A stretch of DNA of 64,000 nt. Source: Stappia sp. 28M-7. Lineage in GTDB: Bacteria; Pseudomonadota; Alphaproteobacteria; Rhizobiales; Stappiaceae. The stretch is taken from positions 4,650,001 through 4,714,000 of the forward strand of contig NZ_JACMIA010000001.1 of assembly GCF_014252955.1 (NCBI RefSeq). Reading direction: 5' to 3'. Position numbers and translations under genes: made by a program. Shown in pieces: positions 1-64,000 of this stretch (its first letter is position 1; each line of letters opens with the position of its first letter). The notes beneath the pieces were generated by a model that was not told where the DNA came from, searched no databases, and saw only the letters and a program-made list of their open reading frames with translations.

Positions 1-416
1 AGGTGATGGGCCTGGTGACGCTGGAAGACATCCTGGAGGAGATCGTCGGCGAGATCTCGGACGAGCACGACGTGGAGCTTGCCGGCGTGCGTCCGCAGCC
101 GGACGGCTCGATCATTGTCGACGGCGGCGTGCCGATCCGCGACCTCAACCGTGCCGTCGACTGGCGACTGCCGGACGACGAGGCGACCACGATCGCGGGA
201 CTGGTGATCCACGAGGCCCGCATGATCCCCGAGGAACGGCAGGCCTTCACCTTCCACGGCTACCGCTTCACCGTGCTGAAGCGCGAGAAGAACCGCGTGA
301 CGCGCCTGAAGATCACGCCGCTGTCCAAGGCCGTGGCCGGCTCGGTCAAGGCCGTGTTCGCCGGCCAAGCGGCCGCGACAGCCCAGGCACCGACCCCCAC
401 CGTCCAGCCGGGCTGA
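1..416 (+). CDS. HlyC/CorC-family transporter/hemolysin-like protein, C-terminal part
   Basis: The gene enters the window already open, so only the last ~138 residues are seen. They begin inside the second CBS domain (LVTLEDILEEIVGEI, a signature of CorC/TlyC proteins) and continue into the CorC_HlyC domain (about residues 45-115 of the visible part: DGSIIVDGG, then FTFHGYRFTVL). Members are CNNM/CorC-type proteins linked to Mg/Co efflux; the N-terminal part, whatever its form, lies outside. The tail after the domain is low-complexity Ala/Thr/Pro. The next gene is convergent, with only 27 bp between the stops. Confidence 0.85.
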   Translation, partial: VMGLVTLEDILEEIVGEISDEHDVELAGVRPQPDGSIIVDGGVPIRDLNRAVDWRLPDDEATTIAGLVIHEARMIPEERQAFTFHGYRFTVLKREKNRVTRLKITPLSKAVAGSVKAVFAGQAAATAQAPTPTVQPG

Positions 417-443
417 TCGGCCCGGCCCGGCGAAGGGTCTGGT

Positions 444-746
444 TCAGGCGAGAGACGCCGGTCCGCCACCGCGCGGGTCGCGCTCGTCGGGCGTGCGGAC
501 TTCAATCGCCAGCGCATGAAGGCCGGCGTCGAAAGCCGGCTTCAGGCAGTCGTTGACGGCCCGGTGTCGCGCGACGCGACTCTGGCCGGCAAGCGCCTGT
601 GCCACCATGCGAATACGAAAATGGGTCTCGCCGCCCTCGCGCCAGCCGCCATGTCCGCGGTGGCGCTCGGATTCGTCGATCACCTCGAGGCTCTGCGGGG
701 CGAAGGCCTCGCGCAGACGCTGTTCGATCAGGTCCCGGATGCTCAT
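444..746 (-). CDS. BolA family protein
   Basis: A 100-residue protein when started at the ATG preceding SIRDLIEQRL; an ATG three codons upstream is the alternative. The fold signature is complete: the SERHRGHGGW loop, THFRIRMV strand, and the final RHRAVNDCL...LHALAIEV helix-strand with the conserved His. BolA proteins bind [2Fe-2S] clusters together with monothiol glutaredoxins and affect iron homeostasis and cell shape. No glutaredoxin gene is adjacent. It is divergent from the J-domain gene at 881, with the shared promoter region in about 135 bp. Confidence 0.88.
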   Translation of the reverse strand: MSIRDLIEQRLREAFAPQSLEVIDESERHRGHGGWREGGETHFRIRMVAQALAGQSRVARHRAVNDCLKPAFDAGLHALAIEVRTPDERDPRGGGPASLA

Positions 747-880
747 GCCCTCCATGTGACAGACTTTTCGGCGCCGTCAAGACCTTGCCGAAGGTGCCCC
801 CCTCCCCCTATTTATGCGGATCGCCGTGGCAAGAGCCGCGCATTCCCGCCCCGCAGATCACGGAAACTGGACCAGGACCG

Positions 881-1507
881 GTGGCTTCGGACATCTTCGA
901 CCGCATTCGCATCAGCCCGAAGCGCAGCCGCGCTGCGGAGGAGGAGTTCGTGTGCGAGCGGACCTGCGACTGGGAAGGCTGCGACGAGCCCGGCACCCAC
1001 AGGGCGCCGAAGGGGCGCCATGCCGATGGCGAGTACCACCATTTCTGCCTCGCCCATGTGCGGGACTACAACAAGTCCTACAACTATTTCGCCGGCATGG
1101 ACGACGATGAGACGCGCGCCTACCAGCGCGACGCCCTGACCGGCCATCGCCCGACCTGGAAGATGGGCGTCAATGCCAAGGCGGCCGGCGAAGGTGCCCA
1201 CGCCTGGTCGGATGTCGACCCGCGCCAGGCGGCCAAGGCCCGCGCGGAGGCCCGCAAGCGCCCCGGGCGCGGCGGCCGCACGGAAGGAAGCGGCGCCCGC
1301 GCGCCCAAGCTGAAGCAGCTGGAGGCACGCGCCTTCGACACGCTCGGCCTGCCGCATCATGCCCGCGACGCCGAGATCAAGGCCCGCTACAAGGAACTCG
1401 TGAAGCGGCTGCACCCAGATGCCAATGGCGGCGACAGATCGCTTGAAGACCGGCTACGCGAGATCATCAACGCCTATTCGCTGCTGAAAAAGGCCGGCTT
1501 CTGCTGA
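881..1507 (+). CDS. J-domain (DnaJ-like) protein
   Basis: The frame is open from 599, but conservation begins at the GTG at 881 ([11 protein letters not shown]), giving 208 residues. An N-terminal segment carries spaced Cys/His residues (CDWEGC, HHFCLAH) and a YNKSYNYF motif typical of this alphaproteobacterial family. The J domain is C-terminal, from about residue 150, with the HPD tripeptide in [10 protein letters not shown]. The HPD loop activates Hsp70 ATPase, so the protein is probably a specialised DnaK co-chaperone. In Rhizobiales a gene of this kind often precedes cobS, as here. The start assignment is uncertain because the ribosome binding site is weak. Confidence 0.85.
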
Positions 1508-1800
1508 AGCCACCGGACTGCCTTGTCCTTAAGCAGGCTTGCCAGTTGGTCCGGATAGGCTATGAAATCGTAGACCTCCCGGTTTTGAGGATCGCGCCCG
1601 GCCCCGCCGGCCTGCGGTTTCCCGTCGCAGGGAGATCCCTTTCCCGGCGCAATTCGCGCCAGCGCCGCCAGCGACGAGGCGTTTTCACTTGGCCGAACGG
1701 GGCTCTGGCAATAGGGTCTGGTTCGAATTTCGCGCCGTGGCGGCATCACGGTGCAGTGCGACATCGCGGATCCCGCCGGCGGCGGGCCAGCGGAGGAAAG
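1508..1800. other. Gene-free stretch between J-domain gene and cobS
   Basis: Nearly 300 bp. The + strand is open in the cobS frame from 1546 but reads as non-conserved, Arg-rich sequence. On the minus strand an open frame ending at 1474 encodes about 95 residues, with a more protein-like end ([16 protein letters not shown]) that overlaps the J-domain gene's 3' end; it is not recognised. A good ribosome binding site (gaggaaag) stands right before cobS. Confidence 0.4.
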
Positions 1801-2787
1801 ATGACTGACAAGACCATGCCCGTCGAAAACCTGCCGGATACCACCGTGTCCGTGCGCGAGACCTTCGGCATCGACAGCGACCTGACGGTTCCCGCCTACA
1901 AGGAGCCGACCTCGCATACGCCCGATCTCGATCCCGATTATCTCTTCGACCGGCAGACCACCCTGGCGATCCTCGCCGGCTTCGCCCACAACCGCCGCGT
2001 CATGGTCACGGGCTATCACGGCACCGGCAAGTCGACCCATATCGAGCAGGTGGCCGCACGGCTGAACTGGCCCTGCGTGCGCGTCAACCTCGACAGCCAC
2101 ATCTCGCGTATCGATCTGGTCGGCAAGGACGCCATCGTCCTCAAGGACGGCCGCCAGGTCACCGAGTTCCGGGACGGCATCCTGCCCTGGGCGCTGCAGA
2201 ACAACATCGCGCTGGTCTTCGACGAGTACGATGCCGGCCGCCCGGACGTGATGTTCGTCATCCAGCGTGTGCTTGAGGTCTCCGGCCGCCTGACCCTGCT
2301 CGACCAGAACCGGGTGATTCGCCCGCATCCGGCCTTCCGCCTGTTTGCCACCACCAACACGGTCGGCCTTGGCGACACGTCCGGCCTCTATCACGGCACG
2401 CAGCAGATCAACCAGGGCCAGATGGACCGCTGGTCGATCGTCACCACGCTGAACTACCTGCCGCACGACAACGAGGTCGAGATCGTCCTGGCCAAATCGA
2501 AGCACTACCAGAACGAGGAGGGTCGCAAGACCGTCTCGCGCATGGTCCGCCTCGCCGACATGACCCGGAACGCCTTCATCAACGGCGACCTGTCGACGGT
2601 GATGAGCCCGCGTACGGTGATCACCTGGGCCGAGAACACCGACATCTTCAAGGACCTCGGCTTCGCCTTCCGCGTCACCTTCCTCAACAAGTGCGACGAG
2701 ATGGAGCGCACGCTGGTGGCCGAGTTCTACCAGCGCTGCTTCGGCGAAGAGCTGCCCGAGTCCGCTGCCAACGTGGTGATGAGCTGA
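1801..2787 (+). CDS. cobS: Aerobic cobaltochelatase subunit CobS
   Basis: CobS is the AAA+ subunit of the ATP-dependent CobNST cobaltochelatase, which puts cobalt into hydrogenobyrinic acid a,c-diamide in the aerobic B12 pathway. The 328-residue length matches the family. The Walker A motif GYHGTGKST is near residues 71-79, Walker B VFDEYDAG near 137, and the sensor region [11 protein letters not shown] follows. The ATG at 1801 is preceded by a clear purine-rich site. cobT starts 11 bp after the stop, so the two form an operon. The large subunit CobN is not in the window. Confidence 0.97.
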
Positions 2788-2798
2788 CCGGCACTCCC

Positions 2799-4691
2799 AT
2801 GCGCAATCCGCCTTCCGAGAAGAGCAAGCCCTCGAGCGAACCGCTGAAGCGGGCGATCGGCGACACGATGCGCGCCATCGCCGCCGATGCCGAGCTCGAG
2901 GTGCTGTTCTCCTCCGACAAGCCGTCGCTGTCGGGCCACACGGCCCGCCTGCCGGAGCCCTCGCGTCGCCTCACCGCCGACGAGATCGCCGTCACGCGCG
3001 GCCTCGGCGACGCCATGGCGCTCAAGCTCGCCTGCCATGACCCCGGCCTGCACCGCAAGCTGGTCCCGCAGGGCGAGACGGCCCGCGCCATCTTCGACGC
3101 GGTCGAGCAGGCGCGCTGCGAGGCGGTCGGCGCCAACCGCATGCCCGGCGTTTCCGACAATCTCTCCGCCATGCTGGAAGAGCGCAGCCGCAAGGCCGCC
3201 TATGCGGACGTCGCCAGCCGCGAGGATGCACCTCTGGAAGAGGCGATCGCCTACATGGTGCGCGAGCGCCTGACCGGCCGGCCGGCGCCCAGGAGCGCGG
3301 AGCCGATGATCGCCCAGTGGCGCGGCTGGATCGAGGATAAGGCGGGCGACGCGCTCGACCTGCTCGCCGACCGGATCGAGGACCAGCAGGATTTCGCCAA
3401 GCGTCTGCGCAAGGTGCTGACCTCTCTCGAGATGGACGAGGACATCGGCCAGGAGAGCGAGAACGAGGACGGCGAGAACGAGGACGCCGAAGGCCGCAAC
3501 GAGCGCGGCGAGACCTCCGCCGATGGCGAGGAGGAAAGCGGCGAGGACGAGGGTGCGCCGCAGGAGATGGAACTCTCCGGCGAGGAGACCGAGGCGGGCG
3601 AAACCGAAGGTCTCGATGGCGACCTGCAGGAGCTCACCCAGGACGACCAGGCGGATCAGGCCGAGGAGCCGGGCGAAAGCCGGCGCCGCGAGCTGCCGTT
3701 TTCCAACCTGCCGCTGACCTCGGACTACAAGTTCTTCACCAGCCGCTTCGACGAGACGGTTCCGGCCGAGGAGCTGTGCGACACCGCCGAGCTCGACCGC
3801 CTGCGCAGCCATCTCGACAAGCAGCTGGTCAACCTGCAGGGCGCCGTCGCCCGGCTGGCCAATCGGTTGCAGCGCAAGCTGCTGGCCCAGCAGAACCGCT
3901 CCTGGTCGTTCGACCTGGAGGAAGGCATGCTGGACACGGCCCGCCTCACCCGTGTCGTCACCGACCCGATGCAGCCGCTCGCCTTCAAGCAGGAGAGCGA
4001 CACCAATTTCCGCGATACGGTCGTCACGCTGCTGCTGGACAATTCCGGCTCCATGCGCGGCCGGCCGATCACCGTTGCCGCGACCTGCGCCGACATCCTT
4101 GCCCGTACGCTGGAGCGCTGCGGCGTGAAGGTCGAGATCCTCGGCTTCACCACCCGCGCCTGGAAGGGCGGGCAGTCGCGCGAGGCGTGGCTTGCCGCCG
4201 GCAAGCCGGCCCAGCCGGGCCGCCTCAACGACCTGCGCCACATCATCTACAAGTCCGCCGATGCGCCCTGGCGCCGTGCCCGCCGCAATCTCGGGCTGAT
4301 GATGCGCGAGGGCCTGCTGAAGGAAAACATCGACGGCGAGGCGCTGGACTGGGCGCACAAGCGCCTGCTCGGCCGTCCCGAGGCGCGCAAGATCCTGATG
4401 ATGATCTCCGACGGCGCCCCGGTCGACGACTGCACGCTGTCGGTGAATCCCGGCAACTATCTCGAGCGGCACCTTCGCTACATCATCGAGGAAATCGAGA
4501 CCCGCTCGCCGGTGGAGCTCATCGCCATCGGCATCGGCCACGACGTCACGCGCTACTACCGCCGTGCCGTTACGATCGTCGATGCGGAGGAACTGGCCGG
4601 CGCCATGACCGACCAGCTCGCCGATCTCTTCGACGAGCAGACGCAGGCGACGTCGCGCGGTGGCCGCGGACGGCGTCGCGCGGCCCGCTGA
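2799..4691 (+). CDS. cobT: Aerobic cobaltochelatase subunit CobT
   Basis: Partner of CobS in the CobNST cobaltochelatase. At 630 residues it has the family's three parts: a helical N-terminal domain, a very acidic linker rich in Glu/Asp (about residues 205-310), and a C-terminal von Willebrand factor A domain with the MIDAS motif DNSGSM near residue 413. The VWA domain is thought to dock the CobS hexamer on CobN. The start at 2799 ([10 protein letters not shown]) follows cobS closely; an upstream open frame from 2691 overlaps cobS and is not needed. Confidence 0.96.
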
Positions 4692-4695
4692 CACC

Positions 4696-5754
4696 ATGAT
4701 CCGCCTGCCGGCGATCCGGCTTTCCGCACAGCGCGGCCTCGCGCTGGCGGCTTCCCTGTTCGCCGCCTTGCTGGTGGTCGAACCGGCCCCGGCTCGCGCC
4801 GTCATCGACGTCCCCTTTCAGGACGTGACGGTCCGCAGCAAGCGGATCGAGGCCTTTCGCATCGGCCGCGCCGACGAGCCGCGCTTCGGCGAACTCACCT
4901 TTCTCGGTGGACTGGAGCTGCTGTCCGGCAATCGTCACATGGGCGGCCTTTCGGGACTGGTGCTGAGCCCCGACGGCAGCCGGATGACCGCCATCGCCGA
5001 CAACGGCCTGTGGTTCACGGCAACCATCGACGCGGAGCCCGACGGGCGGCCGCTCGCGGTTCGCGACGCCCAGCTCAGCGCCATCGTCGGTCCTGACGGC
5101 CGGCCGCTGATGGATCGCGGCCGCGGCGATGCGGAGGCCCTGACGCTGCGCCGCAATCCGGATGGTACCGGCGAGCTCTACATGGCGACCGAGCGCTACC
5201 ACGCGATCTACGCCTTCCCCTACCCGCTCGCCGACCTGCGTACGCCCGGACGCGAGCTCGACCTGCCTCCCGCCCTGCGTCAGCTGCGCCACAACAAGGG
5301 CATGGAGGCCATCGCCTTCGCCAATTCCGGCCCGCTTTCCGGCACGCTGGTCGTGGTCTCGGAGCGCGGACAGACCTTCAACTCGAACCTGCCGGGCTTC
5401 CTGCTCGGCGGACCGACGCCGGGTACCTTCACGGTTCTGCGACAGGACTCCTACGACGCGACCGACGCGACCTTCCTCGACAATGGCGACATGGTGCTGC
5501 TGGAGCGGCGGTTCACCCTGCGCCATGGCGTCGGCATGCGGGTTCGCCTGCTGCCGGCAGCGGAGCTGAAACCCGGCGCCATGGTGGTCGGCCGCGTGCT
5601 GCTGGAGGCGGGCTTTTCCGAGCAGATCGACAACATGGAAGGCGTCGCCATCCACCGGAACGACGCCGGAGAGACCATCCTCACCATCATCTCCGACGAC
5701 AACCGCTCGATCCTGCAGCGCACGCTGCTGCTGCGCTTCCGCATCGACGGCTGA
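4696..5754 (+). CDS. Exported esterase-like/phytase-like protein
   Basis: 352 residues with a typical signal peptide (positively charged start, hydrophobic core, cleavage near PARAVID), so periplasmic or secreted. The body matches the 'esterase-like activity of phytase' family (PF13449), a beta-propeller-like fold: GGLSGLVLSPDG, ALTLRRNPDG, NKGMEAIAF and the final NMEGVAIH are the recurrent blades. The substrate is unknown. The ATG is 4 bp after the cobT stop, so it is probably co-transcribed with cobST, an arrangement seen in related genomes. Confidence 0.82.
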   Translation: MIRLPAIRLSAQRGLALAASLFAALLVVEPAPARAVIDVPFQDVTVRSKRIEAFRIGRADEPRFGELTFLGGLELLSGNRHMGGLSGLVLSPDGSRMTAIADNGLWFTATIDAEPDGRPLAVRDAQLSAIVGPDGRPLMDRGRGDAEALTLRRNPDGTGELYMATERYHAIYAFPYPLADLRTPGRELDLPPALRQLRHNKGMEAIAFANSGPLSGTLVVVSERGQTFNSNLPGFLLGGPTPGTFTVLRQDSYDATDATFLDNGDMVLLERRFTLRHGVGMRVRLLPAAELKPGAMVVGRVLLEAGFSEQIDNMEGVAIHRNDAGETILTIISDDNRSILQRTLLLRFRIDG

Positions 5755-6089
5755 CCCCGCCGCGACGCGCATCCGCAAGGCCATGTTGACAATGGCCGCG
5801 CATGACGGCATCTAGACGCCGTCGAGGTTCGGACACTTCCCGTCCGGATCCGCGAGGGATCCCATGCCGAAGCCGTGCGCCCTTTCCAACGCCCCGTTGA
5901 CCGCGACGAAAGCCGCGAACGGTGTCGCGTGCGCCGGCACGACCACGACGACGACCCGCAAAACGACCGCCTGACGGCCCTCTCGACCCGCGCTCCCCCG
6001 GGTCTGACGGGGGACCGAAAGGACCTGAGGCTCCCGCAGGGATGGCGGCTTCGGGTTGGCGGGGAGCGGCAAGAGAGGACTGAACAACA
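5755..6089. other. Gene-free stretch before asd, with a possible promoter
   Basis: 335 bp. A TTGACA box at 5786-5791 is followed after 17 bp by CATCTA (5809-5814), a fair match to a housekeeping promoter pointing toward asd. Open frames on both strands here are Arg/Pro-rich and look non-coding. A purine-rich ribosome binding site precedes the asd start. Confidence 0.4.
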
Positions 6090-7124
6090 ATGGCTTACAA
6101 GATCGCAGTGGTCGGCGCGACCGGCAATGTCGGCCGCGAGATGCTCGACATTCTGGACGAGCGCGGCTTTCCGGCCCGCGAGGTCGTGCCTGTCGCCTCC
6201 CGCCGTTCGCAGGGCGTCGACGTCTCCTTCGGCGACCGGACGCTGACCTGCCAGGCCATCGACCATTTCGACTTCTCGGACGTCGACATCTGCCTGATGT
6301 CCGCCGGCGGTACCGTGTCCAAGGAGTGGTCGCCGAAGATCGCCGCCAAGGGCTGCGTCGTCATCGACAACTCCTCGGCCTGGCGTTACGACTCCGACGT
6401 GCCGCTGATCGTTCCGGAAGTGAATGCCGATGCCATCACCGGCTTCACCAAGAAGAACATCATCGCCAACCCGAACTGCTCGACCGCGCAGCTCGTCGTC
6501 GCGCTGAAGCCGCTGCACGATGCGGCCACCATTCGCCGTGTCGTCGTGTCCACCTACCAGTCGGTGTCCGGCGCGGGCAAGGACGGCATGGACGAGCTGT
6601 TCAACCAGACCCGCTCGGTCTTCGTGAACGATCCGATCACCCCGGAGAAGTTCACCAAGCGCATCGCCTTCAACGTCATCCCCCATATCGATGTCTTCAT
6701 GGAGGACGGCTACACCAAGGAAGAGTGGAAGGTGCTGGCCGAGACCAAGAAGATGCTCGACCCGAAGATCAAGGTCACCTGCACCGCCGTGCGCGTGCCG
6801 GTGTTCATCGGCCATTCGGAGAGCGTCAACATCGAGTTCGAGCGCCCGATCACGGCCGAGGAGGCCCGCGACATCCTGCGTGAGGCGCCGGGTGTGCTCG
6901 TCGTCGACAAGCACGAGGATGGCGGCTACGTCACGCCCTACGAGAGCGCCGGCGAGGATGCGACCTATGTCAGCCGCATTCGCGAGGACGCCACGATCGA
7001 GAACGGGCTCAACATGTGGGTCGTTGCCGACAACCTGCGCAAGGGCGCGGCGCTGAACGCCGTGCAGATCGCCGAGGTTCTGGTCAATCGCGGCCTGATC
7101 ACCCCGAAGAAGGTCGCCGCCTGA
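6090..7124 (+). CDS. asd: Aspartate-semialdehyde dehydrogenase
   Basis: Converts 4-aspartyl phosphate to aspartate semialdehyde with NADPH, the branch point to lysine, diaminopimelate, threonine and methionine. The 344 residues include the N-terminal nucleotide motif VGATGNVGREML, the catalytic cysteine in NPNCSTAQL (about residue 130), and the substrate-binding HIDVFMEDGYTKEEWK stretch ending in the conserved VRVPVFIGHSES segment. It appears to be a single-gene unit, with its own upstream gap and a strong terminator after it. Confidence 0.97.
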   Translation: MAYKIAVVGATGNVGREMLDILDERGFPAREVVPVASRRSQGVDVSFGDRTLTCQAIDHFDFSDVDICLMSAGGTVSKEWSPKIAAKGCVVIDNSSAWRYDSDVPLIVPEVNADAITGFTKKNIIANPNCSTAQLVVALKPLHDAATIRRVVVSTYQSVSGAGKDGMDELFNQTRSVFVNDPITPEKFTKRIAFNVIPHIDVFMEDGYTKEEWKVLAETKKMLDPKIKVTCTAVRVPVFIGHSESVNIEFERPITAEEARDILREAPGVLVVDKHEDGGYVTPYESAGEDATYVSRIREDATIENGLNMWVVADNLRKGAALNAVQIAEVLVNRGLITPKKVAA

Positions 7125-7154
7125 GGCATTCCTCCTTCCGATCCGTTTTCCGCG

Positions 7155-7185
7155 CGGCGCGGCCCCCTGGGGCCGCGCCGTTTTT
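7155..7185 (+). terminator. Rho-independent terminator of asd
   Basis: A perfect 12-bp stem (CGGCGCGGCCCC at 7155-7166 pairing with 7169-7180), a minimal loop, and then five T. It lies 30 bp after the asd stop. Confidence 0.9.
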
Positions 7186-7279
7186 CATCCACTCCCCGCA
7201 ATCCTGACAGGGCTGGCCGCGCCGGACAAAAGCCGACAGACTGCCCGTCCAGAACATCATCCGGGGAGTGAGTGAGACG

Positions 7280-9055
7280 ATGAACAGGACACCACCACTG
7301 GCATCGGCGCGCAGGATCGCCAGCGCCGCCCTTGCCGCCTGCCTCTTTTGGGCTGGGCCCGGCCTTGCCCAGACGGCAGCCCCCACCGCGCCGCAGCCCG
7401 CGCCGATCCTCTCCGGCTCGGACCGTTTCCACCCCGTACTCGCCCGCAGCGGCATGGTCGCCAGCCAGGAGGCGACCGCGACCCGCGTCGGCCGCGACAT
7501 CCTCGCCGCCGGCGGCAATGCCGTAGATGCGGCGGTGGCGATGGGCTTCGCCCTCGCCGTGACTCTGCCGCGCGCCGGCAATATCGGCGGCGGCGGTTTC
7601 ATGCTGGTCCACATGGCCGGTAGCGGCGAGACGCAGGCCCTCGACTATCGCGAGCTTGCCCCCGCCGCGGCCAGCCGGGACATGTTCCTCGATGCGGACG
7701 GCAATGCGGACAGCGAAAAGTCCCGCTACTCGGGTCTCGCCGTCGGCGTTCCCGGCACCGTTGCCGGCTTCCACACCGCCCATGCCCGCCACGGCAGCGG
7801 CCGCTTCAGCTTCGCCGACCTGATCGCGCCCGCCATCGCGCTTGCCCGCGACGGCTTCCCCGTTTCCGACGATCTCTCCGGGTCCCTGAAACAGGCCCAT
7901 CCCCGCCTGTCGAAGGATCCTGCCGCGCTGGCGACCTTCTACAAGCCCGATGGCGGTTTCTATGAGCCCGGCGAGACCCTGCGCCAGCCGCAGCTCGCGG
8001 CAACGCTGCAGAAGATCGCCGACGAAGGCCCGGACGGCTTCTACAAGGGTCCGGTCGCGGAGGCGATTGCCGCAAGGGTCCGCGAAGGCGGCGGCGACAT
8101 GACCGCTGACGACCTTGCCGCCTACGAGGCGAAATGGCGCACGCCTGTCTCCGGCACCTATCGCGGCTACGAGATCGTCTCCATGCCGCCCCCCTCCTCC
8201 GGCGGCGTGCATCTCGTGGAGATCCTCAACATGCTGGAGCCCTTCGACCTTGCCGCATCCGGCTCCGGTTCGGCGGCGACGCTCCATGTCATGGCCGAAG
8301 CGATGAAGCGGGCCTATGCGGACCGCTCGGAGTTCCTCGGCGATCCCGACTTCGTCGACATTCCGGTGAAGGGTCTGACCTCCAAGACCTACGCCGCCTC
8401 GCGGATGGCCGACTTCGACACGGCGAAGGCGACGCCCGCCGACGGGCTCTCTCCCGGCAAGCCGGCGCCTTACGAAAGCGAGGAGACCACGCACTATTCG
8501 GTGGTGGACGGACAGGGCAATGCGGTGTCGAACACCTACACGCTCAACTTCTCCTACGGCGTCGGCATGATGGCCGGCGATACCGGCATCCTGCTCAACA
8601 ACGAGCTGGACGACTTCTCCGCCAAACCCGCCGTGCCGAACGCCTACGGCCTCATCGGCGGCGATGCCAATGCCGTCGCTCCGCGCAAGCGGCCACTCTC
8701 CTCGATGAGCCCGACGCTGGTCTTCCGCGATGGCCGGCTGGTGCTGGCCACCGGCTCGCCCGGCGGCAGCCGCATCATCACCACCGTGCTGCAGATCATC
8801 CTGAACGTGGTCGACCACGGCATGAACATCGCGGAGGCGACCGCCGCCCCGCGCATGCACCATCAATGGCTGCCGGACGAAATCCGTATCGAGGAAGGCT
8901 TCTCGCCGGACACGCTGGCGATCCTGCGTGAACGCGGCCACACGGTCGAGGAGCGCGCCACCATGGGCTCCACACAGTCGGTGATGGCGGTCGAGAACGG
9001 CCTTGCCGGTGCCTCGGACCCGCGGGTGCAGGGTGCGCTCGCCGCAGGCTACTAG
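7280..9055 (+). CDS. ggt: Gamma-glutamyltransferase
   Basis: Periplasmic enzyme that cleaves or transfers the gamma-glutamyl group of glutathione. The 591-residue precursor has a signal peptide ending near GLAQTAA. It shows the GGT landmarks: ALAVTLPRAGNIGGGGFML, the Arg-Glu substrate pocket (DYRELAP), and the autocleavage site with the nucleophilic threonine in ETTHYSVVD (about residue 404), followed by the lid-associated GMMAGDTGILLNNE and PLSSMSPTLV with GSPGGSRI. A GTG four codons upstream is an alternative start. It should mature into two chains as in the family. Confidence 0.95.
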   Translation: MNRTPPLASARRIASAALAACLFWAGPGLAQTAAPTAPQPAPILSGSDRFHPVLARSGMVASQEATATRVGRDILAAGGNAVDAAVAMGFALAVTLPRAGNIGGGGFMLVHMAGSGETQALDYRELAPAAASRDMFLDADGNADSEKSRYSGLAVGVPGTVAGFHTAHARHGSGRFSFADLIAPAIALARDGFPVSDDLSGSLKQAHPRLSKDPAALATFYKPDGGFYEPGETLRQPQLAATLQKIADEGPDGFYKGPVAEAIAARVREGGGDMTADDLAAYEAKWRTPVSGTYRGYEIVSMPPPSSGGVHLVEILNMLEPFDLAASGSGSAATLHVMAEAMKRAYADRSEFLGDPDFVDIPVKGLTSKTYAASRMADFDTAKATPADGLSPGKPAPYESEETTHYSVVDGQGNAVSNTYTLNFSYGVGMMAGDTGILLNNELDDFSAKPAVPNAYGLIGGDANAVAPRKRPLSSMSPTLVFRDGRLVLATGSPGGSRIITTVLQIILNVVDHGMNIAEATAAPRMHHQWLPDEIRIEEGFSPDTLAILRERGHTVEERATMGSTQSVMAVENGLAGASDPRVQGALAAGY

Positions 9056-9079
9056 GACAGCCGCAAATCGCCGGCGGGC

Positions 9080-10321
9080 TCAGCCCCGCCGGCGGGCCAG
9101 CGTCGCTGCCAGCAGCAGCACGTAGACGCCGCCGAGCAGCATCGGCAGCCCGTTGAGCCCGGCCGTATCGATGGCAAGACCGGAGATCGCCGGCCCGGCA
9201 AAACCGCCAACGCCCCACATCACGGCGAACCCGGCATTGCCAGCGATCAGCATGGCCCCGGTGAAGCGGCGGCCGAGCTCCATCAGCGCGATGGTGTAGA
9301 CGCCATAGGCCGAGGATCCCCAGACGAAAAGCATGGCCCAGAGCGGCCACTTGGTTTCGATCAGCACGGGCAACAGGGCGGCACCGGCAATCGTCAGCAG
9401 GCACAGCACCACCATGACGAGGCGCGGTCCCCAGCGGTCGGCGACGGTCCCGATGGGCACCTGGAAGACGATGTTGCCGACGATCAGGACGGCAAGCGCC
9501 GTCGCCACCGCCGCCTCGTCGAGGCCATGCCCCAGGCCATAGATCGGGAACAGGGTCAGGATCGCCTGATCGAACGCGGCAGCGATTGCGGTAACCACCA
9601 GCAGGAACGGGATCAGAGGTGCGACGGTGCGGATCGACCCGGTTTCTCCGGCGGCAAACCGCGGCAGCCGATGGCGGATCGTGGCGATCAGCACCGCACA
9701 TGTCAGACAGACCGCGATGCAGAGGAAGAACGGCGCGAGCGTTCGCGTGCCGGTAACGGCAAGCGTTGCCGGGCCGAGCGCAAAGCCGCCGGCGAGCGCC
9801 GTCGCATAGAGCCCGAGCATGCGCCCGCGGATCCGGTCGGGCGCCAGCTGGTTCACCCAGGTCTCGCTCGAGATGTAGAGCCCGTTGATGCCGACGCCGA
9901 GCAGGAAGCGCGCCGGAAACCACAGCCATAGCGACTGTATCATTCCGATCAGCGCGAACAGGACCGCAAGCAGCAGCGCGCAAGCAATCGCCAGCCGCGC
10001 CGCCCCGAAACGGATCGCCAGCTGCGGCACCAGGGGTGCGGACAGGATCAGGCCCAGCGCCATCATCGCGGCATTGCTGCCGATCAGCCAGGCCGGCGTT
10101 CCCTGCCGCTCCAGGATGAAGGACAGCAACGGATACGTCAGGCCCTGCGCAAGGCCGAACACGGCGATCAGCAACAAGACCACCGCGATCGCGGCCCGGT
10201 CGATCGTCTGCGGCGCACCGGGCAGATGCTCTGCCACCTCTGCCACCTGCGGCCGGTCGGGCACCGGGGCGGTCGGCGCCGGGATCAGGTCGGGTTTCTC
10301 GCGATCGTCGATCCCGCTCAT
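9080..10321 (-). CDS. MFS transporter, YcaD/sugar-efflux-like
   Basis: A 413-residue polytopic inner membrane protein with about 12 hydrophobic segments, beginning after a 50-residue cytoplasmic N-terminus. Loops between helices 2-3 (GAARLAIAC) and 8-9 (VADRWGPRLVMVV, with the D-R-x-G-x-R motif) mark the major facilitator superfamily. The closest general type is the YcaD/CsbX-like drug or metabolite efflux group; the substrate cannot be read. Its ATG overlaps the stop of the upstream acetyltransferase (ATGA), so the two are translationally coupled. Confidence 0.85.
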   Translation of the reverse strand: MSGIDDREKPDLIPAPTAPVPDRPQVAEVAEHLPGAPQTIDRAAIAVVLLLIAVFGLAQGLTYPLLSFILERQGTPAWLIGSNAAMMALGLILSAPLVPQLAIRFGAARLAIACALLLAVLFALIGMIQSLWLWFPARFLLGVGINGLYISSETWVNQLAPDRIRGRMLGLYATALAGGFALGPATLAVTGTRTLAPFFLCIAVCLTCAVLIATIRHRLPRFAAGETGSIRTVAPLIPFLLVVTAIAAAFDQAILTLFPIYGLGHGLDEAAVATALAVLIVGNIVFQVPIGTVADRWGPRLVMVVLCLLTIAGAALLPVLIETKWPLWAMLFVWGSSAYGVYTIALMELGRRFTGAMLIAGNAGFAVMWGVGGFAGPAISGLAIDTAGLNGLPMLLGGVYVLLLAATLARRRG

Positions 10322-10914
10322 GCGCTCCCGTCCGCCCTGCCGAGGTGATGCCGCATCGTCGTGACCGAGGCGAAGCCGAAAATCGGTCGCAGAAAGTCGA
10401 GCCGGCGCCGCCCCTCCTCCACGAATCCGCAACGCAGATACAGCGCCTTCGCCCGCGGATTGGTATCGACGACATCAAGCCTTACCGCGCGCTTTCCGGC
10501 GCGCCGGGCAATGGCCAGAATCTCGGCAAGCAGCGCGCTGCCGACACCGGCGCCGCGTGCTGCCTCCCCGACCGCGATGCCGTCCATCGCCAGCACGTCC
10601 TCGTCCTCTTCCTTGTCGAGAAGCGCGAGACCCGCAACCCGGATCGCCGTGCCCATCAGGCTGAAGCGCTCGCGGAAATGCCGCCATTTCGGCTCGAACA
10701 GCCCATGCCCGTCGAGGCGATAGCCGGCAATGCCGACGACGCGGCCGTCGATGATGGCGCTGACGCCGCGATCATGCTGCAGATGCGGCGCAAGGAATTC
10801 TGCCGCCGCATCCGCCGTTCCGAAGAACGGCCGCAGCTTCTGGAACAGCGCCTCGCAATAGATCCGCGTCGCCGAAAGCTCATCGCCGGGTCGCACATGG
10901 GAAAGCACGTTCAT
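10318..10914 (-). CDS. GNAT family N-acetyltransferase
   Basis: 198 residues from the ATG preceded by gggagc; an in-frame extension upstream is less likely. The acetyl-CoA loop is in EAARGAGVGSALL (R/Q-x-x-G-x-G/A), with MDGIAV as the preceding beta-4 strand and TNPRAKALYLRCGFVEEGRRR as the typical C-terminal part. The acceptor is unknown. It overlaps the MFS gene by 4 bp, which suggests the pair modifies and exports a common compound, although that is inference only. Confidence 0.85.
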   Translation of the reverse strand: MNVLSHVRPGDELSATRIYCEALFQKLRPFFGTADAAAEFLAPHLQHDRGVSAIIDGRVVGIAGYRLDGHGLFEPKWRHFRERFSLMGTAIRVAGLALLDKEEDEDVLAMDGIAVGEAARGAGVGSALLAEILAIARRAGKRAVRLDVVDTNPRAKALYLRCGFVEEGRRRLDFLRPIFGFASVTTMRHHLGRADGSA

Positions 10915-11104
10915 CGCCAGCTCCCGTCGCCTTGCCGTAATTTCACCCTGAGGTTGATCGGACAATTCGAGAGGTAATCGCCCTGCCGGGCCTTGCAAGA
11001 AAAATCGCATCGCAGGACATGAAACCGAAAGGCTTGCGCCCCGCGTCGCGGAGAATCAGGCTATCGGGGAGAGACGACAGCCTTTTGGGAAAGTGCTTCG
11101 GAAC

Positions 11105-11593
11105 ATGCCGGATATCGCCCCGCTCCTGGAATTCCTCGCCAGATCGCAGCTTGCCCGCGCGATGGCCGGCTCGGCAGACCTGCGCGAAGCCGCCGCGGCA
11201 ACCCACCTTTTCGGGACATTGATGCTGATCGGCGCGGTGTTGCCGCTCAACCTGCGGCTGATCGGGTTCTGGCGCTCGGCCCCGCTTGCGGACCTTGCGC
11301 GCGTGCTCGGCCAGACGGCTTTTGTCGGCCTGCTGCTCGCCCTGGCCAGCGGCATCGCGCTGATGTCGACGCACCCTGTCGCGATTGCCGGCGACCCCGC
11401 CTTCCAGGCAAAGGCCGTCCTTCTTGCCGCGCTCGCCGTCAATGCCTTGCTGCTGCGGCTGGTCCCGGCCTGGCGCCTGCTGGACCAGGTCGACTCGCGC
11501 GGCACTATCTCGCGCTTCCGCCTGGCCGGCGTGCTGTCGCTCGTCCTGTGGGGTGGGGTCCTGGCCCTGATGCGCTGGCCCGGCCTGATCTGA
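11105..11593 (+). CDS. Integral membrane protein of unknown function
   Basis: About 162 residues with four predicted membrane helices (around ATHLFGTLMLIGAVLPL, ARVLGQTAFVGLLLALASG, AKAVLLAALAVNALLL and GVLSLVLWGGVLALM). It resembles the small DUF6644-like/copper-resistance-D-like membrane proteins, with a histidine in helix 1, but no precise family is claimed. The start is unclear: GTG at 11093 has a ribosome site too close, and ATG at 11105 is used here. The next gene is convergent. Confidence 0.65.
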   Translation: MPDIAPLLEFLARSQLARAMAGSADLREAAAATHLFGTLMLIGAVLPLNLRLIGFWRSAPLADLARVLGQTAFVGLLLALASGIALMSTHPVAIAGDPAFQAKAVLLAALAVNALLLRLVPAWRLLDQVDSRGTISRFRLAGVLSLVLWGGVLALMRWPGLI

Positions 11594-11625
11594 GGGCCGC
11601 AGACGCCGCCAGGCCGTGACCTGCC

Positions 11626-12045
11626 CTACTGGGCGCGGCGATAGATGCCGGTATTCACCACCGACCCCTGTCCGGGCACCTCGACGCTCTGCTCCACTTC
11701 CAGGCTCTGCCCGTCGTCGGACAGGCGCCGCCGCGCCGTCATCAGGGTGAGATTGCCGCGCTTGGCCTCCGAGGTCAGCGTTTGCTCGTCCTCGAAATAG
11801 AGCAGCAGCCGGTCGGCGAGCCCGCTTTCCGACAGCCGCGCCCCCGGCGCTCCCGGCACGCCGGTGATCTCGCCGGAGATCTCCTCGCCGCTCGCCGAAA
11901 TGATCGACATGCGGATGGTCACCAGGCCGAATTCCTCATCGATCCGGCAGGTCGCCGCCTGCGGCAGGTCGCTCTGGTCGAATTCGCTCTCGTCCAGGTC
12001 GAGGATCCAGGTTCCGAGAAAAGGGCCAATCTGCTCGCTGCTCAT
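11626..12045 (-). CDS. Conserved hypothetical protein, lipocalin-like
   Basis: 139 residues starting at MSSEQIGPFLGTWILDLDES. The GTW-x-LD opening, alternating beta strands (TCRIDEEFGLVTIRMS, SLEVEQSVEV) and the closing NTGIYRR resemble small lipocalin-like or heme-binding-like barrel proteins with no signal peptide. A function cannot be given. The frame extends upstream over the start of the opposite-strand SDR gene but looks non-coding there. Confidence 0.6.
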   Translation of the reverse strand: MSSEQIGPFLGTWILDLDESEFDQSDLPQAATCRIDEEFGLVTIRMSIISASGEEISGEITGVPGAPGARLSESGLADRLLLYFEDEQTLTSEAKRGNLTLMTARRRLSDDGQSLEVEQSVEVPGQGSVVNTGIYRRAQ

Positions 12046-12187
12046 CGCTGCATTCCGCTTTGTGACGTTTCGCACCGGATCGTGACCCGGCGACCGCTTG
12101 CGCGACCTTGTAGCCGCGTTTACCAACCCTGTCATCGCCCCGCCCCTCCTCCGCCGCCGCGGAGCCTCTCCAGCCGGAGCCCCGCCC

Positions 12188-12895
12188 GTGACCTCGTCCG
12201 CCACCTCCACGCTCGTGCTTACCGGTGCCAATCGCGGCATCGGACTGGAACTCGCCCGCCGCTTCCTCGCCGCGGGCGGATGGCGCATCCATGCAGGCTG
12301 CCGCGCGCCGGAAAGCGCCGATGCGCTTGCAGAGCTCGCCAGTGCTCATCCGGACCGCTTGGTCGTCCATCCTCTCGAGGTGACGGATGCCGCATCGGTC
12401 TCCGCCTTCGCGCAGGCGCTCGGCGACACGCCGGTCGATCTGCTGCTCAACAATGCCGGCATGCTCAATCCGCACCAGACGCTCGACGATCTCGATTTCG
12501 ATGCCTGGGAGCGCGAGCTGCAGGTGAACACGCTCGCCCCGATGCGCATGGCGCTGGCACTGCGCCCGCAGCTGCGGCGCGCCGCCAACCCGCGCATCGT
12601 CACGATTTCCAGCCAGATGGGCTCCCTCGCCCGTCCGCGGAGCGGCAGCTACGCCTATCGCAGCTCCAAGGCGGCGGTGAACAAGGCCATGCAGGGGCTC
12701 GCGCTCGACCTTCACGGCGAAGGCATCTGCGTCGTCGTGATGCATCCCGGGTGGGTCCGCACGGACATGGGCGGCGCCAGCGCCGAGATCGATCCGCAGG
12801 AGAGCGCCGCCGGCATCTTTTCCGTCGCGACCAAGCTCACCCTGGCCGATACCGGCCGCTTCCTGCAGTGGAACGGCGAAGAGCACCCCTGGTAG
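12188..12895 (+). CDS. SDR family oxidoreductase
   Basis: 235 residues from a GTG with a well-spaced ggag. Classical short-chain dehydrogenase features: the NAD(P) motif TGANRGIGLEL, NNAG at the end of beta-4, the catalytic serine in VTISSQMGS, and the Tyr-x3-Lys pair in YAYRSSKAAVNK. The PGWVRTDMGG motif places it with the csgA/C-factor-like SDRs. Substrate unknown. It is flanked by opposite-strand genes on both sides. Confidence 0.88.
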   Translation: MTSSATSTLVLTGANRGIGLELARRFLAAGGWRIHAGCRAPESADALAELASAHPDRLVVHPLEVTDAASVSAFAQALGDTPVDLLLNNAGMLNPHQTLDDLDFDAWERELQVNTLAPMRMALALRPQLRRAANPRIVTISSQMGSLARPRSGSYAYRSSKAAVNKAMQGLALDLHGEGICVVVMHPGWVRTDMGGASAEIDPQESAAGIFSVATKLTLADTGRFLQWNGEEHPW

Positions 12896-12905
12896 GGCGG
12901 CCGGC

Positions 12906-13985
12906 TCAGGCGGCAGCGGCAGCAGCCGCCCGCCGCTCCGCCATCCGGTCGACGACGAGATCCGTCAGCCCGGCCGCAGCCCACATGGCAAACAGCGTCG
13001 CCCAGGCGGTCAGCGCAAAGATCGACCCGCCGGTGACGCCCGCGCCCACGGCGCAGCCGCCGGCCAGCATGCCGCCGAACCCCATCAGGACGGCGCCGAC
13101 GATGTAGCGGCGCATCGAGTGGCCGTCATGGAAGCCCTGCAGCCGCCATTCGCCGGCCAGCAGCGCGGCCAGCGCCGCCCCGGCGAAAACGCCCGGCACG
13201 AGGCCGATGTCGAAGTCGAGCGCCTCGCCCGGGGGCGTCAGCACAAGCATCAAGGTGTCGGCGGACGGCCCGGTGAAGGTCATGCTCTTCACCGTCATCG
13301 GCTCGAATGCCTGTCCTGCGAGCTGGTAGGTGAACCACCAGCCGGCCGCCACCGTCGCTCCCACCCCGGCAGCTCCGATCCAGCCCGAAAGGGACAGGCC
13401 GGCGCGAAAGGCGAAGACCATCGTCCCGGCGATGAACAGCAGGCCGATCCAGAGCCCTGCCTCGGGCGGCAGCTTCAGCAACAGCAGCAGATCGAGCGCC
13501 TCGCGCCCGCTGACGGTCCACATCCCGGCGATCCGGTCGCGCAGCGGCGAGAGGATGCCGTGGATCGAGGCTTCCGCCGCCACCGCGAAGATCAGTCCGG
13601 AGAGCAAGGCGCGAAGATTGCCCGTGGCCGAAAGCACCAGCAGCCGGCTGGCGCAGCCGCGTGCGAGCACCATGCCGATCCCGAACAGCGCACCTCCTGC
13701 AATCGCGCCGGACAGAGACCCGTGCGCCGCGAACTGCCGCGCCTCTGACACGTCGAGCGCTCCGGAAAAGATCAGCCATTGGGTCAGCAGGACCGCGCAG
13801 GAGAAGGTCACCAGCCACGTCGCGACCTTGATGCCAATGCTGCCGCGGGCGAACTCCACGGCCGCCGCCCGCAGGCAGAACCGGCTGCGCTGCGCAAAGG
13901 CGCCGAAGGCCATCCCGATCAGCAGCCCGCCGAGCGCCGAGGTCTCCGCCTCGCCGAGGGTCTCCAGAAGGCTGGTCATGTCCAT
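12906..13985 (-). CDS. YeeE/YedE family sulfur (thiosulfate) transporter
   Basis: 359 residues, highly hydrophobic with about nine to ten membrane segments in two pseudo-repeats. Conserved cysteine motifs of the TsuA/YeeE group are present: RSRFCLRAA, VLARGCASRLL and MLAGGCAVGAG. In characterised members, cysteines relay thiosulfate through the membrane. It is a full-length, single-gene version rather than two half-size genes. No TusA-like or rhodanese partner is next to it. Confidence 0.85.
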   Translation of the reverse strand: MDMTSLLETLGEAETSALGGLLIGMAFGAFAQRSRFCLRAAAVEFARGSIGIKVATWLVTFSCAVLLTQWLIFSGALDVSEARQFAAHGSLSGAIAGGALFGIGMVLARGCASRLLVLSATGNLRALLSGLIFAVAAEASIHGILSPLRDRIAGMWTVSGREALDLLLLLKLPPEAGLWIGLLFIAGTMVFAFRAGLSLSGWIGAAGVGATVAAGWWFTYQLAGQAFEPMTVKSMTFTGPSADTLMLVLTPPGEALDFDIGLVPGVFAGAALAALLAGEWRLQGFHDGHSMRRYIVGAVLMGFGGMLAGGCAVGAGVTGGSIFALTAWATLFAMWAAAGLTDLVVDRMAERRAAAAAAA

Positions 13986-14028
13986 TGCCGCGTCTCCAGG
14001 TCGTCCGGACACCCGCCCGGCCTCTCCA

Positions 14029-14046
14029 TATTCGCATCCATGAATA
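14029..14046. promoter_or_regulatory. Inverted repeat between YeeE gene and fucosyltransferase gene
   Basis: TATTC, 8-bp spacer, GAATA. It sits about 45 bp upstream of the YeeE start, where a repressor such as an ArsR-type sulfur sensor would bind. No regulator gene is nearby, so the assignment is only a suggestion. Confidence 0.3.
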
Positions 14047-14166
14047 CATCGAACGCGCCTCGCCGACCTTGACCTTGCTCAAGCTTTCGCGCGGCTTCGC
14101 GCGCCGCGCTTGTCCGTTTCGGCGATGCCGACTAACAAGAGCGGATCAGCAAGGGCGGGGCGAGAG

Positions 14167-15084
14167 ATGACAACCGGAGAAAGGCAGCAGGCGGAAGCCG
14201 CCGGAGCAAGCGGACAAGACCCGGTCTGCATGCGGATCTGGGGCGGGCTCGGCAACCAGATGTTCCAGTATGCTGCCGGTCATGCGCTGGCAAAGCGCCT
14301 CGGCGTCGAACTGCTTGTCGACCCGCTCGATCTCGACTTCGCCCATGCCGCCTTCGGTCTCGACCTGTTCGGCCTTTCCCCGCGCATCTGGCAGCCGGAC
14401 ACCGGCTCCCTGAAGGCGCGGCTGCTCGGCGCGCTGGGGCGCGGCGAGGGCAAGAAGCGGCAGAAGCTCTGGCCGGGGCCGAGCTATTTCCAGAAGGACT
14501 TCTGCCACGGCGATGAAGTCTTCTCGCTCGGGGCTGGTACCTATCTTGCCGGCTATTTCCAGTCCGAGCAGTTCTTCGCCGACTGCCGCGAGGAGATCCG
14601 TTCCCTGTTCTCGCTCGACCACGTCGCGGCGACCATCGACCCTGCCCGCCTGGCGCTCGCCGACGCCCCCGCCAGCGTCTCGCTGCATGTACGGCGCGGC
14701 GACTATGCCGCCAACGCCAAGACCACCGCCACCCACGGCCTGCTCGGCGCGGAGCACTACATGCGCGCGGCCGGGCTGATGGCGCAGCTGGTGCCGGACG
14801 CGACCTGGCTGATCTTTTCCGACGATATCGCGGCGGCTGACGAGCTGACGCGCGACCTGCCTCGCCGCACCCTCGTCGAGGGACAGAGCCGCGAGCAGGA
14901 TCTGCACCTGATGAGCCGCTGCGCCCACCATGTCATCGCCAATTCCAGCTTCAGCTGGTGGGGTGCCTGGCTCGGCCGCAACCCGGACCGCCATGTCATC
15001 GCGCCGCGAAAGTGGTTCGCCCGCGACGAGCTGCGCCGGGTCTATGTCGACGAACTCTTCCCCTCCGGCTGGATTCTCGTCTGA
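14167..15084 (+). CDS. Alpha-1,2-fucosyltransferase-like glycosyltransferase (GT11)
   Basis: 305 residues. The GT11 motifs are clear: GGLGNQMFQYAAGHALAKR at the start, the donor-binding HVRRGDY around residue 176, and HHVIANSSFSWWGAWLG near the end. The family transfers fucose from GDP-fucose (or related sugars) to galactose in O-antigen, capsule or lipid-linked glycans. No transmembrane segment is seen. ATG codons further upstream exist; the one at 14167 has the best ribosome site. A GT2 gene follows on the same strand 65 bp later. Confidence 0.9.
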   Translation: MTTGERQQAEAAGASGQDPVCMRIWGGLGNQMFQYAAGHALAKRLGVELLVDPLDLDFAHAAFGLDLFGLSPRIWQPDTGSLKARLLGALGRGEGKKRQKLWPGPSYFQKDFCHGDEVFSLGAGTYLAGYFQSEQFFADCREEIRSLFSLDHVAATIDPARLALADAPASVSLHVRRGDYAANAKTTATHGLLGAEHYMRAAGLMAQLVPDATWLIFSDDIAAADELTRDLPRRTLVEGQSREQDLHLMSRCAHHVIANSSFSWWGAWLGRNPDRHVIAPRKWFARDELRRVYVDELFPSGWILV

Positions 15085-15149
15085 GAAACAGGTACTCCCC
15101 TGACGGAAACAGGCCTCTTGCGGGCCAGGACACGGGGACCTGCGCGCTC

Positions 15150-16100
15150 ATGAAACTCTGCGTCGCCATCTGCACGAGAGAACGGCCGAAGATGCTGCGG
15201 GCGTGCCTTGCCTCCGTCTGCGCGCAGTCGGTTCCGGACTGGGTGCAGGCAGAGATCGTCGTGGTGGAGAACCACGACCGCGAGACCTCCCGCCATGTCG
15301 CGGAAGAGGTGGCGGCGGAGACCGGCTGGGCCATCCACTACGTGCTGGAACCCGAGCTCGGCATTCCCTTCGCCCGCGATCGCTGCGGCACCTTTGCCGA
15401 GAGCGCCGGTTTCGACCGGGTACTCTATATCGATGACGACGAGATCGCCCATGCCGGCTGGCTCGAGACCATGGCCGAGGCGACCCGCGTGCTTCCCGCC
15501 GAGGTCCACTACGGCCGCGTTCTCTACACCTGGCCGCCCGAGACCCCCTCCTGGATGGTCCCCGAACAGGTCAACAAGCGCCCGTCCGGCACCGTTCTGA
15601 CCAAGGCCGAGGGGCACAACACGCTGGTCGAGACGAAGGTGTTTCGCGCGCGCGAGGCCGGTGGCTTCGGCCTGCATTTCGACGGTTCCATGCGCTTTAC
15701 CGGCGGCAGCGACACGGATTTCTTCACCCGCGTCCACGATGCGGGCGGGCGCATTGTCTGGATCCCGGATGCGCTGGTGGAAGAACTCGTTCCGGTCAAT
15801 CGCACGACGCTGCGCTGGCAGCTGAACCGCACCTTCCGCGTCGCCGGCAACATCTCGCGCCTGCACGAAAAGCGCGCCGGCAAGCAGAAAGCCGCCCTCC
15901 GCAGCCTGCTGAAGGGCCTCGGCCGGATTGTCGGCGGCACCTTCCTGTTCATTCCCGCCGCCGCCAGCTTCGCCGTCTCGCCCGAGGGCGGGCGCCGTCG
16001 CGCCTTCAAGGCCGCCAAGCAGATCGCCTCCGGCCTCGGCTCCCTCGCCTATCTCGCCGGCCACCAGCAGCAGCCCTACGCCAAGGTCGATGGCGGCTGA
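15150..16100 (+). CDS. Family 2 glycosyltransferase
   Basis: 316 residues beginning KLCVAICTRERPKML, the usual GT-A start. A DDD-type metal/nucleotide-sugar motif is in RVLYIDDDEIAHAGW, and GGSDTDFFTRVHDAGG is the acceptor-side motif. A weakly hydrophobic C-terminal segment (GGTFLFIPAAASFAV) may associate with the membrane. Together with the upstream fucosyltransferase it probably decorates an extracellular or lipid-linked glycan. A longer frame overlapping the GT11 gene is not supported. Confidence 0.87.
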   Translation: MKLCVAICTRERPKMLRACLASVCAQSVPDWVQAEIVVVENHDRETSRHVAEEVAAETGWAIHYVLEPELGIPFARDRCGTFAESAGFDRVLYIDDDEIAHAGWLETMAEATRVLPAEVHYGRVLYTWPPETPSWMVPEQVNKRPSGTVLTKAEGHNTLVETKVFRAREAGGFGLHFDGSMRFTGGSDTDFFTRVHDAGGRIVWIPDALVEELVPVNRTTLRWQLNRTFRVAGNISRLHEKRAGKQKAALRSLLKGLGRIVGGTFLFIPAAASFAVSPEGGRRRAFKAAKQIASGLGSLAYLAGHQQQPYAKVDGG

Positions 16101-16129
16101 CGCCACCGCCGAAGACAGAACCATCGGTC

Positions 16130-16828
16130 ATGAGCGACTTCTTCCGTTTCCCCTCCACTCCGCACCTTGCATGGCTGGGCGACAGAAGCGCACTACGCGA
16201 TGACAAACTGCTGAGTGCAGAGCAGGCCGATGCCCTGTTGGCTCGACCTGTTGTGGTGGAAGAGAAGCTGGATGGCGCCAATCTCGGCCTGTCCCTGGAT
16301 GCAGACGGCAACCTGCGCGCCCAGAACCGCGGCCAATATCTCGCCGAGCCCTATGGCGGACAGTTCTCCCGCCTTTCGGCGTGGCTCGGGCAGCACGGCC
16401 AGGCTCTAAGGAGCGTCCTGAAACCGGATTTGATATTGTTCGGCGAATGGTGTGCGGCGCGGCACTCGCTCGACTACGGCGCCTTGCCCGACTGGTTCCT
16501 TGCCTTCGATGTCTATGATGGTGCCAGCGGAAACTTCTGGAGCGCGCAGCAGCGAAATTCGCTGGCCGCGGAAGCCGGACTGACCGTCGTTCCCCGCATC
16601 CTCGAAGGACACACCTCACTGCCCGACCTGCTACGCCTCGTCGCCGAGACCCCAAGCCGCTATCGCACCGGTCAGCCGCTTGAGGGCGTGGTGGTTCGCC
16701 AAGACGCAGCGCTGACCTGCGAAGCGAAAGCCAAATTGGTGCGAGCCGATTTCGCTCAAGCTATCGAAGAGCACTGGCGCAGCCGCGCCATCGAGTGGAA
16801 CTCGGTCGACTATACCCTGCGCGATTGA
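16130..16828 (+). CDS. RNA ligase-like ATP-dependent nucleotidyltransferase
   Basis: 232 residues carrying the covalent nucleotidyltransferase motifs in order: motif I EEKLDGANLG with the lysine to be adenylylated at about residue 46, motif III-like FGEWCA (104), IIIa-like FLAFDVYD (123), motif IV EGVVVR (185) and motif V KAKLVR (200). This fits the Rnl2-like RNA ligase domain (PF09414). No C-terminal extra domain is visible, so it is a minimal catalytic domain. No kinase/phosphatase or RNA-repair partner is adjacent. Codon use looks a little less GC-biased than its neighbours, hinting at acquisition. Confidence 0.85.
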   Translation: MSDFFRFPSTPHLAWLGDRSALRDDKLLSAEQADALLARPVVVEEKLDGANLGLSLDADGNLRAQNRGQYLAEPYGGQFSRLSAWLGQHGQALRSVLKPDLILFGEWCAARHSLDYGALPDWFLAFDVYDGASGNFWSAQQRNSLAAEAGLTVVPRILEGHTSLPDLLRLVAETPSRYRTGQPLEGVVVRQDAALTCEAKAKLVRADFAQAIEEHWRSRAIEWNSVDYTLRD

Positions 16829-16880
16829 AGCGGTTGCCCGAGCAGCGATACGACCGTTTCGCTGGCACATGAGCCGGCGG

Positions 16881-17366
16881 TTAGCCGTCTGTAGGCTCTT
16901 TCCTGCCCAGCAGCCGCTTGCGGAAGGCGGGATCCGGCAGGGCGCACATGTCACCGCGCCCGAACAGGGCATAGCGGTTGCGGGCCAGCCATCCGTAGAG
17001 CCGGTCGCGCAGCGGCCGCGGCAGCACGAGGAAAACCGCCGTCAGCCGGCCCCAGCCGCCGAAGCTGCGACCGGCATGGATGATGGCTTCGAAGTCCGCA
17101 TGCGCCACGCCGCGATCGATGAAAAGCCATGTCGAAGGATCGTCGGGCGCCAGCCCGTAATGCTCCAGCAGCGCCGCGCCGAGCGGGGTCTGGACCGGGC
17201 AGATGCGAACCCGTCCCGACCGGTCGAGCCGATGGATCATCCGTGCGCCCCAGCTGCAGACGGCGCATTCGGCATCCATCACCGCCAGCGGATCCGTATC
17301 GTCGAACGGCGGCACACGAGGATCGCTGCGGAAGGAAAACGGGTCTCTCGCCTGTCGCACCGACAT
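16881..17366 (-). CDS. DCC family thiol-disulfide oxidoreductase-like protein
   Basis: 161 residues (DUF393/PF04134). The N-terminal strand is followed by DAECAVCSWGARM, the Cys-x-x-Cys of the DCC family, and the conserved RIRICPVQTPLG and GLAPDDPSTWLFID segments. The family name is structural; redox activity is assumed but not demonstrated for most members. The C-terminus is rich in basic residues (DRLYGWLARNRYALFGR). Start chosen at MSVRQARD because the upstream extension looks random. Confidence 0.85.
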   Translation of the reverse strand: MSVRQARDPFSFRSDPRVPPFDDTDPLAVMDAECAVCSWGARMIHRLDRSGRVRICPVQTPLGAALLEHYGLAPDDPSTWLFIDRGVAHADFEAIIHAGRSFGGWGRLTAVFLVLPRPLRDRLYGWLARNRYALFGRGDMCALPDPAFRKRLLGRKEPTDG

Positions 17367-17389
17367 CCGCCCTGTCCCCCGGTTGCCCG

Positions 17390-17782
17390 CTAGTCCTCGG
17401 TGCGGCCGTCGTCCGGACGGTCGTGCGCGTAGCGGTGTTTCAGCGGAAACTCCGGCAGCCAGGCTTCCCGCCGCACGGTCCACAATTCGTAGGTCGGCGT
17501 GAACTGGTCCGGCGCGTCGAGCGCACCGAGATTGATAATCACCTCGTCCTCGCTACGCCCGAAAACGGGCGATCCGCAGCGCGGACAGAAAAACCGGCCC
17601 TGATAGTCTGCGGCCTCTCCCTCGGTGGTCACCGCATCCGCCGGAAAGATCGCCGAGGCGTGAAACAGCGAGCCATGGTTCTTGCGACAGTCGAGACAGT
17701 GGCACAGACCGACGCGATAGGGGCGCCCCCTTGCCACGAACCGCAGATCGCCGCAAAGGCATCCGCCGGTGTGCTGTTCCAT
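17390..17782 (-). CDS. GFA family (glutathione-dependent formaldehyde-activating-like) protein
   Basis: 130 residues with the zinc-binding cysteine sets of PF04828: CLCGDLRF, CHCLDCRKNHGS and CPRCGSPVFG. Only some members handle formaldehyde/glutathione adducts, so the name is a family label. A GTG directly before the ATG is another possible start; gggag is well placed. It precedes the DCC gene on the same strand by 23 bp, so the two may be co-transcribed. Confidence 0.88.
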   Translation of the reverse strand: MEQHTGGCLCGDLRFVARGRPYRVGLCHCLDCRKNHGSLFHASAIFPADAVTTEGEAADYQGRFFCPRCGSPVFGRSEDEVIINLGALDAPDQFTPTYELWTVRREAWLPEFPLKHRYAHDRPDDGRTED

Positions 17783-17822
17783 CACCCGTCTCCCATTTGT
17801 CCGGTGCGCCCTGCCCGCCGTC

Positions 17823-19316
17823 CTAGTCGACCACCAGCTTCAGCGGTGTGCCGGCCGGGATCGCCTGCCCCGGCGGGGTCTGGTTGAGGATCGAGAACAG
17901 CTCCAGCCGGCGGGCGGGCTCCACCCCGCTCATGCCGACAGCCAGCCGCTCCGGCGTGTCGCCGGCGTCGGCCCGGATCACCTTGATCCGCAGCGGCCGC
18001 AGCCGAGCGACTTCCGTCGGTGTCAGCTGGCGGAAGCTCTTCACCGTCGCCTCGTAGTCGCGGGTGAATTCCTCGCCGCCCGAGCGGGACGCGAAGATGA
18101 AGCGGTAACCGGTGCGCCCGATACGCACCACGGCGATGCGGAAGGACCAGCCCTCGGTCACAGCCGAGGCCGTGACCGCCGCCAACCCGTTCACCGTCTC
18201 CTCGCGCACGCTGTCGCGGATAAGACCGTTGATCCAGCCGCTGGTCATGTAGGCGGTCAGCGAGGGGAAATCGGTCAGGTCCGCGCCGTCGAAGCGCAGC
18301 GCCGTACCGTTCGGATTGCTGGCAAGAACCGCCTCCGGCGAGTTCTCGAGAATATAGCCCGGCGGCGCGGTGAAGCTGATGCCCAGCGCCTTGTGCAGGA
18401 ACGACCGGCCGCGGATATAGCCCTCCAGCGGATCGTCGCCGTAGAGCATGCCGTCGATCTTGGTCAGATACGCATCGCGGTCGCGCTCGCCGAGACCGGG
18501 AGCACCGATCTGCCGTGCGGCACGCACCGCCGTCTGCACGCGCTCCGGTGTCGTCGGGTGCGAGGACAGGAAGTCGGGCGCGCCCTTGCCCGCACCCTGT
18601 GCGGACTGGAAGGCGGCGAACTGGCCCATGGCGGTCAGGAACCGCGCGGCGGCGAAGGGATCGTAGCGCGCCTTGGCCAGGGTGCGTACGCCGACGGCAT
18701 CCGCTTCCAGCTCCTGGATCTGCGAGAAACGCGCGAAAGACAGCTGCGAGGAGACGATGGCCGCCCGCTGCTGGTCCGGGTCGCGCACCACATTGCCCAG
18801 CACCCGGCCGGCAAGCTCCGTCGCCTCGGCCCGCTGCTGGCGCTTGATCGCATGGCTCGCAGTGACATGCGCCATCTCGTGCGCCAGCACCGCCGCCACT
18901 TCGGACGTATCGGTCGCCAGCGCCAGCAGGCCGCGCGTCACATAGAGATAGCCGCCCGGCAAGGCGAAGGCATTGACCGCCGGCGAGTTCAGGATGGTGA
19001 TCCGGTAGCTCTGCGAGGGATCGTCGGAGGCCTCGACCAACCGGCCGACCACCTGCGCCACGGCGCGTTCCGCGCCGCGATCCTCATAGACGCCGCCATA
19101 GGTCGCCACCACGCGCGGATGCTCGCGCGCGCCCAGATCGTTGGAAATGCCGGGCCGCAACGTGCCGGGTGCCGGCGTGCCGATCTCGATCGGCGACGAC
19201 CCGGAAAACTGGCAAGCGGAAACGACCAGCGCCGCGGTGAAAACCACCGCGAGCCGGAGAGGATGCGCCGTCCGGCGCCGAACCAGACGCGCTGCTGTTC
19301 TGGACAAGCTGTTCAC
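17823..19316 (-). CDS. M48 family zinc metalloprotease, lipoprotein
   Basis: 497 residues with a lipoprotein signal (hydrophobic stretch then VVSACQ), the HEMAH zinc motif (AAVLAHEMAHVTASH) and the downstream third ligand in IQELEADAVGV. The C-terminal 190 residues hold a beta-rich domain found in this alphaproteobacterial subfamily, ending in a segment that resembles a LysM-like fold (IKVIRADAGDTPERLA). It is likely a periplasmic, envelope quality-control protease of the BepA/LoiP type. Its GTG start overlaps the stop of the upstream gene (GTGA), indicating coupling. Confidence 0.9.
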   Translation of the reverse strand: MNSLSRTAARLVRRRTAHPLRLAVVFTAALVVSACQFSGSSPIEIGTPAPGTLRPGISNDLGAREHPRVVATYGGVYEDRGAERAVAQVVGRLVEASDDPSQSYRITILNSPAVNAFALPGGYLYVTRGLLALATDTSEVAAVLAHEMAHVTASHAIKRQQRAEATELAGRVLGNVVRDPDQQRAAIVSSQLSFARFSQIQELEADAVGVRTLAKARYDPFAAARFLTAMGQFAAFQSAQGAGKGAPDFLSSHPTTPERVQTAVRAARQIGAPGLGERDRDAYLTKIDGMLYGDDPLEGYIRGRSFLHKALGISFTAPPGYILENSPEAVLASNPNGTALRFDGADLTDFPSLTAYMTSGWINGLIRDSVREETVNGLAAVTASAVTEGWSFRIAVVRIGRTGYRFIFASRSGGEEFTRDYEATVKSFRQLTPTEVARLRPLRIKVIRADAGDTPERLAVGMSGVEPARRLELFSILNQTPPGQAIPAGTPLKLVVD

Positions 19317-20167
19317 CGCCGATCGCCATTCCTGTCGAGCCGCTCGATCTGCGCAGGATGCACCAGGTCGATGGACGGACCGCCCGCCTGCCGCACCATG
19401 CCGCGCAGGCGAATAGCTGCCCCGTCAAGGGACGTGACGTCAAGCCCGGCATCCGCGAAGGCAGCCTTGCGCTCTGCGCTGATCGTCGCAGTGAAGTCGC
19501 GGCTCCAGCGGCCGCCGAAATTCAGGTAGACCATCGAGCGGGTCTCTCCGACAGATATCACCCGGCCCGCCACGAGAGTGTAGCGGCCGGTGCGCTCGGA
19601 CAGCGCTTCAGGATCATGCGCCGACCACACCCGCTCATGCGCCCACAGGCCGGCCTTGCGCTGGCGCGCTGCGGTCTCTTCCTTCAGAAGGTGGGCAAGA
19701 CAGTCGCGCCCGGCAAGCCTCGGCTCGACGACTGCCTGTCCCTGTCGCACCAGTTCGCGGGCAAGCCAGCGATCTCCGGGGGAAACCACCAAGTGGCCGG
19801 GGCGGCGCTGCCAGCGGTCCGTTTCCTTGCCCAGCGCCACGAACCGCACGCCCGCCGCACCGGTGTCGCCGGTTGCATCCGTACCCGCGATATCATCGAC
19901 GACCAGTGACACCAGCTCCGCCTGTCGCAGCAGGCCGCCGGTCGACGTCCGCCACACATGCGGTTCGCCCGGCTCGGCCCGTGCTTCCAACGTTTCCGTG
20001 GCCGCATCGTTCCTACAAGCCTCAGGAAGTCCGTTCTCGTCGGCATTCGCCGCAGGAACGCTTCCCCAGACGCTGACGCCAGCACCAAGCATCAAGGCGC
20101 AAACGACCGCTCCCACGCCGTGAGGCGCGGGCCATGCCGCCATTGCAGTGTCGCTGCGCATCGCCAT
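19313..20167 (-). CDS. Thermonuclease-like (SNase/OB-fold) exported protein
   Basis: 284 residues with a signal peptide (GVGAVVCALMLGAG...ANADENG). The middle has the SNase-type tail motif (ETAARQRKAGLWAHE) that in nucleases follows the active site, and the C-terminal ~90 residues form the extra OB-like domain found with these proteins in alphaproteobacteria (GRVISVGETRSMVYLNFGG). The usual catalytic Arg/Glu set of micrococcal nuclease is not obvious, so the enzyme may be inactive. It is translationally coupled to the M48 lipoprotein protease gene. Confidence 0.7.
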   Translation of the reverse strand: MAMRSDTAMAAWPAPHGVGAVVCALMLGAGVSVWGSVPAANADENGLPEACRNDAATETLEARAEPGEPHVWRTSTGGLLRQAELVSLVVDDIAGTDATGDTGAAGVRFVALGKETDRWQRRPGHLVVSPGDRWLARELVRQGQAVVEPRLAGRDCLAHLLKEETAARQRKAGLWAHERVWSAHDPEALSERTGRYTLVAGRVISVGETRSMVYLNFGGRWSRDFTATISAERKAAFADAGLDVTSLDGAAIRLRGMVRQAGGPSIDLVHPAQIERLDRNGDRR

Positions 20168-20260
20168 GATTGCGGGGCGTGTCTCCCGATGCTCGGTCCC
20201 GGTGCCGGACCGGATTCATCTTGCCGGAAATGGTGGCGGGAAAATGTCGCAGGCTCGCCC

Positions 20261-21586
20261 TCACGCCGCCAGCGCATCCTCCAGCGCACCGGACAGCTTG
20301 TCGACGATTTCGCCGATCTGGGCGTCTTCCAGGATGAACGGCGGTGCCAGCAGCACATGGTCCCCCTGCCGGCCATCGAGCGTCCCGCCCATCGGGTAGC
20401 AGACGAGGCCGCGCGCGAAGGCCGCCTTCTTCAGCACCGCGTTCAGCCGCCGCTCGGGCGAAAAGGGCGCCTTGCTCTCCCGGTCCTCGACCAGCTCGAG
20501 CCCCAGGAACAACCCGCGGCCGCGAATGTCGCCGACATGCGGATGCTGGCCGAACCGGTCGACAAGAGCGCCCATGAGCCGCTCGCCCATCTCGGCCGAC
20601 CGCGCGACGAGCCCCCGGTCGACCAGGGCACTGACCACAGCGTGGCCGGCGGCGGCCGCTGCCGGATGGCCGATATAGGTGTGTCCGTGCTGGAAGAAGC
20701 CCGAGCCCTCCTCGATGGCGCGGTAGATGCGCCCGCTCGCCAGCATCGCGCCGATCGGCTGGTAACCGGCACCGAGCCCCTTGGCGATGCACAGGATGTC
20801 CGGCGCCACCCCATCCGCGTCGCAGGCGAACAGATGCCCCGTGCGGCCCATGCCGCACATCACCTCGTCGAGGATGAGAAGCACGCCGTACCGGTCGCAG
20901 ATCTCGCGGATGCGGCGGAAGTAGCCCGGGACAGCAGGAACCGCGCCGAGCGTCGCGCCCACCACCGGTTCGGCGATGAAGGCTGCCACCGTCTCGGGAC
21001 CGCGGGCCAGGATCTCGGCCTCCAGCTCGTCGGCAACGCGCAAGCCGTAGGCCTCCTCGCTCTCGCCATCCTCCTGGCCGCGATAGGCGTAGCAGGGCGA
21101 GATATGCGACATGTCGACCAGCAGCGGCGCAAACGGCTCCCGGCGCCACATGTTGCCGCCGGCGGACAGCGCACCCAGCGTGTTGCCATGATAGCTCTGC
21201 CGGCGGGCGATGATACGCGCGCGCGACGGCTCGCCGTTCTCGATGTGGAACTGCCGCGCCAGCTTGATCGCCGCCTCGGTCGCCTCAGACCCGCCGGAGA
21301 CGAGATAGACCCGCTCCAGACCGGCCGGCGCATGGGCGATCAGCAGATCGGCGAGCTTCTCCGCCGGCTCGCTGGTGAAAAAGCCGGTATGGGCGAAGGC
21401 GATGGCATCGAGCTGCGCCTTGATCGCCTCGGTCACCTCCCGGTCGGAATGCCCGAGGCACGAGACCGCCGCCCCGCCCGAGGCGTCGAGATAGCGCTTG
21501 CCGGTCTCGTCGATGATGTAGCAACCGTCGCCGGCAACGGCGCGCGGCGGGCGCATGGCGGTATGGCGGGGGAAAATATGAGACAT
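20261..21586 (-). CDS. Class III (omega) aminotransferase, PLP-dependent
   Basis: 441 residues. Fold-type I features: GGSEATEAAIKLAR binds the cofactor phosphate, ILDEVMCGMGRTGHLFA holds the cofactor aspartate, and the Schiff-base lysine is in ILCIAKGLGAGY (about residue 269). The sequence type is that of beta-alanine/ornithine-like or diaminobutyrate-like transaminases; the true amino donor is not deducible. It has its own upstream gap, with the next gene on the same strand 129 bp away. Confidence 0.9.
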   Translation of the reverse strand: MSHIFPRHTAMRPPRAVAGDGCYIIDETGKRYLDASGGAAVSCLGHSDREVTEAIKAQLDAIAFAHTGFFTSEPAEKLADLLIAHAPAGLERVYLVSGGSEATEAAIKLARQFHIENGEPSRARIIARRQSYHGNTLGALSAGGNMWRREPFAPLLVDMSHISPCYAYRGQEDGESEEAYGLRVADELEAEILARGPETVAAFIAEPVVGATLGAVPAVPGYFRRIREICDRYGVLLILDEVMCGMGRTGHLFACDADGVAPDILCIAKGLGAGYQPIGAMLASGRIYRAIEEGSGFFQHGHTYIGHPAAAAAGHAVVSALVDRGLVARSAEMGERLMGALVDRFGQHPHVGDIRGRGLFLGLELVEDRESKAPFSPERRLNAVLKKAAFARGLVCYPMGGTLDGRQGDHVLLAPPFILEDAQIGEIVDKLSGALEDALAA

Positions 21587-21715
21587 GGCAAGGCGTTCCC
21601 GGCGGATCGATCCCGAATGCGGTCCGGCGCCATGGCCCGAACAGGCTCGGCCCGACCGCTTCACGACAATAGGAAGCCCGCGCCGCCTTGGCCAGCCATT
21701 CCAGTCACTGCCCAG

Positions 21716-22327
21716 TCACTGCGTTGCGTGGGTCGCCAATGCGTGATCCATCGCCTGTTCCAGCCGGTCGTTGCCCCAGAACAGCTCCCCGTCGGCACAG
21801 GTGACGCTCGGCGCGCCGAAGATGCCGAGTGCCTTGGCTTCCTCGACGCTGGCACGCAGGCGCGCCTTCGCCTCGTCGCCCGCCGACAGTTTCAGGATCT
21901 CATCGGCATTCGCCCCGGCGCGCGTGATCAGCGTCGCCAGCATCTTTTCGTCGTCGATCCGCCAGCCTTCGCCGAACTCGGCCAGATAGACGGCGCGCGA
22001 GAACAGCGGCACCAGATCCGGTGCCAGCGCGGTGGCAATCCGCGCGGCCTTGAGCCCGTTCTGCGGAAACGGGTCGGGCCGGACGAACGGCAGCCCGGAG
22101 GCGGAACAGATCCGCTCCAGATCGCGCCACATATAGGCGCCCTTCACAGGCAAGAGGTTGAAGGGCGATGTCGTCCACCCGGCCTCGGCGAAGATCGGTC
22201 CGAGCAGAAACGGCCGCCAGCGCAGCTCGACACCGCGTCGCTCCGCCAGATCCTCGATCCGCATGGCCGCCGGGTAGCTGTAGGTGGAGGCGAATTCGTA
22301 CCAGAACTGGACGACCGGACGGGGCAT
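21716..22327 (-). CDS. 2-hydroxychromene-2-carboxylate isomerase-like (DsbA-fold) protein
   Basis: 203 residues of the kappa-GST/DsbA superfamily: N-terminal WYEFASTYSYPAA (serine where thioredoxins have the redox cysteine), WRPFLLGPIFAEAGW, PFPQNGLKAAR and FGAPSVTCADGELFWGNDRL. These are hallmarks of HCCA isomerase/NahD-type enzymes, which use glutathione in aromatic degradation. Here there is no naphthalene-type pathway nearby, so the substrate is unknown. Confidence 0.88.
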   Translation of the reverse strand: MPRPVVQFWYEFASTYSYPAAMRIEDLAERRGVELRWRPFLLGPIFAEAGWTTSPFNLLPVKGAYMWRDLERICSASGLPFVRPDPFPQNGLKAARIATALAPDLVPLFSRAVYLAEFGEGWRIDDEKMLATLITRAGANADEILKLSAGDEAKARLRASVEEAKALGIFGAPSVTCADGELFWGNDRLEQAMDHALATHATQ

Positions 22328-22456
22328 GGCGACTTCCTCTCCTGAACGCGGCTGCGACCGGCAGCCGCACGCATGGGGCCCGCCCCTTGGACAGGATGGG
22401 CCGGATCGCTATAACCCCTCAACCGCCCCAGGAAGACAACCGCAAACGCAGGTTCG

Positions 22457-23335
22457 ATGACAGATACGCCCCCCTCGCCTGCGCCCTCCCCGGCTCCGCC
22501 CTCTGCCCGCAAGCAGACGGGTTTCGTCGCGCGGCTCGCAGGTGGAGAAACCCGAGCGCTTGCCCTTGCGGCGACCGGCTGCCTGATCGTCCTGTCGCTC
22601 TTCTTCCTGGCCTTTCCCGCCGTCGATATCGCCGCCTCGCGCCTCTTCCACGACCCGGCCGGCGGTTTCGTCCTGTCGCAGACCCCCTTCCTGCAGCGGC
22701 TGCGCGAACTCGGCCCCTTCCTGGTCAAGCTGATCGCCATCCTGTGCGTCGCGATCCTGCTGTGGCCCTTCGTCGTCGCGCCGCTGTCGCGGCGCCTGCC
22801 GCTGCGCGCACCGGTCTTCCTGTTGTCGACGCTGATCCTCGGCCCCGGCCTCCTGGTCAACGCGGTGCTGAAGAACAACTGGGGCCGCCCCCGGCCCAAT
22901 GCGGTGGACCTGTTCGGCGGCGATGCGCCCTATGTCCGCGTCTGGCAGATAACCAACCACTGCGACACCAACTGCTCTTTCGTGTCGGGCGAGGCCTCCT
23001 CCAGTCTCTGGCTGGTGACGCTAGCTTTCCTCGCGCCGCCGTCCTGGCGCCGCGCGATCCTCGCGGTCGTCCTGCCGCTCGCCGTGATCCTGTCGGCCAA
23101 CCGCGTCGCCTTCGGCGGCCATTTCCTCTCCGACACGCTGATTTCGTGGTGCCTGACGCTGCTGGTGATCCTCGGCGTGCATCATCTTCTCTGGCGCGTA
23201 CCTGGCGCGGAGGCGCGCGCCGCCCGCTGGCGCAGCGCCTATGACGGGGCCGCCGATGCGGTCCGTGCCCGCGCGGTCGGCCTGCGGCAGCGCCTTGCCG
23301 CCTCCCTGCGCGCTTTCGCCGCGATGATGCGCTAA
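22457..23335 (+). CDS. PAP2-family phosphatase, lipid A/lipid phosphatase-like
   Basis: 292 residues with about six membrane helices. The three PAP2 signatures are recognisable: KNNWGRPRP (K-x6-RP), NCSFVSGEASS (variant of PSGH, with Glu in place of His) and SANRVAFGGHFLSD (S/N-R-x5-H-x3-D). Such proteins remove phosphate from membrane lipids, including lipid A or undecaprenyl diphosphate. The N-terminus is Pro/Ser-rich and likely cytoplasmic. It begins a + strand group with the YdcF-like and PlsC-like genes. Confidence 0.88.
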   Translation: MTDTPPSPAPSPAPPSARKQTGFVARLAGGETRALALAATGCLIVLSLFFLAFPAVDIAASRLFHDPAGGFVLSQTPFLQRLRELGPFLVKLIAILCVAILLWPFVVAPLSRRLPLRAPVFLLSTLILGPGLLVNAVLKNNWGRPRPNAVDLFGGDAPYVRVWQITNHCDTNCSFVSGEASSSLWLVTLAFLAPPSWRRAILAVVLPLAVILSANRVAFGGHFLSDTLISWCLTLLVILGVHHLLWRVPGAEARAARWRSAYDGAADAVRARAVGLRQRLAASLRAFAAMMR

Positions 23336-23605
23336 GGCCAGCGGCAGGCGCCCTTTTGCGCCCTTGGCGACGCCGCGTTTCCAACATTTTGCTGCCGCGA
23401 AGCTCTGGCATGGAAAAATGTCGGCACCTGCCGGCGGAACTCCGCCCCCATCCCCGCACCCTCGCGTGCGCGCGGGGGTGGAAAATCCGGCCGGCTTGCG
23501 CCTTAGTTAGCCGAGAGACGCATGCAAGCGATTCGCCCTCTTGCATCCGCCCGCCAGGCGGATATCAGACCGCGTGAAAGGAAGGCCGAGGGGCAGGCTC
23601 AGCCG

Positions 23606-24289
23606 ATGAGTTCGCAGGACGATCAGCACACCGCGGCCGAGGGTACGGCCGGGGCCGACCGGTCCACGGCCGGGCGTTCCCGTTCGCGCGGACGACGGCT
23701 GTTGCGCATCCTGGTCTGCGGGTTCCTCGTCGCCGGTCTTGCCTTCTATGGCGGCTCCTTCCTGCGCTTTGCGGCCACCGTCGCCGGCTACCAGAACAAC
23801 GACGCGGCCCGCGCCGACGCGATCGTCGTGCTGACCGGCGGCAGCGAACGGGTCAAACACGCGCTGAACCTCCTGCAGGCCGGCAATGCCGAACGGCTGC
23901 TGATCTCCGGCGTGCATCCCGAGACCACCCCGAAACAGATCGTCAGTTCCACGGCCAGCGACCTGTCGCTGTTCTCCTGCTGCGTCGATCTCGACCGCAA
24001 TGCCAACAACACACTGGAAAACGCGTCCGAGACCGCGAAATGGGCCCGGGAAAACGGCTTTTCGCGCCTGCTGGTGGTCACCAGCGCCTATCACATGCCC
24101 CGCGCCCTGCTCGAGCTGAACTCGACCATGTCGGATCTGGACCTGGTGCCCGTGCCGGTACAGACGGCGGATCTCGCCTTCGACCGCTGGTACGAGGAGC
24201 CGCGCACAACGCTGCTGCTTGCCCGCGAGCACCTGAAATATCTGCTTGCCTGGGCGCGTATCGCGGTTATGGAAACGTCGGCGCCCTGA
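23606..24289 (+). CDS. YdcF family (DUF218) membrane protein
   Basis: 227 residues from the ATG following gaggggcag; upstream codons in frame look non-coding. A Arg-rich cytoplasmic tail is followed by one membrane helix (ILVCGFLVAGLAFYG) and the DUF218 fold: ADAIVVLTGGSERV, AERLLISGVHPET, NTLENASETAKWA and VVTSAYHMPRALLEL. YdcF-like proteins are linked to envelope and polysaccharide functions such as ElyC, but the reaction is not established. The PlsC-like gene follows in about 100 bp. Confidence 0.85.
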   Translation: MSSQDDQHTAAEGTAGADRSTAGRSRSRGRRLLRILVCGFLVAGLAFYGGSFLRFAATVAGYQNNDAARADAIVVLTGGSERVKHALNLLQAGNAERLLISGVHPETTPKQIVSSTASDLSLFSCCVDLDRNANNTLENASETAKWARENGFSRLLVVTSAYHMPRALLELNSTMSDLDLVPVPVQTADLAFDRWYEEPRTTLLLAREHLKYLLAWARIAVMETSAP

Positions 24290-24395
24290 CGGCACCGGCC
24301 TCGCGACTTGCCAGCGAAGCGGTCCGCGCGGCACCATGGCCGCAAGGTGCCCGTGTGCGGGCCCGGTCAGCCCGTCCCGCAACCGGTTGAGATCG

Positions 24396-25181
24396 ATGCT
24401 GCTTCTTCGCTCGCTTGTGTTCCAGGTCCTGTTCTACCTCAGCACCTTCGTCCTGATGATCCTCGGCTCGCCGGTCTTCCTGCTGCCGCGCCGCCTCGGC
24501 TGGCCGCTGGTGCCGTTCTGGGCAAGGGTCGAGCTGTTCCTGCTGAAATGGATCGTCGGCATGAAGGTCGAGTACCGCGGCCTGGAGAACATTCCGCAAG
24601 GGGGCTACATCGTCGCGGCCAAGCACCAGTCGGCTTGGGAGACCTTCGCCCTTTTGCCGCTCTTCCCCTCGCCCACCTACGTGCTGAAACGGGAGCTGCG
24701 CTACATCCCGATCTTCGGCTGGTACACGGCGAAATTCCGCCAGATCCCCGTGAACCGGGGCAAGCGCTCGGCCGCGCTTGCCGCCATGACGGAGCGTGCC
24801 CGCGAGGCCGTCGCCGAGAACCGCCAGATCCTGATATTTCCCGAAGGAACCCGCAGGGGTGCCGGCGAGGAGCCGCGCTACAAGTACGGCGTCGCCCATC
24901 TCTACCGCTCGCTCAGCGCACCGGTCCTGCCCGTCGCGCTGAACTCCGGCATCTTCTGGCCCCGCCGCGGCTGGTGCCTCTATCCTGGAACGGTGGTGGT
25001 GGAATTCCTGCCGCCGATCATGCCGGGCCTCGACATCGAGACGTTCCATGCCCGGCTCGTCGAGGAGGTGGAGACCGCCTCCGACCGGCTGATCGACGAG
25101 GCTGCAGCCGAGGCGCCGGCCTCTCCGGTCGTCCGCCGGGCGCAGCAGCGCCGCGCCGCACGCGGTCTTCAATCTGCGTGA
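24396..25181 (+). CDS. 1-acyl-sn-glycerol-3-phosphate acyltransferase-like protein (PlsC family)
   Basis: 261 residues with an N-terminal membrane segment and the acyltransferase blocks: KHQSAWETF (HX4D/E-type block I, Glu version common in alphaproteobacteria), KFRQIPVNRGKRSAAL, LIFPEGTRR (block III) and the hydrophobic VLPVALNSGIFWP (block IV). It is likely to add the second acyl chain in phosphatidic acid synthesis or to acylate a related lipid. It fits with the nearby PAP2 and YdcF-like genes as an envelope-lipid set. Confidence 0.9.
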   Translation: MLLLRSLVFQVLFYLSTFVLMILGSPVFLLPRRLGWPLVPFWARVELFLLKWIVGMKVEYRGLENIPQGGYIVAAKHQSAWETFALLPLFPSPTYVLKRELRYIPIFGWYTAKFRQIPVNRGKRSAALAAMTERAREAVAENRQILIFPEGTRRGAGEEPRYKYGVAHLYRSLSAPVLPVALNSGIFWPRRGWCLYPGTVVVEFLPPIMPGLDIETFHARLVEEVETASDRLIDEAAAEAPASPVVRRAQQRRAARGLQSA

Positions 25182-25188
25182 GGAATGA

Positions 25189-25650
25189 TCAGGGCCGGGT
25201 CGAAGCGCCGGAAGACGGCGGCACGCGCCAGCAGCCGGACTGGCGCCCGGCGATCAGCCAATAGACGAAACCGGCCATGAAGCCGGTCGCCGCGGCGATC
25301 AGCGTCCCCGGCCGGATGTCCGCATGCGGGCCTCCCGGCCCCTCGCCGGACCACCACAGGAAGGTGGCAATGGCGCCGCCTGCCGCCAGGTGGAAGACAA
25401 CCCCGCGCAGCCGCATCAGCTCTGCAATGGCGATCGCCACGAGCGCCGGCACGAAGGCCAGGCCGCCGATCACGCTCGCACCCACCAGCGACCAGCCGAA
25501 GGTCATGCCGACCACCACCGGATCTCCGGACGGATCCGCGAGCCCGCGCAGCAGGCCGAAGGCAACGAAGGCCGCCGCCGCCAGAAAGGCGAGGATCAGC
25601 CCCAGCACGATGCGGATGGACTGGGCCAGCAGCTGCCCGCCGTCGACCAT
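25189..25650 (-). CDS. Membrane protein of unknown function
   Basis: 153 residues with about four hydrophobic helices (RIVLGLILAFLAAAAFVAF, GASVIGGLAFVPALVAI, LAAGGAIATFLWW, GFMAGFVYWLIAG). I do not recognise a family. The stop is 7 bp from the end of the PlsC-like gene. It precedes rlmN on the same strand in no obvious coupling; rlmN ends 3 bp after its ATG side, in other words rlmN is read first and this gene directly follows it. Confidence 0.65.
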   Translation of the reverse strand: MVDGGQLLAQSIRIVLGLILAFLAAAAFVAFGLLRGLADPSGDPVVVGMTFGWSLVGASVIGGLAFVPALVAIAIAELMRLRGVVFHLAAGGAIATFLWWSGEGPGGPHADIRPGTLIAAATGFMAGFVYWLIAGRQSGCWRVPPSSGASTRP

Positions 25651-25653
25651 CGC

Positions 25654-26904
25654 CTAGCTCGCAGCCGCAGCGGTTTCCGCCGCTGCCCGGTCGCGGGCGC
25701 GCATGCGCTCGGATTCCGACTTGAGCTGGCCGCAGGCCGCGAAGATGTCGCGGCCGCGCGGCGTGCGGATCGGCGAGGCATAGCCCGCCCGGTTGACCAC
25801 CTCGGCAAAGGCCTCGATCTGCTCCCAGTCGGAGCATTCGTAGGGAGAGCCCGGCCAGGGATTGAACGGGATGAGGTTGATCTTCGCCGGAATGCCCTTG
25901 AGCAGGCGCACCAGTTCGCGCGCATCCGCAAGGCTGTCGTTGACGCCCTTCAGCATCACGTATTCGAACGTGATGCGGCGGGCATTGTTCAGCCCCGGAT
26001 AGGCCCGGCAGGCGCCCAGCAGCTCGGCGATGTTCCACTTCTTGTTGATCGGCACCAGCTCGTCGCGCAGCTCGTCGCGCACCGCGTGCAGCGAGATCGC
26101 CAGCATGCAGCCGATTTCCGCGCCGGTGCGCTCGATCATCGGCACCACGCCGGAGGTCGACAGGGTGATGCGGCGCTTCGACAGCGACAGGCCCTCGCCG
26201 TCCGAAGCGATCAGCAGCGCCTTCTTGACGTTGTCGAAGTTATAGAGCGGCTCGCCCATGCCCATCATCACGATGTTGGTGACCAGGCGCCCCTCGCTCG
26301 GCACGGCCGCTCCCGCGGGTGTCTCTCCCTTGGGGAAGTCGCCGAGCCGGTCGCGGGCGACCAGGATCTGGGCAAGGATCTCTTCCGCCGTCAGGTTGCG
26401 CACCAGGCGCTGCGTGCCCGTATGGCAGAAGGTGCAGGTCAGCGTGCAGCCGACCTGCGAGGACACGCAGAGCGTCCCGCGCCCCTCCTCGGGAATATAG
26501 ACGGTCTCGATCTCGACCGGACGGCCGGCTCCGCGCGGGGGGAAGCGGAACAGCCACTTGCGCGTGCCGTCGCTGGAGATCTGCTCAGACACCATCTCCG
26601 GGCGGCGGATGCTGAAGGCCTCGGCCATCTTCGCGCGAAGGTCCTTGGCGATGTTGGTCATGTCGGAAAAGTCCGACGCTCCGCGCACATAGAGCCAATG
26701 CCACAGCTGGGCGACGCGCATGCGCAGCTGCCGTTCGGGCACACCGATGCCGGCCAGCGCTTCGGCCAGCTCCGTGCGGTCGAGCCCGATCAGCACAGGC
26801 TTGTCTCCGGGCGCTTGCGCCACGGAAGGGACCTGCGCGGCCACGGAAGCTGCCGGGGCGTCCTCGGGCGTGCTGGTTGCGGTGTCGTGCTGCATCAGGC
26901 TCAT
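25654..26904 (-). CDS. rlmN: Dual-specificity 23S rRNA/tRNA methyltransferase RlmN
   Basis: Radical-SAM enzyme that makes 2-methyladenosine at A2503 of 23S rRNA and A37 of some tRNAs. At 416 residues it includes the cluster motif [11 protein letters not shown] (Cys-x3-Cys-x2-Cys), a [11 protein letters not shown]-binding motif, and the essential cysteine of the methylation mechanism near the end (FAACGQL). The N-terminus has a variable 40-residue extension. Start set at MSLMQHD; a longer frame into the gap is not conserved. The membrane-protein gene follows 3 bp downstream, so they likely share a transcript. Confidence 0.95.
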
Positions 26905-27261
26905 GTCGTCGGTCCGTGATGACGTGGGTTTGCCGGGGCGCCCTGAAAGGATGCGGTCCGCCCGCCCTCTTCCGCAAACGCCGAAAAGGCGGCGCCGGTC
27001 TGGCTGCCGCCGGTGCTGTCCGGTCCTGATCTGCTTCCGCCCCATGCCGGAGCCGAAGACCGCAGTCCGGAAACGCCCGAACCGTCCCGCCCCTTAGCTA
27101 AGGGCGAGACGGTTCGTGTTTCGGGGGTCTTATACAGCAAGCCGGGCCGTTTGTGAGCCCCAAAGCGCATGCACCCCGCGCGGAGCGGGGTCGCTCCGGA
27201 GGGGTATGCTGGCTCGGAAGGGCCCGGCCACCGGCCGGACATCCTGGCTTGCTTGCAGGCG
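26905..27261. other. Gene-free stretch between ialB-like gene and rlmN
   Basis: 357 bp with GC-rich hairpins: CCCCGC-GCGGA-GCGGGG (27174-27190), GGCC-acc-GGCC (about 27227-27237), and the long inverted repeat at 27080-27114 described separately. Both minus-strand genes flank it, so it likely holds the ialB terminator and the rlmN promoter. Confidence 0.5.
27080..27114. repeat. 35-bp near-perfect inverted repeat (possible terminator)
   Basis: AACCGTC...CTTAG on the left pairs with CTAAG...GACGGTT on the right, with one mismatch and one bulged base and essentially no loop beyond the CTTAGCTAAG centre. It lies 148 bp downstream of the ialB-like stop and is not followed by a T run on either strand, so a factor-independent terminator is possible but not typical. 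Confidence 0.5.
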
Positions 27262-27771
27262 CTACTGGCAGGCCCTGTCCGCGGCGGTGACCGCAGCCGT
27301 GATGCCCGACAGGGAGAACTCGTAGGTGGTCTGCGTACCGCGCGCCGAAACGCCGGTAACGACCATGCCACGACCGGCCTTCATCGCGGCGACGAGCTGG
27401 CGCTCTTCGGTCGCGTTGGCCATCCAGGCGCCGTCGTTCTTCGTGAACATCGTGAACTTCTGGCCGTCCACGTCGACGGAAACCGACGACTGTTCCTTGA
27501 AGGCGTAACCGACGATCACGCTGGGCTCGTTGTTGACGTTCTCGCCAGGCCGGTTCGACACGAAGAAGAACACATCTCCGTGATTGCGATCGCTCGGCGA
27601 GAGCTTGGTCGGCTTGGACAAGGCATAGCACACCTTGCCCTTGGAACCGCCATAGGAGTAGGCGTCCCAATTATTGTGCTGACTGACAAGAGTCGGCGTC
27701 TGGGCATGCGCCGACGCGCCCGTGAGGACGAGTGCCAGAAGAGCCGGGAAGAGCGTTCTTGCTTGCATCAT
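27262..27771 (-). CDS. Invasion-associated locus B (IalB) family protein
   Basis: 169 residues with a signal peptide (FPALLALVLTGASAHAQ), so periplasmic. The IalB family (PF06776) is visible in the WDAYSYGGSKGKVCYALS start, the HGDVFFFVSNRPGENVNNEPSV block, and FTKNDGAWMANATEERQLVAAMKAG. The last residues form a cysteine pair with the early CYAL cysteine (RACQ). IalB was named for Bartonella, but the family is widespread in free-living alphaproteobacteria and the molecular role is unknown. An alternative start is one codon later. Confidence 0.88.
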   Translation of the reverse strand: MMQARTLFPALLALVLTGASAHAQTPTLVSQHNNWDAYSYGGSKGKVCYALSKPTKLSPSDRNHGDVFFFVSNRPGENVNNEPSVIVGYAFKEQSSVSVDVDGQKFTMFTKNDGAWMANATEERQLVAAMKAGRGMVVTGVSARGTQTTYEFSLSGITAAVTAADRACQ

Positions 27772-28162
27772 CTCCTAAACCGCTACTGCTAACTATCCGG
27801 AATGGATCGAATTTGCTGAGCAATCGTCACCTTGTCTTAAGGTTATCGCCCAGCAGGTTACGAAAGGGTTGATAAACTCGAAAAGCCGACAGGCAGCTTC
27901 GCAAACCCGCTACGATCACTGGATGGCGCACGCTGGCCGCACAAATCGGGCAAGAGTGTGACACTTTTGCCAAGCTGTCCTTACCCCTTCCGGGGATTGA
28001 CGAAACCGCCCTGCCCGGTCTGATGTTAGGAGGAGGCGTCCGGCCGGCATATGCACATCGACGCAATGCCCGACATCCGCTATTTGGACAGTAGCTATCG
28101 GAACCCCTGTCGCAGCACACAGACCCGGACGAAGAAAGACAGATGAGTCAGGCCAACCCGAC
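27772..28162. other. Divergent promoter region between ialB-like and ECF sigma genes
   Basis: 391 bp with no convincing gene on either strand. Its first 100 bp are AT-richer than the surroundings and hold a small hairpin (ACCTT-gtctt-AAGGT, 27829-27843). A 22-codon open frame from the ATG at 28143 overlaps the sigma factor start in another frame and could be a leader or chance. Promoters for both divergent genes must be here, but I could not pick a reliable one. Confidence 0.4.
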
Positions 28163-28774
28163 ATGTCGGATGCGTTTCGGCCGGATGCGGACGGGAGTAG
28201 CGTGCGCGTGACCGGCGACGACCGTTTCTCCCGGCTTATCGAGCGGGTTGCGCTAGACCGCGACCGCACGGCCTTTGCCGAGCTGTTCGATCATTTCGCG
28301 CCGCGCCTCAAGGCCTATCTGATGCGCCTGGGGTCGGAGGCCGCCACCGCCGAGGAACTCACCCAGGAGGTGATGATCACCCTCTGGCGCAAGGCGGGAC
28401 TTTTTGACGCAAGTCGCGCCACTGCCGCAACCTGGCTGTTCCGCATCGCCCGCAACCGGCGGATCGATTCCCTGCGCCGCGACCGCTCCGCCCTGCTCGA
28501 TCCCGAGGATCCGAGCCTGCGGCCGCCCGTGCCGGAAGACCAGGACGAGGAGCTCGATGCGCGCACCCGCGAGGACCGCGTGCGCGAAGCGATGAAGGAG
28601 CTTCCCGAGGAACAGGCGGACCTGATCCGTCGCGCCTTTTTCTCCGGCCTGTCGCACAGCCAGATCGCCGAGGAGACCGGCCTGCCGCTCGGCACCGTGA
28701 AGTCGCGCATCCGTCTCGCCTTCACGCGCCTGCGCCGCATCCTGGAAGCCGACGACGCAATCGATACGCAATGA
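28163..28774 (+). CDS. ECF-type RNA polymerase sigma factor
   Basis: 203 residues with sigma-2 (FDHFAPRLKAYLMRLG, TQEVMITLWRKA, ATWLFRIARNRRID) and sigma-4 (KELPEEQADLIRRAFFSGLSHSQIAEETGLPLGTVKSRIRLA) regions and none of sigma-1 or -3. It is most like the RpoE/ChrR-associated group. That group normally has its zinc anti-sigma factor next to it; here the following gene is opposite-strand parB after a terminator, so the anti-sigma is missing or elsewhere. A GTG at 28202 with a stronger ribosome site (gggag) is an alternative start. Confidence 0.88.
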   Translation: MSDAFRPDADGSSVRVTGDDRFSRLIERVALDRDRTAFAELFDHFAPRLKAYLMRLGSEAATAEELTQEVMITLWRKAGLFDASRATAATWLFRIARNRRIDSLRRDRSALLDPEDPSLRPPVPEDQDEELDARTREDRVREAMKELPEEQADLIRRAFFSGLSHSQIAEETGLPLGTVKSRIRLAFTRLRRILEADDAIDTQ

Positions 28775-28800
28775 CCCCGCACAAGCCTATGCGGGGTCAT
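28771..28800. terminator. Terminator after the ECF sigma gene
   Basis: An 11-bp perfect stem (ATGACCCCGCA and TGCGGGGTCAT) with an 8-nt loop. The stem begins at the sigma factor stop codon. It is followed by TTAATTCTTCTTTG on the + strand and could also serve the convergent parB gene. Confidence 0.85.
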
Positions 28801-28874
28801 TAATTCTTCTTTGAAATCAGATATTTATCTGAAAATCACTTCTTCGGGAGCGGGTCGAACCGCTTCCGAATCGA

Positions 28875-29777
28875 TCAGCCCTGAACGCCGAGCAACCGGC
28901 AGATTTCGTCGAGCTGTTCGAGCGAGGCATACTTGATCTTGAGCTCGCCCGCGCCCTTGTCCTGCTTGTGGGCAATGGCGATCTTCAGGCCCAGCGTATC
29001 CGTCAGCCGCTTTTCCAGCGCCTTGGTATCGGCATCCTTCTCCGGCTTCGCCGCCTTGCCGGCATTCGTCCGGGAAAGCGCCTGCGGGTCCTGTGCGAGC
29101 TTCTCCGCCTCGCGGACGTTCAGCCCCTTCTCGACAATCAGCTCGGCCAGGGCGGCCGGGTCCTGCGCGGTGATCAGTGCGCGCGCATGGCCGGCGGTCA
29201 GCAGGCCCTCCGCGAGGTAGTCCTTGACGGAGTTCGGCAGCTTCAGCAGGCGCAGCGTGTTCGCCACATGGCTGCGGCTCTTGCCGATGACCTTCGCCAG
29301 CTCGCTCTGGCTGTAGGAGAACTCCTGCACCAGCTGATCATAGCCGAGCCCCTCCTCGATCGGATTGAGATCGGCGCGCTGGACGTTCTCGATGATCGCC
29401 AGTTCCAGGGCTTCCTGGTCGGTGACCTCGCGCACCACCACCGGCACCATGTGCAGGCCGGCGCGCTGCGCGGCCCGCCAGCGGCGCTCGCCGGCGATGA
29501 TCTCATAGGCATTGTCGCGGCCCGCCACCGGGCGCACCAGAAGCGGCTGCACGATGCCCTTCTCGCGCACCGAGCTGGTCAGGTCTTCCAGGTCGCTTTC
29601 GGTAAAGGTCTTGCGAGGGTTGCGCGGATTGGCGGTTAGGAACTCGATCGGCACCCGGCGCGTGTCGCGGGGCGGACGCGGGTCCGCCGGCGGCTCCGTT
29701 CCCACTTCGCCGATCAGCGCGGCGAGCCCCCGGCCCAGCCGCTTCTTCTTTCCGCTGTCGTCATCCGCCATCGTCAT
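28875..29777 (-). CDS. parB: Chromosome partitioning protein ParB
   Basis: 300 residues. The N-terminal KKKRLGRGLAALIGE peptide is the ParA-stimulating segment, the CTPase boxes are present (IIAGERRWRAAQRAG, ENVQRADLNPIEE), and the HTH for parS is in YSQSELAKVIGKSRSHVANTLRLLK. The C-terminal dimer domain ends the protein. It binds the parS palindromes listed below and spreads to form the partition complex. Start at MTMADDD; other in-frame starts upstream are not conserved. Last gene of the rsmG-parA-parB group. Confidence 0.96.
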   Translation of the reverse strand: MTMADDDSGKKKRLGRGLAALIGEVGTEPPADPRPPRDTRRVPIEFLTANPRNPRKTFTESDLEDLTSSVREKGIVQPLLVRPVAGRDNAYEIIAGERRWRAAQRAGLHMVPVVVREVTDQEALELAIIENVQRADLNPIEEGLGYDQLVQEFSYSQSELAKVIGKSRSHVANTLRLLKLPNSVKDYLAEGLLTAGHARALITAQDPAALAELIVEKGLNVREAEKLAQDPQALSRTNAGKAAKPEKDADTKALEKRLTDTLGLKIAIAHKQDKGAGELKIKYASLEQLDEICRLLGVQG

Positions 29778-29823
29778 TGCCTGTTCTTGTTGTCGGCCGC
29801 CGAACCGTTGCGCATCCGAATCG

Positions 29824-30651
29824 TCATGCGGCAACGCCGCGCAGCGTACGCTCGCGCTGAATGATTTCCGAGGCCAGACGTAGATAGGCCTGGCTGCCGG
29901 AGCATTTCAGATCGTAGAGCAGCGCCGGCTTGCCGTAGGACGGCGCCTCGGACACCCGCACATTGCGCGGGATGATCGTGTCGTAGACCGCATCGCCCAT
30001 GGTCTCGCGCACATCGGCGACCACCTGGGCGGAAAGGTTGTTGCGGCTGTCATACATGGTCAGGACGATGCCGTGGATCGACAGTTCCGGGTTCAGCGCC
30101 GCCTTCACCTGCTCCACCGTGCTGAGCAGCTGGCTGAGACCCTCCAGCGCGAAGAACTCGCATTGCAGCGGCACCAGGATCGAGTGGCTCGCAGACAGCG
30201 CGTTGATGGTCAGAAGGTTGAGCGAGGGCGGGCAGTCGATCAGCACATAGGTGAAATCCGCAGGCGCGGCCTGGCGCCCCTGCCCTGCCAGCTCTGAGAT
30301 CGCCTTGCGCAGCCGGTGCGCCCGGTCGGAGCGGCTGGCGATCTCCAGCTCGACGCCGAGCAGGTCCATCGTCGACGGGGCGACCCACAGACGCGGCACC
30401 GCTGTGTCCTGGATCGTTTCGGCCAGCGAACAATCACCGATCAGCACGTCATAGGTGGAAAGATCGCGGTTGCGCCGGTCGATGCCGAGGCCGGTCGAGG
30501 CGTTGCCCTGGGGATCGAGATCGATCACCAGCACCCGCTCGCCGATGGCCGCAAGCGCCGTTCCCAGATTGATGGCCGTTGTCGTCTTGCCGACGCCGCC
30601 CTTCTGGTTGGCAAGCGCGAGGACGCGTGGAGACTGAGGAAGCATGCTCAT
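29824..30651 (-). CDS. parA: Chromosome partitioning ATPase ParA (Soj)
   Basis: 275 residues. Deviant Walker A NQKGGVGKTTTAINLG, the switch I region and Walker B LIDCPPSLNLLTINAL identify the ParA/MinD ATPase fold. Together with ParB it segregates the origin region. The ATG overlaps the rsmG stop (4 bp), and parB follows after 46 bp, so these genes are one operon as usual in alphaproteobacteria. Confidence 0.96.
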   Translation of the reverse strand: MSMLPQSPRVLALANQKGGVGKTTTAINLGTALAAIGERVLVIDLDPQGNASTGLGIDRRNRDLSTYDVLIGDCSLAETIQDTAVPRLWVAPSTMDLLGVELEIASRSDRAHRLRKAISELAGQGRQAAPADFTYVLIDCPPSLNLLTINALSASHSILVPLQCEFFALEGLSQLLSTVEQVKAALNPELSIHGIVLTMYDSRNNLSAQVVADVRETMGDAVYDTIIPRNVRVSEAPSYGKPALLYDLKCSGSQAYLRLASEIIQRERTLRGVAA

Positions 30652-31327
30652 CCGGTCTGGCCTTTCCCTGTCGCGCCGCGCGGCCTTAGCCCCGAGATCA
30701 TGAGGAGCCGGCTGTCGGGATCGATGAGGCTCTCCCTTTCTACCAGATCGAACTCCCAAGCGTGAGCGGCACGCGCGACCTCGTCGCGGAAATTTTTTCC
30801 TTTGTGGAAAATCGCAGGCGCGCCGTGATTCTGGAAGGGCTCCGTATAGGCCAGCAGCTCGGAAAGATCGGCCAACGCCCGCGCCGATACCGCGTCGATC
30901 TCGCCCGCAAGCTCTCCCGACACGTCCTCGATCCGCGAGGCGTGCACCGTCGCCGGGCAGCCGGTCTCGCGGATCACCGTGCGCAGGAACGCGGCCTTGC
31001 GGCTGTTGCTCTCGATCAGGTGGACATGCGCCCCGGGCAGGCGCTCCATCTGCACCATCGCCGTTACCAGCCCGGGAAAGCCGGCGCCGCTGCCCAGATC
31101 CGCCCAACGCGCTGCGTCGGGCGCCATCGCCACCACCTGCAGGCTGTCGGCCACATGCCGGCGCCAGGCCTCCGGCAGGGTCGAGGGCGCCACCAGGTTC
31201 TGCGCCTTCTGCCAGTGCAGGAGCAAATTCACGTAAGTGGTCAAGCGCTCCACTGTTTCACGTGAAACTTCGAAAATTCCGTGAAGCACTTCCGGGCCGT
31301 CCTCGACGGCAAGCCGCGCCGGCCGGC

Positions 31328-31331
<4 letters not shown>
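30648..31331 (-). CDS. rsmG: 16S rRNA (guanine527-N7)-methyltransferase RsmG (GidB)
   Basis: 227 residues with the RsmG fold: [15 protein letters not shown], the SAM loop [13 protein letters not shown] and the catalytic-side [12 protein letters not shown]. The early [11 protein letters not shown] segment is typical of alphaproteobacterial RsmG and is encoded by a parS palindrome. Overlaps parA and mnmG by 4 bp each, so translation is coupled. It methylates G527 of 16S rRNA. Confidence 0.95.
31254..31269. promoter_or_regulatory. parS site 1, inside rsmG
   Basis: TGTTTCACGTGAAACT, one mismatch in symmetry from the 16-bp consensus palindrome. ParB is expected to bind it. Confidence 0.9.
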
Positions 31332-33247
<1,916 letters not shown>

Positions 33248-33469
33248 GTGTTTTGGCCTCTGCCCGAGCCGGCAAAAATCGGGCCCGGGATCTCAGGGCA
33301 GCAGCGGAGAAGAAGGCCCGCGACGTCGCCCTTGCGTGGATAACTCGTGAGGCTGGTGATACCCGAAAACCGGCGCGCCGGTCAAAGACAAGCAACGCTG
33401 CAAGCTCGCTTCGGCCATCCGTTTCGGATGAGTCTTCATTACGGTTTTGAATCGATCCTCGATTCCTGC

Positions 33470-33485
33470 TGTTTCACGTGAAACG
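33470..33485. promoter_or_regulatory. parS site 2, between mnmG and mnmE
   Basis: TGTTTCACGTGAAACG in the non-coding gap, 6 bp before the end of mnmE. It matches the alphaproteobacterial parS palindrome. Confidence 0.9.
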
Positions 33486-33490
33486 CTCGT

Positions 33491-34861
33491 TTACTTCCCG
33501 ATACAAAATTCGCGGAAAATCACATCCAGCAGGTCCTCCACACCGACGCGGCCGGCAATTCGTCCGAGCGACTCCCCGGCCCGGCGCAGGTCTTCGGCGC
33601 GGATTTCCAGCGACCGCCGCTCGACCAACGCATCGCCCAAAGCCGCCAAGCACACCTCCAGATGCCGCCGGTGCCGCTCCCGCGCAGCCAGCGGCTCGTC
33701 CAACCCGCCGACATGCGCGGCGGCGAAAGCTGTCAGCGCGGACATCAATGCGTCGACCCCTTCGCCGCTGCGAACCGACAGGCGGAACGCTTGCTCCCCG
33801 GTTCCGGCGTCCGGCCAGATCTCTCCCGCATCGGCCTTGGTCTCGATCCGCCACAGCGCGGTCGAGCCCTCCGGAGGACCCATCACCGTACCCGATGCAT
33901 CCGTCTGCGGCGCCACCAGCCACAGCACCAGGTCCGCGTCGCCGGCGCGGGCCAGTGCCCGGCGGATACCCTCGCGCTCGACCAGGCCCGCCTCCTCGCG
34001 CAGCCCCGCCGTGTCGACCAGCGTCACCGGATACCCGTCGAGGTCCATATGCACCTCGATGACGTCTCGGGTCGTGCCTGCCTCCTCGGTAACGATGGCG
34101 ACGTCCCGGCGCGCAAGCGCGTTCAGCAGACTCGACTTGCCGGCATTCGGCGCGCCGAGCAGCACCACCTGCACGCCGCTGCGCAGCCGCTCGGCCCGCT
34201 GCGACCGCTCCAGGTGCCGGGCGATTTCGGTCCGCAGGCGCGCGACCTCTTCCCACACCGCGGCCGAAACATCGTCCGGCACATCCTCCTCGTCGGCGAA
34301 ATCGAACTCCGCTTCGATCAAGGCCCGCGCCCAGGTCAGCCGGTCCCGCCAGCCGTCATAGATGGCGGCCAGCGCGCCCCCGGCCTGGCTCATCGCCAGA
34401 CGCCGCTGGGCCTCCGTCTCGGCTGCAATGAGATCGGCAAGGCCCTCCACCTCCAGGAGATCCATGCGGTCATTGTCGAAGGCCCGGCGGGTAAACTCCC
34501 CCTGCTCTGCCATCCGGCATCCCGGCACCATGGCCAGCATCTCGAGAACGGCGGCGACCACCGCCCGCCCGCCATGGCAATGGAGCTCGGCAACGTCCTC
34601 CCCGGTAAAGCTGGCCGGTCCGGGAAACCACAGCACCAAGGCCCGGTCGATCACCGCGCCATCGCCCGGTCGCCGGAGGTCGCGCAAGGATGCCCGCCGC
34701 GGGGCGGGACAGATGCCGCAGATCGTTTCGAGGACGAATCGTGTGCGCGGGCCGGAAAGCCGGATTACCGCGACGCCCGCCGGCACCGGCCCGCTGGACA
34801 GGGCGAAGATCGTATCCCCGCCTGCCCCGCTTCCGAGGATTCGAATCCCTGCCTCATCCAT
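33491..34861 (-). CDS. mnmE: tRNA modification GTPase MnmE (TrmE)
   Basis: 456 residues. N-terminal folate-binding-like domain (DTIFALSSGPVPAGVAVIRLSG), helical region, then the G domain with GAPNAGKSSLLNAL (G1), TRDVIEVHM (G2) and VDTAGLREE (G3), and the invariant C-terminal FCIGK whose Cys is required for catalysis. It works with MnmG on the wobble uridine. Start at the ATG of MDEAGIRIL; the in-frame upstream codons are less likely. Confidence 0.95.
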   Translation of the reverse strand: MDEAGIRILGSGAGGDTIFALSSGPVPAGVAVIRLSGPRTRFVLETICGICPAPRRASLRDLRRPGDGAVIDRALVLWFPGPASFTGEDVAELHCHGGRAVVAAVLEMLAMVPGCRMAEQGEFTRRAFDNDRMDLLEVEGLADLIAAETEAQRRLAMSQAGGALAAIYDGWRDRLTWARALIEAEFDFADEEDVPDDVSAAVWEEVARLRTEIARHLERSQRAERLRSGVQVVLLGAPNAGKSSLLNALARRDVAIVTEEAGTTRDVIEVHMDLDGYPVTLVDTAGLREEAGLVEREGIRRALARAGDADLVLWLVAPQTDASGTVMGPPEGSTALWRIETKADAGEIWPDAGTGEQAFRLSVRSGEGVDALMSALTAFAAAHVGGLDEPLAARERHRRHLEVCLAALGDALVERRSLEIRAEDLRRAGESLGRIAGRVGVEDLLDVIFREFCIGK

Positions 34862-34973
34862 CGGCTTTCCCTTGGCTCCCGGCATCGACTGACCTAGCTT
34901 TCCAGACACGAGATGGCGAGTGCGCGTCGGACCTCCGACGCATCACGCTCATGCCCTGATATCGGAGAGGTCC

Positions 34974-37067
34974 ATGACCGACAACCGTCTGGCCGACGCC
35001 ACCAGCCCCTATCTGCTCCAGCACAAGGACAATCCCGTCGCCTGGCGGCCCTGGGGACCGGAGGCACTGGCAGAGGCCCGCGCCACGGACAAGCCGATCC
35101 TGCTCTCCGTCGGATATGCGGCGTGCCACTGGTGCCATGTCATGGCGCACGAGAGCTTCGAAGACCCGGACGTGGCGGAGGTGATGAACCGCCTCTTCGT
35201 CAACATCAAGGTCGACCGGGAGGAGCGCCCGGACATCGACCAGATCTACATGAGCGCCCTGCATGCCCTCGGCGAACAGGGCGGCTGGCCCCTCACGATG
35301 TTCCTTACCAGCGAGGCCGAGCCGTTCTGGGGCGGGACCTATTTCCCCAAGACCGCGCGCTGGGGCCGGCCCGGGTTTACCGATGTTCTCGAAGCCATCG
35401 CCGGCATGTACCGAACGGACCGGGGGCGAATCGATACCAACCGCAAGGCCTTGATGGACCACCTCCGCAAGGCGCCGCTCGGCGCGACCGCCCGCCTGCC
35501 GTCGGACCTGCCGATCACCGCCGGGCAGCGTCTTGCAGGTCTTTACGACAAGACCCATGGTGGCATTCACGGTGCACCGAAGTTCCCGCAAGCCTGCGTC
35601 AGCGAGCTCGTCTGGCGCACAAGCCTGCGCACCGGCGATGCCGAGGCCCTGCGCACCTGCATCCTCACGCTCGAGCGTATGAGCAATGGCGGCATCTACG
35701 ATCATATCGGCGGCGGCCTTGCGCGCTACTCCGTCGACGAGCGTTGGCTGGTGCCGCATTTCGAGAAGATGCTCTACGACAATGCGCAATACATCTCCCA
35801 CCTTGCCCGGGCACTCGCCCTCCCCGGTTTGGCTCCGCCGGTCGCCGAACTGTTCCGGACCCGACTCGACGAGACGGTCGCCTGGCTGCAGCGCGAGATG
35901 ATGAACGGCCCGGCCTTCGCCGCCAGCCTCGATGCCGACAGCGAGGGCGAAGAGGGACGCTTCTATGTCTGGACGCCCAACCAGGTCGCCGCAGTCCTTG
36001 GCGAGACCGAAGAGGCCCTGCTCTTCTGCGAAGCCTACGACATCACCGCTCCGGGCAACTTCGAAGGCTCGAGCATCCCCAACCGGCTGATACCGCCGGA
36101 GGACGACGGCGGCGACGTGCTCGCACGCTTCGCCCAGGCCCGCCATACGCTTCTCGCCGCGCGCGAGACACGGGTGCGCCCCGGTCGCGACGACAAGGTT
36201 CTGGCCGACTGGAACGGGCTGATGATCGCGGGCCTTGCCGAGGCCGAGTACATCTTCCGCATCGCCGGTGTTTCACGTGAATCCTGGCGACGGCTCGCCG
36301 TCGGGGCCTACCGGTTCGTCATGGAGGAGATGCGCGACGACACCGGCCGGATGGCTCATGCCTGGCGGGATGGTCGAAGCACCCGGCCCGGTTTTGCCAG
36401 CGATCTCGCCATGATGATGAAAGCCGCGATCGCGCTGGCCGAAACCTCGGCCTCCATATCGGAGGCGAATCGGTTCCTGACCGACGCGAAGGACCTCGCC
36501 GCGCAGCTGGATCGGGACTTTGCCGCCGAAGGTGGCGGCTATTACCTGTCGTCCGTGGATGCCGGCGACGTCATCCTGCGTCCCCTCTCCCCGATGGACG
36601 AGGCCGTGCCGAATGCCAATGGCGTTGCCGCAGAAGCGCTGCAGCGTCTTTGGCATCTGACCGGAGACCAGGACGCGGAGGCCCGCTCCGAAGCCATCGT
36701 GACGCGGTTCGGATCCGAGATCGCCGGCAATGTCTTCGGGACCGCAAGCCTGCTCAGCGCCATGGACACCGGCGTCAATGCGTTGCTGGCGGTCCTGGTC
36801 GTGCCCGTAGAGGGCGATGCGTCGGATAGTGCGATGGCCTTGCGCCGCGCGGTGGCGGGTCTTGCCGACCCCGCCGTCCTCCGCCTGGAGGTCCCGACCG
36901 GTCATCCCTTCCCCGCTGGCCATCCGATGGAGGGGAAGAGCGCGAAAGACGGCCGACCTACGCTCTATCTCTGCCGGCAGGGCGCGTGCAGCGCGCCCGT
37001 GACCGAGGCAGCAGATATCGAGGCGGCGCTCGTCCAGCTCCTGGGACCGAGAACAAGAGCCTTTTAG
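34974..37067 (+). CDS. Thioredoxin-domain/DUF255 (YyaL/SPATA20-like) protein
   Basis: 697 residues. The thioredoxin-like N-terminal domain (DUF255) opens with [21 protein letters not shown] and includes [20 protein letters not shown], with the Cys-x-x-Cys-like pair, followed by a six-hairpin (alpha/alpha)6 barrel part with [13 protein letters not shown]-type and [10 protein letters not shown] motifs. The family is conserved from bacteria to mammals and may act in sugar or protein handling; the activity is not known. It is the only + strand gene in the interval and carries a parS site inside (36269). Confidence 0.9.
36269..36284. promoter_or_regulatory. parS site 3, inside the DUF255 gene
   Basis: TGTTTCACGTGAATCC. 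The 10-bp TTCACGTGAA core is intact and the right arm is degenerate. It is in the coding part of the DUF255 gene. Confidence 0.75.
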
Positions 37068-37083
37068 GAGACGTGCCAGCCGG

Positions 37084-37683
37084 TCATATGCCCGCCTGCA
37101 TTTCCCGCCACCGCTCCGCCTTCAGGCGATAAAGCACATGGCGCATCAGCGGGTGCCCGATGGGAAGGAGCGGGTGATCGAAGTCGCCATGCTCGTCCCG
37201 CTGCATGCCGAGACGGTCCATCACGCGCCTTGAAGGAGAATTCGTCACCGTGGTGAAGGAGACGATCTCTTCAAGGCCCAGAGTTTCGAAACCGAATCGA
37301 AGCCAGGCACGGGCCGCCTCGCTCGCATAGCCCATGCCCCATGCCGACCGGGCCAATCGCCAGCCGACCTCGACGCACGGCGCAAAGGGCACCGCGTAGC
37401 GTGGCCGGCTGAGCCCGACGAAGCCGATGAAAGCGCCGCTCCGCCTGACAACCACCGGCTGGAAGCAGAACCCGTCCTCGCGGCTTCGCTGGCGCGCAGT
37501 CTCGATCAAGGCGTCGCTTTCCTGCCGATCGAGCACGGAGGGAAAATAGCGCATCACCTCCGGATCGGCGGTCATGGCTGCAAAGGGCTCCCGGTCTTCG
37601 TCGGTCCAGGGCCGCAGCAGCAATCTCTCCGTCTCGATCACCAGGCTGTCGTCGCCCGGACGCAAGCGTGTGAAGTTCGTCAT
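37084..37683 (-). CDS. GNAT family N-acetyltransferase (RimJ/RimL-like)
   Basis: 199 residues. The N-terminal ETERLLLRPWTDEDREPFAAM and the CoA-binding WGMGYASEAARAWLRFG are typical of RimJ/RimL-type acetyltransferases, with EIVSFTTVTNSPSRRVMDRLGM as the conserved C-terminal region. The acceptor amine is unknown. Convergent with the DUF255 gene and separated by 16 bp. Start set at MTNFTRL; parS 4 lies just upstream. Confidence 0.87.
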   Translation of the reverse strand: MTNFTRLRPGDDSLVIETERLLLRPWTDEDREPFAAMTADPEVMRYFPSVLDRQESDALIETARQRSREDGFCFQPVVVRRSGAFIGFVGLSRPRYAVPFAPCVEVGWRLARSAWGMGYASEAARAWLRFGFETLGLEEIVSFTTVTNSPSRRVMDRLGMQRDEHGDFDHPLLPIGHPLMRHVLYRLKAERWREMQAGI

Positions 37684-37704
37684 CGTTCCATCTCCGAATC
37701 GACC

Positions 37705-37720
37705 TGATTCACGTGAAACA
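37705..37720. promoter_or_regulatory. parS site 4
   Basis: TGATTCACGTGAAACA between the GNAT gene and rho, 21 bp upstream of the GNAT start. Right arm matches consensus; left arm has one change. Confidence 0.8.
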
Positions 37721-37740
37721 TGCGGGTCTTGAAAAGCAAC

Positions 37741-37770
37741 ACCCGCGGAAGCCATTCGGCATCCGCGGGT
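37741..37770 (-). terminator. Hairpin after rho, next to a parS site
   Basis: ACCCGCGGA (37741-37749) pairs with TCCGCGGGT (37762-37770); GCC/GGC extends the stem inside. It is 52 bp past the rho stop and on the minus strand is followed by GTTGCTTTTC, so a rho terminator is likely. Confidence 0.7.
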
Positions 37771-37785
37771 GTTTCACGTGAATCT
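37770..37785. promoter_or_regulatory. parS site 5
   Basis: TGTTTCACGTGAATCT, core palindrome intact. Shares its first base with the rho terminator stem. Confidence 0.78.
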
Positions 37786-37822
37786 TTCAAGATGGCGCGG
37801 GGCCGTGCCCCACCCCGCTCCG

Positions 37823-39088
<1,266 letters not shown>

Positions 39089-39429
39089 GGGCAATGGATG
39101 GTCTTCTGCTAGAGGGGTGGAGAGGTAGATGCGTGTGATCCCGCGCCGCATATGGGCAACCCGGATCATCAGGAAAAGGGAATGGCTGCGGGTCGACAAT
39201 CGGAGCTGTCGTTCCGACCTGGTGCTTCTCCAGTTCCGGTTTCGCACGCGGGTCAAGACCGCCGCTCCGGAACTTCGCCAACACCATGCCCGCAGGATGT
39301 GAGGTTGACGGAATCTACATTTTTAAATTCGTCAGGGCAAGCACCATTCGTCGAGTGCTCGCAATATTGTCACGTCGGGCGCAAGACTAACCCTCTCCGC
39401 CCGACGCAGGGTTATCACAGCTTAACCGC
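39089..39429. other. Long leader/promoter gap between hemJ and rho
   Basis: 341 bp with no convincing gene. It is AT-rich in the middle (around 39300-39330) and holds the rho promoter candidate listed next. A long 5' leader of about 215 nt would fit the known autoregulation of rho by its own product. Confidence 0.5.
39312..39340 (-). promoter_or_regulatory. Candidate promoter for rho
   Basis: On the minus strand, TTGCCC (39335-39340), 17 bp, then TAGATT (39312-39317). This agrees with the alphaproteobacterial sigma-70 pattern in spacing and both boxes. Confidence 0.5.
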
Positions 39430-39855
39430 TCAAAACGGCTTGATCACCACCAGAATCACGATCAGCACCATAAGTACGGTCGGCACTTCGTTGACGATCC
39501 GATAGTGGCGAGAGCTGTGCGTGTTGGCATCCGCGGCAAATTGGCGCACGCAGCGCGCAAGGTAACCGTGCAATCCGCTCATCACGAAAACCAGCATCAG
39601 CTTGGCATGCAGCCAGCCCGACGAGAAGAACCCGCCCTCATAGGCAACCCACAGGCCGAAGATCCAGGACGAGATCATTGCCGGCGTCATGATCGCCTTG
39701 AGAAGGCGCCGTTCCATGACCTTGAAGGTCTCGCTCTGCGGCGTGCCCGGCACTGTCTCCGCGTGATAAACGAAAAGCCGCGGCAGGTAGAACATCGCGG
39801 CCATCCACGCGATGACCGAGATGATGTGCAGGGCTTTCAGCCAGAGATAGAGCAT
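39430..39855 (-). CDS. hemJ: Protoporphyrinogen oxidase HemJ
   Basis: 141 residues with about four membrane helices. The conserved KALHIISVIAWMAAMFYLPRLFVYH start with the early His, WLHAKLMLVFVMSGLHGYL, and the RHYRIVNEVPTVLMVLIVILV end are diagnostic of the HemJ/UPF0093 family. It converts protoporphyrinogen IX to protoporphyrin IX in bacteria that lack HemG or HemY. It sits 51 bp after hemE on the same strand, consistent with a joint haem operon. Confidence 0.94.
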   Translation of the reverse strand: MLYLWLKALHIISVIAWMAAMFYLPRLFVYHAETVPGTPQSETFKVMERRLLKAIMTPAMISSWIFGLWVAYEGGFFSSGWLHAKLMLVFVMSGLHGYLARCVRQFAADANTHSSRHYRIVNEVPTVLMVLIVILVVIKPF

Positions 39856-39906
39856 CGATCATCCGTTTCCAGAGGGAATTCTGCCAGGGACAGGCCCTGG
39901 CAGCCG

Positions 39907-40959
39907 TCAGGACGCTTCGAGAGGATCGGGAGCCTGACGCACGCGTTCGATCATGCGCGCGACGTTCTCCGGATCCGCGTCCGGTGTCACTCCATGCCCC
40001 AGATTGAAGACGAGCGGACCCTGTCCAAGTGTCGCAAGCACCTGGTCGACGCCCTCGTCCAGCGCCCGTCCGCCGGCCACGAGCCGCATCGGGTCGAGAT
40101 TTCCCTGCACCGGAACCAGCTTCTGGATCTCGCGGGCAAGCCCGCCCGGCACGGTCCAGTCGAGGCCGACCGCATCGACGCCCGTTCCCGCGATGTAATC
40201 CGCCAGCCGCGAGCTTGAGGCTTTCGGAAAGCCGATGATGCGCGCGCCCGGCACGGCCGCGCGAACGCCGTCGACGATTGCCCGCGTCGGCGCGATCGAC
40301 CAGCGGCGGAAACCCTCGTCATCCAAGACGCCCGCCCAGGTGTCGAAGATCTGCACCGCGTCGGCGCCGGCCTTCAACTGCCGCACCAGATAATCGATGG
40401 AGGCGGTGACCAGCTGGTCGATGAAGGCCTGCATCAGCTCAGGATCGCGATAGGCGCCGATCCTGGCGGCCGTTTGCTCCTGGGTGGTGTGACCGGCCAC
40501 CGAATAGCAGGCGACCGTCCAGGGGGCTCCGCAGAAGCCCAGAAGCGTCACCTCGTCCGGGAGTTCCCGGCGCAGGCGCGCCACGATCTCGATGACGGGG
40601 TCGAGATGCCCGACAGCGCGCCTCTGATCGAGATTGCCGACGAGCTTGTCGCTGAGCGGTTCCAGCACAGGTCCGCGCCCTTCCTCGAAGCGAACGGGAT
40701 ATCCGAGCGCATCGGGAACCACGAAAATATCCGAGAAGAGAATCGATGCGTCGAAGCCGTAGCGCCGGATGGGCTGCAAAGTGACTTCCGTTGCAAGCTC
40801 TACGTCGTAACAAAATTCAAGAAAGTTAACTCTTTTTGAACGGGTGGCACGGTACTCGGGAAGATACCGGCCGGCCTGTCTCATCATCCAGATCGGAGGC
40901 GGCCAGAGCCTTTCGCCGGCCAGCACCTGCATGATCCGTCGCGACGCCGTCTGAGACAC
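39907..40959 (-). CDS. hemE: Uroporphyrinogen III decarboxylase
   Basis: 350 residues, usual length. The catalytic-site motifs are WMMRQAGRYLPEYR near the N-terminus, ILFSDIFVVPDALG, GFCGAPWTVACY and the Tyr/His-rich IFDTWAG, with NLGHGVTPDADPENV at the end. The GTG at 40959 is chosen because aaaggggg lies 5-10 bp before it; a longer frame extends through a terminator-like hairpin and is unlikely. It decarboxylates uroporphyrinogen to coproporphyrinogen. hemE next to the origin is an established alphaproteobacterial feature. Confidence 0.95.
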   Translation of the reverse strand: MSQTASRRIMQVLAGERLWPPPIWMMRQAGRYLPEYRATRSKRVNFLEFCYDVELATEVTLQPIRRYGFDASILFSDIFVVPDALGYPVRFEEGRGPVLEPLSDKLVGNLDQRRAVGHLDPVIEIVARLRRELPDEVTLLGFCGAPWTVACYSVAGHTTQEQTAARIGAYRDPELMQAFIDQLVTASIDYLVRQLKAGADAVQIFDTWAGVLDDEGFRRWSIAPTRAIVDGVRAAVPGARIIGFPKASSSRLADYIAGTGVDAVGLDWTVPGGLAREIQKLVPVQGNLDPMRLVAGGRALDEGVDQVLATLGQGPLVFNLGHGVTPDADPENVARMIERVRQAPDPLEAS

Positions 40960-40981
40960 GAGACCCCCTTTAAAAAAGAAA

Positions 40982-41003
40982 AGAATCCTTGAAAGAGGAT
41001 TCT
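40982..41003. terminator. Terminator-like hairpin in the hemE leader
   Basis: 8-bp stem AGAATCCT/AGGATTCT with a 6-nt loop. On the minus strand it is followed by TTTTCTTTTTT and then the hemE ribosome site; on the + strand by GTTGTTTTTG. It can terminate in both directions and contains two GANTC sites. Confidence 0.65.
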
Positions 41004-41165
41004 GTTGTTTTTGTTTGGCACTGGACAACCGGGATTATCGGTTGTCGACACGGCTCCACATGACCTGTTCGCTCACTGCCTGTCGAGGGGTTTCGGGCAT
41101 AAGCCCTTTTACCCATGATGGTGATAACCCGGATTTCGCTTTCAAATCAGACGACTGAAGCTTTG

Positions 41166-41180
41166 TTAACCATCTGTTAA
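41166..41180. promoter_or_regulatory. Predicted CtrA-binding site
   Basis: TTAA-CCATCTG-TTAA, exactly the CtrA consensus TTAA-N7-TTAA. The heptamer GTTAACC is repeated at an 11-bp spacing (41165 and 41176). Confidence 0.65.
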
Positions 41181-41387
41181 CCTTTAAGGCACGGTCGAAC
41201 AATCTGGGGACGGGCGAAGAACAATCCGGTTTTCCCCGTTATCGGCGATCCTTCCGTCTCCGGCTCTTGCCCGCCTGTGCAGTGTTGATTGTTTTCGCGC
41301 TTCGGGCATGGTTTTGCGGGTCCGGCCTCGAAAGGGCCTGTTTGACCACACTAACCAGCACAAACGCCGCGGGCAGGGGATAACAGC

Positions 41388-42239
41388 TTGGGTAAGACTC
41401 GTAACTTCTTCCACCTGCACATGGTTTCGGACTCCACCGGTGAAACTTTGATGACGGTGGCACGCGCCGCGACGGCCCAGTACGAGGACGTGCAGGCGAT
41501 CGAGCATGTCTATCCGCTGGTGCGTTCGACGCGGCAGCTCGACCATGCGCTCGACGAGATCGAGCATGCGCCGGGCATCGTCCTCTACACGCTGGTCGAC
41601 CCGGAGCTGGCCGGCCGGCTGGAGCAGGCGGCGCGGGCTGCCGGCGTTCCTTGCGTCAACATCCTCTCGCCGGTCTTCGCGGTCTTCCAGTCCTATCTCA
41701 ATGTCCGCCTGACCGGCCGTATCGGTGGCCAGCACGCGCTCGATGCCGACTACTTCCATCGCATCGAGGCGCTCAATTTCACCATGCTGCATGACGATGG
41801 GCAGATCCCGGACAATCTCGACGAGGCGGATGTGGTGCTTCTGGGCGTCAGCCGCACCTCGAAAACGCCGACCTGCATCTACCTGGCCAATCGCGGCATC
41901 AAGGCGGCGAACATTCCCATCGTTCCGGACATCCCCCTGCCCCGCCAACTCGGCGAGCTGCGCCGGGCGATGGTGGTTGCCGTGGTCGCCTCGGTGGAGC
42001 GCATCCAGCAGGTGCGGCAGAACCGCATTCTCACGCTGAATGCGGGCGGCTTCGAGAACGAGACCTATGTCGACCGCCGGGTGATCGCCCGCGAGATCGC
42101 GGTAACACGCAAGATCTGCGCCGAGCACGGCTGGCCCCTGATCGATGTCACCCGCCGCTCCATCGAGGAAACCGCCGCGGAAATCATGAGCTTGTACCGG
42201 GCTCACAAGAGCACTCTGGCAAACGGCGGCGTGGCCTGA
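41388..42239 (+). CDS. ppsR: Pyruvate, phosphate/water dikinase regulatory protein (DUF299 kinase-phosphotransferase)
   Basis: 283 residues. Starts FFHLHMVSDSTGETLMTVARAA, the DUF299 signature, and holds the GVSRTSKTPTCIYLANRG P-loop-like nucleotide site and EIAVTRKICAEHGWPLIDVTRRSIEETAA. The family phosphorylates and dephosphorylates PPDK or PEP synthase with ADP/phosphate. The start is TTG with aggggat 5-10 bp upstream. It begins a + strand group of maf, aroE and coaE; its homologue RP001 is the gene next to the origin in Rickettsia. Confidence 0.92.
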   Translation: MGKTRNFFHLHMVSDSTGETLMTVARAATAQYEDVQAIEHVYPLVRSTRQLDHALDEIEHAPGIVLYTLVDPELAGRLEQAARAAGVPCVNILSPVFAVFQSYLNVRLTGRIGGQHALDADYFHRIEALNFTMLHDDGQIPDNLDEADVVLLGVSRTSKTPTCIYLANRGIKAANIPIVPDIPLPRQLGELRRAMVVAVVASVERIQQVRQNRILTLNAGGFENETYVDRRVIAREIAVTRKICAEHGWPLIDVTRRSIEETAAEIMSLYRAHKSTLANGGVA

Positions 42240-42279
42240 TATCGCCTGAAGCGGCCTTCAACAGCTTGCGGATGGGTTC

Positions 42280-42876
42280 ATGACCGACATCATTCTCGCC
42301 AGCGGCAGCCGGATCAGGGCCGAGCTGCTCGCCAATGCCGGCCTTGCCTTCCGGGTCGACCCGGCACAGGTGGACGAGCGCGCCGTCGAGGCGCCGCTGC
42401 TGGAGGCCGGCTTTCCTCCAGAGGACATCGCCCGGGTTCTGGCCGAGGCCAAGGCACAGGAAACGAGCGCCCGCAATCCCGGGGCGCTGGTCATCGGCGC
42501 CGACCAGGTGCTCGAGTTCGACGGCCGCCGCCTGACCAAGCCCGAGGATATGGAGGCCGCCCGCCGTCAGCTTCTCGCCATGTCCGGCAAGCGCCATCAG
42601 CTGCATTCCTCGGCCGCGATCGCCCTCAACGGCGAGACCGTGTGGTGCGGTACCGCGACCGTGCACATGAAGATGTGGCCTTTCGGCCCGGAATTCGTCG
42701 GCCGTTATCTCGCCGCCACCGGCGATGTCGTCCTGTCGAGCGTCGGCGCCTATCAGCTCGAGGGCCGCGGCGTGCAGCTCTTCGAGGCCATCGAGGGCGA
42801 CTATTTCACCGTGCTCGGTCTTCCGCTTCTGCCGCTGTTGAAGCAGCTGCGCGAGATGGGAGCAGTCGAGACATGA
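42280..42876 (+). CDS. maf: Maf family nucleotide pyrophosphatase-like protein
   Basis: 198 residues. N-terminal [19 protein letters not shown] and the later IGADQVL and [10 protein letters not shown] motifs are Maf-type, matching the family that removes pyrophosphate from nucleotides such as dTTP/UTP. Overlaps the aroE start by 4 bp (ATGA). It lies in the conserved order ppsR-maf-aroE-coaE-dnaQ. Confidence 0.92.
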
Positions 42877-43712
42877 CGCGGCGTGCCGCGATCACCGGCT
42901 ATCCCGTCAGCCATTCCCGCTCGCCGTTGATCCACAACCACTGGCTCGCCCTTCACGGCATCGATGGTACCTACGAGCGCATCGCCGTGGCGCCGGACGA
43001 AGCCCATTGCTTCTACGAGTCTCTTGGCGACCAGGGTCTCGTCGGCTGCAACGTGACGGTGCCCAACAAGGAGGCGGCTGCCGAGGTCTGCGCGACCCTC
43101 GACGAGGCGGCCCGCGCGATGGGCGCGGTCAACCTGTTGTGGGTGGGGGGCGACGGCCGTGTGCACGGTGCCAACACCGACGGCCTCGGCTTTCTCGGCA
43201 ATCTCGACCAGATGGCGCCCGGTTGGGACGAGGGCCTGCGCGAGGCGGTGGTCCTGGGCGCCGGAGGGGCGGCCCGTGCCATTGTCTGGGCCTTGCTATC
43301 GCGCGGTGTGAAAACCGTGACAATCGTCAATCGCACAAGGTCGAAAGCCGAAGAACTCTGCGCCCGTTTCGGGTCCGACTCGAAGGCTGCCGACTGGGGA
43401 GAACTCACCAGTCTTCTGGGGAGCGCCGGGTTGCTCGTCAACACGACCTCGCTCGGCATGCAGGGCCAGCCGCCGCTGGAGATCGACCTCTCCACGCTTC
43501 CCGTCTCCGCGCTGGTGACGGATGCGGTCTATGCGCCGCTGGAAACGCCGCTGCTTGCGGCGGCACGGGCCAGGGGCAACCCGGTGGTCGACGGGCTCGG
43601 CATGTTGCTGCACCAGGCGGTGCCTTCCTTCGAACGCTGGTTCGGTGTGCGCCCGCAGGTGACCGACGAGCTGCGCGCCCTTCTGCTCGCGGATCTGGGA
43701 GTGGCTGCGTGA
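42873..43712 (+). CDS. aroE: Shikimate 5-dehydrogenase
   Basis: 279 residues. Substrate-side motifs are [14 protein letters not shown] at the start and [12 protein letters not shown] with the catalytic lysine; the NADP loop is [15 protein letters not shown], followed by [10 protein letters not shown]. It reduces 3-dehydroshikimate in aromatic amino acid synthesis. It begins inside the maf stop and ends inside the coaE start (GTGA), so the three are translationally coupled. Confidence 0.95.
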
Positions 43713-44296
43713 TCGTCCTCGGCCTCACCGGCTCCATCGGCATGGGCAAGAGCACGACGGCGCGCATGTTCGCCGAGGCCGGTGCCGCGGTCTACGACGC
43801 GGATGCGGCCGTACATCGGCTCTATTCCGGCAAGGCGGCGCCGCTGATCGAGGCCGGGTTTCCCGGCACCGTCGTGGACGGCACCGTCGACCGTGTCCGG
43901 CTCGGCGAACGGGTGATCGGCAAGCCGGACGAGATGAAGCGGCTGGAGGCGATCGTGCACCCGCTGGTGCGCGAGGCGGAAAACGCCTTTCTTCAGGATG
44001 CCGCGCGCCGGGGCTGCCGTGTCGCCGTACTCGACATTCCGCTGCTGTTCGAGACGGGCGGCGAGCGCCGCGTGCGGGCCGCCGTCGTCGTCACCGCCTC
44101 GGCCGAGGTCCAGCGCGAGCGGGTGCTCGCCCGCCCCGGCATGAGCGAGGCGCGCCTCGAAGGCATCCTCGCCAAGCAGATGCCGGACGCGGAAAAGCGT
44201 CGCCGGGCTCATTTCCTCATCGATACGGGTAAGGGGCTGGAGCCCGCGCGCCGCGCGGTCGGCGCGGTCCTGCGGGCCGTCGCCGCCCTTGCCTGA
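43709..44296 (+). CDS. coaE: Dephospho-CoA kinase
   Basis: 195 residues starting at a GTG that overlaps the aroE stop. The P-loop is [17 protein letters not shown], with [11 protein letters not shown] and [15 protein letters not shown] as the family motifs. It carries out the last step of coenzyme A synthesis. The next gene starts about 175 bp later, with a possible promoter of its own. Confidence 0.94.
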
Positions 44297-44471
44297 GGAA
44301 AAGCGCGCGCACAAACCGCGCAAAAGCGGTTGATCAACCAGGTACCAGCTGGGGAAAACCGGTGGGTGACGGCATGTCGCCATGCGCCTTGCTGTCGCGG
44401 CCGGGCCTGATCTGAGACACTGATATCGGCCGCCTTGTGGGCCGGCCGGCACGAAAACGGGGACCTCGACC

Positions 44472-45176
44472 TTGCGGGAAATCGCCTTCGATACGGAAAC
44501 TACCGGCCTTGATCCCAGGAACGGCGACCGCCTTGTGGAAATCGGCGGCGTCGAGCTGATCAACCACGTGCCGACGGGCCGCACCTATCACGTCTACATC
44601 AATCCCGAGCGCGACGTGCCGCTGGAGGCGTTCAACGTGCACGGGCTGTCGACGGAGTTTCTGGCCGACAAGCCGAAATTCGCCGAAGTCGCGCAGGAGT
44701 TCCTGGATTTCGTCGGCGACGCGGTGCTGGTGATCCACAACGCCTCGTTCGACATGGGCTTCATCAACATGGAGCTGTCGCGCGTCGGCATGGGGCCGAT
44801 CCCGCCCGCGCAGGTGCTCGACACACTGGCGATTGCCCGGCGCAAGCATCCCGGCTCGCCGGCCTCGCTGGATGCGCTGTGCTCGCGCTACGGCATCGAC
44901 AATTCGCGCCGGACCAAGCACGGCGCGTTGCTCGACTCCGAGATCCTGGCAGAGGTCTATATCGAGCTGATCGGCGGCAAGCAGGCGGGCCTTGCCTTCA
45001 GCGCCGAGGAGGAAACGCGCACGGACACCATCGTCCATGAGCGCACGCGCGCCCAGCCGCGCCCCGTGCCGCTCGCGCCGCGCCTCACGGCGGCCGAGAT
45101 CGAGGCCCATGCCGGCTTCATCTCGGGCATGGGCGACAAGGCCCTGTGGAAACGTTACGAGCCCGGCGAGGCCTGA
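44472..45176 (+). CDS. dnaQ: DNA polymerase III epsilon subunit (proofreading exonuclease)
   Basis: 234 residues starting at TTG with ggggacc 5-10 bp upstream. DEDDh exonuclease motifs: REIAFDTETTGLDP (Exo I), VLVIHNASFDMGFIN (Exo II) and KHGALLDSEILAEVY (Exo III). The C-terminal helix that binds the alpha subunit is present. It adds proofreading to the replicative polymerase. In related genomes secB usually comes next on the opposite strand; here a 2-hydroxyacid dehydrogenase gene comes instead. Confidence 0.95.
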   Translation: MREIAFDTETTGLDPRNGDRLVEIGGVELINHVPTGRTYHVYINPERDVPLEAFNVHGLSTEFLADKPKFAEVAQEFLDFVGDAVLVIHNASFDMGFINMELSRVGMGPIPPAQVLDTLAIARRKHPGSPASLDALCSRYGIDNSRRTKHGALLDSEILAEVYIELIGGKQAGLAFSAEEETRTDTIVHERTRAQPRPVPLAPRLTAAEIEAHAGFISGMGDKALWKRYEPGEA

Positions 45177-45200
45177 AGACGGCGCATCAAAAGGACGGGC

Positions 45201-45222
45201 AGGGACGGGTTCCCCCGTCCCT
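45201..45222. terminator. Hairpin between convergent dnaQ and dehydrogenase genes
   Basis: AGGGACGGG-TTCC-CCCGTCCCT, 9-bp stem and 4-nt loop, midway between the two stops. It has no T run, so it is only a possible terminator. Confidence 0.55.
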
Positions 45223-45227
45223 CATCC

Positions 45228-46214
45228 TCACAGCATGGACGGCAGGACGCGATCCGGCGGACGGTGGCCGTCCATGAAGGTCTTGATGTTGATGATGACC
45301 TTCTCGCCCATGTCGACGCGGCCCTCGACCGTCGCCGATCCCATATGCGGCAGCAGCACCACCTTGTTGGAGGCGACCAGCTTCGGGTTAACCGCGGGCT
45401 CGTGCTCGAACACGTCGAGACCGGCACCGGCGAGCTGGCCGGCATCGAGTTGACGGATGAGGGCGGCCTCGTCGATCACCTCGCCGCGCGCGGTGTTGAC
45501 GATATAGGCTTCCGGCTTCATCAGCTTCAGCCTGCGGGCCGACAGCAGGTGATAGGTCGCCGGGGTATGCGGGCAGTGGATGGACACGACGTCCATGCGC
45601 GCCAGCATCTGGTCGAGGCTTTCCCAGTAGGTCGCCTCGAGCGACTCCTCCACCGCTTCGGAGACCCTCCGGCGGTTGTGGTAGTGGATCGACATGCCGA
45701 AGGCCTTGGCGCGCCGGGCCACGGCCTGGCCGATGCGGCCCATGCCGATGATGCCGAGTCGCTTGCCCCAGATCCGCCGGCCGAGCATCCAGGTCGGCGA
45801 CCAGCCGCTCCACTCGCCATGCTCCAGCACCTTGATGCCTTCGGCGATGCGGCGCGGCACGCCGAGCATCAGCGCCATGGTCATGTCGGCCGTGTCCTCG
45901 GTCAGGACGCCCGGCGTGTTGGTGACCGTGATGCCGCGATTGTTGGCGGTGATGACGTCGATATTGTCGACGCCATTGCCGAAATTGGCGATCAGCTTGA
46001 GATTGGGGCCGGCCTGGGACAGGACGGCGGAGTCGATGCGGTCGGTGACCGTCGGCACCACCACGTCGGCGGTCTTCACCGCCTCGACCAGCTCGGCCTG
46101 GCTCAGCGGCCTGTCGGCTTCGTTGAGGCGCGTCTCGAACAGCTCGCGCATCCGCGTCTCGACGACGTCGGGCAGTTTGCGTGTCACGACGACCAGTGGC
46201 TTCTTCCTGGGCAT
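45228..46214 (-). CDS. D-isomer-specific 2-hydroxyacid dehydrogenase
   Basis: 328 residues. The NAD motif GIIGMGRIGQAVARRAKAFG, the substrate arginine region with NTARGEVIDEAALIRQL and LDVFEHEP, and the catalytic His in LPHMGSATVEGR define the group that includes glyoxylate/hydroxypyruvate reductases. The specific acid is not deducible; glyoxylate reductase-like activity is plausible. It is divergent from the SH3-domain gene across about 260 bp with nothing notable in them. Confidence 0.9.
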   Translation of the reverse strand: MPRKKPLVVVTRKLPDVVETRMRELFETRLNEADRPLSQAELVEAVKTADVVVPTVTDRIDSAVLSQAGPNLKLIANFGNGVDNIDVITANNRGITVTNTPGVLTEDTADMTMALMLGVPRRIAEGIKVLEHGEWSGWSPTWMLGRRIWGKRLGIIGMGRIGQAVARRAKAFGMSIHYHNRRRVSEAVEESLEATYWESLDQMLARMDVVSIHCPHTPATYHLLSARRLKLMKPEAYIVNTARGEVIDEAALIRQLDAGQLAGAGLDVFEHEPAVNPKLVASNKVVLLPHMGSATVEGRVDMGEKVIINIKTFMDGHRPPDRVLPSML

Positions 46215-46476
46215 GCTCCTCGCCTTTTCGCGCTCTGTTGAGGGCTCCTTAACCCTACCTGTCCGAAATTGCGTCGTCGTCGCCGCAGCGGCCGGGCCGA
46301 CGCTTCAGTTCTCATTACCAGATGGTCCGGTCAAAACAAGGGACCGGAGTGCGCGATGGCGCCGGATGGCGGGCTCAATGCGGCCCTGCCTTGAAAATGT
46401 GCGATTCTCGGTCTTTCGCTGAACCCGCCGCGCGGGCAGCGGCGATACGGATGTCGAGGGAAAGGACAGGAACCCC

Positions 46477-47106
46477 ATGCGAGGACTGGCAAGGCGGTGC
46501 AGCGATCACGACAGGCAGCTGGCGGACGACGCCGGCCGGTCGCACGCGCGCCCTGCGCCGCCCCGCATCCGCAGACCTCTCGCCCGCGTCCTTGCCGCAG
46601 CAAGCCTCTGCCTGCTCCTGCTGCTGCAGGTGCTCGCCGGACCCGGTGCAGCCCTTGCCCAGAGCACCACAAAGGGCCCGAGCGGCTTCCCCGTGCCCCG
46701 TTTCGTCAGCCTCAAGTCCGAGCGCGTCAATGTCCGCGTCGGCCCCACGCTGGAGCACCGCATCGGCTGGACTTATGTCCGCGCCGGCCTGCCGGTCGAG
46801 ATCGTCCAGGAATTCGAGAACTGGCGCCGTATCCGCGACTGGCAGGGCGAGGAGGGCTGGGTGTTCCATTCGCTGCTCAGCGGCCGCCGCACGGCGCTGG
46901 TGACCCCCTGGGAACAGTCCGGCACCACGCCGCTGCGTGCCGAGCCGCGCTCCGATGCCCGCCTCGTCGCCGAGCTGGGGCCGAACGTTTTGGCCAATGT
47001 CGGCAGCTGCCGTGAGGGCTGGTGCCGGATCAGCGGCGAGAAGTTCGCCGGCTGGATCGACCAGACGCGCCTGTTCGGCGTCTATCCGGACGAAACGTTC
47101 GAATAA
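46477..47106 (+). CDS. Exported SH3-domain protein
   Basis: 209 residues. A long N-terminal region leads to a signal sequence (LAAASLCLLLLLQVLAGPGAALAQ). Two bacterial SH3-like repeats follow: VPRFVSLKSERVNVRVGPTLEHRIGWTY (~75-130) and SGTTPLRAEPRSDARLVAELGPN (~145-200). Such domains bind peptidoglycan or proteins in the periplasm; the role here is unknown. This family is often mis-named aspartyl-tRNA synthetase-like in databases. Confidence 0.82.
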   Translation: MRGLARRCSDHDRQLADDAGRSHARPAPPRIRRPLARVLAAASLCLLLLLQVLAGPGAALAQSTTKGPSGFPVPRFVSLKSERVNVRVGPTLEHRIGWTYVRAGLPVEIVQEFENWRRIRDWQGEEGWVFHSLLSGRRTALVTPWEQSGTTPLRAEPRSDARLVAELGPNVLANVGSCREGWCRISGEKFAGWIDQTRLFGVYPDETFE

Positions 47107-47139
47107 GCTGACTTTCTGCAAGATACTGAAATACAAAGA

Positions 47140-47175
47140 AAAACGGCGACCACGCTTTTGCGAGGCCGCCGTTTT
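47140..47175. terminator. Terminator between convergent SH3-domain gene and fabI
   Basis: AAAACGGCG (47140-47148) pairs with CGCCGTTTT (47167-47175); an inner CGC-tttt-GCG also pairs. The A and T tails allow termination in both directions. Confidence 0.85.
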
Positions 47176-47205
47176 CGTTTCCTTGTTCCGACGCGAAAGC
47201 CGGTT

Positions 47206-48042
47206 TCAGACTTCCTCGATCTGGCGTGCGGCCTGGGCTTCGGCTTCCTGCGTCTTCAGCGCGTCGAGCCGGGGCATCGACACGGTGTTGTAGCCGCTGT
47301 CGACGAAATGCACCTCGCCGGTGACACCGGACGACAGGTCCGACAGCAGGTAGAGCGCGGAGCCGCCGACCTCGTCGATGGTCACGGTGCGGCCGAGCGG
47401 CGAGTGCTGCTTCTGATAGTTGAACATCACCCGCGCGTCGGAGACGCCGGACCCGGCCAGCGTGCGCACCGGGCCGGCGGAGATCGCGTTCACGCGAACG
47501 TTCTGCAGGCCGTAATCCATGGCGAGATAGCGCACGGAGGACTCAAGCGCCGCCTTGGCCACGCCCATGACGTTGTAGTTCGGCATCACCTTGGTCGAGC
47601 CGCCATAGGTCAGCGTCACGATCGAGCCGCCGTTCGGCATCAGCTCGGCCGCCCGCTTGGCGATCTCCGTGAAGGAGAAGCACGAGATCAGCATCGTGCG
47701 GGTGAAGTTCTCCCGCGTCGTGTCGGCATAGCGACCGCGCAGCTCCGACTTGTCGGAAAAGGCGATGGCATGGACGAGAAAGTCGATGCTGCCCCACTCG
47801 GCCTTCAGCGTCTCGAACACCTGGTCGACGGTCGCGATGTCCTCGACGTCGCAGGGGATCAGCAGATTGGCCCCGACGCTGTCGGCCAGCGGCCGCACGC
47901 GGCGGCCGAAAGCCTCGCCCTGATATGTGAAGGCGAGCTCCGCCCCCTGTGCCGCGAGCGCTTTGGCGATCCCCCACGCGATGGAGTGATCGTTCGCGAC
48001 GCCCATGACCAGACCGCGCTTGCCCTTCATAAGCCCGCTCAT
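47206..48042 (-). CDS. fabI: Enoyl-ACP reductase (NADH) FabI
   Basis: 278 residues. GLVMGVANDHSIAWGIAKALAAQGAEL is the nucleotide site, SIDFLVHAIAFSDKSEL the N-terminal core, and YNVMGVAKAALESSVRYLA carries the catalytic Tyr-x6-Lys. It does the last reduction in each fatty acid elongation round and is the target of triclosan-like inhibitors. The ATG is preceded by aaggag. It is third in the fabA-fabB-fabI row. Confidence 0.95.
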   Translation of the reverse strand: MSGLMKGKRGLVMGVANDHSIAWGIAKALAAQGAELAFTYQGEAFGRRVRPLADSVGANLLIPCDVEDIATVDQVFETLKAEWGSIDFLVHAIAFSDKSELRGRYADTTRENFTRTMLISCFSFTEIAKRAAELMPNGGSIVTLTYGGSTKVMPNYNVMGVAKAALESSVRYLAMDYGLQNVRVNAISAGPVRTLAGSGVSDARVMFNYQKQHSPLGRTVTIDEVGGSALYLLSDLSSGVTGEVHFVDSGYNTVSMPRLDALKTQEAEAQAARQIEEV

Positions 48043-48128
48043 TCCCAACTCCTTCAGAGAAGCGGACGGGGCCTTGCCCCGCTCCGCCCGGTCCAGCCGT
48101 TGCCGGCCGGATGTGATTTGCGTGAAGA

Positions 48129-49346
48129 TCAGCCGTTGTAGCGGCGGAAGACGAGCGTGGCGTTGGTGCCGCCGAAGCCGAAGCCGTTGGACATGATGGT
48201 GTTCAGGCCCGCATTGTCGATGCGCTCACGCACGATCGGCACGTCGGCGAAGATCGGGTCGAGCTCCTCGATATGGGCCGACGGCGCGATGAAGTCGTTC
48301 TGCATCATCAGCAGCGAGTAGATCGCCTCATGCACGCCGGCCGCGCCCAGCGAGTGGCCGGAGATCGCCTTGGTGGCCGAGATCCGCGGCAGGTCCTTGC
48401 CGAACACGCTGCGCATCGCCTCCACCTCGCGCTCGTCGCCCACCGGCGTCGAGGTCGCATGCGGATTGATGTAGTCGATCGGCTCGCCGACATTGGCCAT
48501 GGCCAGCTTCATGCAACGGGCAGCGCCCTCGCCCGAGGGGGCGACCATGTCGTAGCCGTCGGAGGTCGCGCCATAGCCGACGATCTCGGCATAGATGGTC
48601 GCGCCGCGCGCCTTGGCATGCTCCAGCTCCTCGAGCACCAGCACGCCGCCGCCGCCGGCGATCACGAACCCGTCGCGGTTCTTGTCGAACGGGCGGGACG
48701 CGTTGTAGGCGCTGTCGTTGTACTTGCTCGACATGGCGCCCATGGCGTCGAACAGGTTCGACATGGTCCAGTCGAGATCCTCGCCGCCGCCGGCGAAGAC
48801 GATGTCCTGCTTGCCCCACTGGATCAGCTCGGCGGCATTGCCGATGCAGATGTTGGTGGTCGCGCAGGCCGCGGAGATCGAATAGTTGACGCCGTGGATC
48901 TTGAACGGGGTCGCCAGCGTCGCCGAGGTGGTCGAGCTCATCGCCTTGGGAACGGCGGTCGGTCCGATGCGGCGCGGGCCCTTGTCGCGGGTGATGTCGG
49001 CCGCTTCGACGATGGTGCGCGTCGACGGGCCGCCGGAGCCCATGATGATGCCGGTGCGCTCATTGCTGATGTCGCTCTCTTCGAGACCGGCATCGGCGAT
49101 CGCCTGCTGCATCGACATGTAGGTCCAGGCCGCGCCCGGTCCCATGAAGCGGGTCGTACGGCGGTCGAGCACCTCGAACGGGTCGACGGTCGGGGCGCCA
49201 TGGACCTGGCAGCGGAAGCCGAGCCGCGCATAGTCCTCGGCCGGAACGATGCCGGACTTGCCTTCGCGCAGGCTCGCCGTCACTTCCTGGGTGGTGCCGC
49301 CCAGCGACGACACGATTCCCATTCCGGTTATCACCACCCGCCTCAT
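48129..49346 (-). CDS. fabB: Beta-ketoacyl-ACP synthase I FabB
   Basis: 405 residues. The nucleophilic cysteine is in [14 protein letters not shown], and the two catalytic histidines are in [11 protein letters not shown] and [16 protein letters not shown], the FabB/FabF triad. [10 protein letters not shown] at the start and [13 protein letters not shown] at the end are typical. Together with FabA it makes unsaturated fatty acids. About 86 bp separates it from fabI and 190 bp from fabA. Confidence 0.95.
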
Positions 49347-49535
49347 CGCGGTCTCCCATGCTGTCTTTCGGATCCGGTCGCAGAAGCCGGTCCGGTATCA
49401 TTCGAAATGTCGACCCTCGGCGCGGTCTCGCCATGCAGCAGTGCTGTCCGGGGGGCGCCTGGCCGTTTGCGCGGCCGGGCATGCCTTCACCAGATAGGCG
49501 CTGCCGCGCCGGCGATCAATCGTCCGCGTCGGGTC

Positions 49536-50039
49536 TCACTCGGCCTTGAACAGGCCGACCTTCAGGTCCTTGGCCTGATAGATCGTCTCGCCGTCCGCCT
49601 TCAGCCAGCCGTCGGCGATGCCGAGCACGAGGCGGCCGCGCCGCACGCGCTTCAGGTCGACGCCGTACTCGACCAGCTTGGTTTCCGGAGTGACCATCTT
49701 GGAGAACTTGATCTCGCCGGTGGAAATCGCGCGTCCGCGGCCCGGCTCGCCGAGCCAGCCGAGGAAGAAGCCGGTCATCTGCCACAGCGCATCGAGCCCG
49801 AGGCAGCCCGGCATGACCGGGTCGCCATGGAAATGGCAGGGGAAGAACCAGAGGTCGTCGCGGATGTCGAGCTCGGCGCGGACCTGGCCCTGGCCGTGTT
49901 CGCCGCCATCCTCGGAGATCGAGGTGATGCGGTTGAACATCAGCATGGGCGGAAGCGGCAGCTGCGCATTTCCGGGGCCAAACAGCTCGCCGCGTCCGCA
50001 GGCAAGCAATTCATCGTAGGAGTAGCTCGATTGCCGCAC
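49536..50039 (-). CDS. fabA: 3-hydroxydecanoyl-ACP dehydratase/isomerase FabA
   Basis: 167 residues from a GTG at 50039, which gives the typical start ([33 protein letters not shown]). An ATG 57 bp upstream adds residues with no counterpart in relatives. Active-site features are [32 protein letters not shown] with the catalytic His, and the central helix. It introduces the double bond at the C10 stage of unsaturated fatty acid synthesis. Divergent from irr. Confidence 0.93.
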
Positions 50040-50472
50040 GTTCTTCCCATTCCCGCAGGTTGATCGGTTGTCCCGTATGCGCAAGGTGGCCGCCATTGGC
50101 CGTCCTCGGACCGGGATCTGGTTCTGCCGCGCTTACTAACATAGCACCTTGCGCTCCGGAAACCCGTGAAGTGGCTTCCGGAATGAGCTTTTTCGCACTC
50201 CTTTAGGTCGACTTGCCACATTTTCTGCCCTAAGCGACCGTTCGGGCCGTCATTTTGACCCTTTTTCTGGCCACCTTGGCTGCGGCGGACAGGGCGAAGC
50301 TTGCAAATCGGGCGCGATCCGTGGCAGAAAACTGCCATGGAACTTGCGTGCCGGTGGGGGCAGTCCCCACATGAATGGCAGGCAAGGTCCCCGGCAGGGA
50401 CGCCGATGACGACCGAAAACCGGTTCCCCGGCGAGCCGGGATGCAACGAGAACGGAAAGCGAGCGGGAAGAC
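50040..50472. other. Divergent regulatory region between fabA and irr
   Basis: 433 bp, moderately AT-rich around 50130-50260 (for example TTTTTCGCACTCCTTTAGG). A hairpin is present: TCCGGAA (50155-50161) pairs with TTCCGGA (50176-50182), 14-nt loop. I looked for the Irr-type iron control element and found no clear copy. Both the fabA and the irr promoters are expected here. Confidence 0.5.
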
Positions 50473-50892
50473 GTGGGCGAACTGCACCGGCATCGTGAGG
50501 TACAGGAAATGCTTCGTTCGGCTGGTTTGAGGCCGACCCGTCAGCGCGTTGCGCTGGCCGAACTCCTGTATTCCAGGGGCAACCGGCATATCTCCGCCGA
50601 ACTCCTGCACGAAGAGGCCGAAGCCGCCAACGTTCCGGTGTCGCTGGCCACCGTCTACAACACGCTGCACCAGTTCACCCAGGCCGGCTTGCTGCGCGAG
50701 GTCGCCGTCGAGGGCACAAAGACCTATTTCGACACCAACACCGACGACCACCACCACTTCTTCATCGAAGGCGACAACAAGGTGGTCGACATTCCCGGGT
50801 CCGGCGTGTCGATGGCCCGCCTTCCCGAGGCGCCGGAAGGCATGGAGATCGTCCGCGTCGACGTGGTGATCCGCCTGCGCCGCAAGGACTGA
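50473..50892 (+). CDS. irr: Iron response regulator Irr (Fur family)
   Basis: 139 residues starting at GTG after gaagac. DNA-binding domain PTRQRVALAELLYSRGNRHISAELLHEEAEAANVPVSLATVYNTLHQFTQ, then the metal/haem region FDTNTDDHHHFFIEG with three consecutive histidines near residue 93, the HXH site of rhizobial Irr. The N-terminal GCP haem-regulatory motif of Bradyrhizobium Irr is absent. Irr represses or activates iron and haem genes under iron limitation and decays with haem. Its position opposite fabA-fabB-fabI is conserved in Rhizobiales. Confidence 0.93.
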   Translation: MGELHRHREVQEMLRSAGLRPTRQRVALAELLYSRGNRHISAELLHEEAEAANVPVSLATVYNTLHQFTQAGLLREVAVEGTKTYFDTNTDDHHHFFIEGDNKVVDIPGSGVSMARLPEAPEGMEIVRVDVVIRLRRKD

Positions 50893-51000
50893 GCCGCGCG
50901 GCCTGCCGCTTCCCTCTTGAAATATCCGTGATCTGTGACAGGCCGAACGCGGGCGTGATCGCCCGCGCATTTGCGTTGTCCGGGGTCTGCCTTGCCCGAT

Positions 51001-51786
51001 CTACGCTGCCGGGCGGCGCGTGTTTTCCGGGCTCTTGCACAGATCGGCGATCAGGCATTTCTCGCAGTCCGGCTTGCGGGCCTTGCAGATATAGCGGCCA
51101 TGCAGGATTAGCCAGTGATGGGCGTGCAGCAGGAATTCCGAAGGCACCGCCTTTTCCAGCGCCTTCTCCACCTCCAGCGGCGTCTTGCCCGGCGCCACTC
51201 CGATGCGGTTGCCCAGACGGAAGAGATGCGTGTCGACCGCGATGGTCGGCTGGCCGAAGGCGATGTTCAGCACCACGTTGGCGGTCTTGCGTCCGACGCC
51301 CGGCAGCGTCTCCAGCGCCTCGCGGTCCTGCGGCACTTCGCCGCCGAAGCGGTCGATCAGCAGCTGCGACAGGGCGATGACGTTCTTCGCCTTGTTGCGG
51401 AAGAGCCCGATCGTCTTGATCGCCTCGCGCAGCCGGTCTTCGCCGAGCTCGACCATCTTCTGCGGCGTGTCGACGGTCTCGAACAACGGTCGCGTCGCCT
51501 TGTTGACGCCGACATCCGTCGCCTGCGCCGACAGCGCCACGGCGACCAGCAGCGTGTAGGGGTTGACGTAGTGCAGCTCGCCGGTCGGCTCCGGATTGGC
51601 GGCGTGGAAGCGCGCGAAGATCGCGTAGAGCTCGTCCTTGCTGTAGCGCGGACGTGCCGCGCGGCGGGGCTTGGCCGCCTTCGGCTTGGCGGTGGCTTTG
51701 GTCGCTTTCACGGCCTTTGCGGCCGATGTGCCGGCCTGTAGGGCGGGCTTGCGCGACTTGCGGGGATCGGGCTGGTTCGCGGTCAT
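51001..51786 (-). CDS. nth: Endonuclease III
   Basis: 261 residues, longer than E. coli Nth because of a Lys/Ala-rich N-terminus (about 50 residues, PKAAKPRRAARP). The core is standard: the HhH motif LETLPGVGRKTANVVLNIAF with the catalytic lysine, the aspartate in IAVDTHLFRLGNR, and the [4Fe-4S] cysteines in CKARKPDCEKCLIADLC. It excises oxidised pyrimidines. Start set at MTANQP with gaggagga directly upstream. It is divergent from the DUF2244 gene, with only 22 bp between starts. Confidence 0.94.
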   Translation of the reverse strand: MTANQPDPRKSRKPALQAGTSAAKAVKATKATAKPKAAKPRRAARPRYSKDELYAIFARFHAANPEPTGELHYVNPYTLLVAVALSAQATDVGVNKATRPLFETVDTPQKMVELGEDRLREAIKTIGLFRNKAKNVIALSQLLIDRFGGEVPQDREALETLPGVGRKTANVVLNIAFGQPTIAVDTHLFRLGNRIGVAPGKTPLEVEKALEKAVPSEFLLHAHHWLILHGRYICKARKPDCEKCLIADLCKSPENTRRPAA

Positions 51787-51808
51787 TCCTCCTCTATAAT
51801 CATCGCTC

Positions 51809-52378
51809 ATGACGAGCGGCAATCCGAAAACCGAGCGGCCCGATCCGCAAGACCTGGCCTCCGATCCGTTGCATGCGGATCCGGACAGGCCTTTCTTCGC
51901 GGCCCTCCTGACGCCCTACCGGTCGCTCGGGCCGGAGGGCTTCCGCATTCTCATGCTGGTGGTCTGCGCCATCTGCCTGAGCGCCGGCCTGCTGTTCCTG
52001 TCGCTCGGCGCCTGGCCGGTTTTCGGCTTTCTCGGCCTCGATATCCTGCTGATTTTCTTCGCCTTCCGCTGGAACTACCGGGCGGCTCGGGCTTATGAGG
52101 AGGTGCAGGTCTCGCGCACCGAAATCCGCATCCGCAAGGTGCTGGCCTCCGGGCGCGAGCAGCTCTACTCGTGCAACCCGTTCTGGGCGCGCCTGCATGT
52201 GCGCGAGGAGGAAGACGAGGGCGTCGTGCGCATCACGCTGACCGCCCGCGACATGTCGGTGGACATCGGCGGCTTCCTCAATCCGGAAGACCGCACCAGT
52301 TTCGCCGGTGCCCTGCGACAGGCGGTGGCACTGGCCCAGGCAGGCGGGCCGAGGCCCGACCTGCCGGCGACCGCCTGA
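51809..52378 (+). CDS. DUF2244 family membrane protein
   Basis: 189 residues with two hydrophobic helices (RILMLVVCAICLSAGLLFL and VFGFLGLDILLIFFAFRW) after a Pro-rich cytoplasmic start. The DUF2244 fold is recognised in FFAALLTPYRSLGPEGF and YEEVQVSRTEIRIRK...YSCNPFWARLHV. The role is unknown; members are often near nth or cytochrome oxidase assembly genes. It shares a tiny divergent spacer with nth, so their promoters overlap. Confidence 0.83.
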   Translation: MTSGNPKTERPDPQDLASDPLHADPDRPFFAALLTPYRSLGPEGFRILMLVVCAICLSAGLLFLSLGAWPVFGFLGLDILLIFFAFRWNYRAARAYEEVQVSRTEIRIRKVLASGREQLYSCNPFWARLHVREEEDEGVVRITLTARDMSVDIGGFLNPEDRTSFAGALRQAVALAQAGGPRPDLPATA

Positions 52379-52421
52379 ACGTCCCTTTCCCGTCTTGCGG
52401 CGGCAAGCAGCGGCTGCCGGA

Positions 52422-54230
52422 TCAGAAGATCCGGCAGAACTGCGGCGGCATGCCCGGCCGCTGCCAGGTGACCGTGTTGCCCGTGCCGGTCAGCGCGTAG
52501 CCGCGCCCGACATAGTTCAGCTCGCCGCCGCCGCCCGAGCGGTCGGGCAGCGTTACCGGCGAGAGGCCGCGCTCGCGCACGGTCGCGGTGCGGCGGTCAT
52601 TGTCGATCGTCACGTCCAGATAGGCGCCGCTGTCGCAATCGTAGGAGAGTGGCAACACGTCTCCGGCCGGCGGCAGCGGTTCGGGCGGCAGATATTGCGG
52701 CGGCGGCGCCGGTTGGTAGACCGGGCCTGGCTCCGCATCCGCGCGGCCCGGCAGGATCGTGACCGTGCGCGTGCCCCCGCCCGCCAGGTAGATGCCGAGG
52801 CACCGCCCGCGCAGGTTCGAGACCAGCCAGGGGTGGCCGGCCAGCGTGTCCTGGATCATCCGTCCGCCCGGCGGCACTTCCGCCTGGGTCTGGCGCAGCC
52901 CGTCGAAATCGAGCCAATGCACCACCACCGGCCGGTTGCGGTCGTTGACGAAGATCATCCGCGCGGGCTGGTCGCTGGGCACCGAGGTGATCTCGCCTTC
53001 CTCGAAGCAGCTGATGCTGCCGGCCCCGCCCGCCACCGGCAGGCCGCGCGTCATCTCTGGCGCAGGCACCGCCATGACCGGCGCCGGCGTGGCGCAGGCC
53101 TGCTGGAAGCTGCGCACCGGCTGGGCGCTGCCCGACAGCGACACCCGGTAGCGCCAGTTGCCGGAAATGCCCACGTCCAGCGTCTCGCCGCGGATCATGC
53201 CGGTCCAGATCGGATCGTCCGCCGCCAGCGTCACCACCGGCTCGGACTGGCCGGCCTCGTTGTTGGCGCTGGACCCGCGCCCCGTATAGGTGCGCGATAC
53301 GTCGCGGGCCGACAGCTGGACGGAAACCTGCTGGTTCTCGACAAGCGGGTCCGCGGTCGCGGCGAGCTGCATCTCGATGCGGTTGGAGCCGCGCCGGCAG
53401 CTGGCGCGGAGCGCCCGGTCGTCGGTCTGGCGCTGGCCGTAGACCAGCTGCAGCTGGTCGCCGCCGAGATCCTCGACATACCAGGTCCGTCCCTCGAACA
53501 GCGGCAGTTCCTGCGGCACGCCGGCCTGGCTCTGCGGCTGATCCGCATCGCGGGCCTCGTCGCGGCCGGGGCTCTCGCTCGCCCGGGCCGTCGCTGCAGC
53601 CTCGTCCTGCTGTCCTTGGGCGTCCTCGGCGGCGGTTGTGCGGGTCTCTGCGGTGCCCCGCGCGTCGTCGCGGCTGCCCCGCAGGCCGTCGTCCCCGCTC
53701 CCGTCGACGGACGGGCGCCGGATGCCGCCCGAACGCGGCGGCGCGCTCGGCCCCTGCCCGGACGGAACCGCCTGGCGCACGCCGTTTCCGCCTGCATCGG
53801 CCTGGCGGGATGTCGCGCCCTTCGTGGCCAACGTCACCTTCCAGTCACCGCAGATGTCGACGTCGTCGCGCAGGATCCGCCCGTCGGCGAGCACCAGCCG
53901 CAGCGAGCGCCGGCAGTCGATCTGACCGTCGTTCTTGGCGTCTCCCTCGACCTCCACGAAAACGCGCGCCTGCGAGCGGCGGCGCACCTGCATCGCCTGG
54001 CCGTCCATCTGCACTTCGCGGATCGCGGTGTCGTCGTCGGTCTGGATCATCACCAGCCGGCGCTGCACGCGCGGGCTGGACTGGCCGCCGGCCTCCTGTC
54101 CGCTGCCTTGCGCATGGACCGGCAGCGGCGGCAGCGCGGCGGCGATCAGCGCCGTCAGGCCGGCGGCAAGGGCCGTCCTGGCGAGGCGGCGGGTCGCGGG
54201 CAGGCAGGCAGCGGGGCGAAACTGGTGCAT
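52422..54230 (-). CDS. Secreted multidomain protein with VHL-beta-like and MliC-like domains
   Basis: 602 residues, signal peptide ending near PVHAQG (residue 41). Residues 50-135 contain a cysteine pair (IDCRRSL, DICGDW). Residues 140-240 are a low-complexity Ser/Arg/Gln linker. Residues 240-380 form an unassigned beta-rich region (LFEGRTWYVEDLGGDQLQLVYG). Residues about 408-493 resemble the VHL beta domain (ARMIFVNDRNRPVVVHWLDF, PPGGRMIQ, GHPWLVSN). Residues about 527-602 resemble MliC, the lysozyme-inhibitor fold (YDCDSGAYLDVTID, GGELNYVGRGYALTGTG). Domain calls are from memory of the families and need profile searches. Function unknown; interference with host lysozyme is possible. Confidence 0.75.
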   Translation of the reverse strand: MHQFRPAACLPATRRLARTALAAGLTALIAAALPPLPVHAQGSGQEAGGQSSPRVQRRLVMIQTDDDTAIREVQMDGQAMQVRRRSQARVFVEVEGDAKNDGQIDCRRSLRLVLADGRILRDDVDICGDWKVTLATKGATSRQADAGGNGVRQAVPSGQGPSAPPRSGGIRRPSVDGSGDDGLRGSRDDARGTAETRTTAAEDAQGQQDEAAATARASESPGRDEARDADQPQSQAGVPQELPLFEGRTWYVEDLGGDQLQLVYGQRQTDDRALRASCRRGSNRIEMQLAATADPLVENQQVSVQLSARDVSRTYTGRGSSANNEAGQSEPVVTLAADDPIWTGMIRGETLDVGISGNWRYRVSLSGSAQPVRSFQQACATPAPVMAVPAPEMTRGLPVAGGAGSISCFEEGEITSVPSDQPARMIFVNDRNRPVVVHWLDFDGLRQTQAEVPPGGRMIQDTLAGHPWLVSNLRGRCLGIYLAGGGTRTVTILPGRADAEPGPVYQPAPPPQYLPPEPLPPAGDVLPLSYDCDSGAYLDVTIDNDRRTATVRERGLSPVTLPDRSGGGGELNYVGRGYALTGTGNTVTWQRPGMPPQFCRIF

Positions 54231-54438
54231 CGGCAGGTCCGTGTCTTTCTTCGCAATCGGCGCCGGGCGCCGTTCAACGCCGCACAGTGGCCCGCGTTTT
54301 TGACCGAAGCAAGACGGGCCGTCCTGGCCCGGCCGTCGCAAATCGGGTGGCGATGCGTTTCTCTCGCGACTAGGCTCCCGGGTTCATGACGAGGGTCGCA
54401 TGAGCGGCCGGACAGCGAGCGTGACGGGAGATCCGGCA

Positions 54439-55353
54439 ATGACGGTGATGCGCAACATGGACGAGGCCCTGCCGGCGGTGCCTGCGGCCAGCCTCCCCGA
54501 GGCGGCGAAGGACTACGACACCGTCCGCCGCACCCTCAAGGTGATCACCGAGACCTGGCGCGACCAGCCGGCGCTGGAGACCCTGGCGGCGGAAGCGGGC
54601 CTCGACCCGATCCAGCTGCAGCGGGTGTTCTCGCGCTGGGCCGGCATCACGCCGAAACAGTTCATCCAGGCGATCACCCTCGACCATGCCCGCGCCCTGC
54701 TGCGCCAGTCGGCCACTGTGCTCGACACCAGCTACGAGGTCGGCCTGTCGGGGCCTGCCCGCCTGCACGATCTCTTCGTCACCCACGAGGCGATGACCCC
54801 CGGCGTCTACCGGGCGCGCGGCGAGGGCGTCGAGATCCGCTACGGCTTTCACCCCTCGCCCTTTGGCCTCGCGCTTGTCATGGCAACGGAGCACGGCCTT
54901 GCCGGCCTTGCCTTTGCCGATCCGGGCGAGGAGCGCGCCGCGCTGGAGGACATGACCGGCCGCTGGCCGCGCGCTGCCTATATCGAGGACACGGCCTTCA
55001 CCGCGCCGATGGCGCAGCGCATCTTCGCGCCCTCGCAATGGTCGGCAGAGCAGCCCTTGCGGGTGGTGCTGATCGGCACGGATTTCGAGATCCGCGTCTG
55101 GGAGACCCTGCTGCGCATCCCGCTCGGCCGTGCCACCACCTATCGCGACATCGCCGAGCGGCTGGGCAAGCCGACCGCCTCGCGCGCCGTCGGCCGGGCG
55201 GTCGGGCGCAATCCGATCTCCTTCGTGGTGCCCTGCCACCGGGTGCTCGGCAGCACCGGAAAGCTTTGCGGCTACCATTGGGGCCTGACGCGCAAGCGCG
55301 CGATCCTCGGCTGGGAGGCCGGGCTCGCCGGCCCCGTGCTGGAAAGCGTGTAA
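54439..55353 (+). CDS. Ada-like bifunctional AraC-HTH/methylated-DNA-cysteine methyltransferase
   Basis: 304 residues (317 from an alternative ATG at 54400). An N-terminal AraC HTH (LETLAAEAGLDPIQLQRVFSRWAGITPKQFIQAITLDHARALL) is followed by an O6-alkylguanine-DNA alkyltransferase domain with the acceptor Cys in NPISFVVPCHRVLGSTGKLCGY and the helix TTYRDIAERLG. The N-terminal metal-binding, phosphotriester-repair domain of E. coli Ada is missing. It probably repairs alkylated guanine and may regulate its own gene. The next gene, mutS, is convergent: both are mutation-avoidance functions. Confidence 0.92.
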   Translation: MTVMRNMDEALPAVPAASLPEAAKDYDTVRRTLKVITETWRDQPALETLAAEAGLDPIQLQRVFSRWAGITPKQFIQAITLDHARALLRQSATVLDTSYEVGLSGPARLHDLFVTHEAMTPGVYRARGEGVEIRYGFHPSPFGLALVMATEHGLAGLAFADPGEERAALEDMTGRWPRAAYIEDTAFTAPMAQRIFAPSQWSAEQPLRVVLIGTDFEIRVWETLLRIPLGRATTYRDIAERLGKPTASRAVGRAVGRNPISFVVPCHRVLGSTGKLCGYHWGLTRKRAILGWEAGLAGPVLESV

Positions 55354-55360
55354 AGGCGGC

Positions 55361-58141
55361 TCAGGTCTTTTTGCGCGCCTGTTTCAGCTTGTAGAGCGCC
55401 TCCAGCGCCGCGCGCGGCGTCAGGTCGTCCGGGTCGATGGCATCCAGCGCCTCCAGCACCGGATCGGGCGCGGCTTTTGCGGCCGGGGCGCTCGGCCTCG
55501 GCGCTGCGGCGGCGAACAGCGGCAGGTCGTCGATCAGCTGCTCGCCCGGCGCGCGCCGATCCTGTTCTTCCAGCTGCGCCAGCACCGCCCTCGCCCGCTC
55601 GATCACCACCGACGGCAGGCCGGCGAGCTTCGCCACCTGGATGCCGTAGGACCGGTCGGCGGCGCCGGCGACGATCTCGTGCAGGAACACCACGTCTCCC
55701 TGCCATTCGCGCACCCGTACCGTGGCGTTGGTCAGCCGCGGCAGCCGGCCCGACAGGGCGGTCAGCTCGTGATAGTGGGTGGCGAACAGCGCTCGCGAGC
55801 GGTTCACCTCGTGCAGGTGCTCGATCGCCGCCCAGGCGATGGACAGCCCGTCGAAGGTCGATGTGCCGCGGCCGATCTCGTCGAGGATCACCAGCGCCCG
55901 CGCGCCCGCCTGGTTGAGGATCGCCGCCGTCTCGACCATCTCCACCATGAAGGTCGAGCGTCCGCGCGCCAGGTCGTCCGCTGCGCCGACGCGCGAGAAC
56001 AGCCGGTCGACCACGCCGATGCGGGCCGAGACCGCCGGCACGAAGGCGCCCATCTGCGCCAGGATGGCGATCAGCGCATTCTGCCGCAGGAAGGTCGACT
56101 TACCGGCCATGTTGGGACCGGTGATCAGCCAGATGCGGCCGCCCGCCTCGCCCTCGCTCGGCCCCAGATCCGCATCGTTCGCAACGAAGCTCCCGCCGCC
56201 CTCGCGCTTCAGCGCCTGTTCGACGACCGGATGCCGGCCGCCGCGAATGTCGAAGGCCAGGCTGTCGTCGACCACCGGCCGGCACTGGTTCTCCGCCTCG
56301 GCCAGATGCGCAAGGCCCGCCGCAACGTCCAGCACCGCCAGCCCGTCGGCGGCGCCCTTGATGGCCTCGCCCGCCTCGATCACCGCCTCGCACAGCCGGC
56401 GGAACACTTCGCTTTCCAGCGCCAGCGCCCGCCCGGCCGCATTGGCGATGCGGCTTTCCAGATCGGCGAGTTCGGTGGTGGTGAAGCGCATCGCCCCGGC
56501 CATCGTCTGCCGGTGGATGAAGCGCGCCGGATCGGCGGTCAGCTTCTCCGCATGGGTTGCCGGCACCTCGATGAACCAGCCCAGCACGTTGTTGTGCTTG
56601 ATCTTCAGCGCCCGGATCGCCAGCTCGTCGGTCAGCGCGCCCTGCAGCTGGGCGATCACCTTGCGGCTGTCGTCGCGCAGCCGCCGCACCTCGTCGAGAT
56701 CGGCAAGATATCCCTCGGCAACGAAGCCGCCGTCGCGGGCAAGCAGCGGCGGCTCGTCCACCAGCGCCCGCTCCAGCTCGCCGGCAAGCTCGGCCGGGGC
56801 CGCCGCGATCCGCGCCAGCGCCGCGCCCAGCTCCTCGCCCTCGCCGCTTGCGTCAGCGAAGAGGCCGGCGATGTCGCGTGCCGCACCCAGGCCGCTGGCG
56901 ATGGCCAGCAGGTCGCGCGGACCGCCGCGCTGCATGGCGATGCGCGACAATGCGCGCGCCATGTCGGGCACGGCCTTGAGGCTTTCGCGCAGCCGCTCGC
57001 GCAGGTAGGTGTCGCCGACCAGCCGCGCCACCGCATCCTGCCGCTTGCGGATCTCCTCCACCTCCGTCAGCGGCCCGGCCAGCCGGGCGGCCAGCAGCCG
57101 CGAGCCGGGGCCCGAGACGGTGCGGTCGATCACCGACAGCAGCGATCCGGCGCGGTCTCCGGCGAGCGTGCGCATCAGCTCCAGGTTCGCCCGCGTCGCC
57201 GGGTCGATCAGCATGCGCCGCGAGGTCGCCTCGTGCGAGGGCGGGTCGAGCGGCGGGCGCTCGCCATATTGCGTGCGCTCCACATAGGCGATGGCGGCGG
57301 CCGCCGCCGTCATCTCCAGCCGCGAGAAGGTTCCGAAGGCCTCCGGCGTCGCCACGCCGTAATAGCGGGCCAGCCGATCGCTGGCGGTCGCCCCGTCGAA
57401 CAGGCTGCGCGGCACCGGCGACAGCGCCGCCCCGGTCTCGGTGAGCTGCCGGCGCAGCTCCGCATCGTCGAGCAGCACGTCTGCGACGATGATCTCGCGC
57501 GGGTCGATGCGGGCAAGGTCCCCGGCCAGCTGCCGCGCATCGCTGGTGGCGACGCGGAAGGCGCCGGTGGAAATGTCGGCCCAGGCGAGGCCGTAGCTCG
57601 CCTCGTCCTCCAGCGATCCGGTGCGCGCCCGTGCCAGCGTCAGCAGGAAGTTGTTGCGCGCCGCCTCCAGCAGCCGGTCCTCGGTCAGCGTGCCCGGCGT
57701 CACCAGCCGCACCACTTCCCGCCGCACCACGGACTTGGAGCCGCGCTTCTTCGCCTCCGCCGGATCCTCGGTCTGCTCGCATACCGCGACGCGGAAGCCG
57801 AGCGAGATCAGCTTCTGCAGATAGTCGTCGGCCGCATGCACCGGCACACCGCACATGGGGATGTCCTCGCCCAGGTGCTTGCCGCGCTTGGTCAGCGTGA
57901 TGCCCAGTGCCCGCGAGGCCTCTTCCGCGTCCTGGAAGAACAGCTCGTAGAAATCGCCCATGCGGTAGAACAGCAGGCAATCGGGATTGGCCGTCTTGAT
58001 CTCCACATATTGCGCCATCATCGGCGTCATCGCGGAGAGGTCCGGCGCGGGGGACGTTGCGCCGGAGCGCTCCGGCGCCGAGGCGTCGTCGCCCTCGTGG
58101 AGCTGTGCTGTCGTGTGGGATATCTGCATGTCGTCGGCCAT
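55361..58141 (-). CDS. mutS: DNA mismatch repair protein MutS
   Basis: 926 residues, slightly longer than average. N-terminal mismatch-binding domain with [16 protein letters not shown] (the Phe-x-Glu wedge), connector and clamp parts, then the ATPase with [13 protein letters not shown] (Walker A), [14 protein letters not shown] (signature) and [15 protein letters not shown] (Walker B). The C-terminal helix bundle is shortened but recognisable ([10 protein letters not shown]). The open frame continues far upstream over the opposite maeB gene, but that part is an antisense shadow. Divergent from maeB. Confidence 0.97.
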
Positions 58142-58312
58142 GCGGCAGACCCTAATGCGGCGGCGTGCGGGACGGAAGAGCCCGCGGACCTGCCTGCGCA
58201 GATCCTCCCCGGTTTCCGTCGCCGTGGGGCCCACCCGGCTTGAGCCTTGAATTCTCCGGGGATATGGTCTCCGTCCGCCGCGGTGACGGCGCAATGATTT
58301 GGAGGAAACCAC

Positions 58313-60595
<2,283 letters not shown>

Positions 60596-60604
60596 GAGAA
60601 GGGT

Positions 60605-60639
60605 GTCGCCCCTCCATCCACGCTGGAGAGAGGGGCGAC
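60605..60639. terminator. Terminator between maeB-like gene and the DUF1508 gene
   Basis: GTCGCCCCTC (60605-60614) pairs with GAGGGGCGAC (60630-60639), with an inner CTCCA/TGGAG alternative. Located between the two convergent stops. Confidence 0.75.
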
Positions 60640-60647
60640 TATTGTCG

Positions 60648-60857
60648 TTAGACCGAGTGCATCAGATGATCGGGAACATAGACAGGGCTCGAATAAGAGC
60701 TCTTCATGATCTCGATCCCGCGCTCGCAGTCTGCTCGGCGCTTGTAACCTTCGCTGCTGACAGCGATGGTAAGGCCGTTCGAGGCTGCATATGACCAGCG
60801 CCATTCTCCGGCCTGGTCCTTATACATCCAGTAAGAAGGGAACTTTCTGGTTGTCAT
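60648..60857 (-). CDS. Small DUF1508 (YegP-like) protein
   Basis: 69 residues beginning [21 protein letters not shown], with [29 protein letters not shown]; the DUF1508 repeat with the conserved aromatic start and the internal S/E-x-Y-x-x-R. A good ggag precedes the ATG. The family is induced by stress in some bacteria and is of unknown biochemical role. It is shorter than two-repeat YegP. A likely stress-type promoter lies just upstream. Confidence 0.87.
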
Positions 60858-60904
60858 TCTCAACTCCTTTCGCCTCGGGAGGACGAAGAGCTGGACTTGA
60901 CCGC

Positions 60905-60929
60905 AGCGCGTCTTTGGAACAATAGTTCC
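60905..60929 (-). promoter_or_regulatory. EcfG-like promoter for the DUF1508 gene
   Basis: On the minus strand GGAAC (60925-60929), 16 bp, CGCT (60905-60908); the general-stress sigma factor EcfG consensus is GGAAC-N16/17-CGTT, so one base differs. It is about 50 bp upstream of the start codon. A short inverted repeat GGAAC-aata-GTTCC coincides with the -35 element. Confidence 0.5.
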
Positions 60930-60985
60930 TAGTCGCAAGACGACTGCCCCCGCGTCCAGCATCAATTGATGCGGGAGTTGAATGT

Positions 60986-61019
60986 GGAGCCGCCAAGCAC
61001 TGGTACTGCTGGCGGCTCC
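60986..61019 (+). terminator. Strong hairpin upstream of trpF
   Basis: GGAGCCGCC (60986-60994) pairs with GGCGGCTCC (61011-61019), with AGCA/TGCT as an inner extension after one bulge. It is followed by GTCATTTC on the + strand. It could end a short RNA or an unknown transcript. Confidence 0.5.
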
Positions 61020-61230
61020 GTCATTTCAACTAGGCTGTATCATGGATTCCTCTAGTGTGCCGCGGAGTCAACCGCCCACATCTTTAGAGATATATTCCTA
61101 TTGTTCACAATGGTTTAGCCTATGGATTAAGCTGCTGGTAGAGAGACGAGGTTGCAGGACTCTTGCTAATCTTAACGAATTCTTAGGGAATCACTTGATT
61201 CGCGTAGGCTGGGTAAGGGAAGACTCTAGG

Positions 61231-61913
61231 GTGCCAAATCTCGTCAAGATCTGCGGTCTGTCGACCGAAGAGACGCTCGATACCGCGCTTGAGGCCGGGG
61301 CCGACATGATCGGCCTCGTCTTCTTCGAAAAGAGCCCGCGAAACGTGTCGATGGAGGCTGCCACGCGGCTTGCCGGGCGCGCGCGGGGCCGGGCGGAGAT
61401 CGTGGTGCTGACGGTCGATGCGGACGATGCGCTGGTGGAGGCCATCGTCTCGGCCGTGCGGCCCGACTGGCTGCAGCTGCACGGGCACGAGAGCCCGGCG
61501 CGCTGCGCGGAGCTGAAGGCGCGGCACGGCATCAGGATCATGAAGGCGCTGGGGATCTCGGCGGCTGAGGACCTTGCAGCGGCCGCGCCCTATGTAGCCC
61601 ATGTCGACCGGCTGCTCTTCGATGCCAAGCCGCCGAAGGGTGCGGTGCTGCCGGGCGGCAACGGCGTCAGCTTCGACTGGCGCCTGCTCAAGGGCCTTGA
61701 CCTCGGCGTTCCGCTCATGCTTTCCGGTGGGCTGGATGCCGCGACGGTCGGCGAGGCGGTCCGCATCGGCGGGATCCGCGACGTCGACGTCTCCTCGGGC
61801 GTGGAGCGCGCGCGGGGCGTCAAGGACACGGAACTCATCAGGGCGTTCGTCGCGGCTGCACGCCGGGCGGTGCCGGGAGCGGCGTCTGACGCCGCCGAAC
61901 AGGGACGCAGCGC

Positions 61914-61917
<4 letters not shown>
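61231..61917 (+). CDS. trpF: Phosphoribosylanthranilate isomerase
   Basis: 228 residues from GTG at 61231, which gives the family start ([38 protein letters not shown]). VKICGL holds the catalytic Cys, and [15 protein letters not shown] holds the catalytic Asp. Third step of tryptophan synthesis. The codons upstream in the same frame are not conserved. The stop overlaps the trpB start (ATGA). Confidence 0.92.
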
Positions 61918-63128
<1,211 letters not shown>

Positions 63129-63151
63129 GCCCTCTTGGGCGACCCTTGAAA

Positions 63152-63186
63152 AAAGGCCCCGGCGATCTCCTCGCCGGGGCCTTTTG
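63152..63186. terminator. Terminator after trpB
   Basis: 14-bp perfect stem (AAAAGGCCCCGGCG and CGCCGGGGCCTTTT), 7-nt loop, about 24 bp after the trpB stop. The A and T tails make it bidirectional for the convergent XRE-cupin gene. Confidence 0.93.
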
Positions 63187-63210
63187 TATGTCCGCTCGGT
63201 TGGCGCCTTC

Positions 63211-63801
63211 TCAGGGACCGCTGACGGCGATCAGCACGCAGGTGTTTTCCTCCAGCCGGCGCACCTGGTGGCGCAGCGGGCCGGGAAACTGCACCGAGTC
63301 TCCCTTGCCCAGCACGATGTTCTCCTCCGGGAAGGAGATCTCCACCCGCCCTTCGACGACGAACAGCAGCTCCTCGCCCCGGTGCTCGGCGTCGGGCTCC
63401 TCGCGCAGCTCGTCCGGCGGATACATCAGGAACACTTCCAGCCCCGAGCTGCCATGGCCCTGGGTCAGCAGCCGCATGTGATAGCTGTCGTCGCGGGCGG
63501 TCAGCTCCTCGCGCTCGTCGGCGCGGGTGACGAAGACCAGCTTGTGCTCCTCCGCCGCACCGAACAGCTGGGCAACGGACACTTCCAGCGCTGTCGCGAT
63601 GCGCAGAATGATGGCGATGGACGGCACCTTGATGCCCCGCTCGACCCGCGACAGGTAGCCCTTGTCGAGCGTTGCATCGAGCGCCAGCTGCGACAGCGAC
63701 AGGTTCTTTTCCTGCCGCAACGTCCTGATCGCCCTGCCGAGACCGATCCCGGTCGGCAGGGTCAGCTTTTCCGCCGCTTCGCGTGCCATCGAAAACGTCA
63801 T
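63211..63801 (-). CDS. XRE-family HTH/cupin-domain transcriptional regulator
   Basis: 196 residues with an N-terminal XRE HTH (GLGRAIRTLRQEKNLSLSQLALDATLDKGYLSRVERGIKVPSIAIILRIATAL) and a C-terminal cupin barrel (AEHRGEELLFVVEGRVEISFPEENIVLGKGDSVQFPGPLRHQVRR). Similar regulators (SutR/PuuR-like) sense small metabolites bound in the cupin. The target genes are not visible. Start set at MTFSMAREA, after gcaggagagg; MAREA four codons later is possible. The remaining 200 bp to the window end shows no recognisable gene. Confidence 0.88.
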   Translation of the reverse strand: MTFSMAREAAEKLTLPTGIGLGRAIRTLRQEKNLSLSQLALDATLDKGYLSRVERGIKVPSIAIILRIATALEVSVAQLFGAAEEHKLVFVTRADEREELTARDDSYHMRLLTQGHGSSGLEVFLMYPPDELREEPDAEHRGEELLFVVEGRVEISFPEENIVLGKGDSVQFPGPLRHQVRRLEENTCVLIAVSGP

Positions 63802-64000
63802 CCTCTCCTGCCGGGCGCCGCCGCCTCCTCGCGGGGGCTGTCCCGGCCCGGTCACTATACTTGCACCCGGCCGGGAAAACAGACGCAGCGGTTTGCGCGC
63901 GAGGCCGGGCAAAATCACGAGCTTTGTCCTATAGGCAACGATGCCTGAGGCGTCCAGAGGGCGCTTCCCGGTAAATCTGGCATGTCCCTTGCTCATATTG

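Follow-up and report, generated by a model that had tools for sequence, protein, structure and literature searches.

A central CtrA motif in the likely chromosomal origin of Stappia sp. 28M-7 recurs in hemE-ppsR gaps of Hyphomicrobiales

Where does replication of the Stappia sp. 28M-7 chromosome begin, and does CtrA act there? Both questions are raised by a 428-bp intergenic gap (40960–41387) in the stretch of 64,000 nucleotides that we analysed, hereafter the window, which corresponds to C1:4650001-4714000 of a genome of 5.13 Mb in 11 contigs. A preliminary description of the window had named this gap as the likely origin (oriC) and had pointed out a CtrA consensus in it.

The hemE-ppsR gap is the probable chromosomal origin

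The gap lies between divergent hemE and ppsR, and model matches bear out the coordinates and flanks first given for it: hemE, encoding uroporphyrinogen decarboxylase, occupies 39910–40959 on the minus strand (TIGR01464, 370.7 bits, cut-off 302.95), and ppsR, of the COG1806/DUF299 type, occupies 41388–42239 on the plus strand with a TTG start at 41388 (NF003742, 329.6 bits, cut-off 225). At 428 bp the spacing between hemE and COG1806/ppsR exceeds the 300 bp that serve as a criterion for hemE-COG1806 origins, and the gap is richer in AT than its surroundings (GC 0.52 vs 0.67 for the window). The nearest genes run away from it, with hemE, hemJ, rho, mnmE, mnmG and rsmG on the left and maf, aroE, coaE and dnaQ on the right; the divergence claimed for the neighbourhood holds for these genes and ends past dnaQ, where a dehydrogenase-like ORF (45231–46214) points toward the gap.

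We searched 87 genomes of the family, found ppsR in 86 and used 86 gaps, among them those of G003 and G038, which have stops inside ppsR, and of G062, which lies at a contig end. The genomes formed seven groups: g1 (Stappia, n = 14), g2 (n = 3), g3 (n = 3, including S. albiluteola, S. sediminis and Hongsoonwoonella), g4 (n = 5), g5 (n = 1), g6 (n = 16, including Pseudovibrio axinellae) and g7 (n = 44), which we guess to be Roseibium-like. Alignment with related genomes had been proposed as a check on the gap, and it was conserved in 86 of 86, with a length of 417–443 bp throughout. The PpsR of the window shares 99% identity with its counterpart in Stappia indica SBBC 49. Two genomes labelled Stappia indica, L024 and L028, differ in the identity of their PpsR to that of the window (99% and 85%), and one of the labels is probably wrong.

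A whole-genome search for the parS pattern, allowing up to one mismatch, returned three matches, all left of the gap: TGTTTCACGTGAAACT at 31254–31269, TGTTTCACGTGAAACG at 33470–33485 and TGATTCACGTGAAACA at 37705–37720 (C1:4681254, 4683470 and 4687705, or 9.7, 7.5 and 3.2 kb away; like all features given below without a strand, they have none). The backward control of the pattern had no match genome-wide. An ORF with homology to a ParA-like ATPase from residue 160 is present at 29824–31107 on the minus strand (TIGR03453, 98.1 bits, below the cut-off of 348.45). Among the relatives searched, parS-like sites cluster within about 12 kb of the relative's own gap in 10 of 10; scattered single one-mismatch matches away from the gap occur in three of them (G015, G016 and G044), and the backward control gives 0–2 matches per genome. 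The site at 37705 is overlapped by an ORF (37084–37755) that weakly matches the N-acetyltransferase model TlmB (34.9 bits, cut-off 625).

Keto skew along a contiguous 174 kb was best divided by one break at 4,686,001 (5–95% range 4,681,001–4,696,001); none of 300 permutations did as well, and the break is about 5 kb from the gap at 4,690,960. GC skew alone gave a weaker break over the same 174 kb (10 of 300 permutations as good; 5–95% range 4.61–4.715 Mb). The skew analysis that the preliminary description had called for, which we extended to the chromosome as sampled 10-kb bins of the contig, therefore agrees with the gap through the keto break, whereas GC skew alone positions the break poorly. 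GC skew was negative in 35 of 35 sampled bins between 2.3 and 4.69 Mb and positive in 29 of 46 between 0 and 2.3 Mb; in the five bins between 4.69 Mb and the contig end it was negative in all five, and keto skew was positive in two. In a single-contig congener (G075), whose gap is at 2.81 Mb, 11 of the 12 stretches between 0.4 Mb and the gap had negative keto skew; the three stretches after the gap were about zero, and the next five of five (3.1 Mb round to 0.1 Mb) were positive.

Some of these values would suit an origin elsewhere, at dnaA (C1:281 kb) or to the right toward the contig end, with the gap a mere ancestral landmark. In the contiguous stretch, cumulative GC skew is lowest at 4.731 Mb and cumulative keto skew at 4.726 Mb, both to the right of the gap; the keto minimum is barely under the keto value at 4.693 Mb, and GC skew stays negative up to the contig end. 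Against such a displacement, the parS-like sites occur nowhere else in the genome and the keto changepoint is close to the gap. Around dnaA, no lasting skew switch was seen in the stretches sampled, keto skew fluctuating about zero there, and the 3.5-kb dnaA locus contains no 8/9 DnaA box; an origin at dnaA was rejected on these two grounds, and we consider an origin anywhere but in the gap very improbable.

The conserved size of the gap, the nearby keto-skew changepoint and the adjoining parS cluster support the proposal that it is oriC, and the gap is almost certainly the replication origin of this strain's chromosome. This assignment is an expected one. Both the location and the weak DnaA boxes are of a kind already known from the Caulobacter origin, Cori. 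A search of a plasmid collection for a similar gap gave no match. The sampling also brought up a 20-kb stretch of 41% GC (C1:4320001-4340000; other sampled stretches, 63–69% GC), probably a mobile island, and a second short DnaA-domain match on another contig (C2:18747-19049, 34.4 bits), probably a different AAA+ protein.

DnaA boxes in the gap are weak counterparts of those in sister genera

The gap has no 8/9 or 9/9 DnaA box, in line with the preliminary description, and four 7/9 matches, at 41042 (plus), 41119 (minus), 41342 (plus) and 41375 (minus), one more than the three it had counted; four such boxes were reached in 1.4% of 1000 gap shuffles. We aligned the 86 gaps and counted the columns at which TTATCCACA was matched with at most two mismatches in 40 or more genomes. 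Six columns qualified, at 41375 (79 genomes of 86), 41042 (64), 41230 (52), 41020 (51), 41194 (49) and 41119 (47), and none of 300 letter-permuted 9-mers attained six, the best reaching two. The first of these (41375–41383, minus strand) is complementary to the ribosome-binding site of ppsR, AGGGGATAA, directly 5' of the start codon, and was rejected as a DnaA box, which left five DnaA sites. Little conservation was seen for the 7/9 match TTGACCACA (41342–41350, plus strand; 13 of 86 gaps at its column).

Site B1 (41020–41028, minus strand) reads TTGTCCAGT in the window (6/9) and TAATCCACT/G in sister genera, and none of its 51 matching gaps is from g1. B2 (41042–41050, plus strand) reads TTGTCGACA (7/9), with TTGTCCACA in g4 and g5 and most commonly CTATCCACA in g7; B3 (41119–41127, minus strand) reads TTATCACCA (7/9), with TTATCGACT in g7. 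On the other side of the gap centre, B4 (41194–41202, minus strand) reads TTGTTCGAC (4/9), with TTATCCACT in g4 and g5, and B5 (41230–41238, plus strand) reads TTTTCCCCG (6/9), with TGATCCACA, TAATCCACA or GAATCCACA in g4 and g7. The window's five sites thus score 4/9 to 7/9, and their counterparts in g4, g5 and g7 come closer to the consensus. Boxes of 8/9 or better were present in 3 of 14 gaps in g1, 3 of 3 in g2, 1 of 3 in g3, 5 of 5 in g4, 1 of 1 in g5, 1 of 16 in g6 and 38 of 44 in g7.

Because sister genera carry better boxes at the same columns, those of the window look degenerate. The preliminary description had left it at degenerate or non-canonical boxes; the first term stands and the second does not, since the genome's DnaA keeps the ordinary RDHTTV signature and the sister genera are near consensus at the same columns, so that the boxes look weakened rather than of a new kind. 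The protein also aligned over its full length with solved DnaA chains, and an altered DnaA specificity was rejected at the level of this alignment and the signature. Seven places in 854 kb of sampled sequence had at least four 7/9 boxes per 428 bp, and only the gap had a CtrA motif as well; given the six other places, box count alone would miss the origin.

A CtrA motif at the gap centre is conserved in most of the family

The perfect CtrA consensus noted earlier is present at the gap centre (41166–41180) as TTAACCATCTGTTAA, of the form TTAA-N7-TTAA. It is the sole exact copy in the window (0.01 expected), and the longer form TTAACCATNNNTTAACC has a single perfect match in the whole 5.1-Mb genome. 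Genome-wide we counted 23 TTAA-N7-TTAA vs 3 TTAA-N8-TTAA, with 12 and 17 for the backward controls (AATT-N-AATT). The genome encodes CtrA (NF045991, the CtrA equivalog model, 426.3 bits, cut-off 350). It also encodes a CcrM-like methylase, whose 638.3 bits on NF050803 fall short of the cut-off of 830.

In the family, the central motif was exact in 26 of 26 gaps of g1–g5 (14/14, 3/3, 3/3, 5/5 and 1/1) and matched with at most one mismatch in 44 of 44 gaps of g7 (6 exact, 38 with one mismatch), compared with about 1.3 of 44 in shuffled g7 gaps; six g7 gaps had an exact copy near position 320. All 16 gaps of g6 lacked it, the best central match being three or four mismatches off, so that with this one Pseudovibrio-like genus set aside the motif was found within one mismatch in 70 of 70 gaps. 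The spacing was specific: N7 occurred in 38 of 86 gaps vs 0–12 for any other spacer between N3 and N14, the mean in shuffles was 1.22 and the maximum 4 (100 shuffles), and TTAA-N7-TTAA was absent from the 170,578 bp of these loci that lie outside the gaps. In G003 (C24:102322-103129) ppsR is apparently broken into two pieces with stops, and the adjoining gap retains the motif.

Its absence from every g6 gap indicates that the motif is not essential to origin function. DnaA boxes are also weak in g6, so weak boxes and the CtrA site are not simply coupled. The evidence favours, with some reserve, binding of CtrA to the central site; that such binding would control initiation we put forward more tentatively. 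The family offers a natural series for testing this coupling, with an exact site, a one-mismatch site and a site lost in g6.

The motif recurs, patchily, beyond the family

In the order-wide set, 166 of 199 genomes matched, 7 of them from the window's family. We examined 63 non-family loci, 23 returned automatically and 40 chosen across families before their sequence was seen; three had no hemE beside ppsR, leaving 60 gaps from 39 families other than the window's. The exact motif was present in 25 of the 60 gaps and 15 of the 39 families, against 0–5 gaps for other spacers (N3 to N14) and a mean of 0.73 in shuffles (maximum 4; 100 shuffles); the parts of these loci that lie outside the gaps, 122,899 bp in all, contained one match. 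The sites tended to be central, 17 of 28 lying at 0.3–0.6 of the gap (KS vs uniform, p 0.02) in 11 families. They were no closer to 8/9 DnaA boxes than random (median distance 183 vs 125 bp), and only 3 of 25 lay within 40 bp of one, with 5.5 expected; we rejected closeness of CtrA and DnaA sites as a general rule, and simple overlap is therefore not favoured as a general mechanism.

Outside the order, 170 of 241 genomes of the class matched. Among 66 loci tried (26 returned automatically after removal of three of the same order, 40 chosen by hand), 7 had no hemE and 59 were used. The motif occurred in 9 of these 59 gaps (47 families), with 0–3 for other spacers and a shuffle mean of 1.05 (maximum 5), and is thus rarer there. 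In a further set of named gaps, 60 loci were returned and 47 had a hemE-ppsR gap, 48 with the window; the motif was found in 4 of the 33 gaps from outside Stappiaceae (L039, L049, L055 and L071; shuffle mean 0.68, maximum 3), many of which are MAGs labelled Rhizobiaceae, Xanthobacteraceae or Bradyrhizobiaceae. As its presence varies between sets, down to these 4 of 33, the motif is patchy.

The low count in the named gaps, where shuffles reach 3, and the AT-rich gaps of the class set, in which single matches can arise by chance, would fit a TTAA-N7-TTAA that some factor other than CtrA binds or that arose by chance in AT-rich DNA, the more so as CtrA binding is read here from sequence. We regard this as improbable in view of the spacer specificity in the order set (25 of 60 for N7 vs 0–5, and shuffles of 4 at most) and the single match in the order loci outside the gaps.

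A stronger competitor, which we nevertheless think rather unlikely, accepts the gap as origin and assigns the central motif to regulation of a hemE, ppsR or small-RNA promoter (compare ccnA in Cori) instead of initiation. It can draw on the order-wide motif not being near DnaA boxes and on a promoter-like block, TGTTGAT-~16-GGGCAT at 41283–41311 upstream of ppsR, which ranks with the best-conserved segments of the 86 gaps and may serve as promoter of ppsR or as a binding site for a protein. It fits less well with the distance of about 205 bp from the motif to each start codon, with a scan of 40900–41450, limited to sigma-70-type promoters, that found none, and with the recurrent central position across 11 families of the order. 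An Rfam search over 40500–41900 gave two chance microRNA matches only, far under gathering.

It is conceivable, though we would not yet lean on it, that many Hyphomicrobiales control the origin directly through one central CtrA site, perhaps by ancestry, that this was overlooked because the model species S. meliloti and B. abortus lack it, and that it was accompanied in most Stappia genomes by decay of the DnaA boxes below 8/9. If so, this decay in most Stappia would tip the balance from DnaA toward CtrA, and if CtrA binds, many Hyphomicrobiales would link the output of the cell-cycle phosphorelay directly to initiation. The presence of the motif in 25 of 60 origins of the order carries more weight than the oriC assignment itself.

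Comparison with known origins

Strict matches to the IHF consensus were absent from the gap. The Stappia central site TAACCATCTGTT shares 10 of 12 letters with the Cori IHF site TAACGCTCTGTT, which is described as overlapping one of the Cori CtrA sites (PMC4285127). Cori of Caulobacter crescentus has the same flanks, hemE and COG1806, and the cited accounts of it list weak DnaA boxes, CtrA sites, an AT-rich stretch and linkage to par (PMC1914354, PMC4285127, PMC8959179, PMC4468827), the weak boxes having been described there before (PMC4468827); the Stappia gap resembles it in each of these, with its TTAA-N7-TTAA as the CtrA counterpart. Cori differs in having five CtrA sites against one exact site in the Stappia gap. 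It also differs by its G-box, which we take to read TGATCCACA and which is absent from the Stappia gap, occurring at B5 in 3 g4 and 5 g7 relatives. The G-box is characterised as a T-to-G change relative to the DnaA box (PMC4468827). With one CtrA site and no G-box, the Stappia gap is Cori-like by anatomy and not a copy of Cori.

Sinorhizobium meliloti and Brucella abortus belong to the same order of bacteria as Stappia. In contrast to the Stappia gap, which carries the motif, the S. meliloti origin is reported to be without CtrA motifs and CtrA binding (PMC4433202), and B. abortus CtrA is likewise reported not to bind the origin (PMC2877005). A likeness by description is offered by Hyphomonas neptunium, placed among Caulobacterales (PMC8116508), where a 2020 ChIP-seq study showed CtrA binding beside the origin (PMC7200025). 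An in silico study of 2007 on origins of Rickettsia and the Wolbachia group places hemE on one side and predicts DnaA, CtrA and IHF sites in most (PMC1914354); Wolbachia, Ehrlichia and Anaplasma, of another order, differ from Stappia in having COG1253 in place of ppsR on the other side.

A 2015 review states that CtrA sites were unseen in oris outside Caulobacter and possibly Rickettsia (PMC4468827). The Wolbachia-group predictions of 2007 mean that predicted sites outside Caulobacter predate this statement (PMC1914354), and the motif in Stappia and across the order is at odds with it. Widespread CtrA control would contradict the printed view that origin CtrA sites arose separately and hardly occur outside Caulobacter. 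We found no earlier report of CtrA motifs in Hyphomicrobiales origins in the open-licence literature, to which the search was confined.

AT-rich stretch, GANTC repeat and a model of initiation

The gap has a candidate DNA unwinding element in an AT-rich stretch adjoining hemE (40967–41018; 72% A+T over 50 bp), one of the window's three most AT-rich places (scan step 5 bp). The explanation that we find best overall, and very probably correct, is that the gap is the origin; for its working we propose a DnaA array, a CtrA site and GANTC marks. The position of the gap, the site array and its conservation are read directly from the DNA; the steps themselves are modelled mostly on Caulobacter Cori. 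DnaA would bind cooperatively to five weak boxes, B1–B3 left and B4–B5 right of the centre, and the array would melt the AT-rich stretch beside hemE. Phosphorylated CtrA on the central site would repress the origin in non-replicating cells, and CcrM methylation of a GANTC pair in the AT-rich stretch might distinguish fired from unfired origins, a role for the pair that we rate as speculative and the least likely part of the model.

This pair comprises the only GANTC sites in the gap (40983 and 40998); GANTC sites had been listed among the features of the gap, and two are no excess over shuffles (1.59 expected). They lie one per arm (40983–40987 and 40998–41002) in an inverted repeat at 40982–41003 (fold z -3.4) with arms AGAATCC/GGATTCT, which may set the gap apart from Cori. 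A stem of at least 7 with GANTC in both arms, and with these arm sequences, was found in 14 of 14 g1 gaps. Of the 44 g7 gaps, 29 had a best repeat with GANTC in each arm, mostly swapped as AGATTC/GAATCT; the same was true of none of the 28 gaps of g2–g6 and of 3 of 60 gaps of the order set. At least two GANTC within 60 bp of hemE occurred in 14/14 g1, 44/44 g7, 5/5 g4, 2/3 g3, 1/16 g6, 0/3 g2 and 0/1 g5 gaps. A simple scan scored the repeat as terminator-like on both strands (2 vs 1.1 in shuffles), so transcription termination may be its role, either in place of a methylation mark or in addition to it. A second inverted repeat, with GACAACCG-type arms (41024–41046; z -3.1), overlaps DnaA sites B1 and B2. 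Across the window as a whole GANTC is depleted, with 65 sites vs 309 expected from dinucleotide shuffles.
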